Shown here: piece by piece, positions 1 through 48,163 of the stretch
Numbering within the stretch: position 1 is the stretch's first letter
Layout of the letters: each line of letters begins with the position of its first letter
Position numbers and translations under genes: made by a program
From: an uncultured Opitutaceae bacterium
Lineage (GTDB): Bacteria; Verrucomicrobiota; Verrucomicrobiia; Opitutales; Opitutaceae
Direction of reading: 5' to 3'
Length of the DNA stretch: 48,163 nucleotides
Assembly: GCA_903929355.1 (NCBI GenBank)
Contig: CAIYUN010000021.1
Span: 1-48,163 of the forward strand
Notes under the pieces: generated by a model
Told to the model about the DNA's origin: nothing
Database searches by the model: none
What the model saw: the letters and a program-made list of their open reading frames with translations, nothing else

Positions 1-363
1 ATAGGTCCGGCCTGATTTCCTGAGTTCCAGATTCGAATTTAATATGGAAATCAGGAAATCAGGAACGGAAAACAGATTGGAACCCGGAGGCCGCAGACGC
101 ACGGAGCGGAAGCATGGTACAAAGAGCGGACAACGGCCGAGAGATTGGTCCGGCCTGATTTCCTGAGTTCCACATTCGTATTTGATTTTGAAGTCACTGC
201 CGGACGGGGCCGGAAAACAGATTGGAACCCGGAGGCCGCAGAGTGCACGGACGAGAAGCATGGAACAGAGAGCGGACAACGGCCGAGAAATTGGTCCGGC
301 CTGATTTCCTGAGTTCCACATTCGAATTTGATTTGAAAGTCAGGGCCGGACAGGAGGCCAGCG
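1..363. repeat. Tandem repeat, about 143-146 bp unit, 2.4 copies
   Basis: The phrase GGTCCGGCCTGATTTCCTGA begins at 4, 147 and 293, giving periods of 143 and 146 bp. Between these anchors the copies share AACAGATTGGAACCCGGAGG, GAGCGGACAACGGCCGAGA and a variable core. The first unit contains a hairpin: GATTTCCTGAGTTCC near 12-28 faces GGAAATCAGGAAATCAGG at 46-63. The third copy runs up to the stop codon of sixA at 364. No credible gene lies here. The repeat may continue left of the window, so the copy number is a minimum. Confidence 0.9.
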
Positions 364-858
364 CTACCGGGCCGCCGGCGGCACGAAATGCGCGCGCACC
401 TCCCAGCGGGGAAAGCCGGAGGCCTCGTGCGTTCCCGGAACGGATGCGAGCGTGAGCATCCCGGCCTTTTCCAGGGCGAATTTGACCGGCCCGGCCGTGC
501 CGGTGACCAGCAGCGTGGCGAACGCGCCGAGGTGCGGCTCGTGGCCGACGATCGCGAGGTCGGCCACCGGCGGCATCTCCGCCAGCAGGCGCGCGATTTT
601 TTCCGGGTCGGCCTCGGGCGTGAGATGCGATTTGCCGATGAGCATCACCTGGCGGCCGGCGTGCTGGGCGAGCAGCGCGGCGGTCTCCCGGGCCCGGCGG
701 AACGGACTGTGCCAGATGGCGGCGGGCGCGCCTGCCGGGTCGGCCCGCAGATGCTCCGCCAGAGTCACCACGTCGTCGCGACCCCGCGGGCTGAGCGGCC
801 GGGCGGAATCTTTGTCGGCAGGAAGCGCGTGGCCGTGGCGGATGAGGTGGAGCAACAT
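364..858 (-). CDS. sixA: SixA-type phosphohistidine phosphatase
   Basis: This is a 164-residue cytoplasmic histidine phosphatase. The family signature RHG is at residues 7-9, with H8 the expected nucleophile. The second histidine is in GHEPHLG (H106), and an arginine-rich SPFRRARETA segment follows residue 50. Family knowledge says SixA removes phosphate from phosphohistidine on phosphotransfer proteins. Length and motif spacing fit a single-domain SixA. The gene lies downstream of a hybrid histidine kinase in the same direction, separated by 148 bp that hold a word-repeat palindrome, so a link to phosphorelay signalling is plausible but inferred. The first ATG is followed at once by the beta-strand that carries RHG, which supports this start. 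No ribosome binding site is evident. Confidence 0.93.
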   Translation of the reverse strand: MLLHLIRHGHALPADKDSARPLSPRGRDDVVTLAEHLRADPAGAPAAIWHSPFRRARETAALLAQHAGRQVMLIGKSHLTPEADPEKIARLLAEMPPVADLAIVGHEPHLGAFATLLVTGTAGPVKFALEKAGMLTLASVPGTHEASGFPRWEVRAHFVPPAAR

Positions 859-910
859 TTTGGATTCTGGAATTTGGATTTCTGATTCGGAGAGGAGGAC
901 GTTTTACCAA

Positions 911-996
911 CTTTCCTCTTTCTCTATATCCTCAGGGTTATTTCGGAGCCGCGGGGAAAAACCGGGAAGGAGAAAGCTAAGGAGGAAAGAGAAAGA
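911..996. repeat. Word-repeat palindrome (CTTTCCTCTTTCTC)
   Basis: CTTTCCTCTTTCTC at 911-924 faces GGAGGAAAGAGAAAG at 981-995, with GGAGAAAG as an additional word at 969-976. The arms are made of repeated pyrimidine or purine words and could pair in RNA. It fills the gap between the kinase gene and sixA. Confidence 0.6.
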
Positions 997-1006
997 GCCG
1001 GAGGCC

Positions 1007-2626
1007 TCAGCCGGGGGTGGGGTAGTGGCGGGGGGTGGTGGGGACGCCCTTGCCGTCGAGGAGGGAGCGGACGGCCCGGAGCAGCTCGCTCAACGCAAAG
1101 GGCTTCACCAACGCGCCCTGGTCCACGGCCGGGAGCCAGGCGAGGCCGGGCGGTTCGGCCCCCCCGGTGGCGAGCACCCGGAGGCCCGGGTGCGAGGCGT
1201 GGAGCGCCCGGGCGAGTTTTTCCGAGTCATCCCCGGCCGCCCCGAGCGGGGTGATCAGCAACTCGACGGGCCGTCCCGCCAGCGCGAGGCGCGAACCCTC
1301 GCCGGGCTGCGCGGCGGCCAGCACCCGGTAGCCATCGGCGGTGAGGATGCCGGCCACCATCTTGCGCACAACCGTGTCCTCCTCGATCAGGAGGATCGTT
1401 TCCCGCCCGCGCGTCGCGGGCAGGGCAAAGGGCAGCGCGGTGTCGGCCCGCACCGGGCCGGTGACGGCGGGGAGAAAGATCTCAAACGTCGCACCCGCCC
1501 CCGGCGCACTCCGCACGAAGATCCGGCCGCCGCTCTGCTGCACCACCCCGTAAACCAGCGCCAGGCCGAGCCCGGTGCCCTTGCCCGGTTCCTTCGTGGT
1601 GAAGAACGGCTCGAAGAGGTGGGCCTGCAGCGACTCGTCCATGCCCAGGCCGTTGTCGCTGACCGTCAGGACCACATAGCGGCCCGGCGGCAGATCATCG
1701 AGCCGGCGGTTGCGCCCCCGGGAGATCGTGTGGAAAGCCGTGCGGATGACCGCCTGCCCGCCGGGCGCCAGCGCGTCGCGGGCATTGAGGGTGAGGTTGA
1801 GCAGCACCTGCTGAAGCTGGGCCGGGTCCACCCGCACGCGGTCGGGGTCGGCCTGCAGGTCGAGCGCGAGGGTCTTGTCGGGCCGGAGGAGTTTGGTGAG
1901 GATGTCCGCATTGTCGCGGACGAGCCGGTTCAGGCTCACAATCTGCGGCTGCAACGCCTGGGCGCGACTGAACGCGAGGAGCTGGCGCACGAGACCGGCG
2001 GCATGACGGCCGGCGCGATGGATTTCCTCGATCTCGCGCGCGGCCTGGCGGCGGACGGAGGGTTTGCTGCCGAGAATCTCGCAGTAGCCGTTGATGACGG
2101 ACAGGAGGTTGTTGAAATCATGCGCGACGCCGCCGGCCAGACGTCCGACCGCCTCGATGCGCTGCGCATGGACGAGCTCCTCCTGCAACCGGCGCTTCGC
2201 GGTCATGTCGCGGTAGGTGATGGCCACATGCGCGGCCCGCCCGCGGGCGGCCGGCACCGCGCTGAAGGTCCACGCCGCGTAGAGCCGGTCCCCCGGCTGG
2301 CGGATGAGATAACCCTCGCCGGCCGGCGCCACGCCGGCCGCAGGGTGGCGCAGCCACCGGCGGATCTCGGCGAAATGGGCCCGCTCCAGGTGCAACCAGC
2401 CATGGGGCCGCCCGCGCAGCGCGGCGGCGGTGAAACCGGTCATGGCGCAGAGGCGGTCGTTGGCAAAAATGATCCGCAGGCCGCCCCGGCGCCAGCGGGT
2501 CTCGGTGAGCAGCACGCCCTCACCCAGCGCACCCAGCGCGGCGGCCAGCAGCCGGGCGGGCGGGGGCGGGGCGGCCCGGCGGGGGCGGCGGAGCGGGGGT
2601 TTTTTCCTCACCGGCGGGGTTTTCAT
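1007..2626 (-). CDS. PAS sensor histidine kinase with degenerate C-terminal receiver
   Basis: A 539-residue soluble hybrid kinase. The basic, proline-rich start (about 1-25) is followed by one PAS domain (about 28-140), an H-box with GGVAHDFNN (H169), an N-box ([14 protein letters not shown]), a G1 box (DNGLGMDE), an F-box ([13 protein letters not shown]) and a G2 box (GTGLGLALV). From about 408 a receiver-like domain follows. It keeps an acidic pair (IEED) and the conserved lysine (LVKPF, about 508), but the phosphoacceptor position reads LLITPLG, with proline near 460 where aspartate is expected. No membrane segment is present, so it senses a cytoplasmic signal. I chose the ATG at 2626 because it leaves 10 bp after pdxH and precedes the first recognisable domain; the frame is open further upstream but there overlaps pdxH. 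It is probably co-transcribed with pdxH. Confidence 0.92.
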
Positions 2627-2636
2627 CCGGTGGCGT

Positions 2637-3275
2637 TCAGGGAGATATCCGCTCGACGGTCCAGTCGCCGTTGGGTTCGCGGTGGTAACGGAGGCGGTCG
2701 TGCAGCCGGCTGCGGCGACCCTGCCAGAACTCGACCGACTCGGGCGAGAGCCGGTAACCGCCCCAGTGCGGCGGGAGCGGCACCTCCCGGCCGGCGTATT
2801 TTTTCTCCACCGCCTTGAAACCGGCCTCCAGGGTGGCGCGGCCGCTGATGATGGTGTCCTGCGCCGAGGCCCAGGCGGCGAGCTGGCTGGCATGGGGGCG
2901 GGAGTGAAAATAGGCCGCGCTTTCCTCGCGGGCGACCCGGGCCACCGGACCGGCGACAATCACCTGGCGTTCGAGGCCGACCCAGGGGAACACCAGGGTG
3001 GCGCGGGCGTTGGCGGCAAGGTCGCGGCCCTTGTGGCTCTCGTAGTGGGTGTAGAAAACAAAGCCGCGCCCGTCGAGGCCCTTCAACAGCACCGTCCGCG
3101 CCGATGGCCGGCCGTCGGCCCCGGCGGTGGCCAGGGTCATGGCGTTGGGCTCGTGCAGCTTCGCCGCCTCCGCCTCCTGGAACCATTTTTCAAACTGCCG
3201 GAACGGATCGCGCGCGAGGTCCTTTTCCAGGAGCCCGGCGAGGCTGTAGTCTTTGCGGAGGTCGGCGAGGGACAT
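2637..3275 (-). CDS. pdxH: Pyridoxamine 5'-phosphate oxidase
   Basis: This 212-residue FMN enzyme oxidises pyridoxamine or pyridoxine 5'-phosphate to pyridoxal 5'-phosphate, the last step of vitamin B6 synthesis and salvage. The N-terminus [15 protein letters not shown] is typical. It is followed by the FMN-binding stretch [20 protein letters not shown] and the motif YESHKGRDL. The C-terminal signature runs [11 protein letters not shown] with a final W and P. Length matches the family (about 210-220). The ATG at 3275 begins the conserved N-terminal helix; a longer open frame upstream has no family resemblance. The next gene on this strand starts 10 bp downstream and encodes the hybrid histidine kinase, so the two probably form an operon. 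The protease/TPR gene diverges upstream with 130 bp between starts. Confidence 0.96.
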
Positions 3276-3405
3276 GCGGGGCGCAGGATGCAGCCCGCCC
3301 GCGGCGCTGTCAAAAGGCAACTGGGTGCAGGCATAAGGTGGAAGGGGGGCTTTGCGCTTGCATCGAACAATAAAATCGGTCCCAGTGAACCGGTCGCCCC
3401 GGCAC

Positions 3406-6400
3406 ATGTCCACCCGCCGTCCCCAAGATTTGCCAGGATGGGTTCTGCTCCTCGTCGCGCTGGTCGTGGGGACCACGACGGGACCCAGTGGGATGGCGGC
3501 GGCGACCGCACCCAACGAGATCGTCATCGTCTCGGCCATCTGGGGAGTCAAAGCCCGCACGACCGATGTCACCACCAAAGTGATCACGCTGATCCAGCCC
3601 CAGGCGGCCCCGTTTGTGGTCAACGCGGGCTCCTTGGGAGCCGATCCGGCGCCGGGCACCAAAAAAACCCTTGTTATTACCTACAAATATCATGGGGCGA
3701 CGAGCACGATCTCCGTTCCAGCCAGTCAGTCGATGGGCTATCAGCAACTTGTGCAAAATGCGGGTGGCGGCACGGCGGCCGCCGGAGCCGCTCCGGAGCC
3801 GCCCTCGCTCACCGAGGAGCAACTGGCCGGGGTCGTCCTGATTGAGGGTGACAAAGGTGTGGCCACGGGTTTTCTGGCCAAAGTGCGCGGGGTGCTGTGC
3901 GTGGTCACAAACCTGCATGTGCTGGGGGACAACGAAAAGGTGATCGTCAAGGACATGGAGGGCCGTGTGGTGGCGGTGCAAAGCATTGCTGGCGCCGTCG
4001 GGGCCGATATCGCGCTGCTGCGGGTCGCCAATCCGTCCAAGGTGGCGAATCCCCTTGATACGGCGGATGACGTGCTAAAGACCGCCAAGATCGGGGACAA
4101 GGTCATGGTCGTGGGCAATCGCCTGGGCGGCGGGGTGGCGACGCAGACCAGCGGGCAGATCAAGGGGATCGGCCCTGCGCGGGTCGAGTTGGACGCGAAC
4201 TTTCAGCATGGGAATAGCGGCAGCCCCATTTTTGACCTCACGACCAAGCAAGTGGTCGGCGTGGCCGCCTACACGGAAACCAACCTCGTCGAGACGCAGG
4301 TCGTCCGGCGGAGGAAGACAAGCACCGACCTCGTGCCCGAAACCCGCTGGTTTGGCTTCCGGATCGACACGGTGAAAGAATGGCAGGAGATCGACTGGAC
4401 AACATGGCGCGCCCAGAGCCAGCGGGTGAATGATTTTCGGGACGACTCGATCGCAATGCGAGCACTGCTGGAGGGGCAGTTTACCGCCGCCAAGGCCGCC
4501 GACCCTCACTTACGGAGCCTCCTCGCGCCCTACGATGCCCTGCTGACCCGAATCGAGAAATCGGGCGATCCAGCCCACCCGCCTGCTGCCAAGGCAGACC
4601 GTGACCAACTTGGCGAAATGTTGCACTCCGTGGGTGCCTACGCCAACGAGGGGACAAAGGAGTTCGTTAGCGCTGAATTCTATGACTTTTTTCGTAACGG
4701 TGAGTATTGGGAGACGAGCGTGCCCCAACAAACCAGATTCCGCGAGGAACTGATCAAGGGGCTGAATGAATTGGAGATCGAAATTCAGGCCGCTCCTGCG
4801 CCGAATCCCGTCAAGGCTCCGGTGGCTCAAACCGCCGAGGATCTGAATGTCCAAGGATGCGAAAAATTTGACCAACGTGATTTTGACGGTGCCATCGCCG
4901 ACTTCACCCGCGCCAGTGAGATCGACCCAAATTTCACCAACGCATATTACAACCGGGGCAATGCCAAACGCGAAAAAGGTGACCTTGACGGTGCCATCGC
5001 CGACTACAATCGCGCGCTTGAACTTGAACCAAAGTATATTCTCGTACTCGACAGCCGAGGTTCAGTAAAGGCCACCAAGGGTGACCTCGATGGTGCCATT
5101 GCCGACTATGACAGGAGCATCGTACTTGACTCAAAATTCGCAAAAGGGTTTGCTGATCGGGGAGTTGCAAAATACAAAAAGGGCGATCGCGAGGGAGCGC
5201 TTGCCGACGATAATCGTGCCATCAAGCTCGATCCGACTCTTACCTTTGCCTTTTCCAACCGTGGAGTGATCAGGTTTGAAAAGGGTGATCCTGATGGAGC
5301 CATCGCCGACTATGACCGGGCCATCGCGCTTGATCCAAAATATGTCACGGCCTTCAACAACCGGGGCAACGCCAAGAGCGCCAAAGGGGACCCCAACGGA
5401 GCAATGGCGGACTTTACTGCGGCCATCGCCTTGGACCCCAAGTATACCACCGCTTACGTCAACCGGGGCGACACCAGGAGAGCGCAGCAGAATTATACCG
5501 AGGCGATCAAGGATTACGACCAGGCTGTCCGGCTTGATCCGACCAGCGCCAATGCCTACAATGGCCGCGGCTTGGCTGAGTACGCCAAGGGCGACTACGT
5601 CGGGGCCATCGCTGATTACTCCAAGGTCGTCGCCCTGAATCCGAAATATGCGCCCGCCTTGGCTAATCGAGGAAACGCCGAGGTGGGCGAGAAGAATTTG
5701 GACGGGGCGATCGCCGATTACAACCGGGCGCTCACGCTTGATCCGAAATTTGCGGGCGCCTTCATTGGTCGCGCCTTCGCCAAAAACTTCAAAGGCGATT
5801 TGGACGGGGCGATCACAGACTACGGGCTTGCAATTGAGAGCGACCCGAAAAACGCCGATGCTTTCGATGGACGCGGGTCAATCCGAAAGGCCAAGGGAGA
5901 TCTCGACGGGGCGGTGGCGGATTTTTCGCAGGCGATCACGCTCAGCCCCAAAGCCGCCAATGGATATGGCCATCGCGGCGACGTCAGAAGCATGAAAGGA
6001 GACCTCAAAGGAGCCATCGCCGACTACAGCCAAGTGATCAAAATCGATCCAACAATCAAAGGGGTCTATTTGCCCCGTGGTTTGGCAAAACTCGATCAAG
6101 ACGATTTGCCCGGCGCGTTGGCGGATTTTCGCGAGGCCGCGAGTCGAGGCGACGAGTATGGGGCATTTTGGCTTTTCCTGAGCCAGGTCCAAACCAACCG
6201 GCGCGACGACGCAGCCAAGGAACTCGCGGCGACCTTGGACCGTATGCGCAAGCCGGGCGCCGAGAAATGGCCGTTGCAGGTCGGCAGTTTCCTCCTGGGC
6301 AAGACAACTTTTTCGGCCCTGCTCGCCCAAGCCACCGCCGAGAAGGATGAAGAAGACCGGAGCGGCGAAACCTGCGAGGCTTGGTTTTACCAAGGGATGC

Positions 6401-6534
6401 TCCAACGAGATGCCGGCCAGCGCGCGGAGGCGATGGATTCCTTCCGCAAGTGCATTGCCACCGGGCGCAAATCCTTCACTGAGTATCAGGAGGCCCTTCG
6501 CGAAATAAAAGCGCTGGAAGCAGGGGCGAAGTAG
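3406..6534 (+). CDS. Secreted trypsin-like serine protease fused to a long TPR array
   Basis: A 1042-residue exported protein. Residues 1-35 form a signal peptide (hydrophobic [11 protein letters not shown]). After a short beta-rich segment a trypsin/DegP-like fold covers about 145-300. All triad residues are present: H171 in TNLHVL, D201 in GADIALL and S271 in GNSGSPIF. No PDZ domain is seen. After a helical linker, about 13 consecutive 34-residue TPRs run from roughly 478 to 915. They are very similar to each other, with the core [14 protein letters not shown] and the NRG turn, and a last TPR-like region extends to the C-terminus. The TPR part uses more A/T than the neighbouring genes (for example AAATATGTC, AAAAATTTG), which suggests recent array expansion or transfer. 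The start at 3406 directly precedes the signal peptide. The substrate is unknown; TPRs may deliver partners to the protease. Confidence 0.93.
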
Positions 6535-6614
6535 GGGGCGGTTTGCCGCATCGAGGCACAAGCACTGTCCCACGTGATTCGCGGTTGCGCCGGCCCGGGC
6601 TCCGCCTGATAAAT

Positions 6615-6679
6615 CGTTCTCCTACCCTTACTCGTTCTCCTGCTTGAAAAGGTCGAGCATGAGAACAAGGAGGAGAACG
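6615..6679. repeat. Word-repeat palindrome (CGTTCTCCT)
   Basis: CGTTCTCCT occurs at 6615 and again near 6633, and faces AGGAGAACG at 6671-6679 and GAGCATGAGAACA at 6654. The arms can fold into an imperfect hairpin just 16 bp before the M20 peptidase start, so it would form the 5' leader of that gene. Confidence 0.65.
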
Positions 6680-6695
6680 CGCACAATTTCCCGCC

Positions 6696-7937
6696 ATGAC
6701 CCCCGACGCCTATCTCGACGCCCACGCCGGCGATCTCACGACCCTGCTCCAGCGGTTGGTGCGGCTCGCGACCGTCAACCCGCCTGGCGACCACTACGCG
6801 GCCATCACCACTCTGCTCACCCGTGAGCTGCGCGGCGCGGGCCTGCGCGCGCAACGGCTCCCCATTCCGCCCGCGCTGCTCCGGCGGACCCTCCCGCCCG
6901 CGCTGCATGGGTTTCCCCGTTACAACGTGCTCGGCAAGCTCGCGGTGCCCGGCGCGGTCCGGACCATCCACTTCAACGCCCATTACGATGTCGTGCCTGC
7001 CGGGGGCGGCTGGCGGCATGGCGACGCCTTCAGCGGCGCCGTCGAGGCGGGCTGGATCTACGGCCGGGGCACGGCCGACATGAAAGGCTCGATCGCCGCC
7101 CTGCTGCTCGCGCTGCGCGCGCTCCAGGCCGCGGGCGTCGCCCCCCGCCTGAATGTCGAGGTGTCGTTCACCGCCGACGAGGAGACCGATTCCGCCCTGG
7201 GGACCGGCTGGCTGGTCCAACATGCGCCCATCGCCCCCGACTACGCCGTCGTCATGGAGGGCGGCCAGGGCCCGGCCATTTGCTGCGGCCACAACGGGGT
7301 GGTGTGGCTCAACGTCATCGTCCACGGGCGCGCGGCGCACGGCAGCCTGCCCGCGCTCGGGGTCAACGCGTTGGAGAAGATGGCCGCGCTGGTCCGGGCG
7401 CTCGAGGAGCACAAACGCGCCCTCGCCCGCCGCACCCTCCGGACCCCCGAGGGCCGGACCATGCATCCCACCCTCAATGTTGGTGGCGTCTTTGCGGCCG
7501 GCCCCGGCGGCAAGATCAACACCGTCCCGGCGCTGGCCAGCTTCTCGATCGACCGCCGGGTGATTCCCGGCGAGACCGTCGCGGGGGCCGAACGCGAACT
7601 GCGTGCGTTCCTCCGCGCCGCGGCGCGCAAGATCCCGCAGTGCCGCATCACGGTGGAAAAGGTTTCCGACAACCACCCCTGCTTCACCCCGCCCACGCAC
7701 CCCTTCTTTGCCGCGATGGCCGCCTGTGTGCGGCGCGTCCGGGGCGGACGGACGGTGTTCAACGTCTCGACCGGGTTCAATGACATGCACTTCTTCGCGC
7801 ACCACCGGAAAATCCCCACCCTGGGCTACGGCCCGGGCGGCGAACACGAGCACGGGGCCGACGAACGCGCGTCCCTCAAGGAGCTCCTGCGCACCGCCAA
7901 AGTCTACGCCGCTTTGCTCACGTCGTTTGGCCCCTAA
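6696..7937 (+). CDS. M20 family metallopeptidase (ArgE/DapE/ACY1-like)
   Basis: A 413-residue cytoplasmic zinc hydrolase of the M20 family. The di-metal ligands are visible: H96 in NAHYDVV, D128 in GRGTADMKG (bridging), E162/E163 in TADEETDS (general base and ligand), E188 in VVMEGG, and H386 in GEHEHGADE. The dimerisation insert lies between about 200 and 310, with HGRAAHGSLP at its entry. Members of this family cleave N-acyl amino acids or small peptides, for example N-acetylornithine or succinyl-diaminopimelate. The sequence alone does not fix the substrate, and no arg or dap gene is nearby. The start gives the usual N-terminal helix. A palindromic repeat sits directly upstream. The coding sequence is strongly G/C in third positions. 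Confidence 0.93.
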   Translation: MTPDAYLDAHAGDLTTLLQRLVRLATVNPPGDHYAAITTLLTRELRGAGLRAQRLPIPPALLRRTLPPALHGFPRYNVLGKLAVPGAVRTIHFNAHYDVVPAGGGWRHGDAFSGAVEAGWIYGRGTADMKGSIAALLLALRALQAAGVAPRLNVEVSFTADEETDSALGTGWLVQHAPIAPDYAVVMEGGQGPAICCGHNGVVWLNVIVHGRAAHGSLPALGVNALEKMAALVRALEEHKRALARRTLRTPEGRTMHPTLNVGGVFAAGPGGKINTVPALASFSIDRRVIPGETVAGAERELRAFLRAAARKIPQCRITVEKVSDNHPCFTPPTHPFFAAMAACVRRVRGGRTVFNVSTGFNDMHFFAHHRKIPTLGYGPGGEHEHGADERASLKELLRTAKVYAALLTSFGP

Positions 7938-8168
7938 CAGCCGGTGGGGCGGATCGGAAATTTGAACAGAAGGGAACGAAGGGAACAACCCGCCTTCGCC
8001 CGGCTACGGCGCGGCAAGAGCGACCAAGGTAATTTGACGGGAGGATGATACGGCGGCAGGTGGAATCAAACCTGGACGGGGACACGGAGAACACGGAGGC
8101 AAACCGCCCGCTGTCGCTGAAGCCATGGCGCGACAAGGAGGACACAGAGGCTGAATCAGGCAGGTTTT
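7938..8168. other. Intergenic region with repeat fragments
   Basis: No gene is seen. It contains single arms of several repeat words: GAACAGAAGGGAACGAAGGG at 7964, CCGCCTTCGCCCGGCTACGG at 7990 (resembling the inverse of the REP-like sequence after sdhB), GACACGGAGAACACGGAGG at 8079, and GACAAGGAGGACACAGAGG at 8133. It looks like a graveyard of truncated elements next to the complete palindrome at 8169-8240. Confidence 0.6.
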
Positions 8169-8240
8169 AATCACCGATGGACACTGATGAACACTGATGC
8201 TGAGGATCGGATAAGTGCATCTCAGTGTGCATAAGTGGTT
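8169..8240. repeat. CACTGATGAA-type palindrome, copy A
   Basis: The left arm is three 10-nt units ending ACACTGATGAACACTGAT. A spacer CTGAGGATCGG follows, then a right arm ending GTGCATAAGTGGTT. The right arm read backwards is AACCACTTATGCACACT, matching the left-arm words. The same element recurs at 43454-43525 with the same spacer, and in expanded form at 46542-46652. Confidence 0.85.
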
Positions 8241-8387
8241 ACAGATTTTGTCTGGAGAGGGCGTGGACGAACACAAAGCCCTTGTGGCCTCGATATGCTT
8301 CCCTCCATGAAGCAGCAGTTGAGGTGGCGGTTCCGGCCAAGTTTTCGGTTGCGCATCGGTGGCGGGTGGGACAGCCTTGCCCTGTCC

Positions 8388-9023
8388 ATGAACGTACTCG
8401 CGCGCGTCCTTTCCAAACCGCTGGTGGCCTCGCCGGAGCGCCGGCTGGAGGCCGACGCGGACTGGGTCGTGGTCCAGCGCGTGCAGGCCGGCGATGTGGC
8501 TGCGTTTGACCAGCTGATCCTCCGCTACCGCGAGCGCGTGCACGGCCTCATCTACCAAATGACCGCCAACCGGGAGGACGCCGCCGACCTGGCCCAGGAC
8601 GTTTTCATCAAGGCCTTCCAGTCCATCCACCGTTTCGCCGGCCAGGCGACCTTTTTCACCTGGCTGTACCGGATCGCCGTCAACACCACCCTCTCCCACC
8701 TCCGCCGTCACCGCCACCGGACATTTTTCAGCCTGGAGCAGATGCAGGAGGACGGCCCCACCGCCGAACTGGTCGCCCGCCTGACCGAAACCCGCGGCGG
8801 CGACCGGGACGCGCTGGCCCGGGAACTTCAGGAAAAATTGAACGAGGCGCTGCAAAAGCTGTCTATCAAGCATCGCACTGTGATAACCCTGTTCGAAATT
8901 GACGGCCTCAGCCATGAGGAGATCGCCGAGATCATGCATTGCTCGGTGGGTACCGTTCGTTCGCGTTTGCATTACGCCAAGCAGTTGATGCAGGCTGACT
9001 TACAACTCTGGCTCCAACCCTGA
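8388..9023 (+). CDS. RNA polymerase sigma factor, ECF (RpoE-like)
   Basis: A 211-residue sigma-70 family factor with only regions 2 and 4. Region 2 includes FDQLILRYRERVHGLIYQMT and the RpoE-like DLAQDVFIKAFQSIHRF and WLYRIAVNTTLSHLRR. Region 4 has LQKLSIKHRTVITLFEIDGL, followed by the helix-turn-helix EEIAEIMHCSVGTVRSRL. It directs core polymerase to a regulon that probably includes its own operon. The ATG at 8388 gives a normal family length; in-frame ATGs at 8307 and further upstream would add an unconserved basic extension. The next gene starts two bases after the stop and encodes a membrane protein, the usual arrangement for a sigma factor and its regulator. Confidence 0.92.
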   Translation: MNVLARVLSKPLVASPERRLEADADWVVVQRVQAGDVAAFDQLILRYRERVHGLIYQMTANREDAADLAQDVFIKAFQSIHRFAGQATFFTWLYRIAVNTTLSHLRRHRHRTFFSLEQMQEDGPTAELVARLTETRGGDRDALARELQEKLNEALQKLSIKHRTVITLFEIDGLSHEEIAEIMHCSVGTVRSRLHYAKQLMQADLQLWLQP

Positions 9024-9025
9024 CC

Positions 9026-9874
9026 ATGGCCGGAAAACTCCCCCAAAAAGTCACCCTTGATGACCTCCTCCGCCTGAAGCGGACCGAGCGTCCGTCGGCG
9101 GAGTTCTGGACCCGATTCGAGGAGGAGTTGCGCGCCAAACAACTGGCGGCGCTGGTCCGGCGGCGCCCGTGGTGGGCCGACGCCGGCCTCCGCCTGCGAA
9201 CCGCCCTCGCCCGGTTTGGGTTGCCGCTCGGGGCGGCCACCACCTTGGCCTTGGCCGGGCTGATTTTTCGCGCTGTCCAATCAACCGGATCGGTCACGGC
9301 CATCGCTTCGAAGCCGGGAGCAGTGGTGGTTCTCGGCGGGCTGTCACCGCCGGCTCCACTCGCTTCGATCCCGGCACTGGGCGCGGGGGTGGCCTCCGTG
9401 CCAGCTCCCGTCCTGACCACGCTGCCCGTCGCCCCCGCGCTGGCAGAACTTGCGGTGTCCACCCCGGTCGTCCATCAGGTCGCCGATGTGCCGCTGACCC
9501 CGTGGACGACGAGCATTTCCGCGGACAACGCCCAGCCGGTGCAGTTGGGTTCCAACCCGGCCCTCACCACCGGCGATCTGGCGGTCAACGACCTGACCCC
9601 GACCGTCCTGGGATCGAAGACCTCCGTGCCTGACGCCGCCACGACCGTCGGCCCTGGGCCGACCGTCGGGTCGAACCCGGCGCCCCGGCCAACTTCCGAC
9701 CAGTCGGTCCACGCCCGCCTGCTGGTGGCGCTGAGCCTGAGGCCGGTGCCGCTGGTGTCGGCCGAAACGCGGGTTTTGGAGCAGGTCAGCCACCAGATCC
9801 CCGACGAGCTGCTCCGCACCGCGACCCGCCACATCATTGGCATGGACGGCGGGACCGTGCGGGTGCGGTTCTAA
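9026..9874 (+). CDS. Putative membrane anti-sigma-like protein
   Basis: A 282-residue protein encoded two bases after the ECF sigma gene, so certainly co-transcribed. The cytoplasmic N-terminus (about 1-65) has a charged helix with LDDLLRLKRTERPSAEFW and FEEELRAKQLAAL. One membrane segment follows (about 69-87, LGAATTLALAGLIFRAV). The rest is a low-complexity Ala/Pro/Thr/Val-rich domain outside the membrane, ending in a short conserved-looking segment with RLLVALSLRPVPL and TRHIIGMDGGTVRVRF. There is no HxxxCxxC zinc anti-sigma motif. The call as sigma regulator rests on position and topology only; it could equally be a target or sensor of the sigma factor. Confidence 0.82.
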   Translation: MAGKLPQKVTLDDLLRLKRTERPSAEFWTRFEEELRAKQLAALVRRRPWWADAGLRLRTALARFGLPLGAATTLALAGLIFRAVQSTGSVTAIASKPGAVVVLGGLSPPAPLASIPALGAGVASVPAPVLTTLPVAPALAELAVSTPVVHQVADVPLTPWTTSISADNAQPVQLGSNPALTTGDLAVNDLTPTVLGSKTSVPDAATTVGPGPTVGSNPAPRPTSDQSVHARLLVALSLRPVPLVSAETRVLEQVSHQIPDELLRTATRHIIGMDGGTVRVRF

Positions 9875-9890
9875 AGGGGCAACCGGTTCC

Positions 9891-9950
9891 CGGTGCCTGG
9901 TGCTTGGTTCTTGGTGCCTGCTGAACGTTGAACGCCGGGTGTTGAAAGGG
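9891..9950. repeat. TGGTGC/TTGGTTC word repeat in a convergent gap
   Basis: Between two convergent stop codons lies CGGTGCCTGGTGCTTGG followed by TTCTTGGTGCC, an array of near-repeats, and then GAACGTTGAACG. The inverse words (AACCAAGCACCAAGCACTGG) occur at 32510, also between convergent genes. It may serve as a transcript 3' end, but there is no U-run. Confidence 0.5.
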
Positions 9951-9953
9951 TCC

Positions 9954-10943
9954 TCACACCAGCTTGAGCTTGGGGAGGTCCTGGGCGTCGACCAGGCCGA
10001 CGGGGCGGCCTTGGGCGTTGAGGACGATGAGGTCGTCGATCTTGTGGGCCTCAAACATCCGTAGCGCGTCCACGCCGAGCGCGTCGTCGCGGATGGTCTT
10101 GGGCGCGCGGGTCATGAACTTGGCCACCGGCTGCTGTAAAAAATCCGGCCCGGTGAGCGCGCTACGGCGGAAATCGCCGTCGGTCAGAATGCCGGTGAGC
10201 CGGCCGGATTTCCGGTTGACCAGGGCGATGCTGCCGCTGCGGGCGCCGGTCATGGCGAAAATGGCGTCCTGCACGGTCACGGTGTCGGCGGCGACCGGGA
10301 GGCGGTCGCCGGAGCGCATGATGTCGCGGACGCGCAGGAGCAGCACGCGGCCTAGGTTGCCGGCAGGGTGGAAGCGGGCGAAGTCTTCGCGGGTGAGCCC
10401 GCGCGCCTCGAGCAGCACCATGGCGAGGGCGTCGCCAAGGGCGAGGGCCGCCGTGGTGCTGGCGGTGGGCGCGAGCTGGAGCGGGCAGGCCTCGGCTGGG
10501 ACGCGGTAAAGCAGGCGCAGGTCGGCGGTCCGCGCCAGGTCGGAGTCCGGCGCGCTGGTGAACGCCACCAGGCGGACGCCGAACCGCCGGAGCACCGGCA
10601 CGAGGCGGACCACCTCGTCGGTCTGGCCGCTGTTGCTCAGCAAAAACGCGAGGTCGCCCTCGTCCACCAGGCCGAGGTCGCCGTGCAGGGCCTGGGTTGC
10701 GTCGAGAAAACAGGACGACACCCCGGTGCTGTTGAAGGTGCCCGCGAGTTTCTGGGCGATGTGGGCGGACTTGCCGACCCCGGTGAAAATCAGCTTGGCG
10801 TCCGCCGCCACGGCGGTCTCGACGGCGCGGGCGACGGTGGCGAATTCCGCCCCCAGGCTGCGCGCGGTCGCGGCCAGCGCGGCCTGCTCGATTTTGATGC
10901 AGGCACGGGCGCGGGCGAGGATGGTGCGGACAGCGAGGGCCAT
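9954..10943 (-). CDS. kdsD: Arabinose-5-phosphate isomerase (KdsD/KpsF/GutQ)
   Basis: A 329-residue sugar-phosphate isomerase converting ribulose-5-phosphate to arabinose-5-phosphate, the first step toward KDO for lipopolysaccharide. The SIS domain (about 35-180) has TGVGKSAHIAQKLAGTFNSTG, LLSNSGQTDEVVRL and the family-specific FARFHPAGNLGR. Two CBS domains follow: VRDIMRSGDRLPV to GILTDGDFRR (about 205-265) and VAKFMTRAPKTI to the end (about 275-329). Order and length match KdsD. The start at 10943 begins the conserved N-terminal helix. The LysM lipoprotein gene diverges with 72 bp between the starts. Presence of this enzyme supports an outer membrane with KDO. Confidence 0.95.
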   Translation of the reverse strand: MALAVRTILARARACIKIEQAALAATARSLGAEFATVARAVETAVAADAKLIFTGVGKSAHIAQKLAGTFNSTGVSSCFLDATQALHGDLGLVDEGDLAFLLSNSGQTDEVVRLVPVLRRFGVRLVAFTSAPDSDLARTADLRLLYRVPAEACPLQLAPTASTTAALALGDALAMVLLEARGLTREDFARFHPAGNLGRVLLLRVRDIMRSGDRLPVAADTVTVQDAIFAMTGARSGSIALVNRKSGRLTGILTDGDFRRSALTGPDFLQQPVAKFMTRAPKTIRDDALGVDALRMFEAHKIDDLIVLNAQGRPVGLVDAQDLPKLKLV

Positions 10944-11015
10944 TTGGAGTTTGATTCGGCGGGAGAAGCGCCAGACTGGGCGGCAACCATCGCCATTCAA
11001 CCCAATTCCCCCGCC

Positions 11016-11798
11016 ATGCGCGCCCGATTTCCCACCGCCCGACTGCTCGCGCCGGTCCTGGCGCTGCTGCTTGCCGCCGGCTGCGGCCGCGACACCACGG
11101 CGCTGCCCGGCGCCGAAGCCAACGACCCGGATTATGCCCAGGGGCAGGAGCTGGACCGGCAGGGCCGGCCGCAGGAGGCACTCGCGGCCTACCTGCGGGT
11201 CATCGCGCGGCGGGGCGACACCGCGCCGGAGGCGCACCTCGACGCCGGCATTCTCTACCAGGAGGTGATCAAGGATCCCGTCGCGGCCATCTATCACTAC
11301 CGGAAATACCGCGAGCTGAAACCGACGGGGCCCCAGGCCGACCTGGTGCGCCAGCGCATCGAGGCCGCGCTGCGCGACTTTGCCCGCACGCTGCCCGGCC
11401 AGCCGCTGGCGGGCGAGGGCGGGGAATTGGGGGCGACGGTGGACCGGCTGCAAAAGGAGAACGCGCAACTGCGGGCGCAACTGGCGGCGGCGGGGGTGAC
11501 AGCGGCCACGGCGAACCCGAAGGCGCCGCCGCTCCTCTGGCATCCCGACAGCCCAAATCAACGAGTCGCGCCGGGCCCGGCGGCGAACGACCCGACGATC
11601 CGCGCGGCGCCACCGCCGCCCGGGACCAGCCCGGTGGCGCGCAAGTATGTCGTCGTGGCGGGCGACACGCTTTCGGTGATCGCGATGAAGTGCTACGGGA
11701 ACAAGGGCCGGTTGCTGGAGATCCAGGCGGCCAACAAGGACCTGCTGCCGACCGTCGAGACCAAGTTGAAGATCGGGATGGAACTGAAGATTCCCTGA
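11016..11798 (+). CDS. LysM-domain lipoprotein
   Basis: A 260-residue envelope lipoprotein. The signal peptide ends in the lipobox LLLAAGC with C23 as the lipidated residue. A TPR-like helical segment follows (GQELDRQGRPQEALAAYLRV, about 38-110), then a coiled coil (LGATVDRLQKENAQLRAQL, about 140-160), a Pro/Ala linker, and a C-terminal LysM domain (YVVVAGDTLSVIAMKCYGN to LKIGMELKIP, about 212-260). LysM binds peptidoglycan glycan chains, so the protein probably bridges the outer membrane and the cell wall. The ATG at 11016 is the only start that gives a proper lipoprotein signal; the frame is open far upstream over kdsD by chance. Confidence 0.92.
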   Translation: MRARFPTARLLAPVLALLLAAGCGRDTTALPGAEANDPDYAQGQELDRQGRPQEALAAYLRVIARRGDTAPEAHLDAGILYQEVIKDPVAAIYHYRKYRELKPTGPQADLVRQRIEAALRDFARTLPGQPLAGEGGELGATVDRLQKENAQLRAQLAAAGVTAATANPKAPPLLWHPDSPNQRVAPGPAANDPTIRAAPPPPGTSPVARKYVVVAGDTLSVIAMKCYGNKGRLLEIQAANKDLLPTVETKLKIGMELKIP

Positions 11799-11814
11799 GC
11801 AGGGCAGAGATTTC

Positions 11815-11948
11815 TTATTGGTTATGGCATATTTTTTATCGGGCTGTTTTCCAAACCATCCGCGTGCGTCCGCCGTCGCCAAGCCTATGGCGCGACAAGT
11901 AGCGCACGGCCTGGCCCTGAAAATAACCCAATGAGCGTTAACCAATAA
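11815..11948. repeat. TTATTGGTTA palindrome with internal hairpin
   Basis: TTATTGGTTA at 11815-11824 pairs perfectly with TAACCAATAA at 11939-11948. Further in, GGGCTGTTTTCC faces GGCCCTGAAAATAACCC. The centre carries a second inverted region (GCGTGCGT near 11863 with AGCGCACG near 11900). CCCAATGAGCGTTAA of the right arm is repeated exactly at 27177-27191. The element fills the gap before the aminotransferase gene. Confidence 0.8.
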
Positions 11949-11975
11949 CCCCTAATAAATCAGCCTGCCCCTCCC

Positions 11976-13130
11976 ATGCCCCGCACCTCCCTCCGCACGG
12001 CCACCTTCACCGAATCGGTCATCCGCGAGATGACGCGCTACGCGCAGGAGCACGGCGCGATCAACCTCGCCCAGGGCTTTCCCGACGGCGACCCGCCCGC
12101 CGCGCTGGTGCAGGCGGCGAAGGACGCGATGGACGCACACCGGCACCAATATGCGATCACCTGGGGCGCGCCCGAGCTCCGGGCCGCGCTGGCCGCCAAG
12201 CTCACCCGGGACTTCGGCCGGACGGTGGAGGGCGACCGCGAGCTGGTGGTGACCTGCGGTGCGACCGAGGCGATGATGGTTGCGATGATGACGGTGTGCG
12301 ATCCCGGTGACCGCGTCGGCCTGTTCTCCCCGTTTTATGAAAACTACAACGCGGACGCCATCCTCACCGGCGCGACCCCGGTCCATGTGCCGCTGCGCGG
12401 GCCCGGTTGGCGGTTTGACCCGGCGGAGCTGCGCGCGGCGTTCGCGCGCGGGCTGAAGGCGTTCGTGCTCTGCAACCCCTCGAACCCCTGCGGCCGCGTC
12501 TTCACGCCGGAGGAGCTCGGGCAGATCGCCGCGCTGGCGGAGGAGTTCGACACCTTTGTCATCACCGACGAGGTGTATGAGCACATCGTCTTCCCGCCGC
12601 ACCGGCACACTTATTTCACCAGTCTGCCCGGCATGGCGGCGCGCACGCTGAGCTGTTCGTCGCTCTCGAAGACCTTTGCCATCACGGGCTGGCGGATCGG
12701 CCACGTCCACGCCGCGCCGGAGTTGATCGCGCAGGCGCGCAAGGTCCACGACTTTCTCACGGTCGGCGCCGCCGCGCCGCTCCAGCACGCGGTCGTGACC
12801 GCGCTCAACTTCCCCGCCGCCTATTACACCCGGCTGGCCGCGGACTATGCCGCGGGCCGCGATCTCCTCTGCGGTTACCTCGACCGGGCCGGCCTGGCCC
12901 ACACCCGGCCGGAGGGCGCGTATTTTGTGATGGTGGACGTGTCGCCACTCGGCTGCACCGACGATGTGGCGTTTGCCAAGTGGATGGCACGGGAAATCGG
13001 CGTCGCACCGGTGCCCGGATCGAGCTTTTTCGCCCAGCCGGAACACCGCTTCGTGCGGCTCAACTTTGCCAAGTCGCCGGCCACGCTGCACGCGGCCGGC
13101 GAGCGGCTGCAGAAACTCAAACGCGGGTGA
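11976..13130 (+). CDS. PLP-dependent class I/II aminotransferase (methionine/glutamine aminotransferase-like)
   Basis: A 384-residue fold-type I aminotransferase. The N-terminus INLAQGFPDGDPP is typical of the kynurenine/glutamine/methionine aminotransferase subgroup (YbdL and KAT). Other landmarks are HQYAITWGAPELR, VTCGATEAMM, FSPFYENY, CNPSNPCGRVF (Asn contacting PLP), ITDEVYEHIVF (Asp to the pyridine N), and SLSKTFAITGWRIGH with K232 as the Schiff-base lysine. The C-terminal arginine lies in RFVRLNFA. Length fits the family. It probably transaminates methionine or glutamine with oxo-acids, for example in methionine salvage, but no salvage genes are nearby. It precedes a small membrane protein gene by 74 bp. 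Confidence 0.93.
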   Translation: MPRTSLRTATFTESVIREMTRYAQEHGAINLAQGFPDGDPPAALVQAAKDAMDAHRHQYAITWGAPELRAALAAKLTRDFGRTVEGDRELVVTCGATEAMMVAMMTVCDPGDRVGLFSPFYENYNADAILTGATPVHVPLRGPGWRFDPAELRAAFARGLKAFVLCNPSNPCGRVFTPEELGQIAALAEEFDTFVITDEVYEHIVFPPHRHTYFTSLPGMAARTLSCSSLSKTFAITGWRIGHVHAAPELIAQARKVHDFLTVGAAAPLQHAVVTALNFPAAYYTRLAADYAAGRDLLCGYLDRAGLAHTRPEGAYFVMVDVSPLGCTDDVAFAKWMAREIGVAPVPGSSFFAQPEHRFVRLNFAKSPATLHAAGERLQKLKRG

Positions 13131-13204
13131 CGGGGGCCCCGGGGTGAAAATCGTGATGGATTTTCCCGCAAGCATCTGCCAGCCTGCACCATCTCAAGCC
13201 ATAC

Positions 13205-13441
13205 ATGGACAAGCACCAAATGCTGGCGCTCGGCGCCCTGCCCCTGATTCTCAGCGGCGTCTGGATGCACTGGCGGCTGGCCTGGTATTGTTCCGACGCC
13301 GAGGAGGCGGTGAAAGACCGCAAGCTGACCCCGGAGCAGGCGCGCCGGCGGATCCTGCTCCTGCACCGGGGCTGCATCGTGCTCACGATCCTCGGCCTGG
13401 TGCTGCTGATCGTGGGGCTGGACCGGATGGGGGTCTTTTGA
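13205..13441 (+). CDS. Small two-helix membrane protein of unknown function
   Basis: A 78-residue protein with two membrane segments: about 7-26 (LALGALPLILSGVWMHWRLA) and about 55-73 (IVLTILGLVLLIVGL). A short charged loop between them contains SDAEEAVKDRKLTPEQARRR. I recognise no family. It reads in the same direction as the aminotransferase gene, and its stop lies 9 bp from the convergent glycosyltransferase stop. Composition is like that of a real membrane protein rather than a chance frame. Confidence 0.72.
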   Translation: MDKHQMLALGALPLILSGVWMHWRLAWYCSDAEEAVKDRKLTPEQARRRILLLHRGCIVLTILGLVLLIVGLDRMGVF

Positions 13442-13450
13442 CGACGCGGT

Positions 13451-14716
13451 TCAGCGCGCCCGCAGGACGCGCTCCAGCGCATCGCAGGCCACTGCCACTC
13501 CCCGCTCGGCCCGGACGACGGCCCCGAGCGCGGCGGCGGTGGCGGCGGCCGCCGGATCACCCAGCAGCGCCGCCAGCTCTCGCGCAACGCGCGGGGCCCG
13601 GTAGCGGGCGCGCGCGAGGGTGCGCGCGACCCCGAGGCGGGTGACCCGCGCGGCATTGTCCGGCTGGTCATGCGCAAACGGCACCACGAGCATGGGCCGG
13701 CCGGCGCGCAGCGCCTGCGCGGTCGTGCCCACGCCCCCTTGGTGCACGAGGGCGGCGGCACGCGGAAAAATCCGCGCGTAGGGCAGGTAGTCCCAGGCCA
13801 GCACCGTCGGCGGCAGCCCGGGCGGCGGCGGATTGTGGCCCAGCAGCAGCAACGCGCGCCGGCCGAGCCGGCCGGCGGCGCCGACGCTGTGGAGGAAAAA
13901 ATCATCCGCGATATGGACGGCGGCCGAGCCGAGGGTGAAGACCACGGGCGGCTCGCCGGCCGCGAGAAAGTCCTCCACGGCGGCGGGCAGCCGGGGCGCG
14001 GCGGAGGCGTCGGTCTCGTCGTAAAAAGGGAATCCCGTCTGCACGGTGGTCGCGGGCCAGTCGGGTTGCGGCGGCTGGAGCACGGGCGAAAACATCGCGA
14101 GATCGAGCCGCGGGGAGATTTTTCCGTCGAAGAGCGGGTTGAGCCCGGGCGGCAGGCCCAGCCCGCGGCGCAGCCCGCGCACCGGTGCCCACCAGCGGTG
14201 GGTGACCGCGTGCGCGACGCGGCGCAGGCCGCGGTTGGCGGCCGGCCCGCGCGCCTGCAGCCAGTGCGTGCCGGGCGGGCCGGGCAGCAGCGACGGGTCG
14301 TGCGCGGAAAACAGCGAGATGGGCGCCAGCGAAAACGACACCCACGGCAGGCCGGTTTTTTCCGCGACGACAGGCGCCGCATAGACGATCTCGCTGCTCA
14401 CCAGCAGGTCGGTCCCGGCGGCCGCCGCCGCGAGCGCCGGATACATGACGGGCGCCGCGGGAAACATCAGGTCGCGCAACAGCCGCTGGGACGCGCGGCG
14501 GCCGTCCATCATCCGGCGCGCGAAGGCCGCGTCCAGGAAGGGGAGGTCGGGCGGCAGCGGATGGAAGCCGAGGCCGGCCGCGGTGACCTTCGCGCGATAA
14601 AACTCCGAGGTGGCGATGGCCGCGTGATGCCCCCGCGCGCGCAGTTCGAGCGCGAGCGCGAGCGCCGGGTGCAGATCGCCGAGCGAGCCGAGGGTGGCGA
14701 GGAGGATGCGGGCCAT
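13451..14716 (-). CDS. UGT/MGT-like glycosyltransferase
   Basis: A 421-residue GT-B fold enzyme of the family-1 UDP-glycosyltransferase type. The N-terminal Rossmann half begins with ILLATLGSLGDLHPALALALEL, the acceptor-side signature. The C-terminal donor-binding half contains PPVVFTLGSAAVH and the motif VHQGGVGTTAQALRAGRPML, followed by VPFAHDQPDNAARV, which positions the nucleotide sugar. Relatives glycosylate lipids, macrolides or other small molecules; the acceptor here cannot be read. No signal peptide or membrane helix is clear, so it is cytoplasmic or peripheral. It stands alone on this strand. Confidence 0.92.
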   Translation of the reverse strand: MARILLATLGSLGDLHPALALALELRARGHHAAIATSEFYRAKVTAAGLGFHPLPPDLPFLDAAFARRMMDGRRASQRLLRDLMFPAAPVMYPALAAAAAGTDLLVSSEIVYAAPVVAEKTGLPWVSFSLAPISLFSAHDPSLLPGPPGTHWLQARGPAANRGLRRVAHAVTHRWWAPVRGLRRGLGLPPGLNPLFDGKISPRLDLAMFSPVLQPPQPDWPATTVQTGFPFYDETDASAAPRLPAAVEDFLAAGEPPVVFTLGSAAVHIADDFFLHSVGAAGRLGRRALLLLGHNPPPPGLPPTVLAWDYLPYARIFPRAAALVHQGGVGTTAQALRAGRPMLVVPFAHDQPDNAARVTRLGVARTLARARYRAPRVARELAALLGDPAAAATAAALGAVVRAERGVAVACDALERVLRAR

Positions 14717-15115
14717 GGGGAAGAAAAGGCTGAAAGTCTGAAGGACTGAACCTAAATTCGGCGGCTGTTCACCGAGACCACAGAGAAAAACACCTAGTTC
14801 ACAGAGGAAGCCATCGGCTGGACCGGAGATTTTGGTGTCACGCGCCGGGTGGGAGCCTCACCCTTGGGAGACATGAAGTTTGAAGGAGGAAGCCATGAAG
14901 CCAGGAAAAGAGAGCTACCGAATTCTTGATCGGTTCCTGGTTTCCTGGATTCCCCCTTAATACTCTGGGTCCGCGCGCTGTGCTCTCAGTGTTACCTTTC
15001 GGAGGTTTTTAGGCGGAAGGCCAACCTTGTCGCGTAAGCGCCGGCGGCGGCGCGACCGCCGGTCCCGAACGGAATTTCCTTGGCGCGGGCGGCCGGCCCC
15101 GGCGAGGCTGCGGGC
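14717..15115. other. Intergenic region with nested repeat words
   Basis: No gene is seen in these 399 bases. From the left it holds GGCTGAAAGTCTGAAGGACT at 14730, then ACCGAGACCACAGAG and TTCACAGAGG words at 14772-14805, then a palindrome at 14883-14958, then CACTGAGAGCACAG-type words in inverse orientation near 14977-14990. The order suggests one palindrome nested inside an older CACAGAG-type one. The chromate transporter promoter must lie here but I cannot pick it out. Confidence 0.5.
14883..14958. repeat. Word-repeat palindrome (GGAAGCCA/TTCCTGG)
   Basis: The left arm AAGGAGGAAGCCATGAAGCC, continuing AGGAAAAG, faces the right arm GGTTCCTGGTTTCC, continuing TGGATTCCCCCTT. Read backwards, the right arm is AAGGGGGAATCCAGGAAACC, continuing AGGAACC, matching the left arm with a few changes. 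Confidence 0.7.
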
Positions 15116-16420
15116 ATGACGGCCGCCCCCACCTTTCGCGAGGCCACGCGTTTCTGGCTCCGGCTGGGCCTGATCAGTTTCGGCGGCCCGGCCGGGCAGA
15201 TCGCGATCATGCAGGCCGAGCTGGTGGAACAGAGAAAGTGGATCGGGCAGGAGCAGTTTCTCCACGCGCTCAACTTCTGCCTGCTGCTGCCGGGCCCGGA
15301 GGCGCAACAGCTCGCCATCTACTGCGGCTGGCTGCTGCACGGTCGGCGGGGCGGCGTGGTGGCGGGAGTGCTGTTCGTGCTGCCGGCGGCGGCGATCCTG
15401 TGGGCGTTGAGCTGGATTTATCTGCAGTGGGGCGCGGTGCCGTGGCTGGCGGGAATATTTTACGGGTTGAAACCGGCGGTGGTCGCGGTGGTCGCGGCGG
15501 CGGTGCTGCGGCTTGGCCGGAAGGCGCTCGCGCACGGCGCCGGGTGGGTGATCGCGGCCGTGGCCTTGGGGTTGATCCATTTCTGGGCGGTGCCGTTTCC
15601 GGCGATCGTGGCGGGGGCGGTGGTCGTGGGTTGGGTCGGCGGGAAATTCTGGCCGGCACAATTTGGGATGACCGACCCAGGAGTGAGCGCGTTGACCGCA
15701 CCGCATCCGGGCGACCCGACCGGCCAAGCCAGCGCGTTGGGGTCAACGCGCTCCACCTGGTCTGACTCGGCCAAAGTGATCGCGGTGGGCGGGGCGCTGT
15801 GGGCCGCGCCGGTCCTGGCCGCCGGGTGCTTCCTCGGCTGGCACAGCACGCTGGCGCAGGAGGGTTTGTTTTTCAGCAAGGCGGCGGTGGTGACCTTTGG
15901 CGGGGCCTACGCGGTGCTGCCCTACGTCGCCCAGCAGGCGGTGGAAAAGTTTCACTGGCTGGCCGCGCCGCAGATGCTCGACGGGCTCGCGCTGGCCGAG
16001 ACAACCCCGGGGCCGCTCATCATCGTGCTGCAGTTTGCCGGCTTTGCCGGAGGCTGGAACCACCCCGGCGGGCTGAGCCCGCTGGTCGCGGCGACGCTCG
16101 GCGCGGCGATGACCACCTGGACGACCTTCGTGCCCTGTTTCCTGTGGGTCTTCCTCGGCGCCCCGCACCTCGAGCGGCTGCGCGGGGCGGGGCGGCTCAA
16201 GGCCGCGCTGGGCGCGGTGACGGCGGCCGTGGCCGGCGTGATCCTGAACCTGGCGTGGTGGTTGGGCGGGCAGACGTTGCGGCCCGGGGCGGGCGGGGTG
16301 GACTGGTTTGCGGCGGCGCTGGCGGCGGGGGCCTTTGTCGCGCTGCACCGGTTCAAGGCCAACCTCCTCGGGGTCATCGCCGGTTGCGGCGTGCTGGGGC
16401 TGCTGTGGAGCCGGGGGTGA
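15116..16420 (+). CDS. chrA: Chromate transporter, long-chain ChrA type
   Basis: A 434-residue inner-membrane protein of the CHR family, made of two homologous halves. The first half begins FWLRLGLISFGGPAGQIAIM and continues LNFCLLLPGPEAQQLAIYCG. The second repeats this as FFSKAAVVTFGGAYAVLPYV with LAETTPGPLIIVLQFAGF. About 10-11 membrane segments are visible. Family members export chromate or related oxyanions by proton motive force. The loop between the halves (about residues 188-216) is odd: its DNA holds an inverted repeat, part of which recurs at the right end of the window, so a repeat element appears to have inserted in frame. The ATG at 15116 directly precedes the conserved first helix. 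Confidence 0.93.
   Translation: MTAAPTFREATRFWLRLGLISFGGPAGQIAIMQAELVEQRKWIGQEQFLHALNFCLLLPGPEAQQLAIYCGWLLHGRRGGVVAGVLFVLPAAAILWALSWIYLQWGAVPWLAGIFYGLKPAVVAVVAAAVLRLGRKALAHGAGWVIAAVALGLIHFWAVPFPAIVAGAVVVGWVGGKFWPAQFGMTDPGVSALTAPHPGDPTGQASALGSTRSTWSDSAKVIAVGGALWAAPVLAAGCFLGWHSTLAQEGLFFSKAAVVTFGGAYAVLPYVAQQAVEKFHWLAAPQMLDGLALAETTPGPLIIVLQFAGFAGGWNHPGGLSPLVAATLGAAMTTWTTFVPCFLWVFLGAPHLERLRGAGRLKAALGAVTAAVAGVILNLAWWLGGQTLRPGAGGVDWFAAALAAGAFVALHRFKANLLGVIAGCGVLGLLWSRG
15684..15757. repeat. Palindromic repeat inside chrA, shared with the window end
   Basis: GAGCGCGTTGACC at 15685-15697 pairs perfectly with GGTCAACGCGCTC at 15741-15753. Nested within the right part is the hairpin GCGCGTTG-GGGT-CAACGCGC (15732-15751). 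Positions 15732-15757 (26 nt) are identical, on the opposite strand, to 48138-48163. It is translated as part of the inter-domain loop of ChrA. Confidence 0.8.
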
Positions 16421-16475
16421 GGCCGGAGGACGGAAGCCAGAGGCCAGAGGACGGAGGAGTTGAGAACGAGAACGG
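16421..16475. repeat. GGAGGACGGAAGCCAGAGG word repeat
   Basis: GGCCGGAGGACGGAAGCCAG is followed by AGGCCAGAGGACGGAGG, so GGCC-A/G-GAGGACGGA occurs twice within 40 bp. GAGAACGAGAACGG then follows. It lies between the convergent chrA and transglutaminase stops. No U-run terminator is visible. Confidence 0.5.
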
Positions 16476-16500
16476 TTGCGGGCGGGGCAGCCCGCCGGGC

Positions 16501-17391
16501 TCAGATCCGGCGCATGACCACGGCGACTGCGAGCCGCCGGGTGTGCGTGCCCTTGAAGACCCCGCGGGTGGGCGTGCTGTCATGGTAATCGCGGCCCACG
16601 GCGACCTTGACGTGACGCTCGCCGGCCACGCAGTCGTTGGTGGGGTCGAGCGGCCACCAAAAACCGCCGGGCAGGAAAACCTCGGCCCAGGCGTGGCTCT
16701 CGCCGGCCCCCACGAGCGGGGGCGGGGAGGCGGGCGCGGTGGCCGCGGCCTCGGAGGCGCGGCGCTGGCCCTCGGTCTCGATGTAGCCGGTCACGTAGCG
16801 CGCGGGGATCTCGGCCGAGCGGAGCACGGCGATCATCACCTGCGCGAAATCCTGGCAGACGCCGGCGCGCTGGGCGAGCACCGTGGTCACGGGGGTGTCG
16901 ATCCGGGTCGAGCCGGTCGCGTAGCGGAAGTTTTCCTTGATCCAGGTGTTGAGCCGCAGCAACGCCGGGCCGAGCGCGTCGCTGGGCCGGAAGAACTGGT
17001 TGGCCAGCTGGTGCACCGGCGCGCTCAGGGGGATCGCGGGTGAGGGCAGGAGAAATTCGATCAGCCGCAACCGGTCGCCGCGGTAAATTTGCCGCGCCTC
17101 CGACACACTGATGGCCTGGGCGGCCTGGGGGACGGGCAGCTCCTGGGTTTCGACCTCCGACTCGCTCTCCAGCACCAGTTCCTGGTGGCGTTGGACGATG
17201 GAGAATGTCTCCACCCGGTTCCCAAAGCAGTCGGTGTAGCCGTGCAGGGTGGCCGGCGGCGTGGTGGTCAGGCGGTGGTTCAACAGCTGCTGGCGGGTGT
17301 CGGTGGCCGGCGTGAGCCGGGCCTCCATGAACGACTCGGAGGCGGCACCGGCATAGGTGTAGACGGTGCGGTGCTGGAGGCGGAAACGCAT
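16501..17391 (-). CDS. Transglutaminase-like cysteine protease family protein
   Basis: A 296-residue protein with the N-terminal beta domain seen in bacterial transglutaminase-like proteins (RLQHRTVYTYAGAASESFME to about residue 95) and a catalytic core from about 150. The catalytic triad is visible: Cys in LAQRAGVCQDFAQVMI, His in GESHAWAEVFLPG and Asp in WPLDPTND. No signal peptide is seen, so the protein is cytoplasmic. Relatives are often encoded beside alpha-E or circularly permuted ATP-grasp proteins; none is found here. The start at 17391 begins the conserved strand; the longer open frame upstream has no family resemblance. The reaction (protease, amidase or transamidase) cannot be decided. 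Confidence 0.92.
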   Translation of the reverse strand: MRFRLQHRTVYTYAGAASESFMEARLTPATDTRQQLLNHRLTTTPPATLHGYTDCFGNRVETFSIVQRHQELVLESESEVETQELPVPQAAQAISVSEARQIYRGDRLRLIEFLLPSPAIPLSAPVHQLANQFFRPSDALGPALLRLNTWIKENFRYATGSTRIDTPVTTVLAQRAGVCQDFAQVMIAVLRSAEIPARYVTGYIETEGQRRASEAAATAPASPPPLVGAGESHAWAEVFLPGGFWWPLDPTNDCVAGERHVKVAVGRDYHDSTPTRGVFKGTHTRRLAVAVVMRRI

Positions 17392-17542
17392 GGGGGAGCC
17401 GGTCAGCAAAGCAACCCGCACGCCAAGGGCAACCGGGGAAAAGGGGCCTGCGACGATTCCGTAACCGTTGCCGGTCGGCGGGCTCAGGCCCCTCGGGCTG
17501 ACCCGGGATGTCTCCCGCGCCATTCACGCCGAAGCCCAACCC

Positions 17543-18787
17543 TCAAGGCTGGGGCATGGGACTGCGGTTTACGTTCAGTCGTCCGAACAGGCCGCCTTCC
17601 TCGCTGAACGGTCCCGCCGTGAAGTACAGGGCGTTGGCGTCACCGAGGCTGACCCCGTTGCCGAAGGTGAGTCCCCAGATGCCGTCAATGGCGATGATCT
17701 TGGTGTCGGGATCGCGGAGGTAACCCACGAAATCCCCGGAGTCCGGATCGAAGGCCGCGATGGTGCCGTCGCCGAAGTTGGCCACCAGCAGATCATGGGC
17801 AAATTTCCCAAAGGTGGCGGGCGCCATGGCCATGCCCCAGGGATCGTTGAGGGCATCGCCCCCATGGAAATCTTTGATCAGAGTGCCATCTTCATTGTAT
17901 TCGACCACATGTCCTGCGCCGCCACCGCGGACCTGTTCCTGGCCTTCATCGCTCCCCGGGTCGAACTCCGCGTATGCCACGAAGAGATGGCCGTTCCAGT
18001 CGAGCAGGTTGAACGGATGCAGTTTGCCCACGTCGGCCGGGGTCTGAAAATGCCACGCATCGGTGACATCCTTCCAATGGGGGTCGAAGACCCGGATGCA
18101 GTTGTTGCGGATGTCGGCGGCAAAGAGATGATTGCCCCCCGCCTTGGCATACGCGTCCGAGTTAAAGGCGTTGGTCGTCAGGGCCACCCCGGTAAAGACA
18201 CAGTTGGCCTGGTTGGGGAAATGGGCCGTCTTGGAATAATCAATGATGACCGGCGCCGTCCGCATGGCGACTGCCGTGTTGGCGCTCCACGCGTTGATGC
18301 AACCGTCCTCCGTCACAAACACAAATTTGGCCGGGCCGGAAAAACCGTCTTTGACGGGGACCGGCGGCTCCGTCCGGTGGTCATCGGCGGGGCCGGCGAC
18401 CGGAAATTCCTCCGGCTGGCCGGAAGTGTCACTGGCGGCATTGTAGGCCTGGCCGGTCACAAAGGCGTAGCCGTGATCCGTGAAACGGGGTTGATCCAGC
18501 ACGACCAGCTTCAGCCCGTCCTGATGCAGGGGGTTGCCGGGGACATCACCGATATACTCGGAGGAACTGCCGTTGGCCGCGTTGGAGATCCAGATATGAC
18601 CACCTGCCCCGGGCGGACGCAACGCGATGCCCCAGGCGTTGCCCATGTTTGGATCCATGATCTGGGGGTGAAACTTGGCGTGTTTCGCGACCAGATTGGT
18701 CTGCACATATCCAAGATCGTTGGTCAGGGCCGGAAGCACCACCGGGGCGAGCAGAATGCCGGGGAGCAGGGCGGCAAGGCGGTTCAT
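17543..18787 (-). CDS. TIGR03118 family exported protein
   Basis: A 414-residue secreted protein with a signal peptide (LAALLPGILLAPVVLPALT). The mature N-terminus YVQTNLVAKHAKFHPQIMD, followed by MGNAWGIALRP and IWISNAANGSS, matches the TIGR03118 family, which has a beta-propeller-like repeat organisation. Later blades contain FVTEDGCINAWS, HLFAADIRNNCIRVFD and DLLVANFGDGTIAAFDPDSG. Its function is unknown. No PEP-CTERM or lipobox is present, so it is probably periplasmic or released. It lies 71 bp downstream of the phosphoesterase gene, behind a hairpin that may partly terminate that transcript. Confidence 0.88.
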   Translation of the reverse strand: MNRLAALLPGILLAPVVLPALTNDLGYVQTNLVAKHAKFHPQIMDPNMGNAWGIALRPPGAGGHIWISNAANGSSSEYIGDVPGNPLHQDGLKLVVLDQPRFTDHGYAFVTGQAYNAASDTSGQPEEFPVAGPADDHRTEPPVPVKDGFSGPAKFVFVTEDGCINAWSANTAVAMRTAPVIIDYSKTAHFPNQANCVFTGVALTTNAFNSDAYAKAGGNHLFAADIRNNCIRVFDPHWKDVTDAWHFQTPADVGKLHPFNLLDWNGHLFVAYAEFDPGSDEGQEQVRGGGAGHVVEYNEDGTLIKDFHGGDALNDPWGMAMAPATFGKFAHDLLVANFGDGTIAAFDPDSGDFVGYLRDPDTKIIAIDGIWGLTFGNGVSLGDANALYFTAGPFSEEGGLFGRLNVNRSPMPQP

Positions 18788-18800
18788 GGTCGGGGATGGC

Positions 18801-18840
18801 GGAAAACGCGGTGGGGCCACCCGGGCGGATGGCCCCACCG
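18801..18840 (-). terminator. Hairpin between phosphoesterase and TIGR03118 genes
   Basis: CGGTGGGGCCA at 18809-18819 and TGGCCCCACCG at 18830-18840 form a perfect 11-bp stem with a 10-nt loop. On the minus strand the stem is followed by CGTTTTCC, a short U-run. It lies directly after the phosphoesterase gene, so it may end or attenuate that transcript. Confidence 0.5.
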
Positions 18841-18858
18841 GGGAGCGGAAATCAGTGA

Positions 18859-20625
18859 TTACGGTGCGCCCGAGGTCACGATGATGTTCGGGGTGTAGCT
18901 GATGCTGCCCGACGCGGGGCTGGTGAAGCTCAAGGTCACCGTGAGGGAATGACCGACCGCCAGGCCCGTGTTGGACACCAGAATGTAGGGGGTGCCGACA
19001 GGGGCGTTGTTCACCGTGAGACCGGTCTTGTTGAGCAAGGAGGTGTTCGAGGACAGGTTGTTCAGGGCGAGATAGACCGGGGTGGTGATCGCCGTGCTCT
19101 GGTTGTTCTGGACCGTCACGGTCTCGGTGTAGGTGTTGGTGCGGCGGTTGAGGACGAAGCCGCTCTGGCTGACGTTGGTCGAGACCGGCAGGGACGAAGG
19201 AATGACGCCGGATTGGAACAGGTCCGACAGATCATAGGCCTGACCCGTGCCGTAGCCGGAGGGAGGGGTTGACGCCTGCCCGGACAAGGGCGCCGCCGCC
19301 GTCACCGCCGTTGGCAAGCCCACCAGGGAGGCGGGGGTCGGGTTGGACGGATTCGCCGCATCGTTGAGGAAGCCGGTGGGGGTGTTGGCCGGCACCTGGA
19401 AGATTTTCTGCAGCGTGTTGAGATCCGAGGAGTGCGTGTAGTTGAGCGTGCTGCAATAGGCATTGCCTTTCGCCAGTGGGGAGATGACGACCTCCAGGAG
19501 GGTGTGCTGGAAGTCGTTTTGCACGCCGCTGGAGGTTTCGGTCTCATCCGTCCAGATCACAATCAGGCCAGGGCTGGTGGGGTTGGTGTAGTCGGACGAT
19601 GCCATGATTTGGGGGACGACCTGGGCGCAGAAGTTGTCCATTTGCGCGACCCTGGAGCCATCGGTCGCCGCAGTCGGGCCCCCTCCGCCACCGCCGATGC
19701 CGCCACCCGACACCACGCCGTAGTTTACCCCGTGATAGGTGAAGTTTTGGGCCGCCGCGAGTCCGGTGTGCCCGTCATTGAACTGATCGGGGGTGATGAC
19801 ATTCAGCCGGGCGCAGGTTCCGCCGGTCAGGTCGCCCGCCAGTTGCGTGAGCGGCGGATAATTGGCTGAGAACGTGTTGGTTGTGAGAGTGTTGGCGTCG
19901 GTGGCGGTGAAGCTCGTGGTACTGCAACCGTTAGTGGCGGGAAAGAACAGCGATCCGGTGTGCTTGGTGGCAAAATTCCACTGGGTGCTGTGGTTGTAGG
20001 GATTGAGGTAGGTTGCGTTGTTGCCGCTGAAGCTCGCCAGGGGCACGGTCCAATTGCCGGGCGAAGCGCCGGTGGCCGTCAGGAGGCCGCTGAGATTGGC
20101 GTTGCCGCCGGTGTTGTTCAGTTGGTTGGTTCCTTCCGCGTAGGCTTTCCAGGTGATGCTGGCATTCTGCAGCAGGGCGCACAGGTTCTGTTTGGTGTAG
20201 GCCGGATTGGCCGTCAGGAAATTCTGGATTTGCAGGACACTCAGGCCCGTGCCGTAGGGTTCGTTGTCGTCGGCCTTGCTCAAGTTCGAGCCGTTTTCAA
20301 ACCAGACATAGTTGGGCTCGGAAGGGTGGATGTTTGGGCCGCTGCCGTTGAACACCGCCAGCGCATTATGATACGCGGAGCACCAGGACACTTGAGCGGA
20401 AATGGTGCTGGCACCCGGAGTGATGAGGCTGTTCAGGAAGGGCGCGTCGGGGCTGCCATAAATCTGCTCGCCGTAGGAGTTTTCATTTTGGGTGAAATTG
20501 CGGTTTTCCAGCAGGATATACCAGACCTTGCCGATATGCCTGACGGTCTGGGCGTGGGCGGTGGCGAGCGCGAGGGAGGAGGCGCAGGCGAGCGCGAGCT
20601 GGCGCAGGAGGGATTGCGGGTTCAT
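18859..20625 (-). CDS. Exported phosphoesterase (PF04185-like, phospholipase C/acid phosphatase family)
   Basis: A 588-residue secreted protein. The signal peptide is LALACASSLALATAHAQ. The mature part starts with the family strand VWYILLENRNFTQNE, in which the ENRNF motif supplies a metal or nucleophile contact. Further family landmarks are VITPDQFNDGHTG, VIWTDETETSSGVQNDFQHT and SPLAKGNAYCSTLNYTHSSD, matching the metal-binding DE/H and HSS positions. After a linker, about 110 residues (FVLNRRTNTYTETVTVQNNQ to the end) form a beta-sandwich module that seems to be a cell-surface or adhesion domain. A Gly-rich stretch (GGGIGGGGGGP) sits mid-protein. The substrate (phospholipid, phosphoester or teichoic-like polymer) is unknown. 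Confidence 0.88.
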   Translation of the reverse strand: MNPQSLLRQLALACASSLALATAHAQTVRHIGKVWYILLENRNFTQNENSYGEQIYGSPDAPFLNSLITPGASTISAQVSWCSAYHNALAVFNGSGPNIHPSEPNYVWFENGSNLSKADDNEPYGTGLSVLQIQNFLTANPAYTKQNLCALLQNASITWKAYAEGTNQLNNTGGNANLSGLLTATGASPGNWTVPLASFSGNNATYLNPYNHSTQWNFATKHTGSLFFPATNGCSTTSFTATDANTLTTNTFSANYPPLTQLAGDLTGGTCARLNVITPDQFNDGHTGLAAAQNFTYHGVNYGVVSGGGIGGGGGGPTAATDGSRVAQMDNFCAQVVPQIMASSDYTNPTSPGLIVIWTDETETSSGVQNDFQHTLLEVVISPLAKGNAYCSTLNYTHSSDLNTLQKIFQVPANTPTGFLNDAANPSNPTPASLVGLPTAVTAAAPLSGQASTPPSGYGTGQAYDLSDLFQSGVIPSSLPVSTNVSQSGFVLNRRTNTYTETVTVQNNQSTAITTPVYLALNNLSSNTSLLNKTGLTVNNAPVGTPYILVSNTGLAVGHSLTVTLSFTSPASGSISYTPNIIVTSGAP

Positions 20626-20690
20626 GTGAGTTTTAAGAACTGGGACGTTGGACTTGAGGGTCGGGCGGTGGGAAAGGGACAAGGAGGGGC

Positions 20691-21404
20691 TCAGGCCGCG
20701 AGGTTCTGGCACTTTGAGGCCGGGCGGAAGCGGCGGAGGCCGAAGGCGACGAGCAGTCCGGCGCCCCCGACGAGGGTGGCGGTCGTGGCCGGCTCGGGGA
20801 CGGAACTGGCGCCGGAGACGTTGCTCAGGCTGATGCTGCCGTCGGCGGAGGAGACGCCGGCGAATGTGTTGATGCTGGCCAACGTGTTTGAGTCGGCGAG
20901 ATTGAGGGTGAGCAAATTTGCGGTGTCGGGCGCGGTGGTGAAAATTTGCGCGGGGAAGCCCAGGGAGTTATCGAGGATCCCAACGGTGAACTGGGTGGGC
21001 GCGCCGACATTGGGACCGAGTTCGGTGATCAGGGCGTTGAACTTGATGTCGGTCGTGCCGGGGCTGAACTGCTGGAAGAACTCGTTGTTGAGGCTGGACG
21101 AGCTGGCGGTCAGCGTGACGGCGCCGGCCAGGTTGCCGCTGGCCGAGCCGATGGTCGTGGCCGTGCCCAGGGCGGTGCCCGAGGTGAACGAGAAGTTGCT
21201 GAGCACTGCGGTGGAGGTGAGCAGCGCTGAATTGCCGTAGTTCAACTGGAAATCCAAATCGAAGGGCGCGAAGGTGTCCGCGCTCAAACCGGCGGTGTTG
21301 AGGTCGACATTGAAATTCAAGGTCTGGGCGTGGAGGGCGGGACCGCCGAGCAGCGCGAGGGCGGTGCCGAGGATCGAGAGACGGAGCTTGAAGGCGGAGT
21401 TCAT
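20691..21404 (-). CDS. PEP-CTERM sorting domain protein (NF038129-like)
   Basis: A 237-residue exported protein. The signal peptide is LSILGTALALLGGPALHAQ. The body TLNFNVDLNTAGLSADTFAP, then FDLDFQLNYGN and LNNEFFQQFSPGTTDIKFN, resembles the NF038129 family of PEP-CTERM proteins. The C-terminus is a full sorting signal: VPEPATTATLVGGAGLLVAF plus the basic tail GLRRFRPASK. Exosortase should cleave it and fix or release it at the surface; no exosortase gene lies in this window. It is the first gene of a three-gene row of exported proteins. The residue composition (Ser, Thr, Asn-rich) is typical of surface or biofilm-matrix proteins. Confidence 0.92.
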   Translation of the reverse strand: MNSAFKLRLSILGTALALLGGPALHAQTLNFNVDLNTAGLSADTFAPFDLDFQLNYGNSALLTSTAVLSNFSFTSGTALGTATTIGSASGNLAGAVTLTASSSSLNNEFFQQFSPGTTDIKFNALITELGPNVGAPTQFTVGILDNSLGFPAQIFTTAPDTANLLTLNLADSNTLASINTFAGVSSADGSISLSNVSGASSVPEPATTATLVGGAGLLVAFGLRRFRPASKCQNLAA

Positions 21405-21796
21405 GGTGACGGGAGGGGACGAACGGGAGCAGGACGGGAGGGTGGATGGGCGGGAGATCGGGAGCGGTGCGGACCAGGTTGGGCCGCGTGCAGTATGCGC
21501 CCGTTTTGTGGCGATCTTATGACCAACTCGAAACGATCGCGTTACTTGATGCGCCCCGGCATGATTTGTCAGGGCACAGGCCCCGGGGTGGTGGGTCAGC
21601 ATGGCTAGATCGTAGGTTGCGAGCTTGCCTCGCAACGTGGCGCGCCAAGCGCGCCACCTACCCCGGCAAAGGCAAACTGACCCACTACCGGCCCCGGAGC
21701 CGGCTTGACAGCGGGGCCCGCGCGACCAGAGGATCTGGCCACCCAAGGCGAACTCATTTTGAGATGCACCGTCCTCGCCCGTCCCCCCTCCCCGCC
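21405..21796. other. Divergent intergenic region with a REP-like pair
   Basis: It separates the PEP-CTERM gene and the SPFH gene, which are transcribed away from each other. It holds the nested palindromic element at 21587-21689 and no gene I can support. Purine-rich GGGAGGGGACGAACGGGAGC lies just upstream of the PEP-CTERM start. No clear sigma-70 promoter is seen for either gene. Confidence 0.6.
21587..21689. repeat. REP-like inverted pair inside terminal inverted repeats, copy 1
   Basis: The outer arms GGTGGTGGGTCAG (21587-21599) and CTGACCCACTACC (21677-21689) pair with one mismatch. Inside, GTAG (21612) is followed by the hairpin GTTGCGAG-CTTGC-CTCGCAAC, then the hairpin GTGGCGCG-CCAAG-CGCGCCAC, then CTAC (21658). 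Thus two hairpins, each with GTAG at its 5' foot on its own strand, form a three-way junction. This is the layout of paired REPs (a BIME). Confidence 0.85.
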
Positions 21797-22723
21797 ATGC
21801 GCTCCCTGCTCACCGCCCTGCCCCTCCTCATCCTCGCGGTCATCGGCGCCAGCATCCTCGGGTCGAACTGCCACAACGTGCAGGCTCCCGCCGGCTACGG
21901 CGCCTATGTGATCGAGCGCCCCATTGTCGGCAGCACCTCGTTCAAACAGGTGATTTTGGGCCCGGGCTCCACCGGTCTGATCTGGCGGGCCTTCGGCGAC
22001 CTGGTCAGCATCACGCCCTATTCCTATCCGGAGTTGTTCGAGGGCTCCAGCGCCCTGATTGCCAAGGACAAGCTCCCCATCATCGGCGGGGCGCACATCG
22101 TCTGGCAGGTGCGGCGGGATCCCGACCAGATCAAACTTTACATGGAACGTTTCGGCGGGCTGGACGAGGCCCACGCCCCGGATGAAATCGCGCGGGAGAG
22201 CTACGCGAACTACATCAAGGAGCCGTTTCGCACGCTGGTGCGCGAGGAATTCGCCAAATATGACGGCCTCGCGGTGCCAGATCATCTGGCGGACATGGGA
22301 CGGTCCATCCAGCAGGAGCTGACCGATCGCCTCAAGAACACGCCGTTTGAGGTCGTGCAGGTGGTGGTGGGCAACGCCCAGCCCCCCGCGCAAGTCCTGG
22401 AGAAGATCGCGATGAAGGTCGCGGCGGTGCAGGAGCTGGAGCGGAAGTCCACCGAGCTGGAGATCGCCAACCGCTCCAAGGAAATTGAGAAGGCCAACGG
22501 CGAGGCCGCCGGGGAACGGGAGCTCGCCGTCGCCGAGAAACGCGCGGAGGCCAACGCCAAGCTCGCCGCGTCCCTCACGCCCATGCTGCTGCAATACCTG
22601 GCGATCGACAATCTGAAGACCGCGCAAAAAATCTATCTGCCCATCGGGCCCGGCGGACTGCCGATCATCAAAACGGTGGACGAGGCCCCCGCGCCCGCCA
22701 GCCCAGCGGCGGGGAAGCCCTAA
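21797..22723 (+). CDS. SPFH/Band 7 (prohibitin-like) membrane protein
   Basis: A 308-residue protein anchored by an N-terminal membrane segment (LLTALPLLILAVIGASILGS, about 4-23), with the bulk in the periplasm. The SPFH domain spans about 30-190: GYGAYVIERPIVGSTSFKQV near the start, IVWQVRRDPDQIKLYMERFG, and VVQVVVGNAQPPAQVLEKIA at its end. A long coiled coil follows (VQELERKSTELEIANRSKEI, about 215-265), rich in Ala and Glu as in stomatins and prohibitins. Such proteins form ring or cage oligomers that organise membrane microdomains or proteases. No NfeD or FtsH partner is beside it. The ATG at 21797 starts the membrane anchor; another ATG lies 11 codons upstream. Confidence 0.88.
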   Translation: MRSLLTALPLLILAVIGASILGSNCHNVQAPAGYGAYVIERPIVGSTSFKQVILGPGSTGLIWRAFGDLVSITPYSYPELFEGSSALIAKDKLPIIGGAHIVWQVRRDPDQIKLYMERFGGLDEAHAPDEIARESYANYIKEPFRTLVREEFAKYDGLAVPDHLADMGRSIQQELTDRLKNTPFEVVQVVVGNAQPPAQVLEKIAMKVAAVQELERKSTELEIANRSKEIEKANGEAAGERELAVAEKRAEANAKLAASLTPMLLQYLAIDNLKTAQKIYLPIGPGGLPIIKTVDEAPAPASPAAGKP

Positions 22724-22729
22724 AGGAAA

Positions 22730-22758
22730 CCAGCCGGCTCAGTTCGAGCCGGAGCTGG
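22730..22758. terminator. Hairpin in the SPFH/tatA convergent gap
   Basis: CCAGCCGGCTC (22730-22740) and GAGCCGGAGCTGG (22746-22758) form an interrupted stem around AGTTC. It overlaps the tatA stop codon and lies 7 bp after the SPFH stop, so it could act on both strands. There is no U-run, so the call is weak. Confidence 0.35.
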
Positions 22759-22975
22759 ACTTGCCGGACTCGGACTTTTTGGCCTCAACCGGCTTCGCGG
22801 AGGTCTCGTCGTCGTCGTTCTGCGAGGCCTTCTTGAACTCCTTGATGGATTTGCCCAAGCCCTTGGCAAATTCAGGCAGCTTGGTGCCGCCAAAGAGCAG
22901 CAGCACGATGGCGAGGATCACCAGCAGCTCGGAACCACCGAGACCAAAGGCGGCGAGGACAGGAGGAGTTTGCAT
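22739..22975 (-). CDS. tatA: Sec-independent translocase subunit TatA/TatE
   Basis: A 78-residue protein with the Tat signature: a short periplasmic N-terminus, a membrane helix ([15 protein letters not shown]), the FGGTKLPEF hinge with the invariant phenylalanine-glycine, the amphipathic helix [14 protein letters not shown], and a charged, Ser/Lys/Asp-rich tail. TatA oligomers form the pore for folded proteins targeted by TatBC. No tatB or tatC lies in the window, so the other subunits must be encoded elsewhere. It is the last gene of the minus-strand row dnaG-rpoD-lipoprotein-tatA, 50 bp after its neighbour. Confidence 0.96.
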
Positions 22976-23025
22976 GGAAACAGGCTAGCCGGTTCCAAGG
23001 CGGTGTAAAGCGCGAAAGCGCGGGG

Positions 23026-23397
23026 TCATTTGGGTGCCAGCACCACCTCGTCGCCAACCGCGGGCCGGCCCTCCACGAGACGGGTGCCGAGGGTGCGGCC
23101 CCGCAGGTAGGCCGAGGCTTGCAGCCGGGCGGAGGGATGGAGGTCGCCGGGGTTGCGGGCCAGCAGCATCCGGCCCGTCAGATCGGCGGGCAGCGCCGCA
23201 TCGGGGGCGACATCCACGATCACCGTTCCGACCGCTCCGTCCACGGCCAGCACGCGGCCGACCGGCGGGAGCGGGCTGGGCTGGAGCAAACTCGCCGGTG
23301 CGACCGGCGCCGGGGGCGGCGGCGGGACCGCGTGGCGGGCGGCACCCGCACAGCCGGCCAGCGCCAGCCCGAACGCGAAAATGAGCCCGCGGCGCAT
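23026..23397 (-). CDS. Small putative lipoprotein
   Basis: A 123-residue protein with a lipoprotein signal (MRRGLIFAFGLALAGC, C16 lipidated). A Pro-rich spacer follows (VPPPPPAPVAPASLLQPSPL), then a small beta-rich domain (RVLAVDGAVGTVIVDVAP to the end) containing DLTGRMLLARNPGDLHPSAR. I do not recognise a family. It starts 13 bp after the rpoD stop and is probably read through from the dnaG-rpoD transcript, as a passenger of that operon. Confidence 0.85.
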   Translation of the reverse strand: MRRGLIFAFGLALAGCAGAARHAVPPPPPAPVAPASLLQPSPLPPVGRVLAVDGAVGTVIVDVAPDAALPADLTGRMLLARNPGDLHPSARLQASAYLRGRTLGTRLVEGRPAVGDEVVLAPK

Positions 23398-23410
23398 GCG
23401 GCGGCCCTCC

Positions 23411-25222
<1,812 letters not shown>

Positions 25223-25245
25223 AAGAGGGGGGTCGGTCGGTAAAT

Positions 25246-27105
25246 TCAGGCCGGGGCGGGCAGCCCCAGCGGGGCGCGCAACTGGCGTTGGAGTTCGGTG
25301 CGTTGTTTCAAAAGTGAGATTGCGTCGACGTTACTGTCGGCCCCGGCCCCCGCAAGGGCAAGTTCAATCTGGCGCAGGCGCGGCTCCAGGGCGCGCGCGC
25401 GCAGCAGCTTCAGGCCCTCGACCGCCACCTTCGCCGGGTCGTCGATGCGGGGGGCGTCAAACAGCAGCGCGGCCACCAGCGCGCGCTCGGTGGCGGTCTC
25501 GAGGAGGGCGTCGAGCTGGTCGCGGCCGGGCCAGCCGTCGTGCTCGAACTCCGCCAGGAAACGGTTGAGCAGCGCACCGGCGGGGTGGCTGGCGTCAATC
25601 CAGTCATGGGCGATGACGGACCCGAGCGGCTTGCCCAGATGCTCAAAATGCAGGCAGAGCAGCAGCAGGTCGCGCTCGATGGTACCGGCGGACGGGGACG
25701 GAGTGGGCGGCGCCGGGGCGGCCGCGGGTCGCACCGCGGCCGGGCGCGCCCCGCGGAGCTGGAACTGCGCAAAGTCCCGCTGCATTGCGGCCAGGGGCAG
25801 CCGCAGTCCGGCCGCGGCCTCGGCGAGAAACTGGGAGCGGGCCACCTCGCTCTCCGCCATCGCGACCAGCTCGAAGAGCGCCACGGACGCGCGCGTCTTC
25901 TGCTCCACCGAGGCCCCCTCCGGCGCGGGCAGGTGAGCCCGGCACGCAAACGCCATCGCGCCCAGCGCGCCGCGCCGCAGCTCGGCATACGCGGCGAGCC
26001 CGCGCTCGAGAAACAGCACGTCGGGGTCGGATTTTTCCGCGCCGGTGAGGGTGAGAAAACGTGCCTCGAGGCCGGCCTTGAGGGCGAGCGGCAGAAACCG
26101 CAGCGCGGCCTTCTGGCCGGCGCTGTCGCTGTCAAAAAAGCACTCCACCTGCGGATGGTAGCGGCGCAGCAGGGCGAGCTGGCCCTCGGTGATGGCCGTG
26201 CCCTGGGGGGCGACGGCGGTCGAGAGGCCGACGCTCCAGCAGCGCAGCGCATCCAGCTGGCCCTCGACGAGCACGAAGGGTTTGCCCTCCCCCACCTGGC
26301 TGCGCGCGCGGTCGAGGTTGAAGAGGAGGTTGCCCTTGATGAAGATGGGCGTTTCGGGCGAGTTGACGTATTTCGCCTCCCGCGCCGGGTCGTCGGCCGG
26401 GGTGAGATCGGTCTGCCGGGCGGTGAAGGCGACCACCCGCCCCTGATGGTCGCGGATCGGGATCATCAGCCGGCCGCGAAAGCGCGGACGCAGCGCCCCG
26501 GGGGTCAGGAGCGCGTCGTCGTAAATGAAGAACAAGCCGCACTGGCGCAGCGCCGCCTCGGAGAATTTGCGCGACAGGAGCATCGCCCCGAGCCCGCTGC
26601 CGGTCGCGTCGGCGGCGCCGATCTTGAACTCGTCGGCCAGTTCCGGCGTGAACTTCCGCTGCTCCGTCCAATAGGTGCGCATGAAGCTGCCCGTCGCATC
26701 GCGCGCCTTGAAGGCCTGGTGAAAATGCTCGGCGGCCAGGTCGTGCAGGGCCAGCAGCTCCTGCCGCAGGGAACGCTGCTCCGGGCCGGGTCCGCCCGAG
26801 CCTTCCTCGTATTCGATGACGATGCCGAAGCGCTGCCCGAGCGCCTCAACCGCCTCGGTGAAGTTGAGCTGCTCGGTCTCCCGCACAAAGGTGATCGCGT
26901 CGCCCGACTTGTTGCAGCCGAAGCAATGGAACAGGCCCTTGTCGGGATCGACGTGGAAGGACGGGGACTTCTCCTGGTGGAACGGGCAGAGCCCCTTGAG
27001 CCGCGCGCCGCCCGCCTTGCGCAGGGTGACCGTGCGGCCCACCACGTCGGCGAGATTCGCGCGCAGTTTCACGTCGCGGAGACAGGTGGGTTTGATGACG
27101 GGCAC
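25246..27105 (-). CDS. dnaG: DNA primase DnaG
   Basis: A 619-residue primase that makes RNA primers at the replication fork. The zinc-binding domain has C40, H43, C61 and C64 in CPFH and CFGC, with [11 protein letters not shown] after it. The RNA-polymerase core carries [20 protein letters not shown] and the TOPRIM segment [20 protein letters not shown], then [15 protein letters not shown], where DSD stands for the metal-binding DGD of many primases. The C-terminal helicase-interaction domain (about 470-619) is helical and divergent. The start is followed by the usual N-terminal helix; upstream is a palindromic repeat. It is the promoter-proximal gene of the dnaG-rpoD unit. Confidence 0.96.
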
Positions 27106-27120
27106 GGGGGGCGGGGACGA

Positions 27121-27204
27121 TTGCTTATGGGTTAATGGCTATCGCTTATTGGGCTATTTCAGAAGCGGGCAATGGCCCAATGAGCGTTAAGCAACAACCA
27201 ATGG
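27121..27204. repeat. TTGCTTATGGG/GCCCAATGAGC palindrome
   Basis: TTGCTTATGGGTTAATGG with CGCTTATTGGGC (27121-27154) faces GCCCAATGAGCGTTAAGCAA (27174-27193). The inner stem CGCTTATTGGGC/GCCCAATGAGCG has one non-matching pair. The 15-mer CCCAATGAGCGTTAA at 27177 is identical to 11928-11942, so it is a second copy of that family. It lies just upstream of the dnaG start. Confidence 0.75.
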
Positions 27205-27323
27205 AAAATTTACCGGGCAGGCGGGCGGTGAAGTTTGCACTTTTGGCCGAGCGCGTTTCCTGTCAAGCGAGGGCGGTGCGGCGGGGAACATCTGCCGCGT
27301 TGTCCCGGACGCAAGGTCCATCC

Positions 27324-28358
27324 ATGAAATTTTTCCGCCGCCTCCCTCTTTTGCTCACGGCCCTGCCGCTGCTCCTCACCGCCGCGGCCGGGGCGGCCGC
27401 CGTGCCGCCCCCGCCCCTCGTCTGGGAGGCGCGGCTGGACCGGTTCGACCTCGCAAGCTACACCCCGGCGGTCGAGGCCCTGTTCCGCCGCATCGAGGCC
27501 GCCGCCGGCCGCAAGATCGCGCCCGGGGCGAAACACAAGGTCGGGCTGAAAATTTACGCCGAGTCCGGCGCGGGGCTCGCCACCCCGATCCCGCTCACGC
27601 AGGCGGTCATCGCCGCGCTGGGGCGGCGCGGTTTCGCCGCCGGCGACATTTTTCTGGTCGGCCTCAACCAGCGGCGGCTGGCCCAGACCGGCTACCTCCC
27701 CTCGCTCATCACCGGCCACTCCCTCTTCGAGGGGCACCAGATCTATGTGCTGGAATCGAACCGCTTCTACGACCCGGTGTGGTTTTATGACAGCCCGCTG
27801 CCGTCACGCTTTGACCCGTTTCTGGCCGCGCAGCCGGTCTACCACCCCTACGTCACCGATCCCGGCGAGGAGGCGAAACGCAAGAGCTTCCTCGACACGC
27901 CCCTGTTTCTCGACACGGACTTCTGGATCAACCTGCCGGTCTACACCGACCACCCGGCGCTCGGGGTGAACGGCGCGCTCGTCAACGCCACGCTGTGGAA
28001 CGCGTCGAACACCGAGCGCTTTTTCGGCAGTCCCGGCACCGCCCCCGCCGCGGTGGCCGAGATGGCGGCGATCCCCGAGTTGCGGCAGACGTGGGCCTTC
28101 ACGCTCGTGAGCCTGGAACACTACCAGTTCATCGGCGGGCCGTGGTTTAACTCACTCTACACCCGCTCCGAACCGCGCCTGTGGCTCAGCGCCGACCCCG
28201 TGCTGCTCGACGCGCTGATGCTGGACCGGATCAACGCCGACCGGGCCAGGGCGGGCTTCAAGCCGGTGGCGGAAAATATCCGGCTGCTGGAGTTCGCCGC
28301 GACCCTGGGGCTGGGCACGCGCCAGACGGCCGGGGTCAAACTCATCCCGGCGGAGTGA
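27324..28358 (+). CDS. DUF362-like exported protein
   Basis: A 344-residue protein with a signal peptide (LPLLLTALPLLLTAAAGAAA). The body resembles DUF362 proteins: KHKVGLKIYAESGAGLATPI near 73, then AGDIFLVGLNQRRL, later WINLPVYTDHPALGVNGALV, and toward the end LWLSADPVLLDALMLDRINA, matching the family's 'DH...GVTGALKN' and 'ASxDPVAxDA' patterns. The family is uncharacterised and often occurs with iron-sulfur or Tat-exported proteins; no ferredoxin cysteines are present here. The assignment is by motif reading only. It converges on the GH28 gene with 49 bp between stops. Confidence 0.82.
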   Translation: MKFFRRLPLLLTALPLLLTAAAGAAAVPPPPLVWEARLDRFDLASYTPAVEALFRRIEAAAGRKIAPGAKHKVGLKIYAESGAGLATPIPLTQAVIAALGRRGFAAGDIFLVGLNQRRLAQTGYLPSLITGHSLFEGHQIYVLESNRFYDPVWFYDSPLPSRFDPFLAAQPVYHPYVTDPGEEAKRKSFLDTPLFLDTDFWINLPVYTDHPALGVNGALVNATLWNASNTERFFGSPGTAPAAVAEMAAIPELRQTWAFTLVSLEHYQFIGGPWFNSLYTRSEPRLWLSADPVLLDALMLDRINADRARAGFKPVAENIRLLEFAATLGLGTRQTAGVKLIPAE

Positions 28359-28407
28359 GCATGGGGAGGAGGGGAAGAAACGCCGGGAGGCGGGAGGTTG
28401 CCACGGG

Positions 28408-29823
28408 TCACGGGGCGGCGGCGGGGGTGGTGCCGCGCTGCACGACGGCGGGGCCGGTGACGCCGTCCACCGTGAGGCCGGAGGTGTCGAGGCCGCTCAC
28501 ATATTCAAGCGTCAGGGGCCGCTGGGCGGTCAGCTTCACGTTCACAAACGTCACCCCCTGGATGGGGCTGTCGGCGAGCCCCGCGATGGCACCCACCGAG
28601 GCACAGGTGCCCGTGATGTTGATCAGTTTCACGTTGCGGACGACGGGCAGAACCTTGGCGGGGGGGGCGATGGGGGCGACCATGCGCCAGGCCATGTTGA
28701 ACTCAAAGGCCTGACGGGTGTCGTGGAGCACGATGTTCTCGTAGGTGATGTCCTCCACCACCCCGCCGCGGCTGGGCTGCGACTTGAACCGGATCGGGGC
28801 GAGGTTGCCGCCATCCATCAGGCAGTCGCGGATGGTGACGCGACGGATGCCGCCCGAGGTCTCGCTGCCCATCGCCGCGCCGCCATGGCCAAACGCGAAA
28901 TGGGTGTGCTCGATCAGGACATCCTCCGTGGGCCGGTTGACGCGCAGGCCGTCCTCGTCCTTGCCGGCCTTGATCGAGAGGCAGTCGTCGTTGCACTCGA
29001 AATAGCAGCCGGTGACATGGACGTGACGGGACGAACAGATGTCCATGCAGTCGGAGCTCGGGATGTTGTGCTGCGGATTGCGGACATCGAGGTTCTCGGC
29101 GAGCACATCGGTGCTGTAAATGAAAACGACGCCCCAGCGCGCCTGATTGAGGAAATGGAGGCCGGAGACGCGGACCTGGGAACAGCTCTGCACGACAAGG
29201 AGCCGGGGCGGGGCCAGGCCGCCGCCCGGGAGCCTGACGCCGGCGGCGTTCACCGAAGGCAGGACGGTGCCGGCCGGCACGAGGCTCAGCGTGGCCGTGG
29301 AGGGCGGAGGGGTGGAATAGACGAACGGGTCACCGGCGACCGCGCCACGCCCGCCGTTGCCCCGGCCGCCCCCGCCCCCGAGAAAGGCGGTGCCGGAGCC
29401 GTCAATCAAACCCTCGCCTGAGATATCCACCTTCGTCAGCCCGACAAAATTCAGGAACGCCGAGGTCCAGTACCGCTCGATGCCCTCCCAGTTGGTGTAG
29501 ATCGGCGGGAAGTCGGCCATGACCGTGGTGCTCTTGAGGACCGCATCCTTTTCGACCAAAAGGTTGACGCCTTGTTTGAAATAAAGCGCGCCGCTGAGGA
29601 AGGTGCCCTTCGGCACGACGATGACCCCGCCGCCGTCCGCCGCACAGCGGTCGATGGCCGCCTGGATGGCCTGGGTGTTGACGGCGATCCCGTCGCCGAC
29701 TGCGCCGAGCTCGGAAATGACATAACGTTTCGCCGCCGGCGGAGTGGAGTCAGCCGCACGGGCGAAGGGGAACGCGGACACCACGGCGAGCAGCAGGGCG
29801 AGCCAGAGCTTGGGGAGGGGCAT
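28408..29823 (-). CDS. Glycoside hydrolase family 28 (polygalacturonase-like)
   Basis: A 471-residue secreted right-handed beta-helix enzyme. The signal peptide is LWLALLLAVVSAFPFARAA. The N-terminal pectate-lyase-like repeat begins LGAVGDGIAVNTQAIQAAID with GGGVIVVPKGTFLSG. The catalytic region has the GH28 landmarks: IPSSDCMDICSS (in place of NTDG), FECNDDCLSIKAGKD (DD pair), FGHGGAAMGSE (catalytic His-Gly) and PIRFKSQ (RIK motif). GH28 enzymes hydrolyse galacturonans or related pectic chains outside the cytoplasm. A Gly-rich insert (FLGGGGGRGNGGRG) precedes the core. It diverges from the FKBP gene across 99 bp that include a 9-bp hairpin (GCAACGCAA/TTGCGTTGC). Confidence 0.93.
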   Translation of the reverse strand: MPLPKLWLALLLAVVSAFPFARAADSTPPAAKRYVISELGAVGDGIAVNTQAIQAAIDRCAADGGGVIVVPKGTFLSGALYFKQGVNLLVEKDAVLKSTTVMADFPPIYTNWEGIERYWTSAFLNFVGLTKVDISGEGLIDGSGTAFLGGGGGRGNGGRGAVAGDPFVYSTPPPSTATLSLVPAGTVLPSVNAAGVRLPGGGLAPPRLLVVQSCSQVRVSGLHFLNQARWGVVFIYSTDVLAENLDVRNPQHNIPSSDCMDICSSRHVHVTGCYFECNDDCLSIKAGKDEDGLRVNRPTEDVLIEHTHFAFGHGGAAMGSETSGGIRRVTIRDCLMDGGNLAPIRFKSQPSRGGVVEDITYENIVLHDTRQAFEFNMAWRMVAPIAPPAKVLPVVRNVKLINITGTCASVGAIAGLADSPIQGVTFVNVKLTAQRPLTLEYVSGLDTSGLTVDGVTGPAVVQRGTTPAAAP

Positions 29824-29922
29824 GGGGAGAAAGGATGAACGATGGATTATGAAATATGTAAAAGAAGGCAACGCAAAGCGGCGGGATTGCGTTGCGCCCG
29901 GATTGGTGTCATCCCAGCGGTC

Positions 29923-30468
29923 ATGGCCTCCACACCTGTCCGCAGTTTCTTCTACCTGCTGCTGCTCGGCGCCCTGCTGCTCACCCTGGCGCTGGTGGTG
30001 GACTCGCACCTGCTGGCGCGGAAAGACCCCGGAGCGCCCATGAGCGCCGCCATGCGCGAGACGATGCAGCCGGCCTCCCGCCAGTTCACGCCGGAGGAAA
30101 AGCAGGCCATCCAGGAGAAATTTCCGGCCGCCAAGGCCACCCCCTCGGGCCTGCTCACCCTGGTGCGCGCGCCGGGCGGCGGACCCTCGCCGCGCCCCGG
30201 GCAGACGGTGACCGTCCACTACGAGGGCCGGCTGCTCGACGGCACCCTGTTCGACAGCTCCCGGACCCGCGGGCAACCGCTCTCCTTTCCGGTCGGCGAA
30301 GGCCGGGTTATTCCCGGCTGGGACGAAGGGCTGGTCCTGATGCAGAAAGGCGAGAAACGCACGCTCATCATCCCCTGCTGGCTGGCTTACGGGGATGAAG
30401 GACATCCCCCGACGATCCCCCCACGGGCCACCTTGGTCTTTGAGGTCGAGCTGCTCGACCTCAGATAA
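29923..30468 (+). CDS. FKBP-type peptidyl-prolyl isomerase, membrane anchored
   Basis: A 181-residue protein with an N-terminal membrane anchor (FFYLLLLGALLLTLALVV, about 8-25), so the enzyme works in the periplasm. The FKBP domain (about 90-181) has VTVHYEGRLLDGTLFDSS, LSFPVGEGRVIPGWDEGL, MQKGEKRTLIIP, LAYGDEG and PPRATLVFEVELLDL, all typical. It accelerates proline cis-trans isomerisation during folding of exported proteins. The ATG at 29923 directly precedes the membrane anchor; an earlier in-frame ATG adds an implausible basic leader. Its stop is 4 bp before the Nudix start, so the two are one operon. Confidence 0.94.
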   Translation: MASTPVRSFFYLLLLGALLLTLALVVDSHLLARKDPGAPMSAAMRETMQPASRQFTPEEKQAIQEKFPAAKATPSGLLTLVRAPGGGPSPRPGQTVTVHYEGRLLDGTLFDSSRTRGQPLSFPVGEGRVIPGWDEGLVLMQKGEKRTLIIPCWLAYGDEGHPPTIPPRATLVFEVELLDLR

Positions 30469-30472
30469 CGAC

Positions 30473-30898
30473 ATGCCCGCCAGCCGCGAACCGCTCCCGG
30501 TGGTCTGCGCCCTGATCATGGACGAGACCGGGCGTGTGCTCGTGGCGCGACGGCCGACGCACCAGCACCTCGGCGGCTTCTGGGAGTTTCCCGGGGGCAA
30601 AGTCGAGCCGGGCGAACCCACCGAGGCCGCGCTCGTCCGCGAAATCCGGGAGGAACTGGGCTGCGAGGTGACACCGGTCAGGGCTTTGGCCCGCCACCGC
30701 CATGATTACGGCACCGTTTTCATTGAATTGATCCCCTATGTGGCGAAGCTGACGCCCGGGAGCCCGCCGCCGAAACCCACCGAGCATGACGAAATTAAGT
30801 GGTTATATGTAAACGATATAAAATTAGAGGAGCTTGCCCCGGCCGACCGGTTGGTCGCACATGAACTGGAGCCGAACGGGGTGAAGACCCCATGGTAA
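30473..30898 (+). CDS. Nudix hydrolase, MutT-like
   Basis: A 141-residue cytoplasmic protein. The Nudix box is complete: GGKVEPGEPTEAALVREIRE followed by ELG, matching GX5EX7REUXEEXGU. The N-terminal strand VVCALIMDETGRVLVARRPT and WEFPGGK are typical of MutT (8-oxo-dGTPase) and other 8-oxo-nucleotide sanitising enzymes. The lysine-arginine context fits (d)NTP substrates. It overlaps no other gene and starts 4 bp after the FKBP stop. Near its end the coding sequence is unusually A/T rich (TTATATGTAAACGATATAAA), unlike the rest of the operon. Exact substrate not determined. Confidence 0.92.
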   Translation: MPASREPLPVVCALIMDETGRVLVARRPTHQHLGGFWEFPGGKVEPGEPTEAALVREIREELGCEVTPVRALARHRHDYGTVFIELIPYVAKLTPGSPPPKPTEHDEIKWLYVNDIKLEELAPADRLVAHELEPNGVKTPW

Positions 30899-30930
30899 AG
30901 CAAATAAGATGCAATCTTTGGTAAAATCTT

Positions 30931-30961
30931 TTGCTTGCCTTGGCAGGCGATCTGCTAGAAA
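30931..30961 (+). promoter_or_regulatory. Possible promoter of the porin gene
   Basis: TTGCTT (30931-30936) and TAGAAA (30956-30961) are 19 bp apart in an A/T-rich zone, about 70 bp before the porin start. The spacing is long and the match to sigma-70 elements is partial, so it is only a candidate. Confidence 0.3.
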
Positions 30962-31028
30962 CAGGCCTCGGTTTTCCAATCTCCGCAAGGGGGGAGGAAG
31001 GCCAAAACCAACACAAACCAAACAACAC

Positions 31029-32018
31029 ATGATTACATCTAAAACCAAGCTGGCTGTTGTGGCTGCGTCCGCTCTGGCGCTTGCCCTGACTGCCCACGCG
31101 CAAATGACCCCGCCGGCGCTCTCGACGACGGGTTTCGTTCTCGGCGGCGCCACCCACACCAGTGGAACCCCGTCGACTGACACCCTGAACATCGCCAGCG
31201 CGATGATCAAGTTCGACGCGACGACCAAGCCCGTCGAGGGCGTGGTTAGCCTCTACTACGTTCCCGCCAGCACCACCGCCACCAGCGGTGACATCCATGT
31301 TCTCGATGCTTATGTGAACGTTGATGTCGGCAGCGGCTGGACCGTCACCGCCGGCCGTTACCTGAGCTGGATGGGCTACGAGTCCTTCTTCACCATCAAC
31401 AACCCCGAGATCTCGTTCGGTTACCTGAACGGCATCATCGCTGGCTACCAGGAAGGCGTTCGCGCCTCCTACTCCGACAAAGACTGGAACGGCGGCGTTT
31501 CCGTTGATGATTCGGATGTGAACAGCACCTCCGCCTTCACGGGCGACGGCGAGCTGAAGCACAGCTACGGGGTCGAAGGTTATCTGGCCTACACCGGCCT
31601 GAAGGACAACACCACCTGGTTCGGCATCTCCTATGATTCCAAGAACCACCTGACCGGTGTTGCCGCTCAGGAAACCTACGACCTGTGGGACCAATACCAA
31701 CTGTCGAAGGAAGCCTACGTCGCCGGCGAGATCGCCTACCATGATGGCCACGCCACGGACGCCGTCGGCCAGGCCACCAGCTGGCTGGTCTTGGTTGATT
31801 ACACCTTCACGGATGCCGTCTCCGCGGCTTTCCGTATCGGTGGCGACCAGAACCACAAGTCCACTGCCTTGCCGAACGACGTCAAGTTCACGTTCGCCCC
31901 GACCTACATCGTCAGCAAGAACCTGAGCGTTCGCGCCGAGATCAGCTACGTGAACACGGCCGGTTCCACCACGCCCAACACCACGAGCTACGGCGTGCAG
32001 GGTGTGTTCAAGTTCTGA
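31029..32018 (+). CDS. Outer-membrane beta-barrel porin (BBP2/OmpL-like)
   Basis: A 329-residue protein with a signal peptide (KLAVVAASALALALTAHAQ). The mature protein alternates hydrophobic and polar residues and ends in the aromatic strand YGVQGVFKF, whose C-terminal phenylalanine is the usual signal for barrel insertion. The stretch TAGRYLSWMGYESFFTINNP resembles the putative beta-barrel porin-2 family. Codon use is strongly biased toward a preferred C-ending set with lower overall GC than the neighbours, as expected for an abundant protein. An A-rich leader of more than 30 nt precedes the start, with GGGGGAGG about 30 nt upstream, too far to be a normal Shine-Dalgarno. A strong terminator follows. 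Confidence 0.9.
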   Translation: MITSKTKLAVVAASALALALTAHAQMTPPALSTTGFVLGGATHTSGTPSTDTLNIASAMIKFDATTKPVEGVVSLYYVPASTTATSGDIHVLDAYVNVDVGSGWTVTAGRYLSWMGYESFFTINNPEISFGYLNGIIAGYQEGVRASYSDKDWNGGVSVDDSDVNSTSAFTGDGELKHSYGVEGYLAYTGLKDNTTWFGISYDSKNHLTGVAAQETYDLWDQYQLSKEAYVAGEIAYHDGHATDAVGQATSWLVLVDYTFTDAVSAAFRIGGDQNHKSTALPNDVKFTFAPTYIVSKNLSVRAEISYVNTAGSTTPNTTSYGVQGVFKF

Positions 32019-32056
32019 GTCGGGCTTCAAAACCTGATCCAAACTTAGCCTAATTC

Positions 32057-32089
32057 AGCCGGGCACTGGCAACAGTGCCCGGCTTTTTT
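32057..32089 (+). terminator. Rho-independent terminator of the porin gene
   Basis: AGCCGGGCACTG (32057-32068) and CAGTGCCCGGCT (32073-32084) form a perfect 12-bp stem with a 4-nt loop, followed by six T including the last stem base. It lies 38 bp after the porin stop and is the clearest terminator in the window. Confidence 0.92.
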
Positions 32090-32246
32090 GTGCCCGGATG
32101 GCTGGACTCGCCTGTTGGATCTGCGGGCGACTTCGGCCACAGTCTTGATTTGAACCGATAGTCTGCCCTTGGTCACGGAGTATAGGGGGCGGCCGTAGAG
32201 TTTAAATGCCAACGTCTGTTGTGTTATGGACTTTGGGCTTGATCCG

Positions 32247-32348
32247 AAGGTAGGGCGCGGCCGCCTTGCCGCGCCAAAGCCATGCTACGGCGGGGCGACG
32301 GCGGACGCTCCGGCCTGGAGCTGCGGCGACCTCGCCGCAGTTTACCTT
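32247..32348. repeat. REP-like branched element, copy 3
   Basis: AAGGTA (32247) pairs with TACCTT (32343). Just inside is GTAG, then the hairpin GGCGCGGC-CGCCTT-GCCGCGCC (32254-32275). On the other side is the hairpin CTGCGGCGA-CC-TCGCCGCAG (32321-32340). A third inverted region lies between. The design matches the elements at 21587 and 34724. Confidence 0.7.
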
Positions 32349-32506
32349 GGCTATCGTCTAAAGATCACCAGACGTAGGCATTACGCCGGGTGCGCAGATT
32401 GCCGCCACCATGGATCGCCTGCCGGGTTCAGGGCGCAGCAAGACGGCACCCCTGCAAGGCAGGACATGTTCCCGGCCGAGCATGGTCTGGCCCCTCGCGC
32501 ACCCGG

Positions 32507-32545
32507 TTGGAAACCAAGCACCAAGCACTGGGAACCAAGAACAAC
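32507..32545. repeat. CCAAGCACC word repeat
   Basis: AACCAAGCACCAAGCACTGG followed by GAACCAAGAACAACC repeats the word CCAAG three times. The inverse sequence family is at 9891-9920. Both lie where two genes converge. Confidence 0.5.
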
Positions 32546-32558
32546 CCCGCAGGGGTTC

Positions 32559-33770
32559 CTACTGCGTCGGCACAAACTCCTGCCGGCCGTCGGGACTGAT
32601 CACAACCACCCCGATCACCTTGCCGCTGGCGTCGTAGACCACATGGGAACCTGTCCCGGCGGCCGGAGCGGGCGCGGGCGGCACAGTCGCCGGCTGGACC
32701 GGGCTCGGTGGCGGCAACGACCCGGGAGCGGCGAAGAATTCCGCCGAGGGCGGTGGGACCACCAGGCATTCGTTGAGCACCCGGCCGTCAGCCAGCGGTT
32801 GGTAGGCGACAACGGTGCCCGGGGGGAGACGACGAAAGAGGACGATGGGCCCCTGTGGACTGGCCGCGACCAAAGCAACATCCGCCGGCAGTGCGCCGGC
32901 CACGAAATAGCCCGGCGGAAGGGAGGGAAACACCGGCAGATTCAGTTGGGTGGCATAGAGCGGGGTGTGCAACGACAGGCCAAGATAATCGGCCACCTCA
33001 AGCGAGCTGACTTCGCCGAGGCCCCAAACGAGGGCGTTTCCGGGAGGCTGCAACAATTGATCAAGAAAGAGCTCCCGGCTCACAATGACGCGGCCGGGGG
33101 AAACCCCTCTTACATAGGTAAACTCTTCCTGATCATAGCCCTGAATAAACCGTGGGGTGCTCCGGTTATTCTCGATCACAACCCGGATGTCACGGCGGGG
33201 CGGCGGGGGCGAAAACTGGCCGCGATTATCAGGGAAACCCGACGGAGAGCCGCCGCGTCCCCCGGATGGCGGCGTCCCACGGGAATAATCGGGCGCCGGG
33301 GCAGAAGTTGAAGGACCGCGTCCGCGGGTAGGCCCGGAGCCGGGGCCGGCCCTTGGGGTGGGTGGCGGGGAGGCCGGTGCAGGAGCCGGGGGCGGGGTGG
33401 AAGGGCCATTCCGGCGCGATGGCCCGGTGGGTGCCGGGGCGGGGCTGGCCGGCGCGGGCGTCGAGACCGACGGGTCCGGCGCAGGGGCTGGGGGTGGAGC
33501 GGAAGGGGCATTCCGGCGCGATGGCCCGGTGTTCGCCGCGGGTGCCGGGGCGGGGTTGGGCGCAGGCGCGAGCCTTGAAGGCGATGGATCCGCCGCAGAA
33601 TTAGTCGCCGTCCGTGAAGCGGGGGGAAGGGTTCCGCGCGAAAGCACCGGGTCCTGATCAGGAAGGCCCGAGGGATTGATGTTGGCGGGCGTGGCCATCG
33701 CCGCCGTCCCCACCAAGGCGACCCCGAGCGCGGGAATAAGGATCACTCTGGGAAATCGAATTGAACGCAT
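32559..33770 (-). CDS. Proline-rich exported protein of unknown function
   Basis: A 403-residue protein with a signal peptide (VILIPALGVALVGTAAMA). Residues about 45-180 are a low-complexity Pro/Ala/Ser region in which the segment TGPSRRN-AP/GP-S-PPPAPAP occurs twice in near-identical form, so the region grew by duplication. The C-terminal half (about 190-403) is folded-looking: DIRVVIENNRSTPRFIQGYD, VSPGRVIVSRELFLDQLL, LEVADYLGLSLHTPLYATQL, ending with HVVYDASGKVIGVVVISPDG. I recognise no family. It may be a surface protein held away from the cell by the Pro-rich stalk. Confidence 0.82.
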   Translation of the reverse strand: MRSIRFPRVILIPALGVALVGTAAMATPANINPSGLPDQDPVLSRGTLPPASRTATNSAADPSPSRLAPAPNPAPAPAANTGPSRRNAPSAPPPAPAPDPSVSTPAPASPAPAPTGPSRRNGPSTPPPAPAPASPPPTPRAGPGSGPTRGRGPSTSAPAPDYSRGTPPSGGRGGSPSGFPDNRGQFSPPPPRRDIRVVIENNRSTPRFIQGYDQEEFTYVRGVSPGRVIVSRELFLDQLLQPPGNALVWGLGEVSSLEVADYLGLSLHTPLYATQLNLPVFPSLPPGYFVAGALPADVALVAASPQGPIVLFRRLPPGTVVAYQPLADGRVLNECLVVPPPSAEFFAAPGSLPPPSPVQPATVPPAPAPAAGTGSHVVYDASGKVIGVVVISPDGRQEFVPTQ

Positions 33771-34186
33771 GGGGTGGTGGGTGAAGAACGGTGGGGGTTG
33801 TGGCCGGCAAACGCAAGTGACGTCGTTTGATGCCACCGAACAGCCCGCACGCCTTCGCGCCAGCCGCCGGCGGCCGATCCGGCCTGATTGTTCCGGTTAG
33901 TCCGGCGCCAACCACCGGAGGTTCCATTTATCGCCAGCTTGATCCTGGATTCAGCCATTGGTCACAGAGGCCACGGAGGGAAGACCTGAGGTCACAGAGA
34001 AATCCATCGGAAGGTGAGAAAGTTTTGAGGTCACTCACCGGGTGCGATGCTTGCCGTCACTCTGGATTATTTAAGTGGTTTGCTCCGTGAACTCCATGGG
34101 GTGGCTCTGTGTTCTCTGTGCAACCCTTCTGCGCTTTTTAGGTTGATGGCACTGGGCGCTGCGCCCGGCAGGAGACGGCCCGAGAC
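33771..34186. other. Intergenic region with CACAGAG repeat arms
   Basis: No gene is seen. The main content is the CACAGAG-type inverted repeat at 33960-34125. It separates the divergent side of the Pro-rich gene from the stop of the GreA-like gene, so the promoter of the Pro-rich gene should be near 33780-33850, but none stands out. Confidence 0.5.
33960..34125. repeat. CACAGAGG/CCTCTGTG palindrome
   Basis: The left arm GGTCACAGAGGCCACGGAGG (33960-33979), with a second GGTCACAGAG at 33990, faces CTCCGTGAACTCC and GGCTCTGTGTTCTCTGTGCA at 34083-34121. Single arms of the same family are at 8079, 8133 and 14775. Confidence 0.65.
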
Positions 34187-34666
34187 TCAGCCCACCGCGA
34201 TGATCTGGTGCTCCGCGGGTCGCAGGCGGCCGGGCAGGAACACGCGGTCGCCGGCCCGGCGGCCGACCAGCTGCCGACCCACCGGGGAAAAGGTCGTGAT
34301 CACGGTGACGGCGACCCCTTGGACCACGACCTCGAGACCGCCCTGCAGCGGACCAAGAAAACAGACCGTGACTTTGCCCTGCGATTCCAGGGTCACGATC
34401 GCCCCCACATGCACGGCGTCACCCGGCGCCAACGACCGCGGGCTGAGCTGGCGGTAGGCGGCGATGGCACCGGCGAGCTCGATGGCCAGCTGCGACTGGC
34501 CGGCGGCGAGATAAGCCGCGCTCTGGCTGCGCATGTCGTATTTGTCCTCGGCGCGGCTCTCCTCGTTGGTGGCCTCCTCGTGCGAGGTGTGCGCGGCTGC
34601 GGTCTGGAGGGCGAGGGAGGCCTCCAGTTGGGCGATGAGGGCGTGCAGCAGGGCGGCCTTGTCCAC
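34187..34666 (-). CDS. GreA/GreB-family elongation factor-like protein
   Basis: A 159-residue protein if the GTG at 34666 is used (VDKAALLHALIAQLEASLAL), which fits the family's N-terminal helix; an ATG 16 codons upstream adds an unconserved leader. The motif EEATNEESRAEDKYDMRSQS with AAYLAAGQSQL is characteristic of a GreA/B-related subgroup. Its C-terminal FKBP-like domain has VHVGAIVTLESQGKVTVCFL and ends SPVGRQLVGRRAGDRVFL. Classical Gre factors insert a coiled coil into the RNA polymerase secondary channel to rescue backtracked complexes; here the predicted coiled coil is short, so the activity may differ. It lies alone and converges with nothing. Confidence 0.85.
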   Translation of the reverse strand: MDKAALLHALIAQLEASLALQTAAAHTSHEEATNEESRAEDKYDMRSQSAAYLAAGQSQLAIELAGAIAAYRQLSPRSLAPGDAVHVGAIVTLESQGKVTVCFLGPLQGGLEVVVQGVAVTVITTFSPVGRQLVGRRAGDRVFLPGRLRPAEHQIIAVG

Positions 34667-34723
34667 GGCGGCACGATGTGGCGCGCGGCCGCAAAGGCGA
34701 GCGGTGATCCACACCGGGTGACG

Positions 34724-34836
34724 GGTGGTGACGCATTTTGCCGTCTTTGGGTAGGGACGCCACTCCGTGGCGTCCGCGGACGGCTCGGAGAGCCGCCCCT
34801 ACCATTGCGGTGGTATTTCAAAAATGCGTCACCACC
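34724..34836. repeat. REP-like inverted pair inside terminal inverted repeats, copy 2 (MITE-like)
   Basis: GGTGGTGACGCATTTT (34724-34739) and AAAATGCGTCACCACC (34821-34836) are perfect 16-bp terminal inverted repeats. Inside, GTAGGG (34751) pairs with CCCTAC (34797), enclosing the hairpins GACGCCAC-TCC-GTGGCGTC and CGGCTC-GGA-GAGCCG. The layout is that of 21587-21689, including outer arms that start GGTGGTG. Confidence 0.88.
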
Positions 34837-34851
34837 GGGTGAGGCCGCCAT

Positions 34852-34880
34852 TTGACATCGGCGGGCAGACGCCATTGAAT
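34852..34880 (+). promoter_or_regulatory. Sigma-70 promoter of the PaaK-like gene
   Basis: TTGACA (34852-34857, perfect -35) and TTGAAT (34875-34880, -10 with four of six matches) are separated by exactly 17 bp. The -10 box overlaps the ATG at 34879, which argues that translation starts at the next ATG, 34897, with a leader of about ten nucleotides. Confidence 0.6.
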
Positions 34881-34896
34881 GACAGACCTCCCGCCC

Positions 34897-36156
34897 ATGC
34901 CCGCCCCCGCTTTTGCCAACCACCCCGAAGCCCTGGGCGGAGCCACGGCCGAGTTTGTGCCGGCGTCCCTGGAGGCGGAGATTCGCGCGATCTACGCGCA
35001 CAGCCCGCTCTACCCGCAGCGTTTCCCGCTGCACCCCGCCCCCCTCCAATGGGCGTGTTACCGCGAGATTCCCGCACTGACCAAGCCGGAGATCATCGCG
35101 TTGGGGCCGCGGGCGTTTTTCGCCGACTATGGGGAGGTGGAACGCGGCTTCCAAACGAAGCGGTTCGAATACGAGCACACCTCGGGCACCACGGGCGGAC
35201 CGATGACGGTGATCATGGAGGAGGGCTGGTGGAACGCGCAGACCCGCCGCGCCTATCTGGCCCATCCCGCGCTGGCCCGCCAGGCGAACCACGCCCACCG
35301 CAAGTGCGTGCTCGCGCCGGTGGGGTGCTCGAGCAACCTCTGTCCCTACGAGGACCATCCGTTTCCGCACCGCTGGTTCGACGGCACGGTTTACCTCAAC
35401 CTGTCGAGCGATCCGTTTGCGTTTCCCGAGACGGAGTGGGACCGCATCGTGCTGGAGCTGCAGGCGGTGCAGCCCGAGGTGCTGGAGGGTGAGCCGGTCT
35501 ACCTCTCGCTGCTGGCGCGCGCGCTCGGCCGGCGGCGGGTGCGGGTGCCGTCCGTGCGCACGGTCATCCTCACCTACGGCAAGGCGAGCCGGCAGCACGG
35601 CCGGCGGATCGCGGAGGCGTTTCCCGGCGCGGCGCAGGTGGATCTCTACGGCTCGACCGAGGCCGGCTATATCTTTGTCGGCGACGCGTTCGCGGACAAC
35701 GCGCGGGTCATCGACGGCAACGCCTTTGTCGAGCTGCGGCCCTGGCGCGAGGGACTGCCCGGGATTTTTCAGATCATCGTGACCACGCGCGACCGCACCG
35801 CCATGCCGCTGTTGCGCTATCAGACGGGCGACTTGGTGCAGCAATGTCCCCAGGGTTACCGCCTGCTCGGCCGGGAGAGCGGCCTCTACGTCCGGCCCGA
35901 CGGCGCGCCCGTCTCGTCGGCGGACCTCGACGCGGCCCTGCCGGAGGATTTTTCCTGCTGGCACTGGAGCCTGGTGCAAACCTCGCCAAACCGCTGGGAC
36001 TTCCAATACGTGGCCGATGCCGTGGCGCCCGCCGGCGTGGGGCCGGCGCTCGCCGCCGCGCTGGGGGACGACGCGCGGGTGAACCTTTTCCGCCGCAAGT
36101 CGATCGCGCCTGCGGGCAGCGGCAAATTTGCCCTGCTCAAGCCTTCGGCAAAGTGA
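34897..36156 (+). CDS. AMP-forming ligase, phenylacetate-CoA ligase-like (PaaK/CapK)
   Basis: A 419-residue adenylate-forming enzyme. The P-loop motif is YEHTSGTTGGPM. The aromatic-acid ligase signature appears as VDLYGSTEAGYIFVG, and the ribose-binding aspartate is in LLRYQTGDLV. The end carries GSGKFALLK, in which the lysine is a candidate for the conserved catalytic lysine. PaaK relatives activate aryl or short acyl acids as adenylates for transfer to CoA or a carrier. CxxC-like cysteines (HRKCVLAPVGCSSNLC) are present mid-protein as in some PaaK-type enzymes. An ATG 18 bp upstream is in frame, but it lies in the promoter -10 box. The last 20 bp overlap the convergent PEP-CTERM gene. Confidence 0.9.
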   Translation: MPAPAFANHPEALGGATAEFVPASLEAEIRAIYAHSPLYPQRFPLHPAPLQWACYREIPALTKPEIIALGPRAFFADYGEVERGFQTKRFEYEHTSGTTGGPMTVIMEEGWWNAQTRRAYLAHPALARQANHAHRKCVLAPVGCSSNLCPYEDHPFPHRWFDGTVYLNLSSDPFAFPETEWDRIVLELQAVQPEVLEGEPVYLSLLARALGRRRVRVPSVRTVILTYGKASRQHGRRIAEAFPGAAQVDLYGSTEAGYIFVGDAFADNARVIDGNAFVELRPWREGLPGIFQIIVTTRDRTAMPLLRYQTGDLVQQCPQGYRLLGRESGLYVRPDGAPVSSADLDAALPEDFSCWHWSLVQTSPNRWDFQYVADAVAPAGVGPALAAALGDDARVNLFRRKSIAPAGSGKFALLKPSAK

Positions 36157-37366
36157 CCCCGCGCCGACGGCGCCGACGGCCTTGCCAGCCGGTCAGGGCC
36201 ACGCCCGCGCCCATGAGCCAGGCGCCGTAGGTGGACGGCTCCGGGATCGGGGTTTTGGCGAAGCCGATGCCGTTGACCGCGACCAGGTCGATGCCGCCGG
36301 ACAACGTGCCGGTGTCACCGGTCATGATCGGATAGGAGGTGGAGTTGGTGTAACTGGTGCCGCCGAGACTGGCGAGTGTCGTGGTGTCGTCGGGCGCCAT
36401 GACGGAATAACCGTAGACGGTCAGGCCGCCGGTGATCTCGGCGCCGGTGATGCCGAAATCCGAGAGCGAGAACACCACCCCGGCGATGCCCTGCGAGGCT
36501 GTCTCGGTGAGGGCGTCAAAGGTGCTGAGATTGTCGCCCTCGCCGTTGTCGTCGCGGGCGATGGTGTAATTGAAGGCGCCGTACGAATTGACCGCGTCGT
36601 AATTGGCCGACGTGGCCTTGAGGACCTTGAGTGCGGGCACGCTGGCGTTGGTGTAGATGGGGTTGCCGTTGACATCGTAGCCCGTGATGAGGGCGATGTT
36701 AAACGGGTCGTGGGCGGTGGCGCCGGCGTTGCCGCGGTCAAACACGGCGAGGGCCAGGCTGGACAAGATGGACGAACCGGTCAGGCCGAGGCTGGTCGTC
36801 TGGCCGCCGGTCGTGGTCAGGGAGCCAAAAAGAAAGTCAATCCGCTCGATGTTGCTCTGGTTGGGCACCGTGTTGTTGTTGTCATTGACGAACAGATTGT
36901 CGGAGCCGCGGTAAAGGTTGTTGCCGAGCAGGACATCCTTGGCGTTGGTGTCGTAGGCGGAGAGCAGGCTCGCGGTCGAGGTGTTCGCATACCAGACGGA
37001 GAAGCCGTTGTTGTTGGCATCGGTGTCGCCGGAGACGGTGTAGGTGCCGGTGTTGCGGCGGATGACGGAGGCGGTGGCGTTGCCCGCGCCAGTCGGGTAG
37101 TAAACGTATTGGTTGCCCGAACTGTCCGTAAAAGAGTAAATCTGCAGGTCGTTGTTGGTGGCGGCGAACGTCCCGCTGTTGGTGCCCGAGGTGATCAAGC
37201 CGGTCTCAAGATTGGGGTCGTTGACACTGGTCTGGGTGGTGAGGGTCGTCGAGATGCTCGTGATCGCCAACTGGGCTTGCGCCTGCGGCTGCAGCCAAGC
37301 CAGACTCGCCGCGAGCATGAAAGCCAGCGACCAACGTCTGCGAAGGAATTCCTTGCACCAGTTCAT
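36137..37366 (-). CDS. PEP-CTERM sorting domain protein
   Basis: A 409-residue exported protein. The signal peptide is LAFMLAASLAWLQPQAQAQ. The body is rich in Asn, Thr, Ser and Asp (QIYSFTDSSGNQYVYYPTGA, NGFSVWYANTSTASLLSAYD) and lacks cysteine after the signal region, as usual in this class. The C-terminus has the sorting signal IPEPSTYGAWLMGAGVALTG and a strongly basic tail QGRRRRRRG. Exosortase processing is expected; the exosortase gene is not in the window. A 26-bp perfect palindrome spans its start codon, and the divergent TPR gene begins 50 bp away. Its 3' end overlaps the ligase gene by 20 bp. Confidence 0.92.
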   Translation of the reverse strand: MNWCKEFLRRRWSLAFMLAASLAWLQPQAQAQLAITSISTTLTTQTSVNDPNLETGLITSGTNSGTFAATNNDLQIYSFTDSSGNQYVYYPTGAGNATASVIRRNTGTYTVSGDTDANNNGFSVWYANTSTASLLSAYDTNAKDVLLGNNLYRGSDNLFVNDNNNTVPNQSNIERIDFLFGSLTTTGGQTTSLGLTGSSILSSLALAVFDRGNAGATAHDPFNIALITGYDVNGNPIYTNASVPALKVLKATSANYDAVNSYGAFNYTIARDDNGEGDNLSTFDALTETASQGIAGVVFSLSDFGITGAEITGGLTVYGYSVMAPDDTTTLASLGGTSYTNSTSYPIMTGDTGTLSGGIDLVAVNGIGFAKTPIPEPSTYGAWLMGAGVALTGWQGRRRRRRGVTLPKA

Positions 37367-37388
37367 CTAGGGGTATACCCCTAGATGA
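37363..37388. promoter_or_regulatory. Perfect 26-bp palindrome over the PEP-CTERM start codon (operator candidate)
   Basis: TCATCTAGGGGTA and TACCCCTAGATGA meet with no spacer, so 13-bp half-sites are perfectly symmetric. The centre AGGGGTA/TACCCCT fits the heptamer TACYYMT known for NarL-type response regulators, placed back-to-back. It covers the ATG of the minus-strand gene (37364-37366) and lies 28 bp before the plus-strand TPR gene. Confidence 0.6.
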
Positions 37389-37416
37389 TCGTTGCAGTTG
37401 GTCAACTCCAATTTTA

Positions 37417-39135
37417 ATGAATCTGCCCGAATTTCCCTGGTCCCGTTATCCTTCGATGGGGCAGCCGCCAACCTCGGGGCCGCAATGGCGCCGGTGGTGG
37501 ATCGCGTTGGCGGCGGTCCTGACCGTCGGCCTGCTCGGTGTGGCCGGCTACTGGGGGGTGGGGTACTGGACCGCCTGGCGGGAAAAGCAAAATCTGGCGG
37601 AGGCTGAAACCGCCTTTTTTGCGCATGACTTCGCGCGGACCCGGTTGTTGCTGGAGCAGGCCGTGCAGGTCAATCCCCGCGACCTCGAGGCGCGTCGGCA
37701 GCTGGCTGAGTTTTACGGGCGGTTCAACCTCCCGTTGGCGCTCGCCACCTGGCGGGAGGCCGTGCTGCTGGAACCGGAGCGCGACGAACCCCGGCTGGCC
37801 CTCGCGGCCTGCGCGCTCCAGCTCAACCAGCCGGAAATCGCGCGCGAAACACTGGCCTATGTGTCGGCCGCCGGGCGAAACAGCCTGGAGTTTCACCGGC
37901 TCCAGGCCGGGCTGGCCATGATGGCCGCCGACCAGCCGGCCCTGCAACATGAGCTTGAGATCATGACCCAGCTGGATCCGGGGGGGCTCCGCGCCAAGTT
38001 CGACCTGGCCGCGCTGCAGTTCGTCTCCCCCGACCCGGCGACTGCGGCGACGGGCCGGGCCGGGCTGGTCGCGCTGGCCCGGGGCGGCCCGCTGGGCATT
38101 CGCGCCACGTTGGAATTGCTGCGGCGGGCCGGGGCTTCCCCGCAGCCGAAGGAGGAATGGAACCACCTGACCCATGAAATTCTGCCGACGGCGCCGGTGG
38201 CGGCCGACTGGATGTTCCTCGTCCACAAAATGGAGGCCCAGCCCGCACCCGAACCCAACGACGCGGCGGCGCTGATCAACTGGATGGGACACACGGGTCT
38301 CGCACGCGACGCGCTGGTTTGGTTCGGCACCCTTGAGGCCAAGGACCAGGCGGCGCCGGAAGTGCGCGAGGCCCAGGCCGACTGTGCGGCGCGGCTGCAC
38401 GACTGGCCGCTGCTGCAAAGCCTGGTCGCAGCGGGCGCCTGGGGGGTCACGCCGGCCGAGGTGGTGAACCTGGCCTTTGCGGCGCGCGTGCAACAGGAGG
38501 GAGGGCACTCCGACCATGCCCGCACCACCTGGGGCGACGCGCTCGAACAGGCCCAAACTGCGCCGCGGGTGCTGCGGGTGTTGCTGCGGCTGAGCGAAAG
38601 CTGGTCCTGGCCGGAGGCGACCAAGGTGACGCTCTGGCGCCTGGCGGAGAACGATCCCGGCGAAACCTCCTCCTGGCGTGCGCTGGCCGCCGGGGCGGAG
38701 GCCGAGGCCGACAGCGCGGAAGCGTGGAAGGTGGCCCAAGGCTGGGCGCGGGCGCAACCCGGCAGCCCGGCGGCGCAGGCGCGGATGCAATGGGTTGGCG
38801 GGCTGCTGGAGCAAGGCGGGCCGGAGTTGGCCACCGCCATCCGCGCCGCGTTCACGGCTCCGGCGGCCCCGCCGGAGTCGCGGGCCGCGGGCGCGCTGCT
38901 GCTGCTGCGGGCCGACCGGGCGGAGGAGGCCCGGGCCGCCCTGGCCCCCCACGAGGCGGAATTTGCCGCCGCCCCGCGGGCCGCGCTCATCTATGGAGCA
39001 GTGCTGGCGGCCACCGGCCAGGCGGCTGCCAGCGAGCGCTGGCTGGTGGCGGCGGGCAAGGTCAGGCTCCTGCCCCAGGAACGGGCGCTGCTCGAGCAGG
39101 CCCGCGCCCTGAATGCCGCCGCATCAGGCCCTTGA
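37417..39135 (+). CDS. TPR membrane protein, divergent from a PEP-CTERM gene
   Basis: A 572-residue protein with a cytoplasmic leader, one membrane helix (WIALAAVLTVGLLGVAGYWG, about 28-47) and a long helical region outside the membrane. The first TPRs are clear: LAEAETAFFAHDFARTRLLL, VNPRDLEARRQLAEFYGRFN and LALATWREAVLLEPERDEPR. Later repeats are degenerate but keep the helical pattern to the C-terminus (ALIYGAVLAATGQAAASERW). TPR proteins of this shape accompany exosortase/PEP-CTERM and polysaccharide systems (family knowledge). A shared palindrome with the neighbouring PEP-CTERM gene suggests joint control. Coding is G/C rich and regular. Confidence 0.87.
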   Translation: MNLPEFPWSRYPSMGQPPTSGPQWRRWWIALAAVLTVGLLGVAGYWGVGYWTAWREKQNLAEAETAFFAHDFARTRLLLEQAVQVNPRDLEARRQLAEFYGRFNLPLALATWREAVLLEPERDEPRLALAACALQLNQPEIARETLAYVSAAGRNSLEFHRLQAGLAMMAADQPALQHELEIMTQLDPGGLRAKFDLAALQFVSPDPATAATGRAGLVALARGGPLGIRATLELLRRAGASPQPKEEWNHLTHEILPTAPVAADWMFLVHKMEAQPAPEPNDAAALINWMGHTGLARDALVWFGTLEAKDQAAPEVREAQADCAARLHDWPLLQSLVAAGAWGVTPAEVVNLAFAARVQQEGGHSDHARTTWGDALEQAQTAPRVLRVLLRLSESWSWPEATKVTLWRLAENDPGETSSWRALAAGAEAEADSAEAWKVAQGWARAQPGSPAAQARMQWVGGLLEQGGPELATAIRAAFTAPAAPPESRAAGALLLLRADRAEEARAALAPHEAEFAAAPRAALIYGAVLAATGQAAASERWLVAAGKVRLLPQERALLEQARALNAAASGP

Positions 39136-39273
39136 GGCCAAGGCGCTTGCTTCTCCGCCGGTTTAGGGTCACTAATAAACCCGCGGGCTACCCCGGGGTG
39201 CCCCCGCCCTCCTTTACATTGAGGGCATGGCGGCTTTGCCTTTCCGGCCGGCCACCACCCCCTCTTGTTCGCG

Positions 39274-40047
39274 ATGCAACCCGTCGTCTCGCTTTTCACC
39301 TCCTCCATCGGACGCAAGTTTCTGATGGCGGCGACCGGCTTGGTCCTGATCCTGTTTGTGATCGGCCACCTGGTGGGCAACCTCCAGATCTTTGAGCATC
39401 CGGACAAGATCAACGGTTACGCCCATTTTCTCCAGTCCCTCGGCCCGGCGCTCTGGGTTGCGCGGATCGTGCTGCTGGGTTGCGTGATCATCCATGTCTG
39501 GGCCGCGACGGTGCTGACCCTGGAGAGCCGCCGCGCCCGCGGCGGCGAGCCCTACGCGGTGAAGACCTGGCTGCAGGCCACGTTCGCCTCGCGCTACATG
39601 CGGTGGACGGGCTATGTCGTGCTCGCCTTCATCTGCTATCATCTCGCGCAGTTCACGCTCGGCGTGGCGCAAACCGGCACCTTCAAGGCCAACCTGCCAC
39701 CCTACACGATGCAGGCGGATTACCGGGTGCTCGGCTTCACCGTCGTCCGCGCCGGCGCCGTGGTGCAGGATGTGCGCAGCATGGTGGTGCTGGGCTTCCA
39801 AAACGTCGTGGTCGCGGTCTTTTATCTCATCGCGGTCGGCCTGCTTTCGCTGCACCTGCTGCACGGCGCGGACAGCCTGTTCCAGACCTTCGGCTGGCGC
39901 AACGCCCGGTGGTCGCGCGCGCTGCGCGCGGTCGTCACGGCGGGCTGTGCCGCCTATTTCCTGGGCAACCTTGCCATCCCCGGCGCGGTGCTGGCCGGAG
40001 TGCTCCAGCCCCTCGCCCCCGCCGCCACCCAGGTGGTCGGCCACTAA
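39274..40047 (+). CDS. sdhC: Succinate dehydrogenase cytochrome b subunit (B. subtilis/epsilon type)
   Basis: A 257-residue membrane protein with five helices, the single-subunit type-B anchor that binds two haems b. It begins SLFTSSIGRKFLMAATGLVL, then ILFVIGHLVGNLQIF (helix I haem His). The other helices include VLLGCVIIHVWAATVLT, VVLAFICYHLAQFTLG, VVAVFYLIAVGLLSLHLLHG and AVVTAGCAAYFLGNLAIP, each with candidate haem histidines where expected. This subunit passes electrons between quinone and the iron-sulfur subunit. I chose the ATG at 39274; a TTG three codons earlier is possible. sdhA begins 6 bp after the stop, so it heads the operon. Confidence 0.95.
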   Translation: MQPVVSLFTSSIGRKFLMAATGLVLILFVIGHLVGNLQIFEHPDKINGYAHFLQSLGPALWVARIVLLGCVIIHVWAATVLTLESRRARGGEPYAVKTWLQATFASRYMRWTGYVVLAFICYHLAQFTLGVAQTGTFKANLPPYTMQADYRVLGFTVVRAGAVVQDVRSMVVLGFQNVVVAVFYLIAVGLLSLHLLHGADSLFQTFGWRNARWSRALRAVVTAGCAAYFLGNLAIPGAVLAGVLQPLAPAATQVVGH

Positions 40048-40053
40048 CCCGCC

Positions 40054-41976
<1,923 letters not shown>

Positions 41977-41983
41977 GACGTAA

Positions 41984-42410
41984 GATTTACGAGGAACGAT
42001 TTACGATTTACGAGCCGGAGGCACCATGACGAAACAGGAACTTCTCCAACGGACGAAAACTTACGCGTTGCGCGTGATCAAGGCGGTGCGGGCGCTGCCG
42101 AAGGATGACGTGGCCGAAGTGCTCGGGCGTCAGTTGCTGCGATCTGGCACCTCGGTCGGGGCCAACCAACGGGCGGCGTGCCGGGCAAAATCATCGGCGG
42201 ACTTCCTCAACAAGCTCAAGATTGTCGAGGAGGAATGTGACGAGAGCTTCTTCTGGATGGAGCTGCTGGTGGAGTCAGAAACATTGCCGTTGCGCCGGCT
42301 CGAGGCCTTGCTGGGTGAAGGCGACGGAATCCTCTCCATCATCGTCGCCGCCATCAAATCCACGCGCGCCGCCCGCAGTGCGTAAATCGTAATTCGTAAA
42401 GTCGTAAATC
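41984..42410. mobile_element. Candidate four-helix-bundle cassette inserted in the sdh operon
   Basis: The left arm (41984-42013) is GATTTACGAGGAACGATTTA followed by CGATTTACGA. The right arm (42381-42410) is CGTAAATCGTAATTC followed by GTAAAGTCGTAAATC. Read on the opposite strand the right arm is GATTTACGACTTTACGAATT plus ACGATTTACG, so the arms are imperfect inverted repeats of each other built from GATTTACGA. They frame one gene. The stop codon of that gene lies within the right arm. Insertion between two genes that are otherwise adjacent in such operons suggests mobility; that is inference. Confidence 0.6.
42026..42385 (+). CDS. Four-helix-bundle protein (S23/Avd-like)
   Basis: A 119-residue all-helical protein of the TIGR02436/PF05635 family, first known from intervening sequences in 23S rRNA genes. 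Typical landmarks are RTKTYALRVIKAVRALP, the motif LGRQLLRSGTSVGANQRAAC, SSADFLNKLKIVEEECDESF and WMELLVESETLPL. The molecular function of the free-standing family is unknown; a relative (Avd) assists retrohoming in diversity-generating retroelements. It has a good Shine-Dalgarno, GGAGG at 42017-42021, four bases before the ATG, which most neighbours lack. It lies between sdhA and sdhB, inside inverted arms, and is transcribed with them. No reverse transcriptase is near. Confidence 0.92.
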   Translation: MTKQELLQRTKTYALRVIKAVRALPKDDVAEVLGRQLLRSGTSVGANQRAACRAKSSADFLNKLKIVEEECDESFFWMELLVESETLPLRRLEALLGEGDGILSIIVAAIKSTRAARSA

Positions 42411-42419
42411 CTCCTTTCC

Positions 42420-43229
42420 ATGGTCGCCCTCGCCACCCCCCGCACGCTCTCCGTCACCCTCCGCGTCTGGCGCCAGGCCGGCCCCGGCCAGCCGGGTAAA
42501 TTCGTGGACTATCCGGCGAAGGACCTCAGCCCCAACATGTCCTTCCTCGAGCTGCTCGACGTGGTGAACGACGGGCTCACCCTGCAGGGCGGCGAGCCGA
42601 TCGCGTTTGCCCACGACTGCCGCGAGGGCATCTGCGGCACCTGCTCGTGCACGATCAACGGCAAGCCGCACGGCCCCGGCCAGGGCATCGCCACCTGCCA
42701 GCTTTACCTGCGGACCTTCCGCGACGGCGACGTGATCGTGGTCGAGCCGTTCCGCGCGCGTGCGTTTCCGGTGGTCAAGGACCTGGTCACCGACCGCACC
42801 GCGTTCGACCGGATCCAGCAGGCCGGCGGCTTCATCACCGCGCGCGCGGGCTCCGCGCCGGAGGCCAACGCGCTGCCCGTGCCCAAGGGGGACGCCGACC
42901 TCGCGATGGACGCCGCGCAGTGCATCGGCTGCGGGGCGTGCGTCGCGGCGTGCAAGAACGCCAGTGCGATGCTGTTTGTCGCGGCCAAGGTCTCGCATCT
43001 CGGCCTCCTGCCGCAGGGCCAGGCCGAGCGCGACCGCCGCGTGCTCGCGATGGTCGCCACCATGGACTCCCTCGGGTTTGGCGGCTGCTCCAACCAATAC
43101 GAGTGCAGCGCCGCGTGCCCGAAGCTGATCTCGCACGATTTCATCGCGCGGCTGAACCGCGACTACCTCACCGCCAGCCTGCGGGCCACGTTCCAGCCCG
43201 AGCCCGCCGGCGGCGGCGGCGCGGGCTGA
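42420..43229 (+). CDS. sdhB: Succinate dehydrogenase/fumarate reductase iron-sulfur subunit
   Basis: A 269-residue subunit with three Fe-S clusters that link the flavin to the haem anchor. The 2Fe-2S ligands are C67, C72 and C75 in CREGICGTC, plus C93. The 4Fe-4S motif is [11 protein letters not shown] (C168, C171, C174) with C178-type continuation. The 3Fe-4S motif is [15 protein letters not shown]. Its start lies 9 bp after the right arm of the four-helix-bundle cassette, with no Shine-Dalgarno of its own; the sequence before it (TCCTCCTTTCC) is anti-Shine-Dalgarno-like. Translation may therefore depend on readthrough coupling across the cassette. A Gly-rich tail ends the protein. Confidence 0.96.
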
Positions 43230-43273
43230 GGGCGGTGGAGGGTCTGCTTCCCGGGGTGGGGCGTGGCCGGCTT

Positions 43274-43334
43274 GTCCGCCGTAGCTTTGGCGAAGGTGGA
43301 AGGCTTGGCGAAGGCGGACGGGCGCGCCGTCCGG
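43274..43334. repeat. REP-like sequence with direct and inverted words
   Basis: GTCCGCC (43274) pairs with GGCGGAC (43313). Between them GTAGCTTTGGCGAAGG carries GTAG, and TTGGCGAAGG is repeated directly at 43287 and 43305. An alternative hairpin CGGACGG-GCGCG-CCGTCCG (43315-43333) follows and could act as the sdh transcript end, without a U-run. Confidence 0.6.
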
Positions 43335-43453
43335 CAACCTGCCAGGATCTGAGAGCAGGGCGCTGATTCATGAATGCTCATAAGCTAATGATGATGTATG
43401 ATAAACCACCGTTGGAAAACCAGGACGAAAACTGTTACGAACGGTCAGATTTG

Positions 43454-43525
43454 AACCACTGATGGACACTGATGAACACTGATTCTGAGGATCGGATCAG
43501 TGTGGATGAGTGTGCATAAGTGGTT
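43454..43525. repeat. CACTGATGAA-type palindrome, copy B
   Basis: The left arm is AACCACTGATGGACACTGAT followed by GAACACTGAT. The spacer TCTGAGGATCGG is shared with copy A. The right arm ends TGTGCATAAGTGGTT. Left and right arms are 30 nt each and pair with mismatches at every third or so position, the conserved part being AACCACT at the ends. Confidence 0.88.
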
Positions 43526-43631
43526 AAAGGTCTCAAAATTCATTCCTTCATGAATCAGCAGTGACAGAGATGTACCGCCGCCGATTTGACGCTCGCCAAA
43601 AAGCGCCGGTCGCGCAGCCTGCCTCGTTCAC

Positions 43632-45158
43632 ATGAGCATCGCCCCCGTTGAACCGCCCCCGCCCGCCGGTCGCCGTTGGGGACTGGTGTTGGGCGCCGCA
43701 CTGGCGGCGATGGCGTTGTCCACGTTCTTCTTCGCGCCGCGCCTTGTGGTGTGGCGGGCGTTCGGCGTGCCGTCCCTCGCCTCCAACATCGAGATTTTCC
43801 GCTCGCCGCGGTTTTTGCACCAGGTGGCGCAGCCGTTTGACCGCATCACGGTCGCCTCCGACCAGGTCATCCAGTGGCGGCTGCTGTTTCCGTTGCTGGC
43901 CCATGGGTTGCACCTGCCGGTGGTCGTGCTCTGGATCCTGCCGTGGGTCGGCTGCCTGCTCGCGCTCGCGACGGCCGCCCGGATGCTGTGGATCCACACC
44001 CGCGACGTGCGCCTGGTCTGGCTCGGCACGCTGCTGACCGCCACCTGCTCGTGGTATTTCGTCGCCACCGGCTGGGTGTTCTATTTCGACGGCTGGCTCA
44101 TGGCGGCGCTGCTGCTGGCCGCGTTCGGCCGCTCCCGCGGGTGGCTGCTGGCGGCGGCGCTGCTGGCTCCCTGGGTGGACGAGCGCTTCATCCTCGCCCT
44201 GCCCTTGTGCCTCGTCGTGCGTTGGACCCAGTTGTCGCGCGATGAAAAATATCGCGTCCGCGACTGGCTGACGGATGCCGCGTGGCTCTCCGCTGGCGTC
44301 GCGCCGTATCTGGGTTTGCGCCTCTGGGCGTGGCGCGCGGGAGTGTGGCAGCCGGAGCAGAGCTACTTTGTCAACACCATCGGTTTCACCAGCCCGAAAG
44401 CGGTGATGGCCGAGGGCATGTGGTTTGGACTGCGGGCCGCGTGGCTGCCCGCCGTGCTCTGGCCGGTGTTGGTCTGGCGCCGTTCGCGGCCGGAGCTGGG
44501 TTTGACGGCTTTTCTCGTGCTGTTGGGTTCGGTGGTGTTTCATGTCGGCATGGCGGGGGATGTCAGCCGGTCGGCCAGTGTGGCGGTGCCGGCCCTCCTC
44601 GCCGGGGTCATGGCCTGGCGCGAATGGCCCGCCCGCTGGGCGATGTGCGTCCTCATTGGAGCGGGGGTGGCCAACTTTCTCCTGCCGGCCCGACATGTCG
44701 TGACGTCGGACCCGGTCTCCCGGATTCCGATCTATTATCTGCATACGGAGCTCGCGCAGTGGCGCCAACCGCCCGACCAGTTCAACCCCAAGGCCTACAA
44801 CGCCCTCGGGGTCCAGCAGACGCAGGCGCAAAAGATCCAGGAGGCCTACGATGCCTTCTCCACGGCCATCGGGCTGGATCCCGGCTTCGCCCCTGCGTTG
44901 GTCAACCGCGGGGTGTTGCTTTACAACCATCAGCAGAAGCAGGAGGCCCTGGCGGACTTCAACCAAGCGGTCGCTCAGGATCCGCAATTGTGGGATGCGC
45001 GCTACAGCCGGGCGATCGCCTTGGGCGACACGGGCGAACCCGCCAAGGCGGCGGCGGACTTGGAATACCTTCTGGCCCATGCCCCGGCCGACTGGCCCAA
45101 CCTCGCCCAGGCCCGGTCCGCGCTGGCCGCGCTCCGCGCGCGCGGGGTCGGCCCGTGA
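43632..45158 (+). CDS. Polytopic membrane protein with C-terminal TPRs
   Basis: A 508-residue protein with about eight or nine membrane segments over residues 15-365 (LVLGAALAAMALSTFFFAP, VVVLWILPWVGCLLALATAA, GWLLAAALLAPWVDERFILA, LTAFLVLLGSVVFHVGMA and others), followed by two or three TPRs (FNPKAYNALGVQQTQAQKIQ, then FAPALVNRGVLLYNHQQKQE and LWDARYSRAIALGDTGEPAK). The architecture resembles Verrucomicrobial O-mannosyltransferase-like or polymer-ligase proteins with TPR tails, but I see no catalytic motif and give no enzyme call. A DER triad in LAPWVDERFIL might be functional. It stands alone on the plus strand. Confidence 0.85.
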   Translation: MSIAPVEPPPPAGRRWGLVLGAALAAMALSTFFFAPRLVVWRAFGVPSLASNIEIFRSPRFLHQVAQPFDRITVASDQVIQWRLLFPLLAHGLHLPVVVLWILPWVGCLLALATAARMLWIHTRDVRLVWLGTLLTATCSWYFVATGWVFYFDGWLMAALLLAAFGRSRGWLLAAALLAPWVDERFILALPLCLVVRWTQLSRDEKYRVRDWLTDAAWLSAGVAPYLGLRLWAWRAGVWQPEQSYFVNTIGFTSPKAVMAEGMWFGLRAAWLPAVLWPVLVWRRSRPELGLTAFLVLLGSVVFHVGMAGDVSRSASVAVPALLAGVMAWREWPARWAMCVLIGAGVANFLLPARHVVTSDPVSRIPIYYLHTELAQWRQPPDQFNPKAYNALGVQQTQAQKIQEAYDAFSTAIGLDPGFAPALVNRGVLLYNHQQKQEALADFNQAVAQDPQLWDARYSRAIALGDTGEPAKAAADLEYLLAHAPADWPNLAQARSALAALRARGVGP

Positions 45159-45228
45159 GCCGACGAAGGAGCGTGAAATGGTTGGTCCACGATGAACGAC
45201 CTGAAACCGCGGCTATCGGCAGACAGAG

Positions 45229-45330
45229 TTAACCACGGATTACACGGATAAACACGGATGGAAAAACGGCTGAGCTGAATCCAGGAAAATCCGAGATTGA
45301 TCCATTTTGATCCGGGTAATCAGTGGTTAA
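45229..45330. repeat. CACGGATTA palindrome
   Basis: The left arm is TTAACCACGGATTACACGGA followed by TAAACACGGAT. The right arm is ATTGATCCATTTTGATCC followed by GGGTAATCAGTGGTTAA. TTAACCAC and GTGGTTAA are exact complements at the ends; the inner words match loosely. It is a relative of the CACTGATGAA family with CGGAT in place of CTGAT. Confidence 0.75.
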
Positions 45331-45387
45331 CCACCTCCGATCTGCTTCCTCTGTTTCCTCAGTTCCCTCCTGTAAAAAATCCGTCCT

Positions 45388-45423
45388 CCGTTCCTGATTT
45401 CCTGATTTCCAAATTAAATCCGA
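45388..45423. repeat. Copy of the window-start hairpin arm
   Basis: CCGTTCCTGATTTCCTGATT, then TCC, then A-rich ATTAAAT and CGA. The complement of 32-68 reads the same for 23 nt and then differs in only a few bases. Only this single arm is found here. Confidence 0.75.
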
Positions 45424-45441
45424 CTTCAGCCCTTTCCCGGT

Positions 45442-46293
45442 TCAGGCCAGCCGCGCCAGCTTCTCCCCCACGTCGGTGCGCAGGCGGTCCAGGGCCGCGC
45501 CGGTGAAGGCGGCCACATCCAGCGACGGATCGGCGACGAGCGGCGTCAGGTCCATTGCCCAGGTGATGCCGGCGAGGCGGTCGGTGGCGCGCGCCGTGGC
45601 AAAGGTGGCATTAGCCGCGCGCCGGCCGAGGGTGGCGAGGTCGTAGCGTTTGCCGCCGGCGAGTTGGGAGTCGAAGATCCGCAGCAGCACCGCCGCCAGT
45701 TCGGGTCGGCGGCCGCTGTCGAGGGCCACCTTGGCATCGTCCGGCAGCCAGTCGAGGTCGCGCCAGACCTCGCAACCGAGCACCTGGCGCGGCCGCCGCG
45801 CCGGCGGCAGCGCGCGCAGGGCCTCCAGGCAGCGGAGCAGCGTGGCGACATGGGTGTCGTGCTTGTCCGCCGGGTTGTGCAGATAGACGACCTCGGGCGT
45901 GCCGGCGCCGAAGATCTGGGCCAGATCGGCGCGCACGCCAGCATGGCCGCGCGCCTTCACGTCGGCGCTGGGGTGGGCGAGCTGGAGCTGGACGGCATAA
46001 CCGCCCAGCGTGGCGGCGCGGCGTTGCTCTTCGCGGCGCACCGTGCGCATCTGCTCGTCGGTGTGCTGCGCATACGGACCGGCCCGGGGCGCGCCCGCGC
46101 CGTCGGTCACGACCACGCCGCCGAATGCCCGGTGGCGCGGCGCCTCGAGGCAGTCGCAGAGGCCGGCGTGGGCCATGATCTCGATGTCGTCCTGGTGCGC
46201 GGCCACGCACAGGTGCGTGACGCGCGCCATCGCGGCGGCGGCCCCGTCGCCATTGGGCACGAACACATCGGCGTCGGGGTGGGAGAAAGTCAT
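45442..46293 (-). CDS. PIG-L family deacetylase
   Basis: A 283-residue cytoplasmic zinc-dependent N-deacetylase of the LmbE/PIG-L family. The signature AAHQDD (H33, D35, D36) sits at the end of the first strand in place of the usual AHPDD. The third metal ligand region is HNPADKHDTHVATLL. GGVVVTDGAGA and RREEQRRAATLGG are also typical. Family members remove acetyl groups from N-acetylglucosamine-containing molecules such as GlcNAc-malate or GlcNAc-inositol. Substitution of Pro by Gln in the AHPDD motif is tolerated in some members. No bacillithiol or mycothiol genes are nearby, so the substrate is open. Confidence 0.92.
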   Translation of the reverse strand: MTFSHPDADVFVPNGDGAAAAMARVTHLCVAAHQDDIEIMAHAGLCDCLEAPRHRAFGGVVVTDGAGAPRAGPYAQHTDEQMRTVRREEQRRAATLGGYAVQLQLAHPSADVKARGHAGVRADLAQIFGAGTPEVVYLHNPADKHDTHVATLLRCLEALRALPPARRPRQVLGCEVWRDLDWLPDDAKVALDSGRRPELAAVLLRIFDSQLAGGKRYDLATLGRRAANATFATARATDRLAGITWAMDLTPLVADPSLDVAAFTGAALDRLRTDVGEKLARLA

Positions 46294-46428
46294 CGAGGGG
46301 ATGGGAGGGTGGTTCAGGGTGAAATAGGTCGGCGGTTAAAACCACGGATGGACCAGGAGCGGCTCCGTCGCAATCGCGAACCCCTGACAACCTCATGCGC
46401 CCATGAACAGAATGTCACAATAATCGGC

Positions 46429-46462
46429 CTGACCCCATTGATATGCTGACCCCATTGATATG
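46429..46462. repeat. Tandem 17-bp repeat
   Basis: CTGACCCCATTGATATG occurs twice head to tail. Upstream is GTCACAATAATCGGC. The sequence resembles an end of a small mobile element more than a regulatory site, but no transposase is present. Confidence 0.7.
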
Positions 46463-46541
46463 CTCTGCTACGCCCAGGCTTCGCAGGACACCGTGGGGGA
46501 GAAAGATAAAGCGAAATAGAAAAAATCGGACGGGTGAATTG

Positions 46542-46652
46542 AACCACTGATGAACACTGATGAACACTGATGAACACTGATGAACACTGATGAACACTGA
46601 TGGGCACTGATCTCGGATTGCAATCAGTGAGGATAAGTGAGAATAAGTGGTT
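46542..46652. repeat. CACTGATGAA-type palindrome, copy C with expanded left arm
   Basis: The left arm contains seven 10-bp units: AACCACTGAT, five GAACACTGAT, and GGGCACTGAT. The right arm has only three units (ATCAGTGAGG-ATAAGTGAGA-ATAAGTGGTT). The spacer CTCGGATTGCA differs from copies A and B. The left arm therefore gained tandem units while the right did not. Confidence 0.9.
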
Positions 46653-46676
46653 CCAACCCTGTGGTGTTGTCGGAAT

Positions 46677-48062
46677 TTAGGGTTTGGTGTCGGACGGGAG
46701 GACGGGGACAAACCAGCCGGTGGTGCTCTGGTCCTCGACAAGGTAGTGCTGCGCGACCCGCTGCACGTCGGCGGCCGTGACTTTTTTCACCGCGTCGTCC
46801 ACCGTGTAGTAGAGCTGCCAGTCGCCACAGGCGATGCACTCGTTGAGGTTGCTGGCGACGGCCGAGGTGCCGTCGCGCTGGAAGGCCGAGCCGGCCAGCA
46901 TCATCGCCGTCGCGGTGGCGACTTCATGGTCGGTCACACCGTCCTTTTTGAGCCGCTCGATCTCGGCCAGGGCGGCTTTCTCCGCGTCCTCGTGCTTCAC
47001 CCCGGGGGCGAGCGGGATGAAGGTGAAAAACAGGGTGGGGTCGTGGTTGAAGTTCGGCCCGGTTGAGGCGCCGGTGGAGAGACCCTTGTCGGTGAGGGCC
47101 TTGTAGAGGCGGCTGTTCTTGCCGTCGCCGAGGATGGAGCCGAGCACGGAGAGAGCGGGGTAGTCGGGATCGGTGGCGGCGGGCATCTTGTGCGCGATTT
47201 CCACGACGCCGAGCTGGCCGGCGCGCCGGAGGCCGACGCGGCGGGGATAGGTCTGCTCCGGCTCCTCGGTGTAAATCTGGGGGATGGGCTTGGGCGAGCG
47301 CGGGATGGCGCCGTAGGATTTTTTGACCAGCTCCAGCGCGACCGTCGGCGTGATGTCGCCGATGACTGAGACGGTGGCGTTGTTGGGCCAGTAGAACGTG
47401 TCGTAAAACTCGCGCAGCTTGGCGATGGACACTGCCTCGATGTCACTGCGCCAGCCGATGGTCGGGTGGTGGTAGGGCTGCGCCATGAAGGCCGCGGCAA
47501 AGATTTCCTTCTCCAAGGCGTTGCCGGGCGAGTTCTCGCCGCGCTCAAACTCGTTGCGCACGACAAACATCTCCGGACGCCGGTCCGTCTCGCGCAAACT
47601 CAGGTTGCGCATCCGATCCGCCTCCAACTGGATGACTTCCGGCAGGTGGTCGCTGGCGATGGTGGCGAAGTAATCGGTGCGGTCGAGCCAGGTGGTGGCG
47701 TTGTAGCCCGCACCGAGCGGCTCCAGGATCTGGTCGTAGCCGGTGCCCCGCGAACGTTCGTAGTTCAACGATCCCTTGAACATGAGGTGTTCGAGCAGAT
47801 GGGTCGCCCCGGTCGTGCCGGTGACCTCGTTGCGCGAGCCGACATGGTAGGTGACGAGGAAGGTGAGCACCGGCGCCGAGTGGTCGGGCATCAGGAGCAC
47901 CTGGAGGCCGTTGGCGTCGAGGGTGTATTCGGAGATCCGGCCGAGGGTTTTCACGTAGGTGAAACCATCGATGGGGGCGGGAGCCGGCGGGGCCGGGTCG
48001 TCGGCGGCGCGCAAGACCGACAGCAGCAGCGCGAACACAGGGAGGAGCAGGCGAATTTTCAT
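46677..48062 (-). CDS. M16 family zinc peptidase, single-domain-pair type
   Basis: A 461-residue exported protein. The signal peptide is IRLLLPVFALLLSVLRAA. The inverted zinc motif HLLEH (H88, E91, H92) is followed by the distal ligand in VVRNEFERGENSP (E171). The second M16 half (about 260-440) contains YPRRVGLRRAGQLGVVEIAH, PALSVLGSILGDGKNSRLYK and the R/Y-type motif used for substrate binding. Such proteins cut peptides or misfolded fragments in the periplasm, often paired with a catalytically inactive partner; a partner gene would lie left or right but none is seen on the left. The ATG at 48062 starts the signal peptide. Confidence 0.93.
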   Translation of the reverse strand: MKIRLLLPVFALLLSVLRAADDPAPPAPAPIDGFTYVKTLGRISEYTLDANGLQVLLMPDHSAPVLTFLVTYHVGSRNEVTGTTGATHLLEHLMFKGSLNYERSRGTGYDQILEPLGAGYNATTWLDRTDYFATIASDHLPEVIQLEADRMRNLSLRETDRRPEMFVVRNEFERGENSPGNALEKEIFAAAFMAQPYHHPTIGWRSDIEAVSIAKLREFYDTFYWPNNATVSVIGDITPTVALELVKKSYGAIPRSPKPIPQIYTEEPEQTYPRRVGLRRAGQLGVVEIAHKMPAATDPDYPALSVLGSILGDGKNSRLYKALTDKGLSTGASTGPNFNHDPTLFFTFIPLAPGVKHEDAEKAALAEIERLKKDGVTDHEVATATAMMLAGSAFQRDGTSAVASNLNECIACGDWQLYYTVDDAVKKVTAADVQRVAQHYLVEDQSTTGWFVPVLPSDTKP

Positions 48063-48163
48063 GGGCGGGAGGAGGAACCGCAGCATGGGGATAAGTGCGC
48101 GCGCGCCAAGCCTGCGTTGCGGGGCTTGGCGGATTGGGGTGGAGCGCGTTGACCCCAACGCGC
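48063..48163. other. Upstream region of the M16 gene with palindrome at the window edge
   Basis: CGCCAAGCC (48104-48112) and GGCTTGGCG (48123-48131) form a 9-bp hairpin. The final 26 nt, 48138-48163, are the inverse copy of 15732-15757 inside chrA and include GCGCGTTG-ACCC-CAACGCGC. The element is cut by the window edge. No gene is seen. Confidence 0.7.

Follow-up and report, generated by a model that had tools for sequence, protein, structure and literature searches.

The window analysed here, a stretch of 48,163 nucleotides from an uncultured Opitutaceae bacterium, raises the question of why a small four-helix-bundle gene framed by inverted repeats stands between sdhA and sdhB. The ORF, which is under purifying selection, and the inverted heptamer arrays around it are one unit that is present or absent at operon junctions. 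From comparison of sequences, the best explanation is that this unit is probably a selfish mobile cassette, with a ring protein that would recognise the heptamers in the cassette's arms, related to the intervening sequences (IVS) of 23S rRNA and somewhat like RAYT/REPIN.

The locus between sdhA and sdhB

All features of the locus lie on the plus strand. The host gene upstream of the split junction, named sdhA by reading, occupies 40054–41976, and the downstream gene, named sdhB by reading, occupies 42420–43229 and has homologues in 60 of the 61 genomes of the window's taxonomic family. The left arm (41984–42013) consists of about four heptamers (TTTACGA units) and is inverted relative to the right arm (42381–42410). 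A GGAGG resembling a Shine-Dalgarno sequence was read at 42017–42021, between the left arm and the ATG at 42026, and the gene (42026–42385, 119 aa, S23/Avd fold) ends with a TAA at 42383–42385 that the right arm supplies. An earlier note on this DNA had described an S23/Avd-like gene splitting sdhA from sdhB, inverted arms of about 30 nt, a Shine-Dalgarno of its own and a stop codon built from the right arm, and each of these points was borne out. The note had also taken the arms to be made of 9-nt words; this unit was rejected, since the measured period is 7 nt and GATTTACGA is a 9-nt slice of a heptamer array. The identity at lag 7 was 0.74 in the left arm and 0.65 in the right arm.

At this locus taken alone, the score of the inverted match between the arms, 33, was reached by 3 of 2914 placements of the same geometry elsewhere in the window and in 1 of 3000 resampled flank pairs. 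When inverted pairs of 7-nt arrays were searched for, the window arms were the sole pair in the 48 kb, and one shuffled copy contained none.

The product of 42026–42385 matched PF05635 with 51.1 bits (cut-off 33.8) and TIGR02436 with 73.8 bits (cut-off 24). Nothing else in Pfam and NCBIfam exceeded the curated cut-offs, and no nuclease, transposase, integrase or HUH/Y1 domain was found there. The AlphaFold2 model of the protein (mean pLDDT 94.0) was similar to the solved structures 2rld (Z 19.1) and 2gsc (Z 16.9), and also to Avd, the protein of diversity-generating retroelements (DGR) (8ub8, Z 15.4; 8ub7, 15.3; 4dwl, 14.9; Avd chains 14.4–15.4). The 2rld and 2gsc entries contain five chains each, and we take both proteins to be pentamers. 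The dN/dS was 0.08 between the window gene and the copy in genome G001, and 0.00–0.10 over 7 close pairs of PF05635 genes, with dS above 1 in three of the 7, so the protein is maintained by purifying selection. PF05635 was present in 51 of the 61 family genomes with 0 to 15 copies per genome, and in at least 581 confirmed stretches in a scan of bacterial genomes, while phage records gave 2 weak matches.

Heptamer arms and their words at PF05635 loci

Two sets of loci were analysed for arms. The family set comprised 96 loci, from which 3 fused or broken ones (L005, L035, L108) were set aside beforehand, leaving 93; the named set, from many phyla, comprised 80 loci found with a tight six-sequence alignment, from which four at contig ends (L167, L168, L193, L235) were dropped, leaving 76. 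A locus was counted as armed when its inverted match exceeded the 99th percentile of shifted-geometry controls (369 for the family set). Inverted arms were detected in 75 of the 93 family loci, 46 of them above the control maximum, and in 62 of the 76 named loci. The test was failed by 18 family loci, 14 named loci and 14 of the 60 loci of a further set, which contains the window locus and in which L347 and L376, whose gene positions are wrong on cut contigs, were scored as failures. Swapping right arms between the family loci lowered the mean inverted score from 36.8 to 17.7, and in a first, narrower test, run on 92 loci with L005, L018, L035 and L108 left out, 70 loci ranked within the top 5% of their own swaps, and 37 even within the top 1%. 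Non-inverted matches were at background (mean 14.4 vs 15.2 in swaps). The excess of arms over chance, which the earlier note had made a test of its idea, is thus general to the gene family, and its proposal that free-standing four-helix-bundle genes form a class of such elements agrees with the armed loci in many phyla.

The 7-nt period is equally general. Mean lag-7 identity was 0.554 in the family set and 0.55 in the named set vs 0.29 after shuffling, and other lags gave 0.24–0.31 except lag 14 (0.51–0.52). Strict units were counted in 312 arms of 156 loci by a method that admitted no arm with fewer than three; four units were found in 137 arms, five in 63, six in 8 and more than six in 17. 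At L002 and L033 the right arm is translated into the ORF as a repetitive C-terminal tail (e.g. RTPNPELQTPNPERQTLN), and similar repetitive tails of proteins in databases may have arisen by translation of an arm.

The reverse search, from heptamer arrays to genes, covered 848 kb (the window plus 400 kb from G000 and another 400 kb from G061). It gave eight inverted heptamer loci, of which five were PF05635 loci and three were gene-less pairs with arms 7–62 nt apart; no inverted pair enclosed another type of gene. One shuffle of each scanned piece and 50 kb of E. coli gave none. Direct pairs of 7-nt arrays were also found, 4 vs 6 inverted in G000 and 12 vs 3 in G061 (400 kb each), and periodic segments at lag 9 outnumbered those at lag 7 in both genome scans (199 vs 84 and 137 vs 102).

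Each locus has its own word, which is common to its two arms; a simple transposon with fixed terminal inverted repeats was rejected on this ground. When arms were picked by periodicity alone, the match was 34.0 within loci and 11.7 between loci (69 of the 93 family loci were periodic on both sides). Seventy-one of the 93 loci sit in 17 junctions common to several genomes, and there the left and right arms of one locus (35.8, 53 loci) were more alike than orthologous left arms (25.8) or orthologous right arms (27.9), the left-right similarity across species being 25.0; own left-right similarity exceeded the mean ortholog left-left value in 42 of the 53 loci. In the same-junction group with the most similar proteins (identity 0.91) the order was reversed, with 54.5 for orthologous arms vs 39.5 for own arms, which suggests that the arms mutate apart in the short term and drift together in the long term. 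The two arms agreed at 0.885 in register vs 0.658 one unit off, with the offset chosen as the best one and with wrong positions for L347 and L376, so that no weight is placed on this figure.

The word also follows the protein lineage. Where two family loci sat at different junctions and their proteins were at least 0.8 identical, the word score was 51.5; the 10 pairs of this kind are formed by 7 loci, all of one clade and spread over three junctions, with words of the GTAGCGA type. Same-junction pairs with identity below 0.5 scored 9.5 and 13.4 (6 and 8 pairs), against a background of about 12. At identities of 0.5–0.7, same-junction pairs scored higher than different-junction pairs (26.0 vs 13.2 and 30.7 vs 17.5), as expected for descent in place. 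A Mantel test of word against protein at different junctions (121 periodic loci) gave r = 0.351, with a null maximum of 0.067 in 500 permutations; in this test the named loci were not grouped by junction, a grouping that was applied in the pairwise word scores.

At the level of subfamilies, the word of subfamily A, to which the window gene belongs, is GA(T/A)T(T/G)NN (52 loci, 4.36 bits vs a permuted maximum of 2.68), and that of subfamily B, the classical IVP, is RGNNNNN (127 loci, 2.70 bits vs a permuted maximum of 2.05). The subfamily was called correctly from the word alone in 169 of 179 loci under five-fold cross-validation, in which related loci across folds overstate the independence. 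This set omits L347 and L376 with their misplaced genes and L003 and L006, whose subfamily was judged by eye; before the omission the count was 169 of 181. Within the window's phylum the call was correct for 86 of 97, again with related loci across folds. Subfamily-A genes on plasmids were read in 8 of 26 records, and 7 of the 8, from Cyanobacteriota, Chloroflexota and Bacteroidota, scored higher with the grammar of A; one Planktothrix plasmid has GATTTACGATTTACGATT itself. At three cyanobacterial or Chloroflexota plasmid loci (L452, L454, L456) the cassette stands between DUF1156 and Swt1/HEPN genes, or between a helicase and an N-6 methylase gene, and these neighbourhoods look like defence operons.

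Inverted word arms were also seen at genes of another family, PDDEXK_3 (PF13366), which we take to be GxxExxY and which occurs in 52 of the 61 family genomes (loci L422–L451). Their arms consist of AACCAC followed by about three CAC(A/G/T)GA(G/T/A) words. After L426, L437 and L444, which are short, were dropped, 27 loci had a mean inverted score of 44.6 vs 23.5 when swapped, and 18 of the 27 were in the top 5% of their own swaps. The PF13366 loci would be a second class of word-armed cassette. In the window itself, past the end of sdhB at 43450–43528, a gene-less palindrome of words of about 10 nt (AACCACTGATGGACACTGATGAACACTGATT with its inverse) resembles this type of arm, e.g. at L447 and L448.

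Presence, absence and gene-less copies at operon junctions

The tail of sdhA was used as the query for comparing junctions. sdhB was found in 60 of the 61 family genomes, and 59 sdhA-sdhB junctions were readable. A PF05635 gene stands in 5 of them; those of G000, G001, G016 and G035 are similar to the window gene, while that of G059 belongs to another subfamily and has another word. Gene-less word arrays were found at 4 further junctions, with both arms in G022 and G058, and as 7-nt periodic arrays whose inversion is not significant in G017 and G052. Six junctions carry a different insert of 655–840 bp (L051, L061, L127, L128, L135, L146), and the one insert checked, at L061, encodes an ORF6N-domain protein. 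The junction of G056 is 295 nt, and the remaining 43 measure at most 80 nt, with 32 of them no longer than 33 nt. At the G050 junction (L047) a short gene-less stretch contains TCATCCTGAGCCAAGTCGAAGGATCC, a word frequent between genes in other bacteria.

Filled and gene-free junctions occur inside one genus three times (G059/G015, G016/G060 and G000 with G001/G050), and an SdhA tree with 59 tips requires 5 changes for the gene and 9 for gene-or-arms. Junctions without a PF05635 gene, which the earlier note had proposed to look for among relatives, are the majority (54 of the 59). Two outcomes had been named in that note as speaking against its idea, a gene fixed at this site and arms no better than chance; the gene is variable here, and the arms exceed chance.

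A recent difference was found between the congeners G051 and G002. An operon of G051, read as atp, has a PF05635 cassette at one junction, and the adjoining junction holds about 105 nt of a copy that has the word of this cassette and CTAAT ends but no gene. G002 has neither copy, and the surrounding 907, 374 and 1379 nt are 96–97% identical to those of G051. The gene-less copy matches the cassette of its own genome better than any of 189 elements from other loci. The difference may be a gain in G051 or a loss in G002, the bare sequence of G002 being the one guide to its direction. No target-site duplication was seen in the G051/G002 comparison; the gene-free site differs beside the insertion, the last 30 nt or so of the upstream gene differ, and a short heptamer-like pyrimidine stretch is present at one of the two atp-operon junctions of G002. 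The flank of L401 in G051 gave no clean orthologous site. At another junction of the same two genomes the cassette genes are 65% identical and the words unrelated, while the adjoining flanks are about 95% identical (87–98% over 3.3 kb). The exchanged tract extends about 60 nt into the upstream and about 35 nt into the downstream gene, and since it includes gene ends it points to allelic exchange by homologous recombination, which is thus another way in which cassettes spread. The mobility proposed in the earlier note is supported in that arms and ORF appear and vanish together at junctions of close relatives.

Gene-less arrays are frequent at some junctions. At a Flavobacterium junction, in the best 30 of the matches in 118 genomes, the gene was present in 2 and 1 match was cut off, and 11 of the 17 gene-less gaps of at least 50 nt were inverted at p ≤ 0.01. 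Over all junctions, 14 of 22 gene-less stretches of at least 50 nt were inverted and 18 were 7-nt periodic (p ≤ 0.01), with a mean lag-7 identity of 0.52 vs 0.28 at other lags. One gene-less copy out of three did not match a word of its own genome significantly (P 0.097).

The sites are not random with respect to the host genes. Conserved neighbours could be resolved at 97 of 169 loci, and at 95 of them they are co-directional with the cassette on both sides; at none are they opposed on both. The earlier claim that the cassette invades transcribed loci agrees with this sense orientation, and the cassette may survive, as that note proposed, by keeping the host operon readable. Several observations count against mobility, namely the direct pairs of 7-nt arrays, the armless loci, the lack of a transposase domain in the protein and of an RVT_1 reverse transcriptase in the window's genome, and that no target-site duplication was identified; many sites also look old, given the share of loci in common junctions and the closer words of same-junction pairs at protein identities of 0.5–0.7.

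Mechanism, rival explanations and known relatives

In the proposed mechanism the element would consist of one PF05635 gene with an array of about four 7-nt units on either side, the two arrays being inverted. The ring protein with its S23/Avd fold would most likely recognise its own arms, each subunit reading about one heptamer. Recognition of the arms by the protein would explain why the word follows the subfamily and why both arms evolve together, and with one heptamer per subunit most arms would be expected not to exceed five units; the 25 of 312 arms with six or more are left unexplained by a strict five-subunit limit. Gene-less arm pairs could be moved in trans. The cassette would settle in sense orientation in junctions of co-directional genes and leave the host genes intact, and the sense orientation would be expected if host transcription supplies the expression of the cassette.

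An RNA-level element like the 23S rRNA IVS, in which the arms pair in the transcript as an RNase III substrate and the DNA is inherited or lost and hardly moves, is the first alternative and appears unlikely. The minimum-energy fold of 41970–42420 joins both arms (z −3.40), and the prevailing sense orientation also fits an RNA element. The Coxiella IVS offers a precedent, with a terminal stem of 28 bp, excision by RNase III and, ahead of the S23p ORF, tandem heptameric repeats whose number varies by strain (PMC4990558). For RNA arms to pair, however, no 7-nt period and no subfamily-specific word would be needed, and the arm word points the opposite way relative to the gene at the plasmid loci L453, L454 and L457. 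Wobble counts gave no support for a stem in the sense RNA: transitions compatible with G.U pairing on the sense strand numbered 146 vs 204 incompatible ones (181 loci, including the misplaced L347 and L376), an earlier wobble count was 56 vs 104, and the pyrimidine class was balanced at 65 vs 65; the asymmetry is confined to the A/G class and may reflect A-rich translation starts.

A second alternative takes the heptamer pairs as operator or RNA-leader sites through which the ring protein controls itself and its neighbours, the gene-less pairs being its regulon. The covariation of word and protein and the left arm directly ahead of the start codon are in its favour, and inverted pairs of tandem hepta- and octanucleotide repeats in Geobacter are listed as putative sites of a global regulator (PMC2700814). 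Orthologous junctions, however, are mostly gene-free or have other words, PF05635 copies per genome are few, and the occurrence of two copies, one with and one without the gene, in the same operon of a single species looks like spread; this alternative is unlikely. Polymerase slippage, with inverted pairs as a secondary and the adjoining gene as an incidental feature, is hardly credible and largely refuted as a sole cause by the inverted-pair scan, in which all eight inverted loci were PF05635 or gene-less and the controls gave none, and by the dependence of the word on the subfamily, although direct array pairs exist and heptanucleotides are the commonest class of 5–11-nt repeats in most genomes, for which slippage is proposed (PMC4679880).

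Compared with known systems, the selfish mobile cassette resembles RAYT/REPIN in having a gene flanked by inverted repeats and gene-less copies elsewhere. A RAYT presumably recognises its flanking palindromes, of which gene-less copies lie elsewhere, and it carries a catalytic HUH/Y1 domain; in contrast, PF05635 has no recognised HUH/Y1 domain, and its palindrome is built of heptamers, with a word that is different from one locus to another. With DGR Avd the window protein has the four-helix-bundle fold in common (4dwl, 8ub7, 8ub8), but its gene is free-standing between sdh genes, and RVT_1 reverse transcriptase had 0 matches in the window's genome (96.2% complete), so that a DGR was rejected. 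The cyanobacterial STRR, a gene-less family of tandem heptamers, is similar to the arms in being tandem and largely intergenic. The same holds for the repeats of Geobacter, which include inverted pairs (PMC2700814), and for the TAACTGA repeats of Beggiatoaceae, reported as direct sets and one inverted set (PMC4679880), but the accessible parts of both papers describe no linked gene family or mobility. The resemblance of PF05635 to Avd is stated in a DGR paper (PMC10053308).

The closest likeness is to the 23S rRNA IVS, which has the same protein family, a size of about 430 nt, inverted arms of about 28 bp, heptameric repeats and a suspected mobility, older proposals having regarded IVS as transposition remnants or mobile elements (PMC4990558). 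The heptamers are published there for a Coxiella arm and treated as a local feature, and they are not known to define the IVS class. Unlike an IVS, the window cassette is not known to be excised, and it lies in a junction of protein-coding genes and not in an rRNA (helices 9, 25 or 45); an Rfam scan of the window gave no match at the gathering score, so the cassette is not inside an rRNA gene, and a scan for rRNA at 20 of the 80 named loci gave no match either. The PF05635 cassettes are also dispersed, with several copies per genome and a word that differs per locus, and their protein is under strong purifying selection, whereas decay is reported for Coxiella (PMC4990558). Because protein, arms and heptamers are the same and the location is different, the element was filed as a variant of the IVS kind. 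Within the open-access literature, a scope that excludes most subscription papers and bioRxiv, no description of heptamer arms at free-standing PF05635 genes was found.

A wider reading is tentative and somewhat doubtful. Free-standing PF05635 genes, rRNA IVS and ultimately DGR Avd would form one ancient class, in which a ring protein reads an evolving heptamer code at about one heptamer per subunit, the arms are rewritten in concert, and code and protein diverge together. A large part of the bacterial inverted heptamer repeats that lack an explanation would then be its gene-less satellites, and the PDDEXK_3 genes with their arms of CACNGA words would be a parallel second class.

Three findings go beyond the earlier note: the period is strictly 7 nt, the word is linked to the protein subfamily, and copies exist that lack the gene. 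If PF05635 genes are heptamer-armed mobile cassettes, one mechanism would account for these genes, for rRNA IVS and for many gene-less inverted heptamer repeats, and possibly also for how DGR Avd arose. As natural, matched recognition pairs, the linked words and proteins would help in learning how nucleic acid is read by a ring protein, and how a mobile element alters its end sequences and yet keeps its own recognition.
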